Assembly (NCBI GenBank): GCA_039962225.1
Contig: JAMPKV010000034.1
Location: forward strand, 1 to 57,050
Direction: 5' to 3'
DNA length: 57,050 bases
From: Microcoleus sp. AS-A8
Lineage (GTDB): Bacteria > Cyanobacteriota > Cyanobacteriia > Cyanobacteriales > Coleofasciculaceae
The position numbers were made by a program, and so were the translations under genes. Position 1 is the first letter of the stretch. Every line of letters starts with the position of its first letter. This document shows, piece by piece, positions 1-57,050 of this stretch. The notes beneath the pieces are model-generated. The model was not told the origin of the DNA. It was given only the letters and a program-made list of their open reading frames with translations, and searched no databases.

Positions 1-1
1 G

Positions 2-3000
2 AGCGCTCACAAACAAGCTGAGGAAACTCTCCGCGAGCAAGCGGCAACCCTGCAAAATCAGCAAAAATGGCTGGAATCTGTGCTGAACTTCCTGCCATCT
101 CCACTGCTTCTGATTGAACCAGGAACGGCACGAGTCACGTTCGCCAACCAAGCGGCGGATGAAATGGCTGGGGGCGAATTTCCCAAAGATAAACCCAGTG
201 AGGAGTACCACACCGTCTACTACTGCACCGACGCCAAGGGAGAGCGAATCCCGGACGAGCAGATGCCAGGAGTGCGGGTGGCGCAAGGTGAGCGTCTAGA
301 CGGGTTTGAAATGGATTGGCACACACCTAAGGGCATACGCTCTCTAATCGTGTTTGCCGATACGTTAGTGCCAATGTACGGTCATCCAGCGACCTGTGCA
401 TTGGTATTCCAGGACATCTCTGAGCGCAAGCGGGTAGAGAAAGCTCTGGAGGGTCGCCTACAACAGCAGGCCGTCGTAGCCCAATTAGGTCAGCGTGCGC
501 TCTCCGGTATCGAGCTTTCCACACTCATGGATGAAGTTCCCATGCTTGTGGCTCAAAGCCTTGATGTTGAGTATTGCAAAGTTTTAGAACTCCTTCCCGA
601 TGGTAAGGCTTTGCTCCTGCGATCAGGTGTGGGTTGGCATCCAGGGCTTGTAGGCCATGCCACAGTGGGCAGCGAAACCTATTCGCAAGCTGGATACACC
701 CTGCTTTCCAGCCAGCCCGTGATTGTTGAAGATCTCCGGAAAGAAACGCGGTTTAACGGGCCTCCACTCCTGCACGACCATCAGGTCATCAGCGGCATGA
801 GCGTGATTATCTACGGGCAAAACCGTCCGTTTGGTGTGTTAGGAGTACACACAACCCGAAAACAGAAGTTCAGCCAGGATGACATCAATTTCATCCAGGC
901 TGTTGCTAATGTGCTTGCTATAGCAATTGAGCGCAAACGAGTAGAAGAAGCCTTGCGGGAGAGCCAAGAGTTGTTCGAGCGCTTCATGAGCCACACTCCT
1001 GTAACAGCTTTCATTAAAGATGAACAGGGGCGCTTCGTTTACGTCAACTCACTACTTGAGCGTACCTGGAATCGCCCGTTAGCTGATTGGTTGGGTAAGA
1101 CAGATTTCGATTTATTTCCAGCAGAGCAGGCAAAGCAATGGCGGGATAATGATACAGCTGTCCTGGCTGGAGGCAAGGCGGTACAGTTGTTAGAAACGTC
1201 TGTAGACCAAGACGGCGTCCACTTTTGGTTATCCTTTAAGTTTCCCTTCATAGACGCCAGGGGGCGACGGTTTCTTGCAGGCATGTCACTTGACATCAGC
1301 GATCGCAAGCGCTTAGAAGATAAGCTGCGGCAAAGCGAAGCTAAGTTTAGGCGTTTGTTTGATGCCAATATCGTTGGGATTATTTTCCCGGATTTAAGTG
1401 GCAACATTTTAGACGCCAATGATGCTTTTTTAGAAATGGTAGGCTACACGCGGGAGGATTTGCGAGCAGGAAGAGTGCGTTGGGATACGATGACCCCACC
1501 CGAATATAAACCTCTCGATGAGCTATCCATCGAAGAATTGAGAACCTCTGGAGTATGTACTCCATTTGAGAAGGAGTACATTCGCCAGGATGGTAGCCGC
1601 GTTCCCGTTCTGCTCATAGGTGCGCTGTTAGAGGGGGAGCGAGAGAGAACCGTCAACTTTATCCTGGATTTAAGCGATCGCAAACAGGCTCTTGCGGAAC
1701 TCCGGGAAAGTGAAGCACGATTTCGCAATATGGCAGATACAGCACCCGTCTTGATTTGGATGTCTGGCACTGACAAGCTCTACACGTACTTTAATCAACC
1801 CTGGCTAGATTTTACCGGACGGACGATGGAACAAGAGTTTGGTAATGGTTGGGCTGAAGGCGTTCATCCCGATGATTACCAGCATTGTTTAGACACCTAC
1901 GTGAATGCGTTTGATGTCCGCCAAGCGTTTAAGATGGATTACCGCCTCAGACGTTTTGATGGCGAGTACCGTTGGATTTTAGATACAGGAATTCCCCGCT
2001 TTACACCCGATGGTCACTTTCTCGGCTACATCGGTTCCTGTATCGATATTAGCGATCGCGTATTAGCTGAGGAAGAAGTCGTTAAACTCAACCAATCTCT
2101 CAATCGCCGCATTCATGAGCTAGAAACCTTACTGGAAGTCATTCCGGTTGGGATTGGTATCGCGGACGATGCTCAATGTCACCATATTCGGGCGAATCCC
2201 GCTTTGGCTCGGATGTTGAGGATTGCCCCAGAGGATAATGCTTCCCTGAGCGCTCCAGAACACGAAAGACCTGCAAACTTTAAAGTTTACAGTAATGGTC
2301 GAGAACTCATGATGGATGAACTCCCCATGCAGTATGCGGCGGCTCATTGTGTTGAAGTTTTGGAGCTGGAAGTTGATATCATCTATGAAAATGGAGAGAC
2401 TGCCCAATTTTTAGAATACGCTACACCATTTTTTGACGAACAGGGTCAGTCCAGAGGATGTGTTGGGGTATTTTTAGACATCACGGAGCGCAAGCAGGCA
2501 GAAGCGCAAATCCGCCAACTCAACGAAAGCCTTGAACAACGGGTTAAAGAGCGCACCGCCCAACTCGAAGCCGCTAATCAAGAACTAGAATCCTTTTCCT
2601 ATTCTGTTTCCCATGACTTACGTGCACCCCTTCGCCATATCAGTGGTTTCGTAGATTTACTACAAAAAAAAGCCGCTACCACCTTAGATGAAACGAGTCT
2701 GCGTTATCTGGATATTATCATTGAAACCACGAAACAAGCCGGAACACTCATTGATGACTTGCTCTCATTTTCTCGCATGGGGCGCACGGAAATGCGCTAC
2801 ACGAGGGTCAACATGACTCTATTGGTACAAGAAGTTAAGCGCGACATTGAACAAGATATCGGTGAGCGTAATATAACTTGGCAACTTGAGGAATTGCCCC
2901 AAGTTTATGGCGATCCTTGTATGTTACGCTTGGTCGTCCATAATTTAGTCGAAAATGCGGTTAAGTACACCTCAAAACGCGATCGCGCTGAGATTAAAAT

Positions 3001-3259
3001 TGGTAGCACCCAAACCGAGCATGAGTTCGTCTTCTTCGTTCGAGATAATGGCGTAGGATTTGACATGCGCTACGTCCACAAACTGTTTGGTGTATTTCAA
3101 CGCTTACACAGTGTCCAAGAATTTGAGGGAACTGGAATTGGATTGGCTAATGTCAAACGAATTATTGACCGTCATAACGGTCGAATTTGGGCAGAAGCTG
3201 TGGTTGAAGAGGGAGCGACTTTTTACTTCTCACTTCCTCAAGTAAACCACAACAATTGA
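2..3259 (+). CDS. Multi-PAS/GAF sensor histidine kinase, 5' end cut by window edge
   Basis: The reading frame is open from base 2 with no stop, so the gene starts outside the window; a GTG at 80 is only an internal codon. The visible part (about 1085 residues) contains, counting from base 80: a PAS domain (1-115), a GAF domain (about 135-290), four more PAS domains (about 295-420, 430-545, 550-680, 695-815), a coiled coil, a HisKA domain with the phospho-acceptor motif SVSHDLRAPLRH (about 855) and a HATPase domain with NLVENAVKY (N box) and GTGIGLANV (G2 box). HisKA and HATPase resemble the phytochrome-like kinase type. The GAF lacks an obvious bilin-binding Cys context, so the signal is unknown. 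A response-regulator gene follows 111 bp downstream and is the likely partner. Confidence 0.9.
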   Translation, partial: SAHKQAEETLREQAATLQNQQKWLESVLNFLPSPLLLIEPGTARVTFANQAADEMAGGEFPKDKPSEEYHTVYYCTDAKGERIPDEQMPGVRVAQGERLDGFEMDWHTPKGIRSLIVFADTLVPMYGHPATCALVFQDISERKRVEKALEGRLQQQAVVAQLGQRALSGIELSTLMDEVPMLVAQSLDVEYCKVLELLPDGKALLLRSGVGWHPGLVGHATVGSETYSQAGYTLLSSQPVIVEDLRKETRFNGPPLLHDHQVISGMSVIIYGQNRPFGVLGVHTTRKQKFSQDDINFIQAVANVLAIAIERKRVEEALRESQELFERFMSHTPVTAFIKDEQGRFVYVNSLLERTWNRPLADWLGKTDFDLFPAEQAKQWRDNDTAVLAGGKAVQLLETSVDQDGVHFWLSFKFPFIDARGRRFLAGMSLDISDRKRLEDKLRQSEAKFRRLFDANIVGIIFPDLSGNILDANDAFLEMVGYTREDLRAGRVRWDTMTPPEYKPLDELSIEELRTSGVCTPFEKEYIRQDGSRVPVLLIGALLEGERERTVNFILDLSDRKQALAELRESEARFRNMADTAPVLIWMSGTDKLYTYFNQPWLDFTGRTMEQEFGNGWAEGVHPDDYQHCLDTYVNAFDVRQAFKMDYRLRRFDGEYRWILDTGIPRFTPDGHFLGYIGSCIDISDRVLAEEEVVKLNQSLNRRIHELETLLEVIPVGIGIADDAQCHHIRANPALARMLRIAPEDNASLSAPEHERPANFKVYSNGRELMMDELPMQYAAAHCVEVLELEVDIIYENGETAQFLEYATPFFDEQGQSRGCVGVFLDITERKQAEAQIRQLNESLEQRVKERTAQLEAANQELESFSYSVSHDLRAPLRHISGFVDLLQKKAATTLDETSLRYLDIIIETTKQAGTLIDDLLSFSRMGRTEMRYTRVNMTLLVQEVKRDIEQDIGERNITWQLEELPQVYGDPCMLRLVVHNLVENAVKYTSKRDRAEIKIGSTQTEHEFVFFVRDNGVGFDMRYVHKLFGVFQRLHSVQEFEGTGIGLANVKRIIDRHNGRIWAEAVVEEGATFYFSLPQVNHNN

Positions 3260-3370
3260 AGGTTTGAAAATTGAAAGAAGTGAAAATTTGCCCAAATTTG
3301 TCAAAATTGAAGTAACCTGATAAAGTGCAATTTTTAAATGGACAATTCTCATCTTTTTTAAAAAATATAA

Positions 3371-3832
3371 ATGCATGAATTAAAGCGAATTTTGCTAGTT
3401 GAAGATAGCCCTAACGATGTCGAATTAATATTGACGGCGCTCTCAGAAAATTGTTTAGCCAATGAAGTGGTAGTGGTGCGGGATGGAGAAGAAGCGTTAG
3501 ACTATCTCTATCGGAAGGGAGTTTTCAAATTGCGGATGGAAGGCAATCCGGTGGTTGTACTTTTGGATTTGAAGCTGCCTAAAGTCGATGGACTGGAGGT
3601 TTTAGCACAAATCAAATCTGACCCCGAACTCAAGGCTGTGCCTGTTGTTGTTCTGACTTCTTCTCGCGAGGAGCAGGATCTGATCAACAGCTACAACTTA
3701 GGAACGAATGCCTACGTCGTGAAGCCCGTCAATTTCCATGAATTTGTTGACGCCATCAAGGAACTGGGGCTGTTCTGGGCTGTGGTGAATCAGCCACCTC
3801 CAGGATCGGTTCCCTCCCGACGCACTATTTAA
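3371..3832 (+). CDS. Rcp-type single-domain response regulator
   Basis: This 153-residue protein is one CheY-like receiver domain. The acidic pocket is E11-D12, the phospho-acceptor is D66 in LLDLKLPKVDG, and the conserved Thr/Ser (VVLTSS) and Lys (VVKPV) follow. The opening RILLVEDSPNDVELIL and the long loop after YLYRKG are typical of the Rcp1 family, which takes phosphate from phytochrome-like kinases. It lies between two kinase genes on the same strand, 28 bp before the second, so the three probably form one operon. There is no output domain; it likely relays phosphate or acts by protein contact. Confidence 0.9.
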   Translation: MHELKRILLVEDSPNDVELILTALSENCLANEVVVVRDGEEALDYLYRKGVFKLRMEGNPVVVLLDLKLPKVDGLEVLAQIKSDPELKAVPVVVLTSSREEQDLINSYNLGTNAYVVKPVNFHEFVDAIKELGLFWAVVNQPPPGSVPSRRTI

Positions 3833-3860
3833 TTCAGTTTTAGGTAAACAACGCTTAGAA

Positions 3861-6800
3861 ATGCTGCGTATCCTCCTGCTCGAAGATAGTCTGCTCGATA
3901 CAGAGCTCATCCAGGCGTATTTGACCAACGGAGGGATTGAGGGTGAGTTAGTGCAGGTTGAGACGAGTACTGACTTTCAAAACGCCTTAAAAACAAGTTT
4001 TTTTAACTTAATTCTCTCCGATTATTCCCTGCCAGCCTTTGATGGTATTGCAGCTCTGGACATAGCACAAACCCTTTGCCCGGATGTACCTTTTATCTTT
4101 GTTTCAGCTACCCTCGGCGAGGAACTCGCGATTGAAACCTTAAAAAGGGGTGCAACTGATTACGTACTCAAACAACGTTTAGAGCGACTGGTTCCAGCCG
4201 TAAAGCGGGCGTTGCGTGAAACTCAGGAACGGGTTGAACGTCAGCGAACTCAGGAAGAACTCCGTCAACTGACAGCCGAGTTAGAACGACGCGTAGAGGA
4301 ACGAACAGCGCAGTTAGCCCAGGCGAATCAGTCTTTACAAGCGGAAATTGCTGAGCGCCAGAAAACCGAAGAACGCTTGCGACTTCTGGAATCGGTAGCA
4401 GTTACGGCGAACGATGCCATTATGATTACCGAAGCAGAACCGATTGACGAACCCGGACCTCGGATTATATATGTCAATCAGGCGTTTACTCGGATGACGG
4501 GATATACGAAAGAAGAGGTACTCGGTAAAACGCCACGGATTTTACAAGGCCCCAGAAGTGAGCGTACCCAGCTCGATAAATTCCGCTCTGCGTTGAAACA
4601 ATGGCAACCCACGGTGGTGGAGTTGCTCAATTATCGTAAGGATGGCTCCGAGTTTTGGGTGGAAATTAGCATTGTCCCCGTCGCCAATGCAGAGGGATGG
4701 TATACCCATTGGGTTGCCGTGGAACGGGATATTACCGATCGCAAACGCGCAGAAAACGCTCTACGCCTTTCTGATCAAATCTTGCAGCAAATGCCCGATG
4801 CTGTTTTACTCACCGATCTGGAGCTTAACATCCAGAAATGGACGGGAAAGGCAGAAGAGTTGTTTGGCTACACCGCCCAAGAGGCGATCGGCACAAACGC
4901 AACTTTTCTCCTTCGCTCCGATATCACCGCCACCATGACGGAGAGGATTATTAAAACCATTCAGGAAACAGGTACCTTCTGCACAGAGATGATTTGCCGT
5001 CGCAAAGATGGCTCTGAGGTGCCCATCGAAGCAACGGGGAAAGCCCTCTACGACGCGACAGGATTGCCTGTCGGTTTCCTGAGTATCAATCGCGACATCA
5101 CAGAGCGTAAACGAGCTGAAAAACAGAAAGAACAGCTTATTCGGGAACAGGCGGCTCGTCTGGAAGCAGAGGTACAAGGACTCAAATCGGCCTTCTTAGC
5201 AGAGGCGAGTACGGTTCTGGCTTCCTCCTTGGACTACGAAATTACCTTGGCAAGTGTGGCGAAGTTAGCCGTTCCGTTTATCGCTGACTGGTGCGCTGTC
5301 GATATTTTAGAGAAAAACCAGACAATTCGTCGTGTGGCGATCGCCCATCTCGATCCGGCGAAAGTGGAGCTAGCCTGGGAACTCAACCGACGCTATCCAG
5401 AATGCTTTAATGGGTTAGCGACTCTATTAAGGACAGGAGAATCTGCGATTATCCAAGGGGTAGCGCCAAAGGCGATTGCTTCCGAGATTTTGGACTCTGA
5501 CTTAGTTGCTGTGGCTGAAGATGCCCAACATCTGCAAAGCCTACGCGAACTCAGCTTAAAGTCCTATATCGTGGTGCCCCTGGTGGCTCGTGGGCGGACT
5601 CTAGGAGCTATCACCTTTGGCACGGCTGAGTCCGGGCGTCACTATAGTTCAGATGAACTCTCTGTGGTGGAAGATTTAGCGTATCATGCCGCGATGGCAG
5701 TGGATAACGCACAGCTCTATCGGGACGCTCAAGAAGCGCGACGAATTGCCGAAGAAACAGCTCAACGCACAGCCAGCCTGCAATCACTCACCGCCTCCTT
5801 AAGTGAAGCGCTTTCCTTGACGCAAGTGGGTGAGGTTGTTGTCAATCAAGGCTTGGCAGCTTTGAACGCAAACGCGGGTTTTATTGCACTTTTGAGTGAG
5901 CGCGATCAAACCTTAGAGTTAGTGAATACTCTCGGCTATCCTCAGGAACTACTTAAAAATTGGAACCGTTTCTCGCTCACGGCTGAAGTACCCATCGCGG
6001 ATGCCGTTAAGACAAATAAAGCCATCTTCATCGAATCCCGCCAAGTCTTGGCTGAACGCTACCCACACCTGACCAGTGAGTATACTGATAGTCCGCATCA
6101 TTCCTGGGCGGCTATCCCCTTAAATGTTGATGGTCATACATTAGGAGGGATTGGGTTTAGCTTTCTTCATGCTCAGACGTTGACGCCAGAGGACTGCGCC
6201 TTTATCCAGGCTCTAGCGCAGCAGTGTGCTCAAGCAATTGAACGCGCCCGCGCTTACGCTGCTGAACGACAGGCACGAGCCGATAGCGAAGCGGCGAACC
6301 GGATGAAGGATGAATTTTTAGCCACGCTCTCCCATGAGTTACGCACACCCCTGAATGCCATGCTGGGATGGATGCAATTGCTGCGAACCCGGACGTTCGA
6401 TCCGGTTAAGATGGCTCAAGCGTTGGAGACAATCGACCGTAATAGCAAGTCCTTGGCGGCACTGATCGAGGATATTCTGGATATCTCAGGGATTATGATG
6501 GGCAAGCTTCAGCTCTCGGTTGCTCCCTGTGAACTAATATCCGTGATTGAAGCCGCGATTGAGACAATCCGTCCAGCCGCTGAAGCAAAGCTGATTCAAA
6601 TTGACTGCTGCCTCGACGCCTCCGCTCAACTCGTTTGGGGCGATGCCAATCGCTTGCAGCAAGTGGTTTGGAATTTACTCTCGAATGCCGTCAAGTTTAC
6701 TTCCAAAGGAGGGCGTGTCGAGATTAGGCTGGAGCGAGTGGAACAGGTGGAACGTTCTGTGCAAGAGTTGCAGGTTGAGGGGAACCATCCACGAACCGTT

Positions 6801-7223
6801 ACCCAGGAAACCGTCAACACTGACCCACTCACTCGTGATCACCGGATTCCTAAGCCCGCTACTTCTTCTATAAATAGTGGGTTTCCATCGGAGTGCCAAT
6901 CCCCGTCTGCCATGGGGTCAGGAGTCACTGATCACAGCTCACTGGCTCAAGTTTCTAACTGCTATGCCCAAATGCGAATCACCGACACTGGGAAGGGAAT
7001 TTCTGCGGATTTCCTACCCTATGTGTTTGACCGTTTTCGTCAAGAAAACAGCAGCAGTACTCGAGCTTACGGTGGATTGGGACTTGGTCTGTCTCTGGTG
7101 CGCTATCTTGTGGAACAGCACGGCGGTACGGTTGAGGTATTCAGTCTAGGTGAGGACATGGGATCAACGTTTACTGTGCAGTTACCACTTTTGGTGCCAC
7201 AGCTAGCTGAAGATAGACAATAA
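3861..7223 (+). CDS. Hybrid REC-PAS-PAS-GAF-GAF histidine kinase
   Basis: The 1120-residue protein starts with a receiver domain (1-120; E8-D9 and phospho-acceptor D54 in LSDYSLPAFDG), then a coiled coil, two PAS domains (about 165-290 and 295-420), two GAF domains (about 440-610 and 625-800), a HisKA domain with FLATLSHELRTPLNAMLGW (about 815-880) and a HATPase domain. Between the N box (NLLSNAVKFTSKGG) and the G1 box (ITDTGKGIS) lies a Ser/Thr/Pro-rich insert of about 65 residues that is unusual for the family. An N-terminal receiver followed by a kinase suggests it receives phosphate from the upstream kinase and passes it on. It is the last gene of the trio; a hairpin follows the stop codon. 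Confidence 0.9.
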   Translation: MLRILLLEDSLLDTELIQAYLTNGGIEGELVQVETSTDFQNALKTSFFNLILSDYSLPAFDGIAALDIAQTLCPDVPFIFVSATLGEELAIETLKRGATDYVLKQRLERLVPAVKRALRETQERVERQRTQEELRQLTAELERRVEERTAQLAQANQSLQAEIAERQKTEERLRLLESVAVTANDAIMITEAEPIDEPGPRIIYVNQAFTRMTGYTKEEVLGKTPRILQGPRSERTQLDKFRSALKQWQPTVVELLNYRKDGSEFWVEISIVPVANAEGWYTHWVAVERDITDRKRAENALRLSDQILQQMPDAVLLTDLELNIQKWTGKAEELFGYTAQEAIGTNATFLLRSDITATMTERIIKTIQETGTFCTEMICRRKDGSEVPIEATGKALYDATGLPVGFLSINRDITERKRAEKQKEQLIREQAARLEAEVQGLKSAFLAEASTVLASSLDYEITLASVAKLAVPFIADWCAVDILEKNQTIRRVAIAHLDPAKVELAWELNRRYPECFNGLATLLRTGESAIIQGVAPKAIASEILDSDLVAVAEDAQHLQSLRELSLKSYIVVPLVARGRTLGAITFGTAESGRHYSSDELSVVEDLAYHAAMAVDNAQLYRDAQEARRIAEETAQRTASLQSLTASLSEALSLTQVGEVVVNQGLAALNANAGFIALLSERDQTLELVNTLGYPQELLKNWNRFSLTAEVPIADAVKTNKAIFIESRQVLAERYPHLTSEYTDSPHHSWAAIPLNVDGHTLGGIGFSFLHAQTLTPEDCAFIQALAQQCAQAIERARAYAAERQARADSEAANRMKDEFLATLSHELRTPLNAMLGWMQLLRTRTFDPVKMAQALETIDRNSKSLAALIEDILDISGIMMGKLQLSVAPCELISVIEAAIETIRPAAEAKLIQIDCCLDASAQLVWGDANRLQQVVWNLLSNAVKFTSKGGRVEIRLERVEQVERSVQELQVEGNHPRTVTQETVNTDPLTRDHRIPKPATSSINSGFPSECQSPSAMGSGVTDHSSLAQVSNCYAQMRITDTGKGISADFLPYVFDRFRQENSSSTRAYGGLGLGLSLVRYLVEQHGGTVEVFSLGEDMGSTFTVQLPLLVPQLAEDRQ

Positions 7224-7225
7224 CA

Positions 7226-7251
7226 GAAGTCCTCCCCTGAAGGAGGACTTC
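7226..7251 (+). terminator. Perfect 10-bp hairpin after the signalling trio
   Basis: GAAGTCCTCC (7226-7235) and GGAGGACTTC (7242-7251) pair perfectly around the loop CCTGAA, three bases after the TAA of the hybrid kinase. No T run follows, so it may be a factor-dependent or imperfect terminator, or an mRNA-stabilising end. Confidence 0.6.
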
Positions 7252-7253
7252 CG

Positions 7254-7402
7254 ATTAAACCCAACTTGTCTATGGTTAGGGTCTTTATTTAAGCTGACCC
7301 CATTGGAAAAATTAAACCCAACTTATGTATGGTTAGGGTCTTTATTTAAGCTGACCCTATTTGCAGTTTCATGCTCAGGGTCTTTATTTAAGCTGACCTT
7401 TG
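7254..7402. repeat. Three direct repeats with core AGGGTCTTTATTTAAGCTGA
   Basis: Two 49-bp units (7254-7302 and 7311-7359, 46 of 49 identical) are followed by a shorter third copy. The 22-bp core occurs at 7278-7299, 7335-7356 and 7377-7398, spaced 57 and 42 bp apart. In each copy GGGTC and GACC(C) flank an AT-rich centre, so each could fold into a small hairpin. The repeats fill the gap between the convergent kinase and oxidase genes. Confidence 0.8.
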
Positions 7403-7499
7403 TTAACTTTCGTTAATTTTACTGATAAAACTTAAACTTTATCAGTCGTCCTTTATACAATTTTTAAAATTTTTTTATTTTTGAGTGTATCCAGCGGTG

Positions 7500-8606
7500 C
7501 TAAGAAATCACTGACACGATTAAATCACGAATCGCTAGTGCCGTGGCAGGTGCGAGGAGAACCCCGTTCCGATAATGACCTGTCGCTAATAGAACATTGT
7601 TGTAACCGGGCAGTTGACCAATGATGGGAGCAGGACGCCCTTCGGGACGAGGACGATGGCCTGACCAAGTGCGAAGAATCGTGGCTTGGGCTAAAGCCGG
7701 ACAAAAAGCCATGGCTTCCTGCCTCACTTGCTCCAGCAAGGTCGGTTGTGCCACCACATTTCCAGTAGCATCCGGAAACTCAACCGTCGCCCCGACCCAG
7801 TATTCCTGTTCACCGATTGGTACGATATGGACATCATTCCCCGTAATCACGGGTTGGAAATCCGGATGCCCCAAGGGATGCTCAACCCGCAGATGCAAGG
7901 CTTGACCTAAAACCGGTCGGATATCAATCGTTTGCTCTAATGCCAGGGTGATTGGGGTTGAACCCAATCCAGCCGCCACCACGACAAAATCTACATCAAT
8001 TTTTCCGACCTTAGAGTGAAGCTGGGTACATTCTCGCGTCGCACTGTTATCTAGCACCTGAGACTGCACGTCTTCGACTGCCACACCAAACTCAAAGGTA
8101 ACGCCGTTGCTCTGTGCTGCCGTTACCAATGCTTGGGTGAGAAGGGTTGGGTCAACTTGTCGGTCTTGGGGAGAATAGATGGCACCGACGATATTATCAG
8201 GATGCAATTGAGGGCAATGGGATTGTAATTCTTGTGCATCCCAGATTTCTAGTTGCCAACCTTGGGACTGGCGAGTTTGGACTAACTCCTGCCTAGAGGC
8301 CAAGTCATCTCCGGCAAAGCAGAGTTTGACGATGCCACGCCGATTAAAGGAAATCGGACGCCCAGTGAGTGCCTCTAATTCAGGAATCAAGGTTTCGTAG
8401 CGCTGCATACTCGTTTGCCGCAACTGCCACGCCCTGCCTTTTTTTTTACTAATCACACCCATCAGGACGCCCAAGGCGGCACCTGTAGACTCTCGTGCCG
8501 GGTATTGCCGTTCCAGAACCGTGATTTCTAAGCCACGAATGAGACTCAGTTCGTAGGCGATAGCTGCCCCAACAATACCACACCCAATGATGGCAACTCG
8601 GCTCAT
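7500..8606 (-). CDS. FAD-dependent DAO-family oxidase (glycine oxidase ThiO-like)
   Basis: The 368-residue protein starts with a dinucleotide-binding fold (VAIIGCGIVGAAIAYEL, then VLER), has the DAO-family middle region and ends with TGHYRNGVLLAPATA, a tail typical of glycine/D-amino-acid oxidases of the ThiO type. These enzymes oxidise an amino group using FAD and oxygen; in thiamine synthesis ThiO makes the glycine imine for the thiazole ring. The substrate cannot be fixed from sequence. The start lies 5 bp after the stop of psbQ on the same strand, so the two are probably co-transcribed. thiC is 13 kb away and not linked. Confidence 0.8.
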   Translation of the reverse strand: MSRVAIIGCGIVGAAIAYELSLIRGLEITVLERQYPARESTGAALGVLMGVISKKKGRAWQLRQTSMQRYETLIPELEALTGRPISFNRRGIVKLCFAGDDLASRQELVQTRQSQGWQLEIWDAQELQSHCPQLHPDNIVGAIYSPQDRQVDPTLLTQALVTAAQSNGVTFEFGVAVEDVQSQVLDNSATRECTQLHSKVGKIDVDFVVVAAGLGSTPITLALEQTIDIRPVLGQALHLRVEHPLGHPDFQPVITGNDVHIVPIGEQEYWVGATVEFPDATGNVVAQPTLLEQVRQEAMAFCPALAQATILRTWSGHRPRPEGRPAPIIGQLPGYNNVLLATGHYRNGVLLAPATALAIRDLIVSVIS

Positions 8607-8611
8607 TGGCT

Positions 8612-9058
8612 TTATTCAGGAATTAGTTGTAAGAACGCATCAAAGTCTTTGATGGCGAGTCGGTAATTGTCTACGGCTTTCTGATAGTTGCCTTTTTCAG
8701 TGGCAAGGTCAATATTCTCCAAACGAGTAAACAAGTCTTGTGCCGCCTCTTTCGCTGCCTTTTGCTCTTGGGGCAGGAGTTCGCGAGTGATATAGCTCAT
8801 TTTCTGCCGCAGTTCGCCGAAGGGGCCGTGAATAAATGAACCGACCTCTGTCCAGTCGCGGTTTTGAATGCTGGTTGCCAAGTTGGGCATTGTCTCGCGC
8901 AGAGCCGTTACGGTAGAAGCATATTTCTGAATCTGGGCAATCTTGTCAGGCGTGTAGGTAGGTGGCTTTGTGGCTGTAGGGCTACTACAGCTAACTAAAA
9001 ACGTCATCACCAGGGTCAGCATGACAGCCAGAAGTGATCGGTAACTTTTCTTAAGCAT
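8612..9058 (-). CDS. psbQ: Photosystem II lumenal lipoprotein PsbQ (CyanoQ)
   Basis: The 148-residue protein has a basic N-terminus, a hydrophobic stretch and a lipobox ending at C24 (LVSC), so it should be a lipoprotein on the lumenal side of the thylakoid. The rest is the four-helix PsbQ fold, with family sequences such as SFIHGPFGELRQKM and QDLFTRLENID. Cyanobacterial PsbQ stabilises the oxygen-evolving side of photosystem II. The gene is the upstream member of a tight pair with an FAD oxidase. Confidence 0.9.
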   Translation of the reverse strand: MLKKSYRSLLAVMLTLVMTFLVSCSSPTATKPPTYTPDKIAQIQKYASTVTALRETMPNLATSIQNRDWTEVGSFIHGPFGELRQKMSYITRELLPQEQKAAKEAAQDLFTRLENIDLATEKGNYQKAVDNYRLAIKDFDAFLQLIPE

Positions 9059-9268
9059 TTGTTTCTTAATCCACCAACTAATCAGAGAATTTATGGGGTT
9101 TTGCCTGCAATATACCTCAAAATCGCTGGTTTTGCTTACTACTCCTGTAGGATTTGCAGGATTTACCCCGCTTGTCTCAGTCGGGAGAGTATACCTTTGG
9201 AGCTATTTGGCTGTTGAGGTGTTTTTGTTGTAATTCAGGGAATTTAAACGGACTTAACAATATCTATT

Positions 9269-9304
9269 AAAGAGATTTTTATGCCAAAAGAGATTTTTAT
9301 GCCA
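9269..9304. repeat. 18-bp tandem duplication
   Basis: The unit AAAGAGATTTTTATGCCA occurs twice without a gap (9269-9286 and 9287-9304), upstream of the hypothetical gene at 9362. It is probably a slippage duplication. The rest of the gap between psbQ and that gene (9059-9361) shows no other feature; it should carry the psbQ promoter. Confidence 0.85.
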
Positions 9305-9361
9305 AAATACTTGGTTTGCTCTTTATAATAAGAAATAAAATAATTTGACATCTTTAAAATC

Positions 9362-9769
9362 ATGGATGAAGGTCATTCGTTTTCTATATCTTTTCACCAA
9401 GGCGAAGTAAATTTTCCTTACAGCCTGAAAATTCATGTGAACCCAGTGAGTCAAGATGATTCCTCTAAATACTCCTATCATTTTATCGCTTTCAATAAGG
9501 ATAATCACGGGAATCCTAATATTAAGTTCATTCCAGCCTTTTTTGCGGCCTTAACTTATTTACAATATGATGCCAATTTTTCGGGTTTAGAATTTAAATA
9601 TCTTGTGCCTGATGAGAACGAAACAGAAATTTATTTTGAGAGGATAGTTCGTGTCGATAACCCAATTTTTGATTCGCTGCTGGTTACCGGATATGTGGGT
9701 AAGGATGAAGTTGTAATCAGTAGTCTTTCCTGCCCGCCTCAAAGAGAAACAGAAGCGCAAACACAGTAA
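9362..9769 (+). CDS. Hypothetical protein, 135 aa
   Basis: No family was recognised. The protein is acidic, has no signal peptide or membrane segment, and its alternating pattern (NFPYSLKIHVNP, SGLEFKYLV, DEVVISSL) suggests a mainly beta soluble domain. The region is AT-rich compared with its neighbours. It stands alone between psbQ and trmB, which both run the other way. The ATG at 9362 is the first in frame; no strong ribosome binding site is visible. Confidence 0.55.
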   Translation: MDEGHSFSISFHQGEVNFPYSLKIHVNPVSQDDSSKYSYHFIAFNKDNHGNPNIKFIPAFFAALTYLQYDANFSGLEFKYLVPDENETEIYFERIVRVDNPIFDSLLVTGYVGKDEVVISSLSCPPQRETEAQTQ

Positions 9770-10139
9770 GTTTTCAATCAGCTTTGTGAATAAAAATTGT
9801 TTTTCTCAGTGAGTACTATTGCTTGGGTTGAATATAATCTAAGCCAGTACAAAAGTAAATGAGCAGTAGACATGTTTGGGAAATAGGGACTGAAACAATG
9901 CGAAATCGTTTTTATCCCTATTTTCATCCTTGACTGTGAGCTTTTGCTCATGGTCGTCTCTTGCAAAAGTCAACTTCCCGTACTCTTATGAGAGCCGGCT
10001 CAATCCCTTTGATATGAGCGAATATTTCTTGCTCCCGTACCACCCCTCTCGTTCTCCTCTAAAAGGGGAGAAGGCAGAGGACGAAGCCTTTTATCCACGG
10101 GAGGGATGGGGAGGGTGTTTCCAGCATTAGACACTCTTG
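9770..10139. other. 370-bp gap with cyanobacterial-style repeat debris
   Basis: No convincing gene. The right half (about 10035-10115) contains CTCCTCTAAAAGGGGAG and a purine-rich stretch (gagggatggggagggtg), which resemble intergenic repeats scattered in filamentous cyanobacterial genomes. Short open frames here show no protein-like composition. Confidence 0.4.
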
Positions 10140-10781
10140 TCAAGGCTGACAACGAACAAACAAAGCACGATAAACCGGCTCACCTCGTGAGAGAGTAGAG
10201 ATTTCTCGCTCAGTTGCAACTGGCAGAGGATTACTAGCTAGCCAAAGCTCAGCACCCTGTTTTTGGAAAGCTGGATGAGCCTCAAAGCGATCGCACATTT
10301 CCACCGCTACTGCCTCCACATCCGATTGCAGAAAAACCTCTCCTCCATCCATCAAATAAGTCGATAGAGTATCGACTAATTCGGGCTGCACTACACGTCG
10401 TTTGGCTTGTCGTTTCTTAAACCAAGGGTCAGGAAATTGGAGTGTAACACGCCGCAATGTCCCCGCTTCAAAAGACTCCAACAGGGGTTTTAAGGAATTA
10501 TTGACGTTGGCAAACAAATAGTAGAGATTTCTCAACCCCAACTCTGAAACTTTAGCATTAGCCTGTTCTACTAATGGCTCCCGAATTTCTAATCCCAAAA
10601 AATTCCAATGGGGTTGTAGTGTTGCCATACTCAACAAAAATTCCCCTCTGGCACAGCCAATATCCAGATGTAAGGGTTGAGCCGATTGAGCATAAACACG
10701 ATCCCAAATCGGGGGTTGCACCGGCGTTTGGTATTTCTTACTCAATGGATTGACGTGTTGACGAACTCGGACTTTTGGCAA
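10140..10781 (-). CDS. trmB: tRNA (guanine-N7-)-methyltransferase
   Basis: The 213-residue protein is full length for TrmB, which methylates G46 in the variable loop of tRNAs using S-adenosylmethionine. The SAM-binding motif is LDIGCARGEFLL; the family signature LQFPDPWFKKRQAKRR is intact with the catalytic Asp. It is a single gene, divergent from the phosphoesterase gene at 11061 across a 280-bp AT-rich promoter region. Confidence 0.93.
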   Translation of the reverse strand: MPKVRVRQHVNPLSKKYQTPVQPPIWDRVYAQSAQPLHLDIGCARGEFLLSMATLQPHWNFLGLEIREPLVEQANAKVSELGLRNLYYLFANVNNSLKPLLESFEAGTLRRVTLQFPDPWFKKRQAKRRVVQPELVDTLSTYLMDGGEVFLQSDVEAVAVEMCDRFEAHPAFQKQGAELWLASNPLPVATEREISTLSRGEPVYRALFVRCQP

Positions 10782-11060
10782 CGTTTATACCTCCTGTATT
10801 ACTACTGATTTTTCCAGTGGCGCTATACTTTATGAACTAAACTTAATCCTAGACTCTTCTCTTAATTTTTAATAATATATTGCTGGCTCAAGGGTTAGCA
10901 CTTATGTTCCTGAAAATCTAATAATCCTTCCCAATTTAAGCATATTTTTGAGCATAAAGTGATAAGAAAAAATAAGATTTGCTATTTAAGTGCAACAAGA
11001 ACAAGGGAATGAGGGATAATTTTAATTATGCCTTGCATGGATTTTAATAAAGTTTATATC

Positions 11061-12164
11061 ATGGGTCTAAATTTTCGCTTTGCGGTAGTGAGCGACCCGC
11101 ACATCGGGCTACCTCATACCATTTGGGATCATCCCAATCGGTTCCATTTAGTGGAAGTTAGTATTCCAGCCCTAGAGCTGATTATGGAACACTTGAAGCA
11201 GCAAAATATTGATTTTCTGCTACTACCTGGAGACTTAACTCAGCATGGTGAAAGAGATAATCATGCCTGGTTGCAAAAGCGGTTGAGCCAGTTGCCTTTT
11301 CCGGTGTACGTGGTGCCAGGGAATCATGATGTTCCAAATCTACTGCCGAATGAACACTCGATTGGATTAAAAGACTTTCCCTACTATTACCATCAATTGG
11401 GCTATGACAATCCAGACCAGTTGTACTACACCACTGAAATCCTACCGGGAGTCCAGTTAATTGGGTTGAATTCCAATCAATTTGATGCGTCGGGTAAACA
11501 ATTGGGGTGTCTCGATGAACAGCAATTAGTCTGGCTTGAGCAAGTACTGCGAGAGAGCGAGGATAAGTTGGTACTGGTCATGGTGCATCACAATGTTGTA
11601 GAGCATCTACCTTATCAATCTCGCCATCCCATGGGACGGCGATATATGTTGGACAATGCTCCGGCGCTGCTGAAAATCCTCAAGCAGGCTGGGGTAAATT
11701 TGGTGTTTACGGGTCACTTACACGTTCAGGATGTCGCCTACCATGAGGGCGTCTACGACATCACAACTGGTTCTCTCGTGAGCTATCCTCACCCTTATCG
11801 GATATTTGAGTTCAGAACGGACGAGCAAGGACAACAATGGTTACAGATTGAGTCTCATCGAGTGACGTCAGTGCCCGGTTGGGAGAATTTGCCCCAGAAA
11901 TCACGAGAATTAATGGGCGATCGCTCCCATCCGTTCATGCTGAAACTTCTCACCACGGAGCCGTTAAACTTACCCCTAGCAGACGCTGAAAAACTTGTCC
12001 CTAGTCTGCGCTACTTCTGGGCTAACATTGCTGCCGGTGACTCCCTATTTGATTTCCCAGAGTTCTTCCCAGAAGCTCGCCGCTACTTCGAGGCATTTAG
12101 CGCGATCAGCAGCGACGGTGAACCGGCTCTGATCGACAACCATACGACGCTGTTATTGAAATGA
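11061..12164 (+). CDS. Calcineurin-like metallophosphoesterase
   Basis: All metal-binding motifs are in order: VVSDPHIG (D and H), LPGDLTQHG (GD), VPGNHDVP (GNHD), MVHHNVVEH (H) and FTGHLHVQD (GHxH). The domain spans about residues 5-260; the C-terminal 100 residues are specific to cyanobacterial homologues. It belongs to the cyclic-nucleotide phosphodiesterase (CpdA/IcpC-like) branch of the superfamily, but the substrate is not known. I chose the ATG at 11061 (MGLNFRF) because the core begins at once; an in-frame ATG at 11028 would add 11 residues. Confidence 0.85.
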   Translation: MGLNFRFAVVSDPHIGLPHTIWDHPNRFHLVEVSIPALELIMEHLKQQNIDFLLLPGDLTQHGERDNHAWLQKRLSQLPFPVYVVPGNHDVPNLLPNEHSIGLKDFPYYYHQLGYDNPDQLYYTTEILPGVQLIGLNSNQFDASGKQLGCLDEQQLVWLEQVLRESEDKLVLVMVHHNVVEHLPYQSRHPMGRRYMLDNAPALLKILKQAGVNLVFTGHLHVQDVAYHEGVYDITTGSLVSYPHPYRIFEFRTDEQGQQWLQIESHRVTSVPGWENLPQKSRELMGDRSHPFMLKLLTTEPLNLPLADAEKLVPSLRYFWANIAAGDSLFDFPEFFPEARRYFEAFSAISSDGEPALIDNHTTLLLK

Positions 12165-12165
12165 A

Positions 12166-12258
12166 GGTTGAAGTTGGTAGGTTGAAGGTTTGAAAAGAGT
12201 TGCAGGCTTGAAGATTAGCTGTAACTTTCAACGTTCAACTTTCCAACGTTCAACGTTT
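12166..12258. terminator. Long imperfect hairpin between convergent genes
   Basis: A GTTGAAGGTT-rich arm (about 12166-12198) is complementary, with a few mismatches, to the arm at about 12222-12258 (CAACGTTCAACGTT). It sits between the phosphoesterase and FIST genes, overlaps the last codons of the latter and could end transcription from both sides. The sequence type (GTTGAA repeats) looks like a mobile intergenic repeat. Confidence 0.55.
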
Positions 12259-13515
12259 TGAACGGCAAATCCCAAAAACTGAGGTGTAGCCATGCAGAAA
12301 CGTGCTACCACCCACGGGGCCAATTTCACCGTTACAGAAGAAGCCACTGAGTTGAATGTTACTCAAGTAGCGACCAAACAGTTGGGAATCAAAATCAGGC
12401 TTTCCGTAGAGTCCTTTTCCCCGACCTAGGCAAGAAAACATTAAAGCACCAGCCGCCTCTGAAGTAACAGAGGTATCCTTTTGATAGCGATGGAGGAGCA
12501 GTTCTAAGTCTTCCTCGGAGGTACGGGCATCCCGCAGGTGGAACTGGATACGCTGACCGGGTCGAACGCGATCGCCAATTGCGATCGCCCCCACTCTGGG
12601 ATCGACGCCCAACAAGTTGCGAATCAGAAAGTCTCCGTGACCCAGTTGTTGCTTAAATTCATCGCGGGCAACACCGACAAACAGAGAATGCTGTGCCAGT
12701 TGTCGGTCTTCCTCACTGAGGCTTTGCAGTAAATCTCGCAGAACTTCCAATGGGCGACGGGACTCAATCTCGCTGCTGGTCTTCTCGACGTTATCCTGTG
12801 TGGCTAATTCCAACACAATATTCCGCTCACAGGCCGTCACCTGATACGTTTGACCAATCGGACGACAACCTTGAGCCACAATTGTTTCTAAAACAATATT
12901 GCCGCTCAAAGCGACTCCAACGGTGCCCTCGCGGTAGAGTTTATAGTTACAAAATAGGGCACTTTGCACACCCATCGCGCCAGCACTGGTCATTCCTCCT
13001 ACCTTGCTTGACCCTGGATAGGCAAAATCCAGCCCTTGCAGCAAATCATTGATGGCGGAAAAGGGGTCTGCTAACAAAATAAAGTGAGGTTCTTCCTGGG
13101 GTGCAACACCAATCAAATCCACCCAGGTATTGGGGGGACTATCTAGGTCGGGTAAGCCATCTCCAGGGATGTGAAAAGCTTGAACCTGAACATCAGGCAG
13201 GTGAGCCAAGCTGAGACTCAGAGCCGGTTCTCCCTCGATTTCTTGGGTTTCACCTTGGGAGTTCATACCGATAATGCCGCTACCCCCACAGCCAATGATC
13301 ACTGGCACCGACAACTGCTCTCGCAGTAAGGGCATCAGTCGAGAATACTCGCTGGCATAGGCAGACGAGATAAACACCAACCCTAAATCAGGTGTGGCGG
13401 TCAACGACTTTTGGACGCGGTCTACCACTTCCGCGATTGCTGCTTCCAAAGATGGACAGGTAGATAAGGCATTTGCCCACTGAATTGGATTAGCCATTGG
13501 TTTTGCCGAATTCAA
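12250..13515 (-). CDS. FIST-domain signal transduction protein
   Basis: The 421-residue protein has an N-terminal FIST domain (about 35-235; IIGCGGSGIIG, PGSSKVGGMTSAG) and a C-terminal FIST_C domain (about 235-410; GFFCNGEIGPVGG and a final HGYTSVFGIC). FIST domains are thought to bind small ligands, possibly amino acids, and act in signalling. No kinase or cyclase domain is attached. The ATG at 13515 gives six residues more than the ATG at 13497; both are plausible. Confidence 0.88.
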   Translation of the reverse strand: MNSAKPMANPIQWANALSTCPSLEAAIAEVVDRVQKSLTATPDLGLVFISSAYASEYSRLMPLLREQLSVPVIIGCGGSGIIGMNSQGETQEIEGEPALSLSLAHLPDVQVQAFHIPGDGLPDLDSPPNTWVDLIGVAPQEEPHFILLADPFSAINDLLQGLDFAYPGSSKVGGMTSAGAMGVQSALFCNYKLYREGTVGVALSGNIVLETIVAQGCRPIGQTYQVTACERNIVLELATQDNVEKTSSEIESRRPLEVLRDLLQSLSEEDRQLAQHSLFVGVARDEFKQQLGHGDFLIRNLLGVDPRVGAIAIGDRVRPGQRIQFHLRDARTSEEDLELLLHRYQKDTSVTSEAAGALMFSCLGRGKGLYGKPDFDSQLFGRYLSNIQLSGFFCNGEIGPVGGSTFLHGYTSVFGICRSKR

Positions 13516-13871
13516 TCCCGATGCCGATTTTTGCCCTTAGGAGTTGGCAGGCGGTTTAAGCCTTATGATAGCGCTACCAGGGGCAACTCTATAAGGTAAG
13601 GTTAGATACCGAACACATGCCTTTATCCTGACAGGGCGACTGAATGGCTAGCGATTGTGCTTCACATAAGTTAATATGTAGGCAGTGAAATCAGTTAAGT
13701 CTGTAAGAGACGAACTGACCGTCGGCAGGCAAAAATTGGCACAATCTTAAAAAATCCGGATTAATCGGGTGATTAAGAACCCAATTGGCGCTAAGACTAG
13801 ATTAATCATGATTCCCTCTCGACTAAGCAACTTGCTGTACTTAAGTACAGTACGCAGGAAAAGGTAAGGAA
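13516..13871. promoter_or_regulatory. Divergent promoter region of FIST gene and cp12, with a 16-bp palindrome
   Basis: The 356-bp gap between two divergent genes contains a perfect palindrome CTGTACTTAAGTACAG at 13835-13850, 22 bp before the cp12 start and just before its ribosome binding site (TAAGGA, about 13865). The core GTAC-N4-GTAC resembles the published cyanobacterial LexA box (RGTACNNNDGTWCB), but the flanking bases do not match. It is in the 5' leader or at the promoter of cp12. Confidence 0.5.
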
Positions 13872-14099
13872 ATGAGCAACAACATTGAAGAAAAAATCCA
13901 ACAAGAGCGCGAAGCAGCTAGAGCTGCTTGTGATGTAAACGGTGCAGATTCCGGAGCCTGTGCAGCAGCGTGGGATGTAGTAGAAGAACTACAAGCTGAA
14001 GCCGCGCACCAACGCCAAAAAGCTCCCAAGAAAAACGCTTTTGAGCAATATTGCGACGCTAACCCTGACGCCGATGAATGTCGGGTGTACGAAGACTAA
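13872..14099 (+). CDS. cp12: Calvin-cycle regulatory protein CP12
   Basis: The 75-residue protein has the two redox cysteine pairs of CP12 (C20/C30 and C61/C70) and the core motif AAWDVVEELQAEA. CP12 is a disordered scaffold that, when oxidised, binds GAPDH and phosphoribulokinase into an inactive complex, so it switches the Calvin cycle off in the dark. Length and C-terminal NPDADECRVYED are those of canonical cyanobacterial CP12. It is monocistronic, with a palindrome upstream. Confidence 0.96.
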   Translation: MSNNIEEKIQQEREAARAACDVNGADSGACAAAWDVVEELQAEAAHQRQKAPKKNAFEQYCDANPDADECRVYED

Positions 14100-14317
14100 G
14101 ATTCATTGCCTCAAGTCAGCTTCAGTTGGTTTAGGCACATCAGCCAATGGGCGCAAGTAGCTGGAACTCCCAATCTGAGGATTCCAGCTATTTGTTGTAA
14201 AAAAGGGGCTTGATACTGGGGGTAGCACACGAACACAGCCGAATGCTATCCAGCCAGATAGGGGGAAACCTGCCCCTACTGGCATAACATAGATAAAGGT
14301 CTTTTCGGCAACGAGCA

Positions 14318-14911
14318 ATGCAAGACGAACTTCTTCGATCCCTAGTTTGGACAGACTACCGATTAGCAGTTTTGATTACGGTGATCATCCCGTTGATTCT
14401 GCTTATTTGGGCTTTTGTTCAGAAAGTGGATTCGATGGTACGCCTATTGATCATCTACTGGCGTGTTGCCAGTCTCTTGGCGATTACTGTTTACCTATTT
14501 ATTGCCGGTTTGCCGCTTGGTTTTGTTTCGGGTTGGTTCGGTCGTATCCTAATTCCCATTGCCCTGTGGTTTTGGGTGGATGTGAACGAAGATATTGAGG
14601 ATCAACCGCAGCGTCCTTTAAAGTTGGCACTGACATCATGGCGCTGGGCTATTACTGCATATTGTATCTTGGGCGCTTTAGCAAGTATTCCCTTTCTTAG
14701 CTGTGCCTTTTTGGCAGGGTCAGTCAAGACGCCTTTTTGTCAAGTTTGGTTAGGGCCACCCTTGTTATTCAAACAGTATTTCCATAACGATTCCAGACCG
14801 GGATTTCTCGGTTTTCTGGGAATGACAGGATTAATCGTCTACGTCCTTTACTTAAGCTATTTCGTCCTGATTCGGCTGGGCAAGCAAGGGCGTTCAGCAA
14901 TGGAACAATAA
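14318..14911 (+). CDS. DUF3177-family membrane protein
   Basis: The 197-residue protein has about five hydrophobic segments (about 15-35, 42-65, 70-88, 108-130, 165-188). Motifs such as GFVSGWFGRILIPIALWFWVD and VKTPFCQVWLGPP match the DUF3177 family, found only in cyanobacteria and without known function. The 218-bp gap after cp12 carries short inverted repeats. It is followed 28 bp later by another cyanobacterial hypothetical on the same strand. Confidence 0.75.
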   Translation: MQDELLRSLVWTDYRLAVLITVIIPLILLIWAFVQKVDSMVRLLIIYWRVASLLAITVYLFIAGLPLGFVSGWFGRILIPIALWFWVDVNEDIEDQPQRPLKLALTSWRWAITAYCILGALASIPFLSCAFLAGSVKTPFCQVWLGPPLLFKQYFHNDSRPGFLGFLGMTGLIVYVLYLSYFVLIRLGKQGRSAMEQ

Positions 14912-14939
14912 GTACGCCATACATTGAGTAGCGATTCGC

Positions 14940-15239
14940 ATGACTAATTCCATGGGGCGGCGTCTAGAGCAATACACGATTAAGCGTCCACAGGAAGTTT
15001 TGATTGTCACGGTTGAAGTAGATGGGGAAGAAGACCAGATTGCGATTTTTAAAGGATTTTCCAGTTCTTTGATGCGCCCAACCGCTTTTGATCCGGATAT
15101 CCCTGTCCTACCTCCAGAAGCACACATTGTCTCAATTGACCGAGTTGCCAGTCCTTACAACCCTGATGCGCCTCGCTATCTTCAGCAAGGTCTGACTTGG
15201 GACACAATGCAACCGTTCCTATCAGAAGCTGGGGTGTGA
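14940..15239 (+). CDS. Conserved cyanobacterial hypothetical protein, 99 aa
   Basis: A small soluble protein with a beta-rich first half (LIVTVEVDGEEDQIAIFKGFSSSLMRPTAFDPDIPVLP) followed by IVSIDRVASPYNP. It resembles a short domain kept in cyanobacteria and plastid lineages (DUF7734-like; assigned from memory). No catalytic residues can be named. It follows the DUF3177 gene by 28 bp, so the two are likely one transcript. A hairpin follows the stop. Confidence 0.65.
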   Translation: MTNSMGRRLEQYTIKRPQEVLIVTVEVDGEEDQIAIFKGFSSSLMRPTAFDPDIPVLPPEAHIVSIDRVASPYNPDAPRYLQQGLTWDTMQPFLSEAGV

Positions 15240-15264
15240 TATCCTCCACGCTTCCTATCCCCGA

Positions 15265-15285
15265 TTCCTCTGAGTGACAGAGGAA
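15265..15285 (+). terminator. Hairpin TTCCTCTG/CAGAGGAA
   Basis: An 8-bp perfect stem with loop AGTGA sits 26 bp after the stop of the 99-aa gene. The following AGATTTT gives only a short T run. Confidence 0.5.
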
Positions 15286-15392
15286 AGATTTTACACAAAC
15301 TTTATACAGTCGCCAACCATCTATACTATCCCTTGATAAAAAGCTCTCTACCTTTAGACATAATTAGGGATAGTTAACCAAACTAACCCTAG

Positions 15393-15641
15393 ATGAGAGC
15401 GAAAACCAAAATGATAGCTTTTCAGGACGCTTCTACGACCCCTAATAGCCAGTTTAACGATCAACCCCAATCAGGGATTTTATCTGAGAGATTCGCTATT
15501 GTCTTCTGTGGTCTGGGTGTAGCTTTGTTTGCTATCCCTATCTTAGTAGTGCTTCAGGTTCTGAGCGGTCTGTACAGGGGAGGCGTTTCCGTCTATCAAC
15601 TCCTCAGTGGCTCCGAAGTTGGCAAGCTCGACGATATTTGA
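15393..15641 (+). CDS. Small single-pass membrane protein, 82 aa
   Basis: A polar N-terminus is followed by one or two hydrophobic helices (ERFAIVFCGLGVALFAIPIL, VVLQVLSGLYRGGVSVYQLL, about residues 31-70) and an acidic tail. This form recurs in cyanobacterial small hypothetical proteins; no function is known. An ATG at codon 7 (15411) is an alternative start. The leader region carries an AT-rich stretch that may hold its promoter. Confidence 0.5.
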   Translation: MRAKTKMIAFQDASTTPNSQFNDQPQSGILSERFAIVFCGLGVALFAIPILVVLQVLSGLYRGGVSVYQLLSGSEVGKLDDI

Positions 15642-16101
15642 GTCGCTGTCACTAATCACTAATTTTTAATAGTTTGCCCAGAAACAAAGCTAGGTCTGTG
15701 AAAGCTTTTAGCTAATAGCCTCCTAAGGTATATCTTCCATATACTTAGGAAGCACAGCAACGGATAAAAAATTTTATAACACCAATAAATTAATTTTTTA
15801 AGATTAAATTTTTTCCGAGCTACATCTGAGATGAATTGGATGGAGTGACACAAACCTGTAGGATGACAACGACAGGCCCTAGGGATCAGAAGCTATTTAG
15901 ATAAAATCTTCCCTCCCTTCCTCATCCTCACTAAAACTCCGGTCATCTCCGGCGGCGGTCATCTGTGATTGCCCACTTCTCTTCCTTGTTTCATTCATGG
16001 TCACCTCTTCCCTGAGAGGGATCGAGAGTAACAATAGGGGAACTCTATAGTAGAAAGTGCTATCCTCCACATTGAGTGTGTTGTGTGAGGAAAATTGGTT
16101 T
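15642..16101. other. 460-bp gap before glmM
   Basis: No gene seen. A hairpin (TCCTAAGGTATAT / ATATACTTAGGA with one bulged G, 15721-15750) lies 80 bp after the small membrane protein and may end its transcript. The rest (about 15900-16050) is purine/pyrimidine-biased DNA that must hold the glmM promoter. Confidence 0.45.
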
Positions 16102-17571
16102 ATGGTTACATCCCCAGTCCGGACTCAGGGCTTCTCTCGTTTAGAGGTATTGCCTCGACATCAGCAGGCATCCTCGACCAGTGTCAGCCTTGGGAGTCGG
16201 TCTCTAACGCTACCGACGACTGCCTTATTTGGCACCGATGGCATTCGGGGACGAGTAGGAGATTTACTCAATGCCGATTTAGCGTTACAAGTTGGTTTCT
16301 GGGCCGGTCAGGTATTGCAAACACAGACACCTGCACTTGGCCCCGTGATTGTGGGACAAGACTCGCGAAACTCCAGCGATATGTTGGCAATGGCACTGAC
16401 AGCCGGTCTCACGGCAGCCGGTTTAGAGGTGTGGAACTTGGGGTTATGCCCCACTCCTGGCATTGCCTATCTCACCCGTATGACGGATGCGATTGGAGGA
16501 GTGATGATTTCTGCCAGTCATAACCCACCAGAAGACAATGGAATTAAATTTTTTGCCTCAGAAGGGACAAAGCTACCAGTCGCGTTGCAAAAGCAGATTG
16601 AAGCAGGCTTGAGAGGTTTTTCTGGAGAGGCGATTCCCGCTAATGTGCAGGGACAGTACTACTATCGACCTGAATTGCTCACGAATTATGTGGAATCGCT
16701 GCGTCATCCTCTGCAAGAGGTGACCGATTTACGCGGTATGCGGGTTGTGTTGGATTTGGCTTGGGGGGCGTCTGTAGCGCTGGCAGATCAGGTGTTTACT
16801 GAGTTAGGGGCAGAGGTGATCTGCTTGCATCACGAAGCGGATGGTGATCGCATTAATGTTAATTGTGGCTCGACTCACCTCCAGCCTTTGCAAGAAGCGG
16901 TGCGGCAGTATTCAGCTGATATGGGTTTTGCCTTTGATGGAGATGCCGATCGCGTCATGGCGGTCGATGCCAAGGGTCGGGTGATCGATGGGGATTACAT
17001 TCTCTATTTTTGGGGTCAAGCCTTACGACAAGCCCAAAAGCTGCCGGGAGATTTAATTGTGGCAACCGTCATGGCTAATCTAGGCTTTGAACGAGCCTGG
17101 AATGAGTTGGGCGGTTCCCTGGTACGAACGGCGGTGGGCGACCAGTATGTTCAGGCGGAAATGCAGCGCACTGGAGCCATGCTGGGTGGTGAGCAGTCGG
17201 GACATATTCTCTGCCATCACTACAATATGACGGGCGATGGGATGTTGACGGCTTTACATTTGGCGTCTTTAGTGCGCCAATCGGGAGTGCCTTTAACTCA
17301 GCTAGTGGATCAAAGCTTCCAACCCTACCCCCAATTGTTACGGAATGTACGAGTGGAAGACCGCGAACGCCGACTGAACTGGCACAATTGTGATGCGGTG
17401 AATTCCGCGATCGCACAAGCGGAGGCCGCAATGGCAGGTCTTGGACGCATTCTCGTCCGCGCTTCGGGTACAGAACCGCTGATCCGGGTGATGGTAGAAG
17501 CCGAGTCGGCTGACGTTGCCGAACATTGGACATCTGAATTGGTTCGAGTCGTTCAGCAACATTTAGGTTAG
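16102..17571 (+). CDS. glmM: Phosphoglucosamine mutase
   Basis: GlmM interconverts glucosamine-6-phosphate and glucosamine-1-phosphate for peptidoglycan and lipopolysaccharide precursors. The signatures are complete: [11 protein letters not shown] at the start, the phosphoserine loop [16 protein letters not shown], the Mg-binding DGDADR, the sugar loop GGEQSGHI and the phosphate-binding [12 protein letters not shown]. The ATG at 16102 is preceded by AGGAAAA; a GTG at 16057 would add 15 residues. The extra ~40 residues before TALFGTDG are usual in cyanobacterial homologues. Confidence 0.93.
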
Positions 17572-17654
17572 GGTTTTTTACCCTTGGAAATGACCGAACC
17601 CACTCCCTGATGAAAGGGAAAGATTACAGGGTGCAGCTATTCTAAACAGCATGT

Positions 17655-17704
17655 ATGCGATCGCTAGGTACTCCCTACGTGAACAGTTGCCGTAGCGATC
17701 GCAT
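17655..17704. repeat. 12-bp inverted repeat carrying two HIP1 octamers
   Basis: ATGCGATCGCTA (17655-17666) and TAGCGATCGCAT (17693-17704) pair perfectly around a 26-base loop, between convergent glmM and the cyclophilin gene. A second inverted repeat TTAGCCAT/ATGGCTAA (17744-17751, 17760-17767) overlaps the cyclophilin stop codon. Either could act at the 3' ends of both genes. Confidence 0.5.
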
Positions 17705-17763
17705 GTCCGAAACTACAACCGTGAAACCGACGGTCTACCTCACTTAGCCATCTTTAGGTATGG

Positions 17764-18186
17764 CTAAATTTGTTCAATCTTGACCGAAAGAATCTTGTCA
17801 CCCTTACGGATCGCATTGACAACATCCATGTCTTTCGTTTGACCAAAAGTCGTGTGTACTCCATCTAAATGGGGTTGAGGAGCGTGGCAAATAAAGAATT
17901 GACTCCCCCCCGTATTACGACCCGCATGAGCCATTGACAAAGTACCCGCTAAGTGCTTATTGGAATTAATTTCACACTTAATTTGGTAACCAGGGCCACC
18001 CGTTCCCGTTCCCTGCGGGCAGCCACCTTGAATCATAAAGTTAGGGATGACGCGGTGGAAGGTGAGGCCGTCGTAAAACCCTTTTTCAGCTAAGTCTACA
18101 AAATTCTTCACCGTATTCGGTGCATCCTGGTCGAACAACTCCAGGTTGATGGTGCCTTTCTCCGTTTCCATAATGGCAAGAGTCAT
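17764..18186 (-). CDS. Cyclophilin-type peptidyl-prolyl cis-trans isomerase
   Basis: The protein has the cyclophilin core: [13 protein letters not shown] with the catalytic Arg, [19 protein letters not shown] and [10 protein letters not shown]. The enzyme speeds proline isomerisation during protein folding. It is a short cytosolic form (140 residues, no signal peptide). I chose the ATG at 18186 because GGAGGGG (18191-18197) precedes it at proper spacing and the domain begins at once; an upstream ATG at 18270 would add 28 residues. Confidence 0.9.
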
Positions 18187-18418
18187 GGTTTCCCCTCCTC
18201 TAGGGCTGATTCGATAATTGACAGATATTGTTGCTAGCAATAGCCTAGAGCTAAATGGCGCTAGAGCCAAAAAACTCTAGGTTAACTTTATCTAATTTTT
18301 CCAGTGGCTAACCTCAAACCTTGGAGCTAATCGCCATTAGTATTTTGTAGTCCTGAGCCATACCTCATAATAGGGTGATGGTGATTATGCTACGAACTAC
18401 TGCCTTAAGGGGAGTAGA

Positions 18419-19621
18419 TTGCCAAACAACAGAACCTCGATGAAGTCTATCTTTTCACCTGTCCAACAGTTACTGATTACTTGGCTACTTGTCTTAGTGA
18501 CAGGCTGGGTAACGCTGAATGCCCTGAGCTATGTGGGTGAATTAATCAGTATTTTGCTCACAGCGGCTCTAGTTGCCTTTTTGCTCAACTATGCTGTCGC
18601 TGTTGTTGAACCCTTCTTGCCTCGGAGTTTGGCGGCTGTACTCGTCTATTTAGGAGCGGCGATTGCCGTTGTGTTCATTGCCCTAACCCTTGTACCGCCT
18701 GTATTTAACCAAGGGCGACAATTGGTAACGAACTTACCCTCGCTGCTGGAACAAGGTCAACAACAGTTGGCCAGCTTCCAAGACTGGAGTGTGGCGCACA
18801 ATTTGCCGTTTGATGTGCGGATTCTAGCCTCCCAACTATTGGCGCGGGTACAAGCTCAAGCAGAAGCGATCGCGTCTACGGGTGTCGGCTTAGTCGTCGG
18901 TACATTTAACTGGTTTTTGGATTTGATTTTAATCCTGGTGATTTCGTTTTACATGCTCATTGATGGTGAGCGGGTTTGGCGAGGTCTAACGAGTTTACTG
19001 TCCCCAACCATTCGAGATGAGTTAACCCAATCCCTGGAGCGCAATTTACAACGGTTTGTTACGGGTCAGCTACTGTTGGGTTTGTTTATGGCCGTGACCC
19101 TCACACCCACCTTTTGGGCGCTCAATGTTCCTTTTTTCCTGCTTTTTGCCGTTTTTATCGGGTTAATGGAAGTCATTCCGTTTATCGGCGCGACCTTGGG
19201 GATTGCCACCGTGGTGATTGTGGTGGCGTTTATCGACTGGTGGTTAGCGCTGGAAGTGTTGGGAATTGCGATCGCAATCCAACAGGTCAAAGATAATTTA
19301 ATTGCGCCCCGGATTATGGGCAACTTAACGGGTTTATCCCCCGTGATTATCTTTATATCTCTGCTTTTGGGAGCCAGAGTGGGAGGGCTTTTGGGAGTGA
19401 TTTTGGCGATTCCCTTAACAGGTGTGGTAAAAAGCCTTGTCGAGATTGTCCTTGACCCCACACTACCCCCGCAAACTGGCACATTCTTTCACAATCCTCT
19501 GAGCAACAATAGCCTCAAGCGGTCGCTCGCTCCAGCTCTGGGTAAACAGGCAGAGAACCAGGGGTATACGGTTTCGACTCGCCTTGAGTCCAAACGTGAT
19601 AGCGGGACGATCAGTGATTAA
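18419..19621 (+). CDS. AI-2E/TqsA-family (UPF0118) membrane transporter
   Basis: The 400-residue protein has about eight hydrophobic segments and the AI-2E family layout: a first pair of helices (LLITWLLVLVTGWVTL, SILLTAALVAFLLNYAV), a soluble middle region (GRQLVTNLPSLLEQGQQQLA) and a C-terminal bundle with PRIMGNLTGLSPVIIF and GGLLGVILAIPLTG. Family members are permeases, some linked to autoinducer-2 or ion export; the substrate here is unknown. The TTG start at 18419 has AAGGGGAG five bases upstream; an ATG at 18440 is the alternative. Confidence 0.85.
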   Translation: MPNNRTSMKSIFSPVQQLLITWLLVLVTGWVTLNALSYVGELISILLTAALVAFLLNYAVAVVEPFLPRSLAAVLVYLGAAIAVVFIALTLVPPVFNQGRQLVTNLPSLLEQGQQQLASFQDWSVAHNLPFDVRILASQLLARVQAQAEAIASTGVGLVVGTFNWFLDLILILVISFYMLIDGERVWRGLTSLLSPTIRDELTQSLERNLQRFVTGQLLLGLFMAVTLTPTFWALNVPFFLLFAVFIGLMEVIPFIGATLGIATVVIVVAFIDWWLALEVLGIAIAIQQVKDNLIAPRIMGNLTGLSPVIIFISLLLGARVGGLLGVILAIPLTGVVKSLVEIVLDPTLPPQTGTFFHNPLSNNSLKRSLAPALGKQAENQGYTVSTRLESKRDSGTISD

Positions 19622-19694
19622 ACTCATCTTCTGTTCAGTAGGATAGTCTGATTGGACGTTGTAGCATCGACCAATCCAGAGAAGAGCATTCATC

Positions 19695-20678
19695 ATGTTG
19701 TACGAGCGAGAGAAACAGGTAGCCATAGCAGCCGTGGTGACGGCTGGCAAGTTATGTGAACAAGTGCGTCGAGAACAAGGCTCGTTAGCAATCGCCAAAC
19801 CGGATCGCACTCCTGTAACTGTGGCTGACTTCAGCGCCCAAGCGATAATTTGTCAAGCCCTAGGAGAAGCGTTTCCCAATGACCCCGTGATTGGTGAAGA
19901 AGATTCCACCTTGTTGCGAACCCAAACCGATCAGTTGGCACGGGTGACCCAATACGTTCAGGCTTACCTACCCAGTGCGACGCCTGAGTCCGTTGCGACT
20001 TGGATTGATCGAGGGAATGCTCAAGTCAAATCTCGATACTGGACTTTAGACCCCATTGATGGCACAAAAGGATATATCCGAGGTGACCAATATGCGATCG
20101 CCTTAGCGCTGGTTGAGGCGGGTGAGTTAAAACTCGGTCTTTTAGGTTGCCCTGCTTTACCCGTTGATTTGACCCAACCGGATGGAGAACGGGGTGTTCT
20201 GTTTGTAGCCGTGCGGGGTCAGGGAGCCACGATGATTCCCTTAGCCGGAGGTGCGCCACGTCCGCTTCGCGTTACCGACGCTTCGGAGGAGAGTTTACGC
20301 CGATTAGCCAAGAGTATTGTATCGGAGCATAGTAATCCCACGTTACAAGAAGCGGTGGTGCAAGCTATAGGACTGACGGCTCCCCCGTGGCAGCTCGATT
20401 CTCAAGCAAAATATGGTGTAGTCGCACGAGGTGAAGCGGCTCTCTATCTCCGTCTACCTTTTCCGATTACTTCAGAAAAACGGCAAAATACTTGGGATCA
20501 TGCCGCCGGAGTGATTATGGTCGAAGAAGCGGGGGGACGGGTAACGGATATGTATGGTCAGCCTTTAGATTTTTCCTTCGGAGCCAAGCTGGTGAATAAT
20601 CAGGGAATTATAGCCAGTAATGGGTTGATTCATGAGGCTGTATTGGCAGCCGTGGCGAAGATGGCAAAGGAATCCTAG
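19695..20678 (+). CDS. 3'(2'),5'-bisphosphate nucleotidase (CysQ/HAL2 type)
   Basis: The protein has the inositol-monophosphatase superfamily motifs: IGEEDS, LDPIDGTKGYIRG (metal and phosphate binding) and TWDHAAGVIMVEEAGG. At 327 residues and with GDQYAIALALVE it is closest to the HAL2/SAL1 branch, which splits 3'-phosphoadenosine 5'-phosphate into AMP and phosphate during sulfate assimilation. It is followed 80 bp later by the methionine-salvage gene mtnD on the same strand, so both may belong to sulfur metabolism. Confidence 0.87.
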   Translation: MLYEREKQVAIAAVVTAGKLCEQVRREQGSLAIAKPDRTPVTVADFSAQAIICQALGEAFPNDPVIGEEDSTLLRTQTDQLARVTQYVQAYLPSATPESVATWIDRGNAQVKSRYWTLDPIDGTKGYIRGDQYAIALALVEAGELKLGLLGCPALPVDLTQPDGERGVLFVAVRGQGATMIPLAGGAPRPLRVTDASEESLRRLAKSIVSEHSNPTLQEAVVQAIGLTAPPWQLDSQAKYGVVARGEAALYLRLPFPITSEKRQNTWDHAAGVIMVEEAGGRVTDMYGQPLDFSFGAKLVNNQGIIASNGLIHEAVLAAVAKMAKES

Positions 20679-20758
20679 CCGTCAGGTTACCCTGTGTTCT
20701 AATGTCGAGCAATTATCATGAGAGATGGTGCCTAACTCTTGCAACCTGGAGGTGTATT

Positions 20759-21313
20759 GTGGCAATTTTGCGACTGGAAGATGGGACAACCTACACTGAG
20801 CTGGATGATCTTGACCGGGAATTGGCTCCTCTGAATGTTCAGCTCAATCGATGGCCGATCGGGGATAATCCAGAAATTCACGCCTTACTCGCGAAAGACG
20901 CATTGAGCGATGAACAGAAGGAACAGGTACTCCAAGCACTGGATAAGTACTTTGAACAACTCAAAATTTCGGCTGGCTATCAATCCCGTGACTTAGTGGT
21001 GCTGCATCCACAAGTACCGAATCTCGACACCCTCCTGTCCAAATTCGACCGTTGTCATTACCACGCTGATGACGAAGTTCGCTATATCGTTGCAGGTGAG
21101 GGCGTCTTTGGCTTTGTGCGTCCGGATGGTAGCCAGGTGGAAGTGACGGTGCAACCGGAAGAATACATCAATGTTCCCGCCAACACGGAACACTGGTTTT
21201 ATCTGACTTCATCACGACGGATTAAAGCGGTACGTTACTTCACCACGACTGAAGGTTGGGTTCCAGAGTACACGGATAGCGACATTAAATTCCGCACTGC
21301 CGCCGTTGTTTGA
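20759..21313 (+). CDS. mtnD: Acireductone dioxygenase (methionine salvage)
   Basis: The enzyme converts acireductone to 2-oxo-4-methylthiobutyrate and formate, the last step before methionine. The cupin metal site is visible: HYHADDEVRYIV (HxHxxxxE-type cluster) and a later His in VPANTEHWF. I chose the GTG start at 20759 because GGAGGT (20748-20753) lies at good spacing and the family's MAILRLEDG start follows; the longer frame from 20702 adds an unlikely leader. mtnW, mtnX and mtnB lie 11-14 kb downstream. Confidence 0.93.
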   Translation: MAILRLEDGTTYTELDDLDRELAPLNVQLNRWPIGDNPEIHALLAKDALSDEQKEQVLQALDKYFEQLKISAGYQSRDLVVLHPQVPNLDTLLSKFDRCHYHADDEVRYIVAGEGVFGFVRPDGSQVEVTVQPEEYINVPANTEHWFYLTSSRRIKAVRYFTTTEGWVPEYTDSDIKFRTAAVV

Positions 21314-21394
21314 GGCGATCGCTCACACCGATTTGCATTGAAGAAGGCAGAAGAGGGAAGGCAGAAGGCAGAAGTTTCCGTTATATAACCAATA

Positions 21395-21418
21395 GGGACA
21401 CGAGTTAATTCGTGCCCC
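21395..21418. terminator. Hairpin between convergent mtnD and thiC
   Basis: GGGACACGA and TCGTGCCCC can pair (one A-C mismatch) around GTTAAT. It lies between the stops of two convergent genes. Just before it (about 21340-21375) are GAAGGCAGAAG repeats of the kind scattered between cyanobacterial genes. Confidence 0.5.
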
Positions 21419-21446
21419 TTAAAAACTTGAGTTTGTGATTGTTTTT

Positions 21447-22832
<1,386 letters not shown>

Positions 22833-22840
22833 CTATTAAG

Positions 22841-22918
22841 AGCTTCCCTCCGCCGGTATTAACCGGACTCAGGTGCAAAGGGTGTAATCTCAGCCTGGTT
22901 GCTCAGGCACCCCTAGCT
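22841..22918 (-). ncRNA. TPP riboswitch (THI element) of thiC
   Basis: Reading the minus strand from about 22918: GGGGTGCC, then GGCTGAGAT, ACCC, CCTGA, the GGTTAATACC hairpin and GGCGGAGGGA. These are the conserved parts of the thiamine pyrophosphate aptamer in correct order. The aptamer ends about 20 bases before the thiC ATG, so it probably controls translation start by hiding the GAGGGA-type region, although termination cannot be excluded. Confidence 0.93.
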
Positions 22919-23114
22919 ATGGTTGAGGATTGTATCACCCTAATTGGGCGGATTGGACTAGGTTGGGGAATTTTTAACGAATTGAGGTAATTCGTAATAG
23001 GGGGGAGTGTTTGGGAGTCTGGGATGATGGAGGGCGATCGCATTTTGGTGAGCATTGAGTTATCAGGCTAAAGTTGAGGGAAGATAAGTTAGCCCAATCT
23101 GTGAATGCATATAT

Positions 23115-23900
23115 ATGGATGCACAGTTGAAAGCAGAACTCAAGCAGAGCATTGAAGCTTCTATCCGAAGATTTTTTCAACGCAAGAAGGTCAAGGTTAC
23201 TCATGTACTTGACCTTATTTTCCCTGTAGAACGGCGAATCCGATCTCTAATAGGGGGCTTAGAAACTAGCCTGGGTACTACTGTCTGGGAACCAGTCGCA
23301 AAAGTTTTAGCGAAAGCCAATGATTTCACAATTGAAGACAGGAAGCTTTTGATGCCAGAACCTTTTCCACAAGTCTTATCTGAAGCAATCGATAAGTTAA
23401 GACGGCTTCGCGAAAGTAAGTCTACATGGATATCAATGGATGAGTGTGTCGAACAGATGAGAAATGCAGCACAGAGAATTGATAGAAGTAATTTAAGCTA
23501 TATAGCTCCACCAGCGGGCAAGGGGGTAGATGTCTATCTATCTAAAGATGGAAGAGAATATGTTTTCGACATAAAAACTGTCCAACCCAATCAAGGTGAC
23601 GGACTAAAATTCAACTCACAGCTTCTTGAGTGGTATGCTTACAGGCTGTGCCAAGATCCCTCTGCAAATTTTGAAGCTCGTATAGCTTTTCCGTTCAATC
23701 CATACTCAGATGATTGGTGGAATCATCAAGGCAAAAGAGCCTATCCACTTGAGAAAGGAAAAGATGCGTGGGTTCAAGATGAATTCTGGGACTTTTGCTC
23801 AGGTCACAGTAATACTTGGGTTGATATATTACATGTTTTTGAGCAACTGGGGCAAGAAAATTTTGGCGAGCAATTTAACGATATTTTTTACCCCAGGTAA
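23115..23900 (+). CDS. TdeIII-like type II restriction endonuclease
   Basis: The 261-residue protein looks like the TdeIII restriction endonuclease family. A PD-(D/E)xK-type site can be read: D139 in KGVDVYLS, then D152 and K154 in YVFDIKT, each at the end of a beta strand. The partner is the m5C methyltransferase on the opposite strand, whose last codons overlap the end of this gene by 13 bp. TdeIII cuts GGNCC, so that site is a guess for this pair. A weakly conserved N-terminal helical part precedes the nuclease core. Confidence 0.75.
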   Translation: MDAQLKAELKQSIEASIRRFFQRKKVKVTHVLDLIFPVERRIRSLIGGLETSLGTTVWEPVAKVLAKANDFTIEDRKLLMPEPFPQVLSEAIDKLRRLRESKSTWISMDECVEQMRNAAQRIDRSNLSYIAPPAGKGVDVYLSKDGREYVFDIKTVQPNQGDGLKFNSQLLEWYAYRLCQDPSANFEARIAFPFNPYSDDWWNHQGKRAYPLEKGKDAWVQDEFWDFCSGHSNTWVDILHVFEQLGQENFGEQFNDIFYPR

Positions 23901-24943
23901 TCTTCATGTGAGCCACTGAGTAGAGCATTAACTATAGAACGTCCCAGATGATTAGCAAAATTCACAGGAACGGCATTGCCAATTTGCTTATACTTAGAGC
24001 CTACACCACCTATGAATTCCCAATCATCAGGAAATGTTTGAATTCTGGCATACTCTCTTACTGTAAACGGTCTAGTTTCATCGGGATGACAACGCTCCGT
24101 TTGTTTTTGTGACGGTGAAGTAGTAAGAGTTAGGCTTGGCTCATCCCAAGAGATTCGACGTGCCATACCTGTTCGCCCACCTGTGAGATAATAGCTTTTC
24201 ATCATGAAGCTTTTTTGGATATCTTCTGGCAAATCTCGCCAACAACCACCGGGTGGAACTAAAGCTAAAACTTTGGCTCTCTTAGGGCTATATTTCATTC
24301 CCTCAGAAGGTGGAACATCTTTTAGGGCATCTCTTAAAGTAAGAATCTTTGGAGAGGGTGCAGGATACTGAAAACGAATACCTGGGCGAGTACCAATAAT
24401 AATGATTCTTTCTCGCTTCTGTGGAACGTCATAATTAACGGCATTCAGTAAACGATACTGAACGTTATAACCTAGAGATCCCAGGACAGATAGAACGGTT
24501 TTGAGAGTTTTACCGTTTTGATGACTGATTAAACCTCTTACATTTTCCGCTAAAAAAAGTTTAGGTTGTATCTCTTTAATACAACGGGCAAACTCATAAA
24601 ATAAAGTACCACGGGTGTCTTCAAATCCTAAACCCTTACCTGCATAACTGAAGGCTTGGCAAGGAAAACCTCCCGTCACAACATCTGCACTCATGCCTTC
24701 AAAAGATACTTTAGAAACATCAGCATGAATCACATTCCAATCTGGACGGTTATGTCGAAGCGTCGCTACAGCATCTTTATCAATTTCGATGAGTGCTTTA
24801 GCTTTTAAGCCAGCTTTTTCCAGTCCAAGTGCTAAACCACCAGCCCCTGCAAATAGCTCAATGACAGTTGCTGTCGTAGTAATTGGTGCTTTAACCTTTT
24901 GATCTGCGTAGGGCAGTTCAAACAAATCTAGCTGCTGGTACAT
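23888..24943 (-). CDS. DNA (cytosine-5)-methyltransferase
   Basis: The protein carries the m5C methyltransferase motifs in order: FAGAGGLALGLEKAG (I), GGFPCQAFS with the catalytic Cys (IV), AENVRGL (VI), QKRERIIIIG (VIII), a target-recognition region of about 90 residues (GGRTGMARRISWDEPSLTLT), and IGNAVPV (X). It protects DNA against the overlapping endonuclease gene. ATG at 24943 and TTG at 24949 are both possible starts. Its promoter (TTGACA, 17 bp, TTTAAT) lies just upstream and contains two TTAGCTAA boxes. Confidence 0.93.
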   Translation of the reverse strand: MYQQLDLFELPYADQKVKAPITTTATVIELFAGAGGLALGLEKAGLKAKALIEIDKDAVATLRHNRPDWNVIHADVSKVSFEGMSADVVTGGFPCQAFSYAGKGLGFEDTRGTLFYEFARCIKEIQPKLFLAENVRGLISHQNGKTLKTVLSVLGSLGYNVQYRLLNAVNYDVPQKRERIIIIGTRPGIRFQYPAPSPKILTLRDALKDVPPSEGMKYSPKRAKVLALVPPGGCWRDLPEDIQKSFMMKSYYLTGGRTGMARRISWDEPSLTLTTSPSQKQTERCHPDETRPFTVREYARIQTFPDDWEFIGGVGSKYKQIGNAVPVNFANHLGRSIVNALLSGSHEDYLG

Positions 24944-24973
24944 ACTCAAGCAGGGATGGACTGTATATCATTT

Positions 24974-25027
24974 ATTAAATTAGCTAATTAGCTAATTGTC
25001 AACGCAGCTATTTAGCTAAGGTATACT
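24974..25027. promoter_or_regulatory. Methyltransferase promoter with TTAGCTAA operator boxes
   Basis: On the minus strand TTGACA (25002-24997) and TTTAAT (24979-24974) are 17 bp apart, a near-consensus promoter for the methyltransferase gene. The 17-bp spacer holds two abutting palindromes TTAGCTAA (24980-24987 and 24988-24995). A third copy is at 25012-25019, next to TATACT (25022-25027), a likely -10 of the divergent small gene. The layout suits a ribbon-helix-helix repressor binding tandem boxes. Confidence 0.75.
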
Positions 25028-25059
25028 GAGAAGCAAAGTTGTTCACTCAAATAGGGCAA

Positions 25060-25263
25060 ATGGCACAGACGCAAAGAAAGCCTGTATATGTACAGCCCGA
25101 ACACCACGATATCTTAAGACGCATCGCCTATGAGCAACGGTGTCAAATCTCAGACGTGCTAGATGCAGTATTAGAGCAAGCGAATTGGAAAAAAATTGAA
25201 GAGGAGGCAAGTAATAAGCCTGTACAGAGAGCTAGGGAGCGGGGCGGCAGCTACAAAATATAA
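25060..25263 (+). CDS. Ribbon-helix-helix-like small regulator, 67 aa
   Basis: The start KPVYVQPEHHDILRRIAYEQ, then ISDVLDAVLEQA, fits a ribbon-helix-helix DNA-binding domain: one beta strand, then two helices. Such proteins dimerise and bind short palindromes, often as antitoxins or repressors. The gene is divergent from the methyltransferase gene across three TTAGCTAA boxes. No toxin gene is adjacent, so control of the R-M genes or itself is my preferred reading. ATG at 25060 follows AGGG; a TTG at 25039 would add seven residues. Confidence 0.65.
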   Translation: MAQTQRKPVYVQPEHHDILRRIAYEQRCQISDVLDAVLEQANWKKIEEEASNKPVQRARERGGSYKI

Positions 25264-25357
25264 GTATCTAGATTACTGGAACTGAACACCTTGTCAAGAA
25301 TTCCAGTAACAACGTATTCTTTCCACAATACGCGATCGCACAAATCAAGCATCCTCT

Positions 25358-25963
25358 TCAACCTCCCTCACCCCGAATCACAGCTTCAAACTCCTGCACG
25401 GCATCGTACTGATCAGGCTGTCCAAGATAACGCAGTAACAAAGCTAAATCTAAATCTGGAAAAAAGGTACTCCGGGAAACCTCTTCATAATCTCCCTCTT
25501 TCAAGCGGAAAACTTTTAGCTGATTAGACTTCCAGAACCAAATTTCAGGAACTTTCATCGGCTTAAATAGTTCTCGTATAGTGATAGTCCCACTGGTGAC
25601 GATGATTTCAATAACAATATCAGGAACATCTTTCTTACTGCCAATACTGTAAGAATCATCAGGTGTACCGGAGGCATACCCAGGTGATTCTAGAGTGAAT
25701 CCACCACGCTTGTAAAATCGGATACGCTTTTCTCTCATGTAAGCTTCTAACAGCAAACCAAGAGTACTTTTGATATCCTCATGTTCTTCACCAATGGGTG
25801 ACCTAATTTCTAACACCCCTGATAAATATGACAGTTTGACATCTCGGTTGTCGTTTAGCTGTGCTTCTATCGCTTTAAACTTTTCCCAGGTGATACCATA
25901 CAGAGTCACAAGTTTTTCCTCAGTTGGCTGACGGGCGGGTTTATCTAAAAGTTGGGGATTCAT
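25358..25963 (-). CDS. Uma2-family (DUF820) putative endonuclease
   Basis: The 201-residue protein has the Uma2 layout: YLSGVLEIRSPIGEEHE, a helix with LLLEAYMREKRIRFYKRGGFTL, and the acidic PD...E residues of the PD-(D/E)xK fold in KKDVPDIVIEIIVTSG. Uma2 proteins are very abundant in cyanobacteria and their role is unknown. It is convergent with the small regulator gene and lies 95 bp from its end. Confidence 0.87.
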   Translation of the reverse strand: MNPQLLDKPARQPTEEKLVTLYGITWEKFKAIEAQLNDNRDVKLSYLSGVLEIRSPIGEEHEDIKSTLGLLLEAYMREKRIRFYKRGGFTLESPGYASGTPDDSYSIGSKKDVPDIVIEIIVTSGTITIRELFKPMKVPEIWFWKSNQLKVFRLKEGDYEEVSRSTFFPDLDLALLLRYLGQPDQYDAVQEFEAVIRGEGG

Positions 25964-26002
25964 GAAATTAATACTCCCTTTATAGACTGATGGTGTTACA
26001 AA

Positions 26003-26776
26003 TTAAGGAATGGCTCCAAAGGACACATCGAGAATCACAAACTTATCCCAACCGGGTGCATCAAAATGCCACCATTCTGTCGGTAAAGGTATAAACCCAT
26101 ATTTTTTCATTGCATCCTCAAGCACCTTACGATTTTTCTTCGCTTGAGCGCTTGCACCTGCGTAATTTCTGTGCGCTTTCACTGTAAAATCATCAAAGCC
26201 AGTTGGCATTTCTAATTCTTTGCCATTCCGATCAACTAGCGTTAGATCAACAGCAGCTCCGCGATTATGCCGAGAGCCATTCTTGGGATTCGCCACATAG
26301 CGAGAATCAGGCTTAACTTGCCACATTAATTTTTGCACCGAAAGAGGTCTATAACAGTCATAAACCTTCAGTCCCAATCCTTTTTTTTCCAAATCTTGTT
26401 GAACTTGTGAGAGTCTTCTTGCCGCTGCACCTCTAAGCACACATCTTGCCGTTGGGTACAATTTGCGCTTCAAAAAATTATTGGTCGTTGCATAGCGAAT
26501 ATCGAGAGCAATCTTAGAATTAACTTTGCGAATATCAATGAGTCGTGCATCATAAGGAAGAGGAGCTTGAGCAACCTGCTGAGGTGAAGTGATCAGAGGT
26601 AAGGATAACTCTGATTCACTCACACTCTCTGCCTGAGTCGGTGTGCTTATGAGAGTATTATTTGTAGCAATGGATAAAGCCTCAGACTTAAGACTCAGGC
26701 TAAATGAAGTTAATAAAGCGCTAACTAAGCCTAGTATGAAGCTTATTACCATCCATTTTGATCCGCGATTCATCAT
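26003..26776 (-). CDS. D-alanyl-D-alanine dipeptidase (VanX/DdpX-like, M15)
   Basis: The N-terminal 45 residues hold one hydrophobic helix (WMVISFILGLVSALLTSF), a signal anchor or signal peptide, so the enzyme acts in the periplasm. The catalytic domain (about 75-257) has the Zn ligands of family M15: SRHNRGAAVDLTLV (H, D) and EWWHFD (general base E and H), plus YDCYRPLSVQ. It probably trims D-Ala-D-Ala or peptidoglycan peptides. Confidence 0.9.
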   Translation of the reverse strand: MMNRGSKWMVISFILGLVSALLTSFSLSLKSEALSIATNNTLISTPTQAESVSESELSLPLITSPQQVAQAPLPYDARLIDIRKVNSKIALDIRYATTNNFLKRKLYPTARCVLRGAAARRLSQVQQDLEKKGLGLKVYDCYRPLSVQKLMWQVKPDSRYVANPKNGSRHNRGAAVDLTLVDRNGKELEMPTGFDDFTVKAHRNYAGASAQAKKNRKVLEDAMKKYGFIPLPTEWWHFDAPGWDKFVILDVSFGAIP

Positions 26777-26813
26777 TGTGATATCTCAAGATATAGCAGT
26801 TTTACTAAATACG

Positions 26814-26849
26814 TAGGTTGGGGTGAGCTACAGATCAACCCAACCTACA
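26814..26849. repeat. GTAGGTTGGG inverted repeat
   Basis: GTAGGTTGGG (26814-26823) and CCCAACCTAC (26840-26849) form a perfect 10-bp stem with a 16-base loop, between two genes on the minus strand. This kind of GTAGGTTGGG palindrome resembles common cyanobacterial intergenic repeats. Confidence 0.65.
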
Positions 26850-26962
26850 ATTTTTAACGGATTAGCCGGACATGATATCAGTCTGTTTGCAGAAATCAGC
26901 ATTGGCTTGGAAGTAAAGCATGTTTGTGGGTGTAGATAGGCAGCACAATAATTCAATTCCAA

Positions 26963-27946
26963 CTACTTTCGATCAAATGATGCAATCAAAGAATTGTTAG
27001 AGGTTAATAGTTGATTTAAAGTAACGATGGCGGTTGCCTGGGAACGAACATGAGCATCAATGAATAAACCAATCGCTTGGGCCATTAAATTTCGCAGTTG
27101 TTCTTCTGGTTTGCTAGCTGGAAAGTCTAAAAATACGGTACCCGTGGTGGCATCAATTGGATGGGCAACAGAAAAATGATTCGCTCCTTCCAGAAGGAGC
27201 AGATAACTATCACCTCTGCCACCCGCGAGTGCTTCCCGAAAGGTACGGATAACTGGAGTTTGAGGTTGTTCCCACATCAGTCCATAACGATGGCTGCTAT
27301 TATAAATAACTCCATCGCAGGTTCCTCCAATGAGTAGTAATGGCAAAGAATCAGGCAAGGGTAAGATTGTGCCTGGTTCATATCCGAGCTGTACAGTCGC
27401 TGCTGTATGTGCGCCATAGGCAAAAGCGGCTACAACTTGTGGGAAAAAACGTTCGTTTGCACTTTCAATTGCGACTCTACCTCCCGCAGAATGTCCACCT
27501 AGAATAATGTGGTTTAAGTCGAGCAAGCCAGCTAAAATCCCTTCAACTTGTAATTGCTCTAATGCTGCTATCAGGGTTGGTAACGCGGAGGCTGTCGGTC
27601 CTGTGCCATAGAGGTGTGGAGCCAACATCTTAATGTCAACCCCTGGAGTGAGAGCCACCATCCCAGGTAAATTTTCTGCAACCCAGGAAAACGTAACGAC
27701 CACAAGCCCACGCGAAGCCAATTTAACAGCCAGCCATTGATACAGTTCAGAACCACAGTTAATACCGTTGAAAAAAATGACGACCTTGAATGGCGAGTGT
27801 TGAGAATCAGCAGGAACAATACCCAGATTCTGTTCTTGGTCGCTGTCTGACATCTGGATTGGGTAGAAAACCTTGAGGTGAATAGTGTTGTAGGGGGAAG
27901 AAGCATCTTCAACTGTAGCAGCTCGGAAAAGTGATCGAACGTTCAT
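26963..27946 (-). CDS. Alpha/beta hydrolase, dienelactone-hydrolase-like
   Basis: The 327-residue protein has an alpha/beta hydrolase core: VVIFFNGINCGSELY (oxyanion region), the nucleophile elbow GHSAGG, an acid in GGTCDGVI and a His in EGANHFSVAHP. It resembles chlorophyllase or PAF-acetylhydrolase-like enzymes of cyanobacteria, without a signal peptide. The substrate is unknown. It stands alone between a VanX-like and a DnaJ-like gene. Confidence 0.8.
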   Translation of the reverse strand: MNVRSLFRAATVEDASSPYNTIHLKVFYPIQMSDSDQEQNLGIVPADSQHSPFKVVIFFNGINCGSELYQWLAVKLASRGLVVVTFSWVAENLPGMVALTPGVDIKMLAPHLYGTGPTASALPTLIAALEQLQVEGILAGLLDLNHIILGGHSAGGRVAIESANERFFPQVVAAFAYGAHTAATVQLGYEPGTILPLPDSLPLLLIGGTCDGVIYNSSHRYGLMWEQPQTPVIRTFREALAGGRGDSYLLLLEGANHFSVAHPIDATTGTVFLDFPASKPEEQLRNLMAQAIGLFIDAHVRSQATAIVTLNQLLTSNNSLIASFDRK

Positions 27947-28184
27947 AATATGTAGATTTCAGCTACTCAAATTCAGTATTAATGCGGTCTAACACCGTCT
28001 CTGCTTTCGTTATACCGCACTCGAACCTAACGCGATTCCCTCCGCCCGACCGGATGACTTGACTCAACCCAGCAATTGATCCCATTCTGTTGAGGTCACA
28101 TGAATTCAGGAGTAAAACAGCCCCAATACCCATGATATAGCGTTTAATCGGTCTTAACTTTTATGGCGATAGCTATAACAATTA

Positions 28185-29498
28185 TTAAGGCTGTATTGCA
28201 GTAAAAGCAAAATAGGAAAGCCAGCCACTCGCCAGCAACAACATCGGAACTAATAGCGCCGCCGCTTTCTCGGATAAATTAGCAATTTGAGTACAACCAC
28301 TGTAAAGCATAAGAATGGTGTAGCAACTGAAGAATACGGTGAGTATTAACATAATCTGGCTACCCAAAAGGGGAGAGATTCCACTGGCAAGTGCTAGAAA
28401 CCCGGCAGGTAAAAGAGAAGCACCTGCAAGAAAGATATCCCCTGCCAAGCTACCGCGACAACGACCGATTAAACGGGCAATTCCAACGAGCAGTATCAGC
28501 GTGACAAAGGGCACCAAGCCGACAAGAAATAACTCGAATAGGGAAGAGTTAAATTGCTCACGCCATCCTAAATAAGCGCCACCCAGAAAAGATAAATTAG
28601 CGATCGCCTCAAACATAATTCCCACAGCCATCGCCCGTGGCTTGTCCAGATACAGCATCCCTGGCAGCATTCCTCCCGCCGGATTCAGTGCTAGAGAGAG
28701 AAAGGCTCTGAGTGTATCATCCAAGACTGTCTTCACCCACCGGATTGGGTTTTTCTGGGAAGATTTTTTCAGTTTCACTGAATTCCCGGTGATCGACCTC
28801 AAGGTGTCCTGTGCCAGCCTGTAGCCATTCCTATCCCCTTGCTCGTGAAAAAGTTTTGCGGCTTTTTTCAAATCTTCAGCCGCGTTAGCTAATTCCTTGA
28901 GATCGTTGTTGGCTAGACCTCGATGGTAGTAAGCTTGAGCAAAATCGGGTTCTTTAGCGATCGCCTGAGTATACGCTTCAATCGCGGCCTGAGTATACCC
29001 CAATTTGTAACGCGCTCTGCCCTGGTAATAGTAAGCGCCAGAGGAGTTAGGATTAATGCGGAGTGCCTGACTACAATCTTTCAGCGCCCCCCGCGCATCG
29101 CCCATTTTGTAAAGTGTTGCACCCCGCTTGATGTAAGCTTCGACAAAGTGAGGATTGAGTTCAATCGCTTCCGTATAATCCGCCACCGCCCCTTGATAAT
29201 CTTTCTCTAGAGCTTTGGCGACAGCCCGAACATAGTAATCTTGATGACTCTTCCCCGATTTATGAGATTCCCTGAAGGTTGGGTTTAATCTTTGGTCGTA
29301 CAGAGTTCGCTGCACGGAGTCAGACAGGACTTCGTAAGCTTGGCAAATTTCTTTGAATCGCTCTTCTGCGGCTGGATTTCCTGGATGCAAGTCTGGGTGA
29401 TGTTCCCGCGCCAGTCGCCGATACGCTTCTTTAATTTCTTCGGCAGTGGCATTTCTTTTAACTTGCAAAATTTTGTAGTAGTCGCGAGAGTCCTGCAT
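28185..29498 (-). CDS. DnaJ-TPR fusion membrane protein
   Basis: The 437-residue protein has an N-terminal J domain (about 5-70) with the HPD motif ([10 protein letters not shown]), then at least three tetratricopeptide repeats (about 85-225: [59 protein letters not shown]) and a C-terminal Yip1-like membrane region (about 265-437) with roughly five hydrophobic helices. It should recruit Hsp70 to a membrane. The right-hand boundary of the neighbouring island (21-bp repeat at 29565) lies 66 bp upstream of its start. Confidence 0.85.
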
Positions 29499-29564
29499 GT
29501 GGCTTTGGGAAGGGGTCGCTTTACATACCAGGGTGTCACATTAGGGTAAAAATCGGCAAAGTTC

Positions 29565-29585
29565 ATGGGTAGGATGCGATCGCTC
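29565..29585. repeat. 21-bp direct repeat, left boundary of small island
   Basis: The sequence begins ATGGGTAGGATG and ends GCGATCGCTC (with HIP1). An identical 21-bp copy lies at 31820-31840. Together they bracket 2234 bp holding five small genes. The flanking bases differ, so the match is exactly 21 bp. Confidence 0.8.
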
Positions 29586-29603
29586 GATACAATTGACCAG
29601 GAT

Positions 29604-29993
29604 TCAGAATCCGAGGGCTGAGTCGCCTGATGTTTGCTCGTTCCAAAATTTATCCCAGCGTTTTGTCCAAATTTTGCACAAACATGGGTGATATTCCTCG
29701 TCGTACTGCTTTTTGTGCTGTTTGTAGTCGTCTTCAATCGCAAGCCACAAGCAGCGCAGTTGTTGCCAGGTGGAACACTTTTGAATCTGACAAGCAACGG
29801 CATAAAGCCACTGTCGTAATTTGCGATAGCTGATGAATTGTCCGCCCTTATCAGTGCGATGGACGAAGAGGACGTATGCCCAACATTCGACGCGCACAAT
29901 TTGGTGTTTGGGCATTTTTAGCAATTTGGCGATGCAACTGACGGTGATGCGGAATTTTTGAGCGGGTTGGAGACGGCGAAATAAAGGGGTCAT
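29604..29993 (-). CDS. Unknown 129-aa protein of the 29.6-31.8 kb island
   Basis: No family was recognised. The protein is basic and rich in Trp and Cys (for example VECWAYVLFVHRTDKGG, RQWLYAVACQIQKC, HPCLCKIWTKRWDKFW), with two helical parts and a Cys-x-Cys near the C-terminus. Its start codon overlaps the stop of the upstream 185-aa gene (ATGA, 29990-29993), so the two are translationally coupled. It lies just inside the left 21-bp repeat. Confidence 0.55.
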   Translation of the reverse strand: MTPLFRRLQPAQKFRITVSCIAKLLKMPKHQIVRVECWAYVLFVHRTDKGGQFISYRKLRQWLYAVACQIQKCSTWQQLRCLWLAIEDDYKQHKKQYDEEYHPCLCKIWTKRWDKFWNEQTSGDSALGF

Positions 29994-30547
29994 GATGGCT
30001 TCACTTCATCTGTAGATGTGAGTTCGTTGGGTACATCAAAAAGAACTTCAAATCCAGCCGCAGGGATATAGCGCTTCAGGAATCTGAGATGGTCTTCGGC
30101 ATCCTGGCGGTTACGAAACCTGGCAACTGTGTACCGTCGGGCGTCGGGTAGGAGTCGAATAATTGCCCAAGGACGAGAGTAATCTTCTGCTTGCGAAAGG
30201 TGTTGAGATGATGTTGTCTTGATTTCCCCTCTGATGCGGTTTAAGGTGTTTTCAATGAGTTGCCACAGTTGGGTTCTGGCTGAGCTGGTCTCATTGGGGA
30301 TGAGGCTCCAATCCGCGATCGGCGAGGGTGCGAATGTGAGAATGTAATCTTCCTGACCCTCTTTGGAGAGTTTCCAGGATAGGCGTCGAGTTTGTTTGCG
30401 GCATTGGTATCCGTGTTGGCGTAGATTTGCACAAATGCAGTCGCCTGACGCTCGAAGACTCGCTAACGCTGCGCTATCTGATTGGAGGCGCAGCCAGTCA
30501 GAGTGTTTCATAGGAAAATTTGGATAATAAAGGTCTAGCGATCGCAT
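29990..30547 (-). CDS. Unknown protein with C-terminal 'RPWAIIRLLP' module
   Basis: The C-terminal 60 residues (YSRPWAIIRLLPDARRY, ARFRNRQDAEDHLRFLKRYIP) match a stand-alone 66-aa protein at 42918-43118. The N-terminal part is variable; a stretch SDSAALASLRASGD lies over DNA resembling a dispersed palindromic repeat. Function is unknown; the module may be a small adaptor or nucleic-acid-binding domain. An ATG at 30511 (codon 13) is the better start because the duplicated upstream region keeps it. The gene is divergent from the HTH gene at 30733. Confidence 0.6.
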   Translation of the reverse strand: MRSLDLYYPNFPMKHSDWLRLQSDSAALASLRASGDCICANLRQHGYQCRKQTRRLSWKLSKEGQEDYILTFAPSPIADWSLIPNETSSARTQLWQLIENTLNRIRGEIKTTSSQHLSQAEDYSRPWAIIRLLPDARRYTVARFRNRQDAEDHLRFLKRYIPAAGFEVLFDVPNELTSTDEVKPS

Positions 30548-30626
30548 TTAAAAGAGCGATCGCCCATGCAGGTTGCACCACACAGCAATTCACTGTGCTT
30601 GCAAAGCGAACAATCCGAAATGGTGA
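30503..30626. repeat. Direct repeat copy 1, divergent regulatory region
   Basis: GTGTTTCATAGGAAAATTTGG (30503-30523, read with one spacer base fewer) and a 51-bp block (30576-30626, starting CACCACACAG, 48 of 51 identical to 31071-31121) recur 488-495 bp further on. The left end covers the first codons of the 185-aa gene on the minus strand. Confidence 0.8.
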
Positions 30627-30702
30627 TACCTTTCGTAGAGAAGACGGGGAAACAAGAAGCGATCAACTTCGCCTAGTTTCCCCCTTGTTTTCTTGTTGGT
30701 TA

Positions 30703-30721
30703 ATGACCCAGGGTGGGTCAT
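30703..30721. promoter_or_regulatory. Palindrome ATGACCCA-GGG-TGGGTCAT
   Basis: Two perfect 8-bp arms with a 3-bp spacer, ending 11 bp before the ATG of the HTH gene at 30733. The position and shape fit an operator for that regulator, or a hairpin in its leader. Confidence 0.5.
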
Positions 30722-30732
30722 CAATAGCTAAA

Positions 30733-30978
30733 ATGGTAGACGATAAGAATTTAAATTTCAACCCCAATGTGCCAACTTGGAAGCAAGTTCGCGAACGCCT
30801 GGGAATGACTCAGGAAGAGTTCGCGCAAGCGGTCGGTTTATCACGCAATACGATTGGTCGGTACGAGCGGGGCGAACATCACCGTCTTACGCTTTCCGCT
30901 TCTCAAATAAAGCGGTTAGTTGAGCTGATGGAGCAAGCAGGCATATCGATCAAAGACCTTCCTGATGACATTGAGTAA
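30733..30978 (+). CDS. XRE/Cro-type HTH regulator 1 of the island
   Basis: The 81-residue protein has a clear helix-turn-helix: VRERLGMTQEEFAQAVGLSRNTIGRYERGEHHRLTLSASQIKRL. It ends in the acidic tail ISIKDLPDDIE, similar to the tails of the next two HTH proteins. I chose the ATG at 30733; a longer open frame from 30520 covers a duplicated non-coding region and is unlikely to be translated. It is divergent from the 185-aa gene and the likely regulator of that promoter. Confidence 0.75.
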   Translation: MVDDKNLNFNPNVPTWKQVRERLGMTQEEFAQAVGLSRNTIGRYERGEHHRLTLSASQIKRLVELMEQAGISIKDLPDDIE

Positions 30979-30990
30979 TTGAACCCTGTA

Positions 30991-31121
30991 GTGTTTCATA
31001 GGAAAAATTTGGCTAATGATGGTCTGATTGGTAGATCGCCCGTTTTCATGCGATCGCTCAGGCAAGTTGACACCACACAGTAGTTCACTGTGCTGGCAAA
31101 GCGAACAATCCGAAATGGTGA
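30991..31121. repeat. Direct repeat copy 2, upstream of HTH gene 2
   Basis: This copy keeps the GTGTTTCATAGG start and the conserved 51-bp block (31071-31121), including the inverted repeat CACAGT-AGTTC-ACTGTG (31075-31091 region). The 488-bp offset means the first HTH gene lies between the two copies, as if a regulator plus its promoter had been duplicated in tandem. Confidence 0.8.
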
Positions 31122-31148
31122 ACTACGACAAAATGAGACACTAGAACG

Positions 31149-31191
31149 AAGGGCAGCTCTGCACCTGTTTTAATTCAGGCTGTCTGCCCTT
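31149..31191 (+). promoter_or_regulatory. Hairpin AAGGGCAG/CTGCCCTT in leader of HTH gene 2
   Basis: Perfect 8-bp arms (31149-31156, 31184-31191) enclose an inner pair CCTG/CAGG. It lies 50 bp before the HTH gene at 31242 and could end an upstream transcript or serve as a leader structure. Confidence 0.45.
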
Positions 31192-31241
31192 TGCTCTGAT
31201 CAATAACGCCATTATGTCGTGGCATTACAGCAGATGTCAAT

Positions 31242-31520
31242 ATGTCGCGTCAAAGTTATAGAATGAAGAAAGACAGAAGACCTCAAGAAAGTGAGTCACT
31301 TATAGAGACCCTGAGGATTGAGCGGACAAATTTATCTCAGACTGAATTTGCAGTGCAGTGCGGCATTCCATTGCGTACCTATCAGCGGTGGATTGCCGGA
31401 GTAACGGAAGCAAAACTAACGCCTCTTCAATGGAAAGCAGTGATGCAACTGTTGCAAATCCAGTCACTTGACGAAATACCGGATGACTTTGGGCCAATAA
31501 ACCAAATATCCAAGGAATGA
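31242..31520 (+). CDS. HTH regulator 2 of the island
   Basis: The 92-residue protein has an HTH region LSQTEFAVQCGIPLRTYQRWIAG followed by TEAKLTPLQWKAVMQLL and the tail IPDDFGP. It is a clear paralogue of the next gene: both share LRIERT-LTQ/SQ-EFAVxCGIP-RWIAG-TEAKL. A second ATG at 31263 is possible. The pattern (RWIAG, TEAKL, LPDDF) recurs in many small cyanobacterial HTH proteins of unknown target. Confidence 0.7.
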   Translation: MSRQSYRMKKDRRPQESESLIETLRIERTNLSQTEFAVQCGIPLRTYQRWIAGVTEAKLTPLQWKAVMQLLQIQSLDEIPDDFGPINQISKE

Positions 31521-31537
31521 TGCTTAGCTAGTATGCA

Positions 31538-31810
31538 ATGACTCAAAAAAATAAAAGGCGAAAACAGGCAAGCGATTCAGCTTGGGAAGCGTTGAGAATT
31601 GAACGAACCACTTTAACCCAAGACGAGTTAGCGGTACACTGCGGCATTCCCCGTTCTACTTACCAACGGTGGATTGCTGGAAAGACTGAGGCTAAACTGA
31701 GCATTCCGCAACTTAAGAAGCTGTGCCAACTGCTGGGAATTGAGCGTATTGATGAGCTACCTGATGACTTTAGTCCGCCGAACCAGTCCCAGTCATTTGA
31801 TGAGGGTTAG
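31538..31810 (+). CDS. HTH regulator 3 of the island
   Basis: The 90-residue protein has LTQDELAVHCGIPRSTYQRWIAGKTEAKLS as its HTH region and the LPDDFSPPNQ tail. It begins 17 bp after the stop of its paralogue and is the last gene before the right 21-bp repeat. Genes 2 and 3 are probably one transcript. Confidence 0.7.
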   Translation: MTQKNKRRKQASDSAWEALRIERTTLTQDELAVHCGIPRSTYQRWIAGKTEAKLSIPQLKKLCQLLGIERIDELPDDFSPPNQSQSFDEG

Positions 31811-31819
31811 GTGCTTTAG

Positions 31820-31840
31820 ATGGGTAGGATGCGATCGCTC
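31820..31840. repeat. 21-bp direct repeat, right boundary of small island
   Basis: Identical over 21 bp to 29565-29585. It lies 10 bp after the stop of HTH gene 3 and 165 bp before mtnW. Its match could be a target-site or attachment-site duplication, or a recombination scar. Confidence 0.8.
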
Positions 31841-32004
31841 ATGAACTAACAGTGGGATTAACTTTTTTTGCCATCAGCCCCAAGAAAGATATCAACTCGG
31901 TTTTGGCGCGAAAATCGATAAAATCTTAAAGACGAGTACTAGCTAGCTCTCTCTCCGTCTTAGTTCAAAAAGCCATCCACATTACTAGATTACTAGCCCT
32001 GAAA

Positions 32005-33165
32005 ATGACCATTGAAGTTGATTACCGTTTTCCACCCGGTGTAGATGCCCAAAAACAAGCCAAAATCATTGCAGTAGGACAAACAGCGGGCACCTGGGAT
32101 GCTCGTTTTGCCCATCGAGAGGACGTGTTGAAGTCGCATCTGGGTGAAGTCGTCAACGGTATTACTCAACCCGATGGTTCCAGTCTTGTCACCATCCGTT
32201 TTCCCGAAGTCAACGTGGAGAACGATATCCCCAGCCTACTGACGATGATTTTCGGCAAATACTCAATGGCTGGGGCGGCAAAAGTCATGGCAGTGCGCCT
32301 TCCGGAACACTACGGCAGGCTTCCCAAAGTCGGTATTACAGGAATTCGGGAACGGCTAGGAGTGTGCGATCGCCCCTTAATTATGGCAATTTTCAAGCCA
32401 GCCTTGGGACTTTCTGCCGATGACCATGGGGCGATTTTGCAAGAGGTGGCGGGTGCAGGACTAGACATTATTAAAGATGATGAGATTCTGGGGGATTTGG
32501 AGGTTGCCCCAACACTAAAGCGGCTGGAAGCTTGCCGCAAGGTACTCGATGAAGTCAAGCAGCAAACGGATCGCACCGTACTTTATGCCGTGAATGTGAC
32601 GGGTGCAGCCGACAAGTTAATTGAGAAAGCCCGTCTTTTGGTGCGTGAGGGGGCAAATGCTCTCTTACTCAACGTCCTAACCTATGGCTACTCGGTACTA
32701 GACGCCTTAGCGGCTGACCCAGAAATTAACGTGCCAATTTTTGCCCATCCCGCCTTAGCTGGGGCGTTGTGTGGTTCCCCCGATTACGGTATGGCTTACT
32801 CGGTGGTGTTGGGAACGCTGATGGCCTATTGTGGGGCGGATGCAGTGTTGTATCCCGCCCATTATGGGAGTTTACCCTTTGACGCGCAAGAGGAAAGGCG
32901 AATTCGAGATAATTTGCGATCGCGCAATGTTTTCCCTGTCCCCTCGGCTGGCATTCACCCAGGTATCGTACCCAAAGCGCTGGCAGATTACGGTCAGGAT
33001 GTTATTCTCAACGCTGGTACTGGGATTATGGATCACCCCGATGGCCCAGCCATGGGAGTTAAGGCGTTTTTTGAAGCGCTGGAACGAGTGACATCGGGTG
33101 AACCCTTCAATCTTGAAGCTGTGCCTGAAGGTGCACTGCACCAAGCGCTAAAAAAATGGTCATAA
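32005..33165 (+). CDS. mtnW: RuBisCO-like 2,3-diketo-5-methylthiopentyl-1-phosphate enolase
   Basis: The 386-residue protein is a RuBisCO-like protein of the methionine-salvage type. It keeps K131 (FKPALGL), the carbamylated lysine position K157 and the metal ligands D159 and E160 (IIKDDE), as well as the phosphate-binding glycines GTGIMDHPDG, so an enolase with Mg is expected. It tautomerises the diketone phosphate made from methylthioribulose-1-phosphate. mtnX (reverse neighbour gap of 900 bp) and mtnB follow on the same strand. Confidence 0.93.
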   Translation: MTIEVDYRFPPGVDAQKQAKIIAVGQTAGTWDARFAHREDVLKSHLGEVVNGITQPDGSSLVTIRFPEVNVENDIPSLLTMIFGKYSMAGAAKVMAVRLPEHYGRLPKVGITGIRERLGVCDRPLIMAIFKPALGLSADDHGAILQEVAGAGLDIIKDDEILGDLEVAPTLKRLEACRKVLDEVKQQTDRTVLYAVNVTGAADKLIEKARLLVREGANALLLNVLTYGYSVLDALAADPEINVPIFAHPALAGALCGSPDYGMAYSVVLGTLMAYCGADAVLYPAHYGSLPFDAQEERRIRDNLRSRNVFPVPSAGIHPGIVPKALADYGQDVILNAGTGIMDHPDGPAMGVKAFFEALERVTSGEPFNLEAVPEGALHQALKKWS

Positions 33166-33207
33166 TTTTTCTGACTTTTTTCCCTCTTCTCCCCAAAAAC
33201 CCGTCTC

Positions 33208-33726
33208 TCAGAGTCCAGTGACCATCGGCAACTCCTCTAAAGAAGCCTTTAACAAACAGTATTGATTGATAGCCGCTAAAGGTACACTTAATCCAGTCAT
33301 TTCTCGCGTGGGTAAGGCAACATTTTGTTCAAACTCAAACCGACCCTCCTTGAGTTCAAACAAAGCACATACTTTTTGTAATACCTGTATCTGAAATAAT
33401 CGTTTCAGTTGTTTTTTTTCTAATACAAAACGATTTTTCAAGCACAAACCCAGTGGTTGATCGAGTGGGCATGACTGAGCGAGTTCGGCAACGATGCGAT
33501 TTCTGACTCCCTGATGTTTGGCAATTAAAGAAACTAAACACGCCTGATCTAATCGATTAGCCGCAGCTACAATACTACCTTGATCAACCCAAATGTAAAA
33601 AACTAGGGGAGTCGTTCTGATTTTTGAGAAGGCACAAAGTTTGAGTAGACCTGTTTTGTGTCCTTTCTCGATTAACTCAAAAATTTCGGATAAGGAAATA
33701 TCTGTTAGAGAACCTTTAGTGGACAT
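33208..33726 (-). CDS. DUF4388 (PATAN-like) domain protein
   Basis: The 172-residue protein opens with TKGSLTDISLSEIFELIEKGHKTGLLKL and continues with FYIWVDQGSIVAAAN, LFELKEGRFEFE. This is the DUF4388 fold, often found in cyanobacterial response regulators of the PatA type, but here with no receiver domain. It probably binds a partner in signalling. It is placed against the strand of the mtn genes, between mtnW and mtnX. Confidence 0.82.
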   Translation of the reverse strand: MSTKGSLTDISLSEIFELIEKGHKTGLLKLCAFSKIRTTPLVFYIWVDQGSIVAAANRLDQACLVSLIAKHQGVRNRIVAELAQSCPLDQPLGLCLKNRFVLEKKQLKRLFQIQVLQKVCALFELKEGRFEFEQNVALPTREMTGLSVPLAAINQYCLLKASLEELPMVTGL

Positions 33727-34048
33727 AGTTATAGACTTTCAATCTAAAAGACAAAAGGGTAGGGTTGCCCAGGCTGTAGACTATGTAACAAAGGTTTGAT
33801 GGTTCAGAAAACTTATTGCCAATTCATAACATAGGAATCTCAGATCAAATATTAATAATCTTATATCTTAAAATACTGATTGATTACAAAAGGCTTACTA
33901 TATAAATTTCAGTCCATTAAAGTGAAATTGAGGGATGATATCGGAGTTCTAACTCTGCGCGTGATTGATTCTTGGGAAACTCGCGATCAGGAATTGCGCT
34001 GTATCCTGTATCCTATTTCCTGTATTCTCGTTGGTGCGATCGCCAATT

Positions 34049-34786
34049 GTGTCCCAAAACCCTACTCCATCCATCCAAACTCCAACATCTACAATCCCAA
34101 ATCATCACAAGCGCGTTGTCTTCTGCGACTTTGACGGCACCATCACCGCAGAAGAAACCTTCGTGGGAATGCTCAAAACATTTGCACCTGAACTGTCTGA
34201 ACAGCTAATGCCCGAAATGTACGCGAGGCGATTGACGTTACGGGAAGGAGTGCGGCAACTGTTGGAATCCATTCCTTCGGCTTGTTATCCCCAAATCCTG
34301 GAATATGCCAAACCCAAGGCAATCCGTCCTGGATTAGTCGAGTTACTAGATTTCCTGGATACTGAGGGTGTTCCCTTTGTTGTCGTTTCCGGGGGAGTGC
34401 GGGGGATGGTGGAAATGGTGTTAAGTCAGGCAAGTACGAGAAGCGAGGCGTCTGTCTCCCCCAAAAAGTCTTTACTCGAACGGGTAGCCGCCATTTATGC
34501 CGTTGATCTCGATACGACAGGCGAGTTTCTGCGGGTGAATTCTGGGTTTGAAGAAGGTACAGAACTCGTGGCGAAGGTTCAGGTGATGGCACGACACCCC
34601 GCCGAGGAGCAGATTGCGATTGGGGATTCAGTCACAGATTTGAAGATGGCACTTCATGCCCCCATTGTATTTGCACGCGATCGCCTCATCCAATATATGG
34701 AAGAACACAACAAATCCTACATGCGTTGGAATGACTTCTTTGATATCCGCGAACAGCTACAGAGGCGGTGGCGAGATACCGCATGA
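34049..34786 (+). CDS. mtnX: 2-hydroxy-3-keto-5-methylthiopentenyl-1-phosphate phosphatase
   Basis: HAD-superfamily phosphatase: motif I VVFCDFDGTITAEE (the two Asp), motif II VVVSGG, and motif III/IV IAIGDSVTDLKMA. With mtnW and mtnB close by on the same strand it is MtnX, which dephosphorylates the enediol phosphate to acireductone. Start is uncertain: GTG at 34049, GTG at 34034 or TTG at 33965; no strong ribosome binding site decides. A stretch (STRSEASVSPKKS, about 34433-34470) is rich in Ser/Lys, lies over repeat-like DNA and looks inserted. Confidence 0.85.
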   Translation: MSQNPTPSIQTPTSTIPNHHKRVVFCDFDGTITAEETFVGMLKTFAPELSEQLMPEMYARRLTLREGVRQLLESIPSACYPQILEYAKPKAIRPGLVELLDFLDTEGVPFVVVSGGVRGMVEMVLSQASTRSEASVSPKKSLLERVAAIYAVDLDTTGEFLRVNSGFEEGTELVAKVQVMARHPAEEQIAIGDSVTDLKMALHAPIVFARDRLIQYMEEHNKSYMRWNDFFDIREQLQRRWRDTA

Positions 34787-35508
34787 AACACATTAAATAT
34801 GAGGTAATCTATAGCGGTTCTTAGTTGCGCGTAGTACAGGGTAGGGAACATGTCGTGTCTCTACGATATTGGAGTATTTTCCTGAATTAAAATTCGCTAT
34901 AATTGCACATTTTTCAACCAATTCAAAACTACGCTCCAATTGCAAACTCCTCTCTCTGGTAAGGGGATGATTGGGTGTGACGGCACCCATAAAATTAGCT
35001 GGATTAAGTAGCTCAACCGAACCCTATCATTTCCATTTGCATCCGAATTCTTCAAAAACTTCGGCGTCCCTCAGCGTCCCCTAAAGCGCTCTGGATCGTT
35101 AAAAAATATGATTCCAATGCAAACGGATTCCAGATTAAAGCTTTAGTAAGCCTAACTGATTTGTAAGATTAGAGTTCTTTAACCAACCACTCTAGTCACA
35201 GAGAGTGCTCCAGGAGACAAAGGGAGGTTCTCATGAATCATTTAGCACCGATATAAAACCTCCAGGCTCCTGTCACCACCCTTGTTGTGCTTCGGGGAGG
35301 GGTTGGGGGTGGGATGGTGAAGTAATGTTTTTTTGAGTGGACTGACTGAACTCTTTTTACCCAATTCAGAAGCACCCAAGCGATTTTTGTTAAAAATGAG
35401 CGGGAGAGGGAAAAAGGGATACAAAAACACAAAAATCCCTGAAATTCTGTAAAGAGTGTGTAAGTCCAGACTCACAACACCCTACTTAAAAAAATTTTTG
35501 AGGTTAGA
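34787..35508. other. 722-bp gap between mtnX and mtnB
   Basis: No convincing gene. A GC-rich stretch at about 35265-35315 (cttgttgtgcttcggggaggggttgggggtggg) resembles cyanobacterial intergenic repeats. The rest includes AT-rich runs. I looked for a SAM-type riboswitch before mtnB and saw none. Confidence 0.5.
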
Positions 35509-36150
35509 ATGAGTACCGATCCAAGAACAATCTTAATGACAGCAGCTGGTCATTTTTACCAGCTAGGCTGGATGGTGGGCACAGCGGGTAATCTCTCCGC
35601 TCGCTTGCCCGATGGCAGCTTTTGGATTACTGCCAGTGGACGCCATAAAGGGCAGCTATGTATGGATGATTTCATTCGCATTGCGCCCAATGGCAAGGTG
35701 TTGGAGCAACCCACATCTGATGTCCGCCCTTCAGCCGAGACGAGTATTCATCAGGCAATCTACTCACTATTCCCGGAGGCGCAAGCCTGCTATCACGTTC
35801 ATTCTATTGAGGCTAATCTAGTTTCTCACTTTACCACTGGAGATTCCCTGCCTTTGCCGCCTTTGGAAATGCTCAAAGGTTTCGGGGTATGGGAAGAAAA
35901 TCCTCAAGTGGAAATGCCAGTATTTGCGAACCATTTACAAGTGCCGCAGATTGCAAGTGATATCTATGAGCGATTTCAGGTGGTACCGCCGTCGCTCAAT
36001 GCTTTGCTCATTCGCAATCATGGCGTCACGGTTTGGGCTTCTTCCCCAGAAGGGGCGCGCAACTACTTGGAGATAGCAGAGTACATGTTCCGATATATGG
36101 TGGCGGCTCGAAAAGTTGGCATCGAGGAGCCATTGGGAAAAACACATTAA
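35509..36150 (+). CDS. mtnB: Methylthioribulose-1-phosphate dehydratase
   Basis: The 213-residue protein is a class II aldolase/adducin fold enzyme: GTAGNLSARL, the zinc ligands H96 and H98 (CYHVHSIEANLV), SDVRPSAETSIHQA and IRNHGVTVWA with a third His. MtnB removes water from methylthioribulose-1-phosphate, producing the substrate for MtnW. Length is that of the stand-alone bacterial enzyme. A purine-rich start (GAGGTTAGAATG) helps place the ATG at 35509. Confidence 0.92.
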   Translation: MSTDPRTILMTAAGHFYQLGWMVGTAGNLSARLPDGSFWITASGRHKGQLCMDDFIRIAPNGKVLEQPTSDVRPSAETSIHQAIYSLFPEAQACYHVHSIEANLVSHFTTGDSLPLPPLEMLKGFGVWEENPQVEMPVFANHLQVPQIASDIYERFQVVPPSLNALLIRNHGVTVWASSPEGARNYLEIAEYMFRYMVAARKVGIEEPLGKTH

Positions 36151-36154
36151 AAAG

Positions 36155-36262
36155 TCTGAAGGTAGAGGGATGAAGAATGAGAACAAGCGAAGAGTATGAA
36201 GGCAGTAAAGTTTTTGAGACTTCATATTTTATGCTTCATTCTTCACGCTTGCTCCTTCACAC
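36155..36262. repeat. GATGAA-type inverted repeat between mtnB and invertase gene
   Basis: Purine-rich AGGGATGAAGAATGAG on the left is complementary in part to CTTCATTCTTCACGCTTGCTCC on the right (about 36160-36250). Similar GATGAA/TTCATC repeats lie near 47470-47600 and 49365-49445. It may act as a terminator. Confidence 0.5.
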
Positions 36263-36307
36263 TTTAGTTTAAGCATTTCGGTGAAGCAAGAGGATGCTGA
36301 GGAATCA

Positions 36308-37726
36308 ATGACAACAGAAGGCGATATCCTGCAAGACGATATACTTGCAGAAGCTTGGAAAGCACTTGAAGATTCTGTTATCTACTATTACGGACGCCCA
36401 GTTGGCACAGTAGCGGCTCGCGACCCCGATGTAGAACCTCTCAATTACAATCAATGTTTTGTCCGTGATTTTGTTTCTTGTGCGCTGCTATTTTTAGTGA
36501 ACGGCAAAACGGAGATTGTTCGCAATTTCCTGATAGAGACGCTGGCGCTTCAGGACGAAACCAAGCAGATGGATTACTTTAATGCCGGCCAAGGTTTGAT
36601 GCCAGCCAGTTTTAAGGTGGCATCAAGCTTTGGGGAGCAATTTTTGACAGCAGATTTTGGGGAACATGCGATCGCCAGAGTTACACCTGTTGATTCCAGT
36701 CTCTGGTGGATTATTCTGTTACGGGCTTATGTGAAAAAAACCGGAGATATTGCGCTAGCTCATCAACCAGAATTTCAAAAAGGACTGATCCATATCCTTA
36801 AGCTTTGCTTGGCGGATCGGTTTGATATGTTCCCGACGATGTTGGTTCCCGATGGCGCTTTTATGATTGATCGTCGCATGGGAGTGTATGGGCATCCTCT
36901 GGAAATCCAAGCCTTATTTTATGGGGCATTGAGAGCCGTGCGAGAACTCCTAGCACCTGATCGCCAAGGTGAAATCTATACCCTAGTGGTGGATCAGCGC
37001 TTGAGGACTCTCAATTTCCATATTCGGACATATTATTGGCTTGATATTAAGCGATTGAACGAAATCTATCGCTATCAAGGCGAAGAATTTGGCGATACAG
37101 CCGTCAATAAGTTCAATATTTATCCCGATTCAATTCCCTACTGGTTAACGGAATGGATGCCAGAAACAGGAGGTTATCTCGCCGGGAATCTTGGCCCCGC
37201 ACGGATGGATTTCCGTTTCTTTACTCTAGGAAACTTAATGGCAATCATTTGTTCGTTATCGAGTCCGCAAGAATCCCAATGGATTATGGATTTGATCGAG
37301 CAACGATGGGATGATTTGGTCGGAAATATGCCGATGAAAATCTGTTTTCCGGCTGTAGAAGGTCTGGAATGGAAGATTCTTACTGGCTGCGACCCCAAAA
37401 ATGTGCCTTGGTCGTATCATAATGGCGGCAATTGGCCTGTTTTACTCTGGCTGCTAGCGGCTGCGGCACAGAAAACGGGTAGACCCCATATTGCCCGGAT
37501 TGCGATTGAACTAGCAGAAAAACGCTTAAGTCAAGACCAATGGCCGGAGTATTATGATGGCAAAAATGGGAGACTTGTAGGCAAACAAGCGCGGAAATAT
37601 CAAACTTGGACTATTTCCGGGTTCTTATTAGCTAAACACCTGATAGCTAATCCAGAGGCTTTGGGCCTATTCTGTTTTGATGAAGAGTTTGAGTCGATTG
37701 ACTGGACATCTTCTCACTTGGTCTAA
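36308..37726 (+). CDS. Alkaline/neutral invertase, GH100
   Basis: The protein (about 472 residues) has the GH100 signatures: [65 protein letters not shown] and [16 protein letters not shown]100 enzymes split sucrose into glucose and fructose in the cytosol; cyanobacterial homologues use this to mobilise sucrose. The ATG at 36308 is preceded by GAGGA; an upstream GTG at 36281 adds nine residues. A strong hairpin follows. Confidence 0.93.
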
Positions 37727-37748
37727 TTCATCTATGTATTGACCTCCA

Positions 37749-37773
37749 TTACCCCCCTTAATAAGGGGGGTAA
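37749..37773 (+). terminator. 11-bp perfect hairpin after the invertase gene
   Basis: TTACCCCCCTT (37749-37759) and AAGGGGGGTAA (37763-37773) pair perfectly around AAT. It lies 23 bp downstream of the stop codon, followed by a loosely T-rich stretch. Confidence 0.75.
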
Positions 37774-37934
37774 CTAAAATGGTTTTTATAGCAACCATTG
37801 TTCTAAACGATATAAGGTATCTGTCATAAATATCCCTGAAAACTTAAATCCCTATTTATAAAATATTTTGACTAATGCCCACCCTACGAAAAGTGTACTA
37901 TTGGCAATAATAAATTTAGAATTACTAGATTTTT

Positions 37935-38450
37935 TTATTTAATTACATCTAATAACTCTTGCAATGTGAAATATATATAATAAAAAATTGGTGTTCCGTT
38001 AATATCTATTGTTCCATACCGATAATAAGGAATATCATCCTCACGAAATATACCATATCCTGGTTTTGAGTCTGCATAAACTCTATATTTAGGGGATAAC
38101 CAACTCATGAGAATAGGAGCGCATTTTTCATCAAATGTAATTCCCCATTTAGGGGCAAAATCTAATTTATTATTTATATGATTGCGTTTGCCTAAATCAA
38201 ACAAAATATTTTCATAAAAATATTTTATGTCTTTTGCAGTAAAGTCTTTCTCGGTGATTATCTTAGGATAAGCAATGTGAGTTTTTTTTATATCAGTCTT
38301 AATCTTAATTATTTTCTCATAAAAAATATCAACTTTATTGAAAATGTACTCTTCTGCCCTAGCTTGCTGTTGCTGTGTTTTAAAAGATATTAAAGGAAGA
38401 TAATCACTTTCAAATTGCTGATTTTCGGAATAAATATCTATGTTATTCAT
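37935..38450 (-). CDS. Unknown 171-aa protein, last gene of McrBC-like operon
   Basis: No family was recognised. Acidic, with aromatic-rich segments (IKYFYENILFDLGKRNH, DIPYYRYGTIDINGTPIFYYIYF). There is no signal peptide. Its ATG overlaps the stop codon of the nuclease gene (ATGA, 38447-38450), which implies translational coupling, so it is probably an accessory part of that system. The DNA is as AT-rich as the rest of the operon. Confidence 0.55.
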   Translation of the reverse strand: MNNIDIYSENQQFESDYLPLISFKTQQQQARAEEYIFNKVDIFYEKIIKIKTDIKKTHIAYPKIITEKDFTAKDIKYFYENILFDLGKRNHINNKLDFAPKWGITFDEKCAPILMSWLSPKYRVYADSKPGYGIFREDDIPYYRYGTIDINGTPIFYYIYFTLQELLDVIK

Positions 38451-39553
38451 ATGTTTTCCTGAAGATATTGATTTTGAAGAAAGAGAAAATCAGCTTGAAA
38501 GATAACAATTCCGTTATTGAGTGATTCACTTACTTTTCCAGGTTCTGAATTGAGAAGTGAGGTTTCATAATAGTGAGGAAGAAAAAATTTATTGGCTGAA
38601 ATTGTATGTGTTTGTTGCAGAGCTAATTCATAAGTAAGTTGTTTAATAATATCATTTCTACATTTTTCAAAATCTCTAGGAGAAGAAGGATTCATGTACA
38701 CATCAATTGGAACATCTTTATAATCAATTATTTCTATTTTATAATCACCCCTTGATTTGCCTGTAATTAATACTAAATCAGGACGCAAAAATTTACGCAT
38801 TATTTTTAAATCAGCATCACCAATATAATCTAATTCTGGAAAATTTTGATGTTTTATAACATTACTATTATTAAGGAGATCCCTTGTCAAAACTAATCTA
38901 TAAGGATTTGGATCAAATTCAATAACCAGTAATTCATGCCATTTTAATTTTGATAGTTTATTATCTTCTGATATATCAGACTCAATAGAATAAAGCCATT
39001 GCTTCCAGAAATGAGTCCCATCTGAGATATTTCTTGACAAATTACCGATTCTATTTATATCTTCTTCTTGTCTTATACGGTTAACATAACCGTATAACCT
39101 TATATCTGTATCTGCAAAGCAGATTTTATCTTTGTGATTTCTGAAGAAATATGTATTACACATATCTTCCCAAATCAAGGAAAATCCTTTAATTCCCCAG
39201 TATTCGCCATCATCAAGGTTAGGATTTAATTCGCCATATAAAAATGTTTCAATAGCTTCATAAAGTCCCCAATAATCAGCATCTTTGTAATAGCTATGTT
39301 TATCTATATTATCTAGTGCTTCTTTGAGAATGTTTGTAGTTTCTAGGAAAGTATCTTTATCAAAAATGGATTGTTCGCTAGTTAAATAATCATCTTTAAA
39401 ATGTTGAGAAAGAAACCGTATATCCTGAAGACTAGTTTTAACATTATCTAGTACATCTTCATCTAATTGTTGAACAATCTCATCCAGAATGTAGCAATAA
39501 AGATTAACAATATCTGTACTTTCATAACGTAAAACTGGACGAGGTAAGTCCAT
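38447..39553 (-). CDS. McrC/LlaJI-like nuclease subunit, 3' part of a split gene
   Basis: The 368 residues contain a PD-(D/E)xK-type core: FLRPDLVLITG, then KIEIIDYKDVPI, with D (RPD), D and K (DYK) in the right order. The preceding FSLIWEDMCNTYFF is reminiscent of McrC/LlaJI-type proteins. In frame upstream of the ATG, the reading stays open to about 39655 (RTDDIDYSQIHKYLDRAIYL and on), which shows that this ORF does not begin at the ATG but continues from the 133-aa ORF after a frameshift. Confidence 0.7.
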   Translation of the reverse strand: MDLPRPVLRYESTDIVNLYCYILDEIVQQLDEDVLDNVKTSLQDIRFLSQHFKDDYLTSEQSIFDKDTFLETTNILKEALDNIDKHSYYKDADYWGLYEAIETFLYGELNPNLDDGEYWGIKGFSLIWEDMCNTYFFRNHKDKICFADTDIRLYGYVNRIRQEEDINRIGNLSRNISDGTHFWKQWLYSIESDISEDNKLSKLKWHELLVIEFDPNPYRLVLTRDLLNNSNVIKHQNFPELDYIGDADLKIMRKFLRPDLVLITGKSRGDYKIEIIDYKDVPIDVYMNPSSPRDFEKCRNDIIKQLTYELALQQTHTISANKFFLPHYYETSLLNSEPGKVSESLNNGIVIFQADFLFLQNQYLQENI

Positions 39554-39632
39554 TGTTTCAACATAAATTACATCATTGTCTAAATAAATAGCTCGATCTA
39601 GGTATTTATGAATCTGGGAATAATCAATGTCA

Positions 39633-40034
39633 TCAGTTCGTTTTATTTTTTTTTTGAATTGAGTTAATAGCTAAATCATCATAAGCTTCTAATACACGCT
39701 CAATCATTCTCAGCTTGCTGTATAATTGGCAACCTTCTCCTTCTTCAGTTTGTAAAGACAGTCCACCTGAAGAAACGGTTGTCTGATCTTGATCTTCTTG
39801 ATAATCAGGTCTATTAATATTAATTCTGTTAGGTTTATTATCATTTTCAAATTTGCGAAAAGTACGATACATTTTAAAAAATAGTTCTCGCACCTTATCA
39901 AAATCCCCTTCAGGAAAATTATCAAATCCATTGGGTAGCAAAAATTCGTAACTATTATCTGATTCTGACTTGCGAATCCCTACAAAATTATCATTTGGAT
40001 TTTTAATTAGCTTAACTTCTGAAAAATCAAACAT
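39633..40034 (-). CDS. 5' part of the split McrC/LlaJI-like gene
   Basis: The 133-residue ORF starts MFDFSEVKLIKNPNDNFVGIR and ends in a run of Lys/Asn codons at the poly-A tract. It begins 29 bp after the McrB-like gene, which fits an operon. Removing one A from the ten-A run joins it in frame with the 3' part, giving a product of about 530 residues. Confidence 0.65.
   Translation of the reverse strand: MFDFSEVKLIKNPNDNFVGIRKSESDNSYEFLLPNGFDNFPEGDFDKVRELFFKMYRTFRKFENDNKPNRININRPDYQEDQDQTTVSSGGLSLQTEEGEGCQLYSKLRMIERVLEAYDDLAINSIQKKNKTN
39646..39655 (-). other. Run of ten A (frameshift or slippage site)
   Basis: On the minus strand AATTC is followed by ten A, then TAAAACG. With nine A the reading frames on both sides fuse (codons ATT CAA AAA AAA ATA AAA CGA); with ten the upstream frame stops after a few codons. 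Runs of nine or more A are prone to transcriptional slippage and to mutation. Confidence 0.8.
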
Positions 40035-40063
40035 TGTTAATTAAATGAGATTAGAGATTAAAT

Positions 40064-41131
40064 TTAATACTTGGTCATGATTTTCTCAACCAACTTATTA
40101 TGTAGCTTAATAAAATCCCCAAAAGTCACAAGTTCATCTTTATTGATTTCCAAGAGTTCTACCAAAGGCTTTTTATCTCGATTAAATACACTATCCCATA
40201 AGAAAAACATTAGTTTATTTTGAATTTGCTGTGCTGTTACTGATTTTCCTTTAGTCGCTTTAATAAAATATTTGCCAACCTGTTTATCTTCAATTCCACG
40301 AATAGAAGCATGATGCTTCTTGATAAAAGTGTTTAGTTTATTAATAAAATTAAACCATTCTCCCTCGTTTAACGTTCCATTTTTAGCCTGCCCGTATGTT
40401 CCTTTTGGTGGTTTACTTTCATCCCAATTTACAAACTCCCAATCCCAACGACGTTTAAAAGCACTATCCATGAAATAAATTGAATTATCTGATGTGTTCA
40501 TAGTAGCTAGAATAGATAAATTTGGAGGAATGCGAATAGAACTTCCTATAACTTTATCATTTTTAAATTTAATCTTTATTTTTGAAAACGTATCTTCATG
40601 CTTCTCAAGAGTTTTTGCATAGCCTTTATTTTCATATTTATACGTCGGAACCTTATTTTCTTCTCCCACCGGAACAAAACCAATTAACTCTACTAAGGTT
40701 CTTAATTCTAAATCAGAAAGATTAATGCCATAATCAGACCAACCATCTTCATCACGATCTAAAAGTTGAAATACTGTACCAAAAATTCCTGAGGAATTAC
40801 CTCTATTTATTTCATCGATTACCAAAGCTACATTTTGGATCTCTTCATCTTCTTTCTGAGATAAAATATTTTTATAGGCTTGTGCCAGTGCTTTTAGAAA
40901 GTGACCTTCATAAAATTTATACTCTACTTTCCCATCTTTATTAGTTAAAGGCATTAGTTTACCCATAAAATCACCATAAGTATATTCTGGATGAAATACC
41001 GTCTTAATAACATTTTCTGGATAATTTTCTTGAACAATACCTAAAATGTTAGGAATTATTTCATGGTCAATACTGCGGCTTTTTCCTGTACCGGGACTAC
41101 CAAATATAATTTTTTGAATAGGACTTGTCAT
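40064..41131 (-). CDS. McrB-like AAA+ GTPase/ATPase
   Basis: The 355-residue protein has a Walker A at residues 11-18 (GSPGTGKS), Walker B at 103-110 (LVIDEINR; D106, E107), the McrB-type sensor NTSD (212-215) and Arg residues 227-228 in KRRWDW. Unlike E. coli McrB it has no N-terminal DNA-binding domain: the AAA core starts at once. In McrBC systems this subunit forms rings that translocate DNA and drive the McrC nuclease. It is the first gene of the operon. Confidence 0.85.
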   Translation of the reverse strand: MTSPIQKIIFGSPGTGKSRSIDHEIIPNILGIVQENYPENVIKTVFHPEYTYGDFMGKLMPLTNKDGKVEYKFYEGHFLKALAQAYKNILSQKEDEEIQNVALVIDEINRGNSSGIFGTVFQLLDRDEDGWSDYGINLSDLELRTLVELIGFVPVGEENKVPTYKYENKGYAKTLEKHEDTFSKIKIKFKNDKVIGSSIRIPPNLSILATMNTSDNSIYFMDSAFKRRWDWEFVNWDESKPPKGTYGQAKNGTLNEGEWFNFINKLNTFIKKHHASIRGIEDKQVGKYFIKATKGKSVTAQQIQNKLMFFLWDSVFNRDKKPLVELLEINKDELVTFGDFIKLHNKLVEKIMTKY

Positions 41132-41486
41132 AAGTGTAATTAACTAAAATAGTTATTCTTTGAGTTTTTAAGAATTATCTGTAGAAAAATTTTAAGCTTC
41201 TTGCCTTTAAAAGGCGATCGATATCTTGACGTCACCCTTCGATTACTCAAAACTTATCATATCCTTCTCTAATAGTGCCACCTAATAAAATAGTCAGATA
41301 TTGCACCATCGCTGAATGCTTATCTTTGTGTTTCTTTCCATCATTGGGCAAATTGGGCAGTAACTTATTTTTTGGGCAGATACTTTCCTGTGGACAGAAG
41401 CTTAACTCATTGCATCTATAAAAAGAGAGACTTTTCTATACTCATTACTTCAATTCAATCACTGTAAACAGAAAATGGCCTGTGAT
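41132..41486. other. 355-bp gap upstream of the McrBC-like operon
   Basis: AT-rich DNA with no gene seen. It must hold the promoter of the McrB-like gene and the 3' end of the FGGY kinase gene. The GC content rises toward 41480, marking the edge of the AT-rich block. Confidence 0.45.
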
Positions 41487-42764
41487 CTAATCTGAGTATG
41501 TCGAACTCAGGTAAACTCCTCTCTTCGCCAATAAGGCTGTGCCATAGGCAGCATCGGTGTGTCTGGATGGCACTACAGGCACCTTGAGATGTCGTTCTCG
41601 AATTGATGTCCAAGTTGGATTTTTGGCACCACCACCGGCTGTATAAACACGAGTGAGTTGAGTTGCGCCAAGTTGTTGTAATAATTGATATCCTCGTGCT
41701 TCAATTCGTGCCATGCCCTCCAGTAAGCCATGCAGAAATTCTACCGAGTCTCTTGGGCGAGGTTCTAATTGCGGTGAGAGATTGGGGTCATTAATGGGAA
41801 AGCGATCGCCGACTTTAAGCAAGGGATAATAATCCAGAGGGCTTTCTTTGGTCGGATTGATTTGGCAACTGAGACGTTCTAACTCGACATCATTGAAGAA
41901 ATGTCGCAACACCGCCCCACCTGTATTCGATGCCCCACCGGTTAGCCACAAATCACCTAATCGGTGGCTATAAATCCCGTATCGGGCATCATCAACACGA
42001 GTCCGACTCAACAGCTTCAGCACTAAGGTGGAACCCAGAGAAGTCACCGCCTCACCGGGAGACTTGGCACCACTGGCGAGAAAAGCCGCAATACTATCAG
42101 TTGTACCTGTACACACTACACACTCCTGTGACAACCCTGAGCGGTGGGCAACCTCTGCTGTTACCTCACCCACGGGTGTTCCAGGGGCAAGAACTTGTGG
42201 TAGTACTAATGTCTCTGATAACTGTTCCATCCAATGGGGATAGCACAACTGTTGAGGGTCATATCCCAGTTTTAAAGCATTGTGATAATCACTAATTCCC
42301 ACTTGTCCATGCAACAGAAACGCCAACCAATCCGCTTGATGCAGGAAATAGTCATTTTGTCTTTTACCTTTTGCCTTTCGCTTTAACCATAAAAGTTTGG
42401 CGAGACTGGAGGTAGGACTTAAGACAGTGTGATTGGGAGGTGCAATGGCTCTCAACGTCTCCATAACTTCTACCCCTCGATCATCGTTGTACATTAGGGG
42501 TTCAGTTATTGGTTGTCCTGTGGCATCGCATAGCATGACAGTGGAGGATGTGCCATCAATGGCGATCGCTTTGATTTCTGTGCGTATTTCTTGGGAAATT
42601 TGCTCAATTAAGGCAAACAAAGCCCCTTTCCATGTAACGGCTGTTGGGGCTAATAATGCTTCTGTAAAGGAATATTTCGTTTCGGATTGAATCACACCTT
42701 CAGCGTTAATCACAACAGCCCTGGCACCAGAAGTGCCAAAATCAATGCCCAGATAGAAATTCAT
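41487..42764 (-). CDS. FGGY-family carbohydrate kinase (D-ribulose kinase-like)
   Basis: The start NFYLGIDFGTSGARAVVIN holds the phosphate-binding loop of the FGGY fold; IKAIAIDGTSSTVML, LTGGASNTGGAVL and AYGTALLAKRG follow. It resembles the D-ribulose kinase (SePSK) of Synechococcus. A basic segment (LKRKAKGKRQND, about 42358-42393) lies over DNA of the AAAGGCAAAAGG type found between genes, so a repeat appears inserted in frame. I chose the ATG at 42764 because the first motif begins there; the upstream ATG at 42803 is less likely. Confidence 0.82.
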   Translation of the reverse strand: MNFYLGIDFGTSGARAVVINAEGVIQSETKYSFTEALLAPTAVTWKGALFALIEQISQEIRTEIKAIAIDGTSSTVMLCDATGQPITEPLMYNDDRGVEVMETLRAIAPPNHTVLSPTSSLAKLLWLKRKAKGKRQNDYFLHQADWLAFLLHGQVGISDYHNALKLGYDPQQLCYPHWMEQLSETLVLPQVLAPGTPVGEVTAEVAHRSGLSQECVVCTGTTDSIAAFLASGAKSPGEAVTSLGSTLVLKLLSRTRVDDARYGIYSHRLGDLWLTGGASNTGGAVLRHFFNDVELERLSCQINPTKESPLDYYPLLKVGDRFPINDPNLSPQLEPRPRDSVEFLHGLLEGMARIEARGYQLLQQLGATQLTRVYTAGGGAKNPTWTSIRERHLKVPVVPSRHTDAAYGTALLAKRGVYLSSTYSD

Positions 42765-42917
42765 CGCGAATGATATTAAAAAGCTTTGTTTATTTTCAAG
42801 CATAAAAAAGCAGGAAACGCAACCGTCTCCCGCTACGCAGATGCTGCACGAACGTAATGCTACTCAGTTTCCACGCTCTATTCGTGAGAACGAGAATAGA
42901 ACGTTTTCCAGAGCTTA

Positions 42918-43118
42918 TTAAGTATTTGCCATCTTGTCAGTACTTTCCATCATGGGGTCAAAGATAATGCTGTAGTCGGCAGTTGGTGTCATTTTCCTCA
43001 GCACCCGGAGATGTTCTTCAGCATCATTTCGACGACGAGAGCAGGCTACTACACGGCTTTGTGCTTGCGGGAGGTGACGGACAATGCACCAAGGGGACAG
43101 TCGATCTTTGTAAGTCAT
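42918..43118 (-). CDS. Small stand-alone 'SPWCIVRHLP' module protein, 66 aa
   Basis: The whole protein matches the C-terminal 60 residues of the 185-aa island protein at 29990: LSPWCIVRHLPQAQSRVVA, then RRRNDAEEHLRVLRKMTP and FDP. GGGAGGG (43123-43129) precedes the ATG, so the start is well supported. Its divergent neighbour is an HTH gene, as in the island. Function unknown; the basic patch suggests nucleic-acid or protein binding. Confidence 0.65.
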   Translation of the reverse strand: MTYKDRLSPWCIVRHLPQAQSRVVACSRRRNDAEEHLRVLRKMTPTADYSIIFDPMMESTDKMANT

Positions 43119-43289
43119 ACGTCCCTCCCTATCGCTGCAATCCGACGCAACCGAAGTACAGCCATTGCGATTGGCTGCGGTCTTGATATCATGTAATTTG
43201 CCTCCAATTTTGTGAGGATTGCTTGGAATCGCCCTTTAGTTTCCAGTCCAGAGGGCGATTCTATTTAGCTGTAGAAGTTATCCACATTA

Positions 43290-43309
43290 AAGAACGAGAA
43301 CTCGTTCTT
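43290..43309. promoter_or_regulatory. Palindrome AAGAACGAG-AA-CTCGTTCTT
   Basis: Two perfect 9-bp arms with a 2-bp spacer, ending 14 bp before the ATG of the HTH gene at 43324. It is a good candidate operator for that regulator. Confidence 0.65.
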
Positions 43310-43323
43310 CGTCAAGGGAAAGG

Positions 43324-43536
43324 ATGGGTCTAGTTAGGCTGCGAATACGCGATCTGGCTGACGAGAAGGGTTGGACGCTCAAAGAAGTTGCTGCACGGGC
43401 AGGAATTCCCTACAGCACAGTGACCACATATGCGCGATCGGCGGGGATGGCAACGGTAGATGTGACGGCGCTGCAAAAACTAGCTCGCACGTTTGATGTA
43501 TTGATGGAAGATTTAATTGAAACCGTGCAAGATTAG
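43324..43536 (+). CDS. XRE/Cro-type HTH regulator, 70 aa
   Basis: The protein is a single HTH domain: IRDLADEKGWTLKEVAARAGIPYSTVTTYAR, then LQKLARTFDVLMEDLIE. AAGGG precedes the ATG, so the start is well supported. It faces the 66-aa module gene across about 200 bp that contains its likely operator. It is not close in sequence to the three HTH genes of the island, although the arrangement is the same. Confidence 0.82.
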   Translation: MGLVRLRIRDLADEKGWTLKEVAARAGIPYSTVTTYARSAGMATVDVTALQKLARTFDVLMEDLIETVQD

Positions 43537-43620
43537 GTGATACCCAATCCGTTTCGATAGCCCCTTATCCCCCAAAGAGAGGGATTTTTAACCATGATTG
43601 TGTAAACGGCAGCGCCTGAA

Positions 43621-43680
43621 GGGGTGACAACTAGGGAGAAACTTTACAATAGCCTGTGTCATCAGGCTTGGTGTAAGTCA
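43621..43680 (+). repeat. 60-bp dispersed repeat, copy 1
   Basis: GGGGTGACAACTAGGG starts a 60-bp block that recurs at 56977-57036 with 56 of 60 identical bases, same orientation. It contains the hairpin AGCCTG-TGTCAT-CAGGCT. The block between here and the next gene (to 44012) carries no supported gene. Confidence 0.85.
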
Positions 43681-44012
43681 GTGGCTAGGTAGTCATCCAG
43701 ATTTTCACCCCGTAGTCACTCAGAATTTTTGATCCTCCCTACTATTAGCCTGCGTGACTACCAACCTCTGACCAGACCGGAACGGGAGATCGCCCTAAGC
43801 CAATCCCTCGCCTATTCCTAGCCTGTGTTGAGACAGTACTTACGCAATCTGGCGTAGCCAAAAAACTGCAACCGCCATAAATCGCTTTATTCCCAAAGTA
43901 GGATTCATGCCACCCAACAAGAGCAAAGCCCACAAAGTTTTCTAGTATCAAAGAATAGCCTTTCAATTTTTCACAATCGTTTTTTATCCTCACTCAAATA
44001 CTTTTTACAATC

Positions 44013-44405
44013 ATGTCTCTCAACCCTCAACAAGAAAAAATTCTTACTGCTTTTGTGAGTGCCCTTGCTCAGCAAGATGAATCTTTGCCACAGGGACTAC
44101 AAAAGCAGCTCAATGCCATCGGTCAGAATTTGGAAGCTCGGATTGTGGAACTACCTACCATCGCAGCCAGCGTACCGAGTTTAAATCAGGCTTACCAGGT
44201 AGCTCTATCTAATACACAAACGGACAAAGGCTCCCAAGGCGCAACACTCGTTTCTATGAATCAGGATGGCAGCGCCAAAATAAGCGAACACGCTGCCCAA
44301 ATTTTCTCAGATTCAGACCCGGTTCAAGCCGCTCAACGCTCCCAAAATCGAGGGTTAGGGCAAATTGCCACAAACCCGCTCAAGCGCTTCTTTGGCAAGG
44401 GTTAG
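44013..44405 (+). CDS. Conserved hypothetical protein, 130 aa
   Basis: The protein is helical in its first 50 residues (LTAFVSALAQQDESLPQGLQKQLNAIGQNLEARIVEL) and low-complexity afterwards, ending in PLKRFFGKG. No membrane segment or known domain. It resembles cyanobacterial hypothetical proteins of similar length. An ATG at 44013 is the first in the frame. Confidence 0.6.
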   Translation: MSLNPQQEKILTAFVSALAQQDESLPQGLQKQLNAIGQNLEARIVELPTIAASVPSLNQAYQVALSNTQTDKGSQGATLVSMNQDGSAKISEHAAQIFSDSDPVQAAQRSQNRGLGQIATNPLKRFFGKG

Positions 44406-44631
44406 GTAAGAAACAACAGAAGGAATCAGGCTAATACCAATTAAAGCCGTGCCTCTCTGGACTCCGCCCCTTAACCTCACCGCTGGTACTGTGACCGCTG
44501 TCTTCAGGACAGTCCTGTTTGTTCTGGAGAACTGACTCAGTAGGAGAGGCGATCGCTTCCACGCTGAAGGGGTGACGAACAAGCTGAAGGCTGGGTCAAA
44601 CGAGCTTTTCACGCCTTCAGAGGCAGCGATC

Positions 44632-47418
44632 TCAATGACCCACTTGTGCCATAGTTTGACTCACCAGCCACCGCCATTGGCGAATAATCCGCCTCAAGAT
44701 GACCTGTTCTGGCACCAAGACTTGTTCCACCACATCCTCATCCAGAATTTCCAGGGCGCTAGTGATCTGAGCCAGAGTAGCCAGTTGCTCAACCGTGGTG
44801 GAGGCAGCCTGATAAGCCTTCACCTTTGTCCCAATGTCTCCGAGGCGTAGGAGTGCCCTCAGCACGGTCGGACGGATAGAAAATTCCTGAACTGACAGCC
44901 ACGAAACCATATCTTTAGCCCCCGCCAAGTCAGACAGATGGTCATAGGCCAAGAACGTAGCAAGCGCTTCAAACGAGTCGGCGATTTCTACACCACCTGG
45001 ATACTGGCTTAAGCCAGCGTAGCTTTTTTCCCAGGCGAATAGGTTGAAATCCTTGGCTTCAAAAGTCTTGGTATAAGTTAGCTCATAAATCAGATCGGCA
45101 AAGCGAGTCAGAGGTGAACGCTGGCGATTGCGAACGAACCGGGTCAACCCCCAGACCAGATTTTCTGCAATTTGATTCATGCCAGCACCACTGCCATCCA
45201 CTCGCTGATGTGCCAGTTCCCCTAACAAGACTTGTCGGGTTGTAGGCATTAGCTGCCAATCAACCCTCCTGACAGGTGCGAGAAGGTAAGTATTGAAATC
45301 CTCAGAAGTCAGCAAGTAATAGAGGAAATGCAGAGGTGCAGAGACCTTGTGTAGATGGGTTTGTAAGGCTCGCTGTGCCCAAGCCCGCTGAAACGGATTA
45401 CGAGCAACATCTGCCACAAGGCGCAGCCCTTCCGGTTCCGAGGCTTGGAGGTGCGTTTGGAGGAATGCCTGGGTTCTAGGAACCGGCAAAACCAGTAATT
45501 CGTCCCATGCAGCCGGATGCCATTTTTCCCTAAACCGACCCAAGAGCGCCATCAGGAACTGAATGGGGTAAATCGGGAGGCGTAATGCCCCAATGGCAAC
45601 TAGCAGATTGAAGCCGATGCTGACCGCTTCCCCTGCCCGAATTCCAGGTCGTAAGCGACCATTGAAACTCAGAGCTTCTGTGACCACACAAGCGACAACG
45701 ATACCGACACCTATACCAAGAACTAGAGTAAAGACGATGCTGGCAAAGACCCCAGTTGCTGCGCGGCTCGAAAGTGCAAAGGCAACGCCCACGAGGAGGC
45801 CGAAGAGAATCCCAGAAATGATCGTGAGGGTGATGCTGATATTTCTCGCCTGGTAAACCACTTCGAGCATTGGATCGGCAGCAATCCGATCCGCCATCAA
45901 AAAGCCGACACAAAATCCCAGGCTGCCGATCAGGCCAATGAGCAGGCTGGCAGTAATATTGCCGATAATGCCCAAGGCAATGACAGCAATGGCTAAAATG
46001 ATAGCGAGACTCACAGCTCCAGCCAGCACCATAAAAGTCAAGCCTATGGCGAAGGCTAAGTTCATGCCGATTCCCGTGCCAATCACGCCCAGCATTGGCT
46101 GTTCTAGGCCACGATTCAGGCTCCAGAGTTTGGGGGGGCCTTCAAAGGAGGCGGAAATTAGGCGTGCTGTTTTTGGCAATATCGCAATCGCCGTAACCCA
46201 GGCATGATGACCCGCGAAGGTATGCAGCGCTATTGCGCTGCTTAAGTCCCAAACTTTCAGGGTTTGGTCAGAAGAAGCAGAAACGGCTTGCTTGCCATCC
46301 GAGGCCATTGCTACACTCGTCACCCAGCCGCGATGACCCCTCAGGGTATTGAGCAATTTTCCTTGCTGGATATCCCAAACTTTTAGCGTTTGGTCGGCTG
46401 ACGCAGAAACGGCTTGTGTACCGTCGGGGGATAGGGCAACATCGGTGACCGAGTTATTATGACCGGTTAGGGTGTAGAGTTCTTTCCCTTGCTCGATGTC
46501 CCAAACTTTTAAGGTTTTATCCGATGACGCCGAAATGGCCTGCTTGCCATCAGGGGTGAGGACGACCTTTGTGACCCAAGCGCCATGGCCGGTCAGGGTG
46601 TAGAGTTCTTTTCCTTGCTCGATGTCCCAAACTTTCAGGGTGCGATCGCCAGAAGCCGAAACCGCCCTTCGTCCATCGGGTGTGACCGCTACAGCCCAAA
46701 TCACATCATTATGACCCGTTAGGGTTTGAAGCGGCGTTCCTTGATCGATATCCCAAACCATCAAGGTTTTATCTCCCGAAGAGGAGATGGCTCGATGCCC
46801 ATCGGGGGTAATGACTACACGGCTCACCCATTCTTTGTGACCCTTGAGTTCGTGCAGTTGAGTACCTCGCCGGATGTCCCACACTTTCAGAGTGCGATCG
46901 CGGGACGCCGAGATGGCTTTGTGTCCATCTGAGGTGATGGCTACATCAGTGACACCATGTTCGTGACCGATCAGGGTGTGCATTTGAGAACCCCACTGCA
47001 AATTCCACACTTTCAGGGTGCTGTCAGCAGAGGGGACTTTGACTTTCAAGGCGCGATCGCCAGAAGCGGTGACGGCGATTTGTCCATTCGAGGACACCGC
47101 GATCGCATTCACCCAGGCGGTATTGTTGACAACTGTGATCGATTTGTACAGGAACAGCACTAACCCCACGAGTAGAGCCATTAACGCGATCGCCAACGGC
47201 AGCATGAGATAAATATTGCGATAGGCAGGGATTCTCCACGACTGTACAAATTTGCGGTAACCCCTCAATTGATAAACATCGGGAGCAGCTTGGTAGAGGT
47301 AGTGATGAAACGCGGTCGGACGAAAGTAGACCCAATAAGCGATCAGCCAATAATGGCGCAGATTCAACGGGCTCAAGATTTCTGGTAGGTCACCACTGGG
47401 CTTGGGAAAATTTGGCAT
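44632..47418 (-). CDS. Membrane-anchored WD40-repeat protein
   Basis: The protein (928 residues from the ATG at 47418, preceded by AGGTG) has: a cytosolic start and one membrane helix (about 70-95, YLMLPLAIALMALLVGLVLFLY), eight WD40 repeats (about 100-440; each with the pattern TGH...V..V..SPDG...A.S.S.D.TLKVWD), then a large membrane region with about six to eight helices (about 450-600) and a C-terminal helical soluble domain of about 270 residues. The first blade has an extra DRALKVKVPSADSTLKVW partial duplication. No caspase or NACHT domain is attached, which is unusual. Function unknown. Confidence 0.8.
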   Translation of the reverse strand: MPNFPKPSGDLPEILSPLNLRHYWLIAYWVYFRPTAFHHYLYQAAPDVYQLRGYRKFVQSWRIPAYRNIYLMLPLAIALMALLVGLVLFLYKSITVVNNTAWVNAIAVSSNGQIAVTASGDRALKVKVPSADSTLKVWNLQWGSQMHTLIGHEHGVTDVAITSDGHKAISASRDRTLKVWDIRRGTQLHELKGHKEWVSRVVITPDGHRAISSSGDKTLMVWDIDQGTPLQTLTGHNDVIWAVAVTPDGRRAVSASGDRTLKVWDIEQGKELYTLTGHGAWVTKVVLTPDGKQAISASSDKTLKVWDIEQGKELYTLTGHNNSVTDVALSPDGTQAVSASADQTLKVWDIQQGKLLNTLRGHRGWVTSVAMASDGKQAVSASSDQTLKVWDLSSAIALHTFAGHHAWVTAIAILPKTARLISASFEGPPKLWSLNRGLEQPMLGVIGTGIGMNLAFAIGLTFMVLAGAVSLAIILAIAVIALGIIGNITASLLIGLIGSLGFCVGFLMADRIAADPMLEVVYQARNISITLTIISGILFGLLVGVAFALSSRAATGVFASIVFTLVLGIGVGIVVACVVTEALSFNGRLRPGIRAGEAVSIGFNLLVAIGALRLPIYPIQFLMALLGRFREKWHPAAWDELLVLPVPRTQAFLQTHLQASEPEGLRLVADVARNPFQRAWAQRALQTHLHKVSAPLHFLYYLLTSEDFNTYLLAPVRRVDWQLMPTTRQVLLGELAHQRVDGSGAGMNQIAENLVWGLTRFVRNRQRSPLTRFADLIYELTYTKTFEAKDFNLFAWEKSYAGLSQYPGGVEIADSFEALATFLAYDHLSDLAGAKDMVSWLSVQEFSIRPTVLRALLRLGDIGTKVKAYQAASTTVEQLATLAQITSALEILDEDVVEQVLVPEQVILRRIIRQWRWLVSQTMAQVGH

Positions 47419-47460
47419 AGTCAACAGCACCTGTGATTGTTACATCAGAGTAGAGGGGTT

Positions 47461-47600
47461 AAGTAAAGCGTCAAAGATAAAGGATGAGGCTGGTTAGCCA
47501 CAAGGAGAGCCTTAGCGTAGCAGAAGGTTAGTGCAGGGAGGTATCGCCGAGTCCGGCATCTATCAGAATTCATACTTCATCCCTCATACTTCATCGTTTT
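47461..47600. repeat. GATGAA-rich repeats between the WD40 gene and tpiA
   Basis: AAAGATAAAGGATGAG on the left and TTCATACTTCATCCCTCATACTTCATCG on the right are partly complementary. The middle (about 47500-47530) contains a repeat-like stretch AGCCTTAGCGTAGCAGAAGG. Confidence 0.5.
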
Positions 47601-47669
47601 TTAGTAAATGGCTCCTGGAAGATTTACACTAAAGGGTGCGTTATGGTTCGGAAATGGTTTCGTTAAGCT

Positions 47670-48395
47670 GTGCGGAAAATTGTCATTGCTGGTAACTGGA
47701 AAATGTACAAAACTCAAAGGGAATCCTCTGAGTTTTTGCAAAAATTTATGGCTGAACTGGAGCACACTCCCGAAGCACGGGACATTATTCTGTGCGCTCC
47801 TTTTACAGCATTGGACGTGATGTCTAAGAGTTTGCACAATAGTCGTGTGCAATTGGGTGCCCAGAATATTCATTGGGCGGAGGAGGGTGCCTTTACAGGC
47901 GAAATCTCCGGTTCCATGCTGACGGAAATTGGGGTTCGTTATGTCATTGTGGGTCACAGTGAGCGGCGTCAATATTTTGGTGAAACCGATGAAACGGTCA
48001 ATCAACGACTCCTGGCAGCTCAGCGTCATGGGTTGACGCCCATCCTTTGTGTAGGCGAAACCAAGCAACAACGGGATGCTGGAGAAACGGAATCGATCAT
48101 TTCCACTCAGCTCTCCAAAGACCTGGTGAATGTTGACCAAGGGAATCTTATTATCGCCTACGAGCCGATCTGGGCCATTGGTACTGGCGATACCTGCGAA
48201 GAATCGGAAGCCAATCGAGTGATTGGTTTGATTCGGAGTCAGCTCAAGGTTTCTGATGTCCCGATTCAATATGGCGGCTCCGTTAAACCCAACAACATAG
48301 ATGCAATTATGGCTCAATCAGAGATTGATGGTGTCTTGGTTGGGGGAGCTAGCTTAGAGCCTGCTAGCTTTGCGCGAATCGTGAATTATCAGTAG
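47670..48395 (+). CDS. tpiA: Triose-phosphate isomerase
   Basis: TpiA interconverts glyceraldehyde-3-phosphate and dihydroxyacetone phosphate. Catalytic residues are visible: Lys in AGNWKMYKT, His in [11 protein letters not shown] and Glu in [18 protein letters not shown] and GVLVGGASL bind phosphate. GTG at 47670 is used as the start; the family sequence [12 protein letters not shown] begins at once. Length (241) is usual. Confidence 0.96.
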
Positions 48396-48507
48396 AGCCT
48401 CAAAACAAGTATGAAGTATAAAATGATCTCGCCCACTCTCAAAGGCGAGGCTTGAGTACTGATTACGACTAGAGAGATTGGGGAATAGCTCGAATCCAAA
48501 ATCCAAA

Positions 48508-49362
48508 ATGGAAATGCGGGGACGTTCTTTTAATTGGGGAGAACGAACATATTTTATGGGCGTCTTAAACGTGACGCCAGATAGCTTTAGTGATGGGGGT
48601 GAATTTTATGCCCCAGCTGCCGCCTTGGCGCAAGCTCAACGTCTGGTGGAGGCAGGGGCTGATGTACTTGATATTGGCGGACAATCGACTCGACCGGGTG
48701 CACAGCAGGTTTCTGTTGAGGAAGAACTCCATCGGGTGCTGTCGGTGGTGCAGGTTGTGCGTGAAGCGAAGCTATCCCGCAGGGAATCGCATGTGTCGGT
48801 GCCAATTTCGGTGGATACGACACGGGCGGTTGTCGCTCAACGAGCCGTTGAAGCGGGTGCAGATATGGTGAATGACATATCCGGCGGCACCTTTGACCCG
48901 GATATGTTGTCCACGGTTGCTCAGTTGGGTGTTCCCATTGTGTTAATGCATATGCGAGGAACTCCCGAAACGATGCAGCAACTGACTGATTATCAAGATT
49001 TAATTGGAGACATCTATGGGTTTCTCGAAGGTCAAATCGCGGCGGCTGAACGTGCTGGAATTTCGCGATCGCGCCTAATCATTGACCCAGGCATCGGCTT
49101 CGCCAAAACCCTGGAGCAAAACTTGGAAATCCTGCGGCAACTGCCGACGTTTCGTTCCTTAGGGGTGCCGATTTTAGTTGGGGTGTCTCGTAAAAGTTTC
49201 ATTGGTCGCCTCGTCAACCAACCAGACCCCAAAGGCAGAGTCTGGGGAACAGCGGCGGCTTGCTGTGGTGCGATCGCTGGTGCAGCAGACATCCTCAGAG
49301 TTCATGATGTTCTGGAAATGCGTGATGTCTGCCGTGTTGCCGACGCGATCTGGCGCAGGTAA
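48508..49362 (+). CDS. folP: Dihydropteroate synthase
   Basis: FolP joins p-aminobenzoate to dihydropterin pyrophosphate in folate synthesis. Motifs: MGVLNVTPDSFSDGG, DVLDIGGQSTRPGA, ISVDTTRA, VNDISGG, LMHMRG, IDPGIGFAKT and VGVSRKSFIG. An extra stretch of about ten residues (EAKLSRRESHVS) lies over an imperfect palindrome (48766-48790) and appears inserted by a repeat. ATG at 48508 chosen; TTG at 48478 would add ten residues. Confidence 0.92.
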   Translation: MEMRGRSFNWGERTYFMGVLNVTPDSFSDGGEFYAPAAALAQAQRLVEAGADVLDIGGQSTRPGAQQVSVEEELHRVLSVVQVVREAKLSRRESHVSVPISVDTTRAVVAQRAVEAGADMVNDISGGTFDPDMLSTVAQLGVPIVLMHMRGTPETMQQLTDYQDLIGDIYGFLEGQIAAAERAGISRSRLIIDPGIGFAKTLEQNLEILRQLPTFRSLGVPILVGVSRKSFIGRLVNQPDPKGRVWGTAAACCGAIAGAADILRVHDVLEMRDVCRVADAIWRR

Positions 49363-49446
49363 AGCATCAAGGATGAAGGATGAAAGATAAAGGATGAAAA
49401 ATCTATACACTTCATCCTTCACACTTCATACTTTGTTTCATATTTT

Positions 49447-50280
49447 TTATTGATCGTGGGGTCGAATCGAAGAACCATTGGCATAACCCCCATCAATGGG
49501 AGAATCACCAGTTCCGATCAAGTCTGTGATAGCTTCTGACAAGGCTTTCGGGTCCATGAACACCACCTTAGAGTTGGGGCTTTCACCCAATTTTTGATTG
49601 GCGTCTACATAACGTTGAGCGATCAGGTATTGCAAGACGGCCTTGCTATTGGGTTGCTCTAACAGCGCTTTTGAGAGCATTTCAATGGACTCTACCGTCC
49701 CTTGCGCTTTGAAAATCTCGGCTTGCTTCTGAGTTTCAGCCGCTCGTGCCTTGGCTAAGGACTCCAAAACATCGGCTGGTGGTTTCAGCTCTTGTACCTC
49801 GACGCGAATCACCTTAACGCCCCAGTCGTTAGCCGCTTCATTGAGGTGCACTAGCAGATTCCGATTGATATCGCTTCTGGAGGAATAAGTCTGGTCGAGT
49901 TCTAGTTCCCCAATGCTGGAGCGCAGTGTCGTTGTCACCAACTCTTCAATCGCTCTCTCCACATCTTCAACGTTGTAATAGGCTTTCATCAAATCTTCGA
50001 CTTTCCAGAAGACAACCGCGTCTACTTCTACAGAAATGTTGTCCTTGGTGATGGCCTGCTGGGCTGGAATGTCTAGAACCTGTTCACGAATAGTATCCTC
50101 TACTGCAACTCGGTCAATAAAAGGAATGATGTAGTTGAGACCAGGTTCTAGTTTTTTATGAAACTTACCCAATCGTTCTACCAGGGCTTGGTTTCCCTGG
50201 GTGATAATTTTTGTCGAACCGATACTGTAGCCAATGACTACTAATATCATGGGGGCCAGAATGGACAGTATGGACTCCAT
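49447..50280 (-). CDS. Stomatin/paraslipin-like SPFH-domain protein
   Basis: A single N-terminal membrane helix (ILSILAPMILVVIGYSIGS) is followed by the band 7/SPFH domain (ALVERLGKFHKKLEPGLNYIIPFIDRV, through VEVQELKPPADVLESLAKA) and FKAQGTVESIEMLSKAL. At 277 residues it is shorter than many paraslipins; part of the coiled coil after the SPFH domain seems missing. Such proteins scaffold membrane microdomains. A hairpin of GATGAA type follows. Confidence 0.85.
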   Translation of the reverse strand: MESILSILAPMILVVIGYSIGSTKIITQGNQALVERLGKFHKKLEPGLNYIIPFIDRVAVEDTIREQVLDIPAQQAITKDNISVEVDAVVFWKVEDLMKAYYNVEDVERAIEELVTTTLRSSIGELELDQTYSSRSDINRNLLVHLNEAANDWGVKVIRVEVQELKPPADVLESLAKARAAETQKQAEIFKAQGTVESIEMLSKALLEQPNSKAVLQYLIAQRYVDANQKLGESPNSKVVFMDPKALSEAITDLIGTGDSPIDGGYANGSSIRPHDQ

Positions 50281-50422
50281 AGTTTGTATGCTCCAGCTAG
50301 GAGGTTAATAGATTAACTAGGGTTGCGGCTCTAATTTTCTCTTAAATCTCTCTACAATAGTGTGGTTAAAAACCTAAAGACCAAGGTTTTGCTCTGATTT
50401 CAATTGTTACACCTTACCAGAA

Positions 50423-51616
50423 CTAACCCCCAACCTCCTCAGTAAGGGTTTTGGCTTTACGAGGTAATAGCAGATCCAAAACAACTTGGAGGACGCAGGC
50501 AAAGGCTACTAGTGCCACCAAAACCAGAGATGACAACCCACTACCCGCCGCAGCGAGCATTAAAACAATTATTGCTGCTCCCAGACGATAGGCACTCAGG
50601 ATTTTGCGCTGTCTGGTTGTCCCCAACGTACAAGTAATCAGATGGATGAGTGCCAGTACACTCAAGCACAGTGCCACAGCACCACAAAACAGCCACCGTG
50701 CTTCATTGGATAGAACGCCAGCTTGACTCGCGATAATTTGATCGACTCCTACACCCGTTGCGGCCAAGCCAATGGCTAAGGGAAGATGGGCATATAACCA
50801 GGTCATCGCGATACGTATCTTACCCCCCTTTACTGACCTGAGAGGGGAACCATCCACACTATCGAAATAAATCCACCATAGGCTGAATGCAATGCTCAGT
50901 CCAAGTAGGGCCGCCACCACTGATGAAACATCCCATTCCTTTTGTGCAACTCCTTTAACCACAGCGACGACTGATTCGCCCAGAACGATAATGGTAAATA
51001 GTCCTAACCGTTCGGCTATGTGGGAAAGACTCGGCGGGAATTGAGTCACCAAGCGACCAGCGGTTAGGGGGGTAGCAAAGTCTACAATTAACCCAACAAG
51101 CCATAGTCCGAAACGCCAAGGCAGGGGTACCCAGACGGAGACAACCCACAAAAATGCACTGATCGCAAACCCCCGGATGTACCAGTTGATTAACGGACGG
51201 GCGGCGCGAACAAAATATCCTGCACTCAGATACTGGAGAATTAGCAGGGTACGAAAGGCGGCATAGGAGAGGGCAAAGCCAGTAGAAGACTCGCCTAAAC
51301 CATGATGCACATTCACTGCTAAGGCAGCAACGAGTGCTATCTGGAGTAAGGTGAGCAGGCGATGTCCTAAATCGTCGGTGTCGAAGCGAGTGGCGTAAAA
51401 GGTAGAGCCAAGCCAACACCACCAGATGGGTACAAACAGGGCAACAAAACCCAAAAAGCCGGATAACCCAACATGACCGTCCAGATAGTGGGCTAATTCG
51501 GCGATTGCTACCACAAAAATTAGGTCAAAAAATAGTTCCAACCAAGTAGCGCGTCGTTCCTCTTCGTTGTCTGCACTGACACGTAACCGAGGTGGTTCCC
51601 ATAATCTTTTTGACAT
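50423..51616 (-). CDS. Low temperature requirement protein A family
   Basis: The 397-residue protein has the LtrA layout with about ten to twelve hydrophobic helices. Family sequences: ATWLELFFDLIFVVAIAELAHYL, PIWWCWLGSTFYATRFDTDD, RLGLFTIIVLGESVVAVV and LWWIYFDSVDG. LtrA was named from a Listeria gene needed at low temperature; the transport role is not settled. Confidence 0.85.
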   Translation of the reverse strand: MSKRLWEPPRLRVSADNEEERRATWLELFFDLIFVVAIAELAHYLDGHVGLSGFLGFVALFVPIWWCWLGSTFYATRFDTDDLGHRLLTLLQIALVAALAVNVHHGLGESSTGFALSYAAFRTLLILQYLSAGYFVRAARPLINWYIRGFAISAFLWVVSVWVPLPWRFGLWLVGLIVDFATPLTAGRLVTQFPPSLSHIAERLGLFTIIVLGESVVAVVKGVAQKEWDVSSVVAALLGLSIAFSLWWIYFDSVDGSPLRSVKGGKIRIAMTWLYAHLPLAIGLAATGVGVDQIIASQAGVLSNEARWLFCGAVALCLSVLALIHLITCTLGTTRQRKILSAYRLGAAIIVLMLAAAGSGLSSLVLVALVAFACVLQVVLDLLLPRKAKTLTEEVGG

Positions 51617-52201
51617 CCTGCGACCTCTTGAAAACTAGGATTATTGATTTGTTGAATTCTATTGGTTCTGGAGTGTTGTTGCCATCATCTCAGTCATACA
51701 ATCACGGCTACAAGTAGGTACCCAAAATTAGGGTACATAACTTTTGGGGGGTAAAGCCCTAGATCATGTAGCCCGCCTTAGAGGCACCCTTGGCGATATC
51801 CATTAGAAGTGAAAAATCTAGCGAAAGATAGGTGACATAAAAGCAAATAGCTCGTATATTACCGTATTTCTAGAACATAAGATTTATGATGCAAGAAATG
51901 AATTGAAAGATTGAATTCTTGCAAGATCTCATCTTACCTGCAACGCCATTAGTCATCAGACGTGGCGTCTTTTTGCGTTCCTTCCAGGAACAAGAACCTA
52001 TTCGTCTTCCATTTGTGAAGTTTTGTTAAAGATTATCTCCACAGGCAGAGTTTTGAAAAGTTTGAATCATTTCTGCCGATAGAGTTCCAGTATGGTGCTG
52101 CTGAAAGACTATTAGTTTGTAAGTTTCGTCTGATTTCGGACAAAACATTAAAACCAAACTATTAAAACACCTCATTTATTTGAATTTTCAGTAACACCGC
52201 T
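51617..52201. other. 585-bp gap, possibly holding a small RNA
   Basis: No gene was found. A hairpin with six-base arms, ACGCCA (51943-51948) and TGGCGT (51963-51968), followed by CTTTTTG, has the form of a terminator on the + strand although no gene lies upstream. That suggests a short RNA ending near 51975. The stretch before it is AT-rich with no clear promoter seen. Confidence 0.4.
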
Positions 52202-52840
52202 ATGACATTCTTCAATCCCAACGCACCACTTTTATGCCAAAAGCCCAATGTCCTCACCCTATCCGATAGTCCTGGACTTTGGCGCTGTCACTGGCAAGTC
52301 GGAAGTATTACACTTGTTTCGACGTTTTATACAGCAGTCGATCAAGTCTGTTTAATCTGGGGCGTCATCTCACTCGCAATTTTTGGCACAGCACAATTTT
52401 GTCCCCTGAGTTGGACGACTCAAGCCATTTGGTGGTCAATCCTCTCCCTGATGGGGTCGCTTGCCATGCTGGTTTTGACACCCTCTTGGTTGAGAGAAGA
52501 GGGCTTAGGCTGGGTTCTCGATAGTTGGGTCTGTTTGATGTTGCTTGGAGTTGCCCTGACAGACTTCGGTATTTTCCTGGGTTGGGGAGCAGTATTAATC
52601 AATCTGTGTCCACTATGGTTAGGATTGGTGGCGCTGGGTTATCTGGGGACTGGGTTAGGGTTGCGATCGCGCGCATTAATCATCACAGGATTCGTTCACC
52701 TGCTGGCTATTGGGATTTTACCCTCTGTTGGCGCAATGCAATTTCTCGGCACTGGCATCATCATGGGAGGCAGTAGCGTCCTGTTAGCCGTGTTCCAATG
52801 GGACTCCTTTGGCACTTGTGGCGGTGAAGTCAAGAGTTAA
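52202..52840 (+). CDS. Hypothetical membrane protein, 212 aa
   Basis: The protein has about six hydrophobic segments (about 33-60, 75-95, 103-122, 125-150, 157-175, 180-196). It resembles cyanobacterial conserved membrane proteins; no catalytic motif seen. The N-terminal part (about 1-30) looks soluble. Confidence 0.6.
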   Translation: MTFFNPNAPLLCQKPNVLTLSDSPGLWRCHWQVGSITLVSTFYTAVDQVCLIWGVISLAIFGTAQFCPLSWTTQAIWWSILSLMGSLAMLVLTPSWLREEGLGWVLDSWVCLMLLGVALTDFGIFLGWGAVLINLCPLWLGLVALGYLGTGLGLRSRALIITGFVHLLAIGILPSVGAMQFLGTGIIMGGSSVLLAVFQWDSFGTCGGEVKS

Positions 52841-52891
52841 ACAACTCGCCTCTATCATGCGAGGAAACAAAGCCGCTTTTGAAACAGGCTC

Positions 52892-53305
52892 TTATCGATA
52901 TGAACCACCTAGCCCCATCATCAAGAGGAACCAGGAGAGCCAAAGTGCGAAGATTAAGTAAATGATTAGGGCAAGGAGATTCAGTAATACTCCAGCTGTA
53001 CTCAAAACCCAGTTACCTTGGTTTTTAAATGCCTGGATGGCCTTGATAATTGCCACGATATTTAGAACAAGAGTAGCGACCGCCGCCAGCCAAAACCCAC
53101 AGACTAATGACACAATCGATGGCAACTCTAACCGAACAGTAGCAATAATCAGCAACCAAGCCAAAACTAGCAGACCGCCGCTTATCAGTTCTACAATTAA
53201 AAATTTCTTCCCACGTTTTATCTGCCTATAATCAATCATGCCGAGTGTGGCAATTAGCAACCCGTGCCCTAACGGCAATACACCCATAAATAATTTAATC
53301 AGCAT
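52892..53305 (-). CDS. Small four-helix membrane protein, 137 aa
   Basis: Four hydrophobic segments (about 5-23, 38-56, 62-85, 105-130) with a basic loop (DYRQIKRGKK). No family recognised. Convergent with the 212-aa membrane protein gene across 51 bp. Confidence 0.55.
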   Translation of the reverse strand: MLIKLFMGVLPLGHGLLIATLGMIDYRQIKRGKKFLIVELISGGLLVLAWLLIIATVRLELPSIVSLVCGFWLAAVATLVLNIVAIIKAIQAFKNQGNWVLSTAGVLLNLLALIIYLIFALWLSWFLLMMGLGGSYR

Positions 53306-53631
53306 TTAAGTTGCAGGGTGAGAAGCTGGGGAGGCTGGAGGAGAAGATTATGCAATGTTTTATGCACATCAACTTATCTGTAGATCGTTCAAGGTTAATG
53401 TAAGAGATTTGTCAAGAACGATCTTGGTTTCTTCAAAGTATAGCTGTCGCGATAAAGTTTAGGACAGATTTAACGGTTCTTGCGACCACGTACCAGTAAT
53501 AAATCTTCTGCCTTGTGCCTTTTGCCTTGTGCCTTCTGCCTTTTGCTATATCACAATGTCTGAGTTTGGAATCAAAAAAAACAGGCTACGTGGTGGCGCA
53601 ACCTGTTGCAAATTAGTATTTAGCATTGAGA
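53306..53631. other. 326-bp gap with GCCTTTTGCC repeats
   Basis: No gene seen. A run of TGCCTTGTGCCTTTTGCC-type repeats lies at about 53509-53545, of the same kind as the AAGGCAGAAGG units near 21345 and the AAAGGCAAAAGG stretch inside the FGGY kinase gene. Confidence 0.5.
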
Positions 53632-56259
<2,628 letters not shown>

Positions 56260-56508
56260 GATGAATTGTCTGGTTACTCTTCAATAGATAGATAATTTCT
56301 TTAACTAACGCCATTGTAAAAAGTTACTTGCCTACCGCAGGATCGGTGTTCCCGCCTTCCTAACGGGTTATTGCCGTCCTCGGATGAGCATTGCACACAG
56401 GACTCTAAGATGATCGTATGCAATTGATAGACACACTTCACACGGATCGCCTCATCGGCGATGCGATCGCTCATTGCTAGACTAAGGGCAGCAAGTAGGT
56501 AGCAGCAG

Positions 56509-56973
56509 ATGGTTACTGGTGTAGGAATTACTGACGCTATCAAGAGCTTAAGCGATCTTCAAGTTCGCTGTAATTTGCGTCAGGCTGACAATGAGGGCTT
56601 TTTCAGGGAGTGGGTTGAAGATTTACCTGAACTCGATGAGCGGGAACAGGCTGGCATCGAACGCATTAAACAACGCTATGATTACCATCGCTTCGATGGT
56701 TTGTTGTTGGAGGGTACGATTAACCTTGTGGTGGTTTCGCCACTCTTGGAACTTGCAGGTTTTCTCGATCCACCCTTCCGCATTCGTTCGCCTTACGGTA
56801 TTGCACTAGAACTGGACGATCCTGAAGAAACAATTCGCGGTTTTATCAATGTGCTAGTCGTACAGGAGCAACTTTGGATTTTGGTTGTGGAGTCAAAGCG
56901 GACGAGTATTCCAGTTCCGGCAGCTTTGCCGCAGTTACTAGTGCAGCGCGGCAGAAATAACCCACCAGTCTAG
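56509..56973 (+). pseudogene. Truncated PD-(D/E)xK nuclease gene ('restriction subunit R'-like)
   Basis: The 154 residues resemble the cyanobacterial short nuclease family related to type I restriction subunit R N-termini: FFREWVEDLPELDEREQAG, VVVSPLLELAGFLDPPF and the catalytic-type VVESKRTSI. The protein normally goes on past ALPQLL; here it ends with a short odd tail (VQRGRNNPPV) just before the 60-bp repeat. An insertion or rearrangement probably removed the 3' part. Confidence 0.65.
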
Positions 56974-56976
56974 AGT

Positions 56977-57036
56977 GGGGTGACAACTAGGGGTAAACTT
57001 TAGAATAGCCTGTGTCATCAGGCTTGGTGTGAGTCA
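56977..57036 (+). repeat. 60-bp dispersed repeat, copy 2
   Basis: Same block as 43621-43680 with four differences, including the hairpin AGCCTG/CAGGCT. It sits directly after the truncated nuclease gene, close to the right window edge, so what it belongs to cannot be seen. Confidence 0.85.
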
Positions 57037-57050
57037 CGATAACTTAAGCC

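Follow-up and report, generated by a model that had tools for sequence, protein, structure and literature searches.

The block of small genes at positions 29565-31840 of the window, the whole 57,050-nucleotide stretch of Microcoleus sp. AS-A8 DNA that was analysed, is, judging from its sequence, probably one copy of a multicopy, autoregulated cyanobacterial module in which a repressor gene diverges from an operon. A 21-bp direct repeat encloses two coupled genes for proteins of 129 and 185 residues (p129 and p185) and three genes for XRE-type helix-turn-helix (HTH) regulators, a gene content proposed in an initial annotation and borne out by open reading frames and family models. The reading frames of p129 and p185, both on the minus strand, share 4 bases. 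The flanking genes are also as had been named, with a DnaJ-TPR gene on the left, recognised in a family-model search, and an mtnW-like gene on the right (PRK09549, 388.2 bits; TIGR03332, 334.6 bits; both below the curated cut-offs). No recombinase is found inside the island by open reading frames, family models or two recombinase queries run on the window, in agreement with the earlier reading. The divergent plan holds as well, and the duplicated promoter DNA that had been described corresponds to a 51-bp repeat, 94% identical between its copies, with shorter neighbours. The features are listed below, the sister being the only same-genus genome.

29565..29585, no strand: left 21-mer ATGGGTAGGATGCGATCGCTC, containing HIP1 (GCGATCGC); 20/21 in the sister
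29604..29993, minus strand: p129, 129-aa protein
29990..30547, minus strand: p185, 185 aa, an N domain and a C domain
30447..30476, no strand: in-frame 30-bp insertion in p185, missing in the sister; two further sites in the genome carry similar DNA
30576..30626, no strand: first copy of the 51-bp repeat, with the inverted repeat CACAG-N7-CTGTG at 30581-30597; candidate regulatory DNA
30703..30721, no strand: perfect palindrome ATGACCCA-GGG-TGGGTCAT directly before h81, kept in the sister; candidate operator
30733..30978, plus strand: h81, 81 aa, XRE (HTH_3) regulator, divergent from p185-p129
31071..31121, no strand: second copy of the 51-bp repeat, upstream of h92, with its inverted repeat at 31076-31092
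31242..31520, plus strand: h92, 92 aa, XRE-type regulator, missing in the sister
31538..31810, plus strand: h90, 90 aa, XRE regulator, 62.5% identical to h92
31820..31840, no strand: right 21-mer ATGGGTAGGATGCGATCGCTC, containing HIP1; not found in the sister

The h81 product is taken as 81 residues, the mechanical reading frame being 152, and the true start of p185 is likely at 30511, where the sequence MKHSDWLRL matches the paralogues.

In the proposed scheme, a small repressor gene, usually of XRE type, is transcribed away from small genes that form an operon, in this island p185 and p129. The most likely targets of the repressor would be the intergenic DNA and the palindrome ahead of the repressor's start codon. 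Bound there, it would keep its own gene and the p185-p129 operon silent until a signal lifts the repression. The copies of the module mostly carry different palindromes, and each switch is therefore probably insulated from the others. The products p129 and p185 are probably small proteins with a binding function, serving as regulators or adaptors; a few p129 relatives resemble HTH_17 weakly. Two features expected of a divergent repressor-operon pair are present, with a repressor opposite the operon and a candidate palindromic operator beside the h81 start. This resembles divergons of the XRE/Cro-CI type, in which an XRE gene likewise faces an operon across palindrome-bearing intergenic DNA. 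The island differs from these in that its controlled genes belong to families that no searched library names, and the module differs in having no phage relatives among those found and in occurring in many copies, with mostly different palindromes, in one genome.

The intergenic DNA provides support for this scheme. Palindromes with arms of at least 8 bp occur in the 120 bp before 6 of 16 regulators of the same genome, h81 with its palindrome at 30703-30721 among them (0.28 expected; not counting the additional HTH genes in tandem at L061 and L067), and before 5/30 regulators in other genomes (0.47 expected), while the control region is itself somewhat enriched (5/63, against 1.3 expected). No palindrome with such arms lies upstream of h92. 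The core of the 51-bp repeat occurs just twice in the genome. Some palindromes, of the GCCTCTGAC type, recur between copies, and these could be RNA hairpins.

Relatives of the island are found elsewhere, as the initial annotation had proposed to check; p129 has matches at 14 loci in its own genome and at 67 loci in cyanobacteria of several families. Where the full upstream DNA is available, an HTH gene lies on the opposite strand within 1.6 kb upstream of p129 at 34 of 57 loci, and on the same strand at only one (HTH model c4 having been built on genes located near p129). Downstream of p129, HTH genes occur at 0/61 loci on the same strand and 2/61 on the opposite strand. The gene for the C domain directly precedes p129 at 29/67 loci and follows it at 1/67. 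The models used detect no HTH gene at 22 of the 57 loci (details are shown for 20 of these), 19 of which are Symploca contigs with p129, or the C domain and p129, alone; p129 is therefore not always in need of a linked repressor. The partner is of XRE type in the loci found by the HTH models and RHH-like in L133, just under the Pfam cut-off; an RHH partner is also present on plasmid pMIC7113.03. Divergent pairing extends to distant relatives of p129, with such an HTH neighbour at 13/22 loci. No HTH neighbour of any kind accompanies the four relatives of 200-230 residues (A7 type). Profile comparisons of p129 with three groups of distant relatives (14, 3 and 4 sequences) give probabilities of 99.6, 97.3 and 98.7. 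Over the whole set of loci, distances of p129 and of its regulators are correlated (r 0.40, n = 35), possibly through species relatedness, but among the own-genome paralogues they are not (r -0.09, n = 9). Relatives of p129 or p185 are absent from the viral contigs and phage records searched, where a phage lysis-lysogeny switch would have them. Literature searches returned no published account of the module, although one may still exist.

For the p129 protein of the window, the model libraries Pfam, NCBIfam, PHROG and PADLOC give no match. Its predicted structure has a pLDDT of 94 and shows no fold match at E<0.001 to the PDB (Foldseek) or to viral predictions; by sequence, neither p129 nor p185 matches a PDB chain at E<=1. 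Of 68 prepared sequences, 62 make up the folding alignment A3; left out are L080, L100, the second copies of L110 and L121 (the latter partial) and two readings of L090 with unknown residues. Alignment A4 holds 31/34 and leaves out the second L090 copy, L140 and L125, and alignment A1 lacks L069 and L070, two fragmentary copies. The structure model of p185 is poor apart from its C domain, a beta-beta-alpha-beta arrangement with the motif W-I-R-L-P..VARF..R.DAE.H, and it has no fold match at E<0.001. Several candidate identities can be set aside. Weak or sub-cut-off matches taken as chance are those of p129 relatives to NCBIfam GntI (12/62, best E 0.001) and Pfam HpaB_N (7/62, best E 0.023), and those of p185 to BUD31, bax and phrog_2089. 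A W...YR motif gives p129 a superficial likeness to HetP. Comparison with the HetP profile (NF037966) gives probabilities of 0.4% and 0.1%, which argues against this identity, and the genome itself has no match to that model.

The perfect 21-bp repeat at both ends of the island is real, with its HIP1 core and 13 further matching bases, and its left and right copies lie 18 bp past the p129 stop and 9 bp past the h90 stop. It is not a widely dispersed repeat, since the exact 21-mer occurs nowhere in the 7.75-Mb genome except twice at the island; five further copies appear when up to 3 mismatches are allowed, four of them with an intact GCGATCGC. HIP1 itself is abundant in the window (47 sites, 0.55 expected). 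Of the 1081 pairs that these sites form in direct orientation, 1080 share 0-7 flanking bases and the island pair shares 13; about 0.005 pairs with a 13-base match would be expected, a value extrapolated from the decay for a pair that was chosen post hoc. The window also contains six longer exact direct-repeat pairs (22-30 bp), one of which is the island's own promoter repeat, and one other 21-bp pair. The 21-bp repeat, with HIP1 in it, most likely is incidental or arose locally, rather than marking where the island came in. If this is right, cyanobacterial repeats that contain HIP1 are weak evidence of mobility. Small dispersed repeats are reportedly the subject of Elhai et al. 2008. The island is similar to HIP1 and to such repeats in the HIP1 core common to both 21-mers and in the small repeated insertion in p185, and differs from them in that the full 21-mer is not dispersed.

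The initial annotation had described the island as a self-regulated module that was mobile once and bounded by the 21 bp. Self-regulation agrees with the arrangement, the conserved divergent pairing and the palindromes before regulators, whereas the mobile history is not borne out. In the sister, four of the five genes are in place with no empty site, h92 is missing, and only the left 21-mer is found. These four genes are under purifying selection (dN/dS of 0.22 for p129, 0.36 for p185, 0.055 for h81 and 0.145 for h90), and h81 is 96% identical. That the five genes came as a unit, leaving a target-site duplication or a pair of sites for site-specific recombination, is accordingly quite improbable, even though exact 21-mers closely flank the block and the sister DNA is rearranged at the right edge of the island, so that a right copy may have been lost there. 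A passage of PMC4390886 also cites some indication that HIP1 may act in recombination. Outside the genus, the DNA upstream of dnaJ-TPR in 13 family genomes (5-1500 bp, with just 5 bp in one) has neither the island nor mtnW, and the mtnW loci of 20 genomes have no dnaJ-TPR within flanks of up to 1.5 kb. In one of the 13, a 22-residue h81-like match (E 0.009) lies upstream of dnaJ-TPR. Turnover of the module family has support separate from the 21-mer: two other copies (L070 and L074) are missing at the matching place in the sister, and p185 relatives are located on plasmids. The 21-mer was seen neither at these absences nor at the plasmid p185 relatives. In favour of a mobile origin, a tyrosine recombinase lies near the p185 relatives on pMIC7113.01 and on contig C35 of the same genome. 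Against an insertion, the island has no recombinase inside, the L070 junction has no target duplication, and at L074, where some adjacent coding DNA is absent too, the difference looks like a deletion. Terminal repeats of a mobile unit were also considered and rejected; similarity between own-genome paralogues stops inside the coding regions or close to them and no ends are common, and among 21 Symploca loci, where most matching blocks are p129 or the C domain and p129 and a few pairs reach about 500-600 bp upstream, no fixed ends were seen.

A related notion is that the island is the leftover control module of an integrating element, p185 and p129 being accessory or excisionase-like factors of a lost tyrosine recombinase. 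It draws on contig C35 of the same genome, where the position after a p185 relative, elsewhere taken by p129, is occupied by a tyrosine recombinase and part of this stretch (19% of the query) matches plasmid pMIC7113.03 at 84% identity, on plasmid pMIC7113.01, where a tyrosine recombinase lies 1.5 kb from a p185 relative, and on the weak HTH_17 matches of 4/62 p129 members (best E 0.0059). However, these are the only 2 of 174 loci with a recombinase when those two recombinases serve as queries, the second helix of HTH_17 would presumably fall where the predicted p129 fold has strands, and the PDB comparison offers p129 no counterpart at E<0.001, all of which makes this notion very improbable. 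An addiction module, in which p129, p185 or both would be the toxin and an XRE or RHH protein the antitoxin and repressor, is unlikely. Similarities to type II toxin-antitoxin systems with XRE or RHH antitoxins include the small genes, the exchangeable DNA-binding partner, the patchy and multicopy state with copy turnover, and the plasmid copies of p185; moreover, h81 passes the cut-off of Pfam PF20432, "Antitoxin Xre-like HTH" (32.2 against 25.8 bits), although HTH_3 scores higher and NCBIfam antitoxin models are matched only below their cut-offs. The differences are that the regulator is divergent and not co-directional, that four libraries contain no toxin model matching p129 or p185, that many p129 copies have no linked HTH gene, and that phage records contain no matches.

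A bolder reading, itself doubtful, is that the family might form an undescribed class: an addiction, segregation or recombination-control device common to chromosomes and plasmids, with swappable XRE/RHH repressors and mostly copy-specific operators, a p129 superfamily of possibly new fold, a small beta-beta-alpha-beta domain, and about a dozen insulated switches in one genome. If the preferred reading of a divergent repressor-operon module is right, some filamentous cyanobacteria would hold about a dozen or more small paralogous switches from families unnamed in the searched libraries. They would supply a natural set of repressors with their operators and make the function of the conserved orphan p129 superfamily more tractable. 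Elsewhere in the window, at 42918-43536, lies a second small module with the same plan as the island.

The island has a DnaJ-TPR gene on its left and an mtnW-like gene on its right, and its gene content, divergent plan and flanking 21-bp repeat are borne out by the sequence as the initial annotation had them. The p129 and p185 genes overlap by 4 bases on the minus strand, while the plus strand carries three XRE-type helix-turn-helix (HTH) genes; the copies of the 21-mer lie 18 bp past the p129 stop codon and, at the other end, 9 bp past the stop codon of the third HTH gene.

29565-29585, left copy of the 21-mer
29604-29993, minus, p129 (129 aa)
29990-30547, minus, p185 (185 aa; N and C domains)
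30703-30721, palindrome ATGACCCAGGGTGGGTCAT, also present in the sister genome G001 (same genus)
30733-30978, plus, HTH gene h81 (81 aa)
31242-31520, plus, HTH gene h92 (92 aa)
31538-31810, plus, HTH gene h90 (90 aa)
31820-31840, right copy of the 21-mer

The proposed duplication of promoter DNA is likewise real: intergenic DNA 5' of the first HTH gene is repeated over 51 bp at 94% identity 5' of the second, and the core of this repeat occurs in the AS-A8 assembly only within the island. Relative to G001, p185 carries a 30-bp in-frame insertion (30447-30476), with similar stretches at two further sites in the assembly.

Within the 21-mer is a HIP1 octamer, a motif with 47 copies in the window against 0.55 expected. 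Among its 1081 direct HIP1 pairs, the island's pair has 13 further matching bases, exactly as had been claimed, and the runner-up has 7; by extrapolation about 0.005 such pairs are expected per window, a rarity to be read in the knowledge that the pair was chosen post hoc. Six exact direct-repeat pairs in the window are longer. The HIP1 pair is unusual, and it is no widely dispersed repeat, since exactly two perfect copies exist in 7.75 Mb. Other repeats in the window include an exact 27-bp direct repeat (43648-43674 and 57004-57030, spacing 13.4 kb) and, at 7271-7400, a group of exact, tandem-like short repeats 22-30 bp in length.

The idea that the island was once mobile and bounded by this repeat is unsupported at this locus. 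In G001, the one same-genus genome compared, dnaJ-TPR, p129, p185, h81 and h90 are kept in the same order and place, which indicates that the island was in place before the two species diverged; four of its five genes are thus retained, h92 being absent. The left 21-mer matches there at 20 of 21 positions and no right copy was found at the island, so the repeat is not conserved together with it. Past h90, G001 DNA agrees with the 21-mer over a few bases before diverging, making later loss of the right copy possible there; two genes that the window lacks, read from their sequence as sensor-kinase/cyclase types, lie between h90 and mtnW (L057, 6898-11246). In 13 family genomes outside the genus with a dnaJ-TPR orthologue, neither island nor mtnW was found in up to 1.5 kb upstream, and the mtnW flanks (up to 1.5 kb) in 20 genomes outside the genus showed no dnaJ-TPR.

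The island belongs to a module family. Both p129 and p185 are multicopy: the assembly has 14 p129 loci in the fetched stretches, one of them (L070) broken (a separate scoring of 11 candidates matched all 11), and 25 p185 matches, often to the C domain alone and with some genes matched in two pieces. G001 has 13 p129 matches, one of them a short fragment and three of them long relatives of the A7 type (200-230 aa). In named genomes, 67 p129 loci came out of a pattern-based scan, every one titled cyanobacterial. Of 386 genomes sampled in the phylum, at least 29 match, AS-A8 included, at least seven of them with E below 1e-37 and the remainder as distant relatives; the counts are lower bounds because few candidates were scored per genome. 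The N and C domains of p185 are separate small genes at four loci (L059, L071, L072, L137), indicating that p185 is a fusion. At L142 (6442-6852) the C domain is fused to a 'QQALDDFGIT' domain, one that has its own gene in the same row on plasmids.

Among the 67 loci, 34 of the 57 with enough DNA have an HTH gene upstream of p129 within 1.6 kb on the opposite strand, against 1/57 on the same strand; downstream the figures are 0/61 (same strand) and 2/61 (opposite strand). The C-domain gene directly precedes p129 at 29/67 loci and follows it at 1/67. Of 22 loci scored without HTH, 19 are Symploca contigs with p129 or C+p129 alone, L133 has a ribbon-helix-helix-like gene in its place, and L125 has a weak HTH match. 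Distant p129 relatives of 145-230 aa, homologous to p129 by profile comparison, have a divergent HTH gene at 13/22 loci, none of these being among the four A7-type loci. The window also holds another, smaller module with the island's divergent plan:

42918-43118, minus, 66-aa C-domain gene
43324-43536, plus, 70-aa XRE HTH gene

Perfect palindromes (arms of at least 8 bp, within 120 bp before regulators) precede 6/16 regulators in the assembly (0.28 expected) and 5/30 in other genomes (0.47 expected), compared with 5/63 in a control stretch downstream of p129 (1.3 expected). They are mostly copy-specific, the TACTAA...TTAGTA and CCTCTGAC types being recurrent. Gene arrangement and palindromes support the reading of the island as a putative self-regulated module, the part of the original proposal that stands, and the reading extends to the whole family, for which none of the consulted libraries has a name. 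Purifying selection acts on the four genes that the island and G001 have in common (dN/dS 0.055-0.36). Co-evolution of p129 and regulator is partial: over the full set of loci their distances correlate (r 0.40, n=35), perhaps because the species are related, whereas paralogues within the assembly show no correlation (r -0.09, n=9). This is read as swapping of regulators. Between p129 and the C domain, r is 0.43 (n=38) over the full set and 0.33 (n=9, p 0.06) within the assembly.

Copy turnover was judged by comparing the assembly with G001. Four copies, the window's and L059, L060 and L066, have both flanks conserved in G001, and L062, L069 and L073 have one within the DNA fetched. Opposite L070 the sister junction is clean and module-less, without target duplication, and an 86%-identical block lies 5.7 kb away. 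At the place of L074, G001 is missing the stretch from HTH end to p129 stop, with 24 bp kept between, as well as part of the neighbouring coding DNA, and the difference looks like a deletion; L072 is scrambled. Plasmids yielded no p129 relatives, but p185 relatives occur on three plasmids of Allocoleopsis and on plasmids of Oscillatoria and Brasilonema, one set adjoining ParA/ParG.

As to function, window p129 and p185 had no match over cut-off in Pfam or NCBIfam and no convincing match in PHROGs or PADLOC, and no relatives of either were found in viral contigs or phages. The p129 model (pLDDT 94) opens with short helices, followed by three strands in the stretch 32-55 and then three helices; neither the PDB nor viral structures gave a match at E<0.001. 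HTH_17 matches weakly in 4/62 p129 members. In the p185 model the C domain is beta-beta-alpha-beta at high confidence and the remainder is poorly predicted. For p129 and p185, a regulator or adaptor role is considered more likely than that of a toxin, and a toxin-antitoxin module is improbable.

A part in the control of recombination is less probable still. Contig C35 of the assembly carries, at L063 (2899-5855), an operon-like row of a p185 relative, a 98-aa HTH-like gene, a 243-aa gene and, at its end, a tyrosine recombinase; part of this row, 19% of the query, matches plasmid pMIC7113.03 at 84% identity. Queries with the C35 and pMIC7113.01 recombinases found none beyond those same two loci among 174 searched. 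Elsewhere in the window, a TPP riboswitch (22828-22924, minus) lies upstream of a 457-aa gene at 21447-22820.
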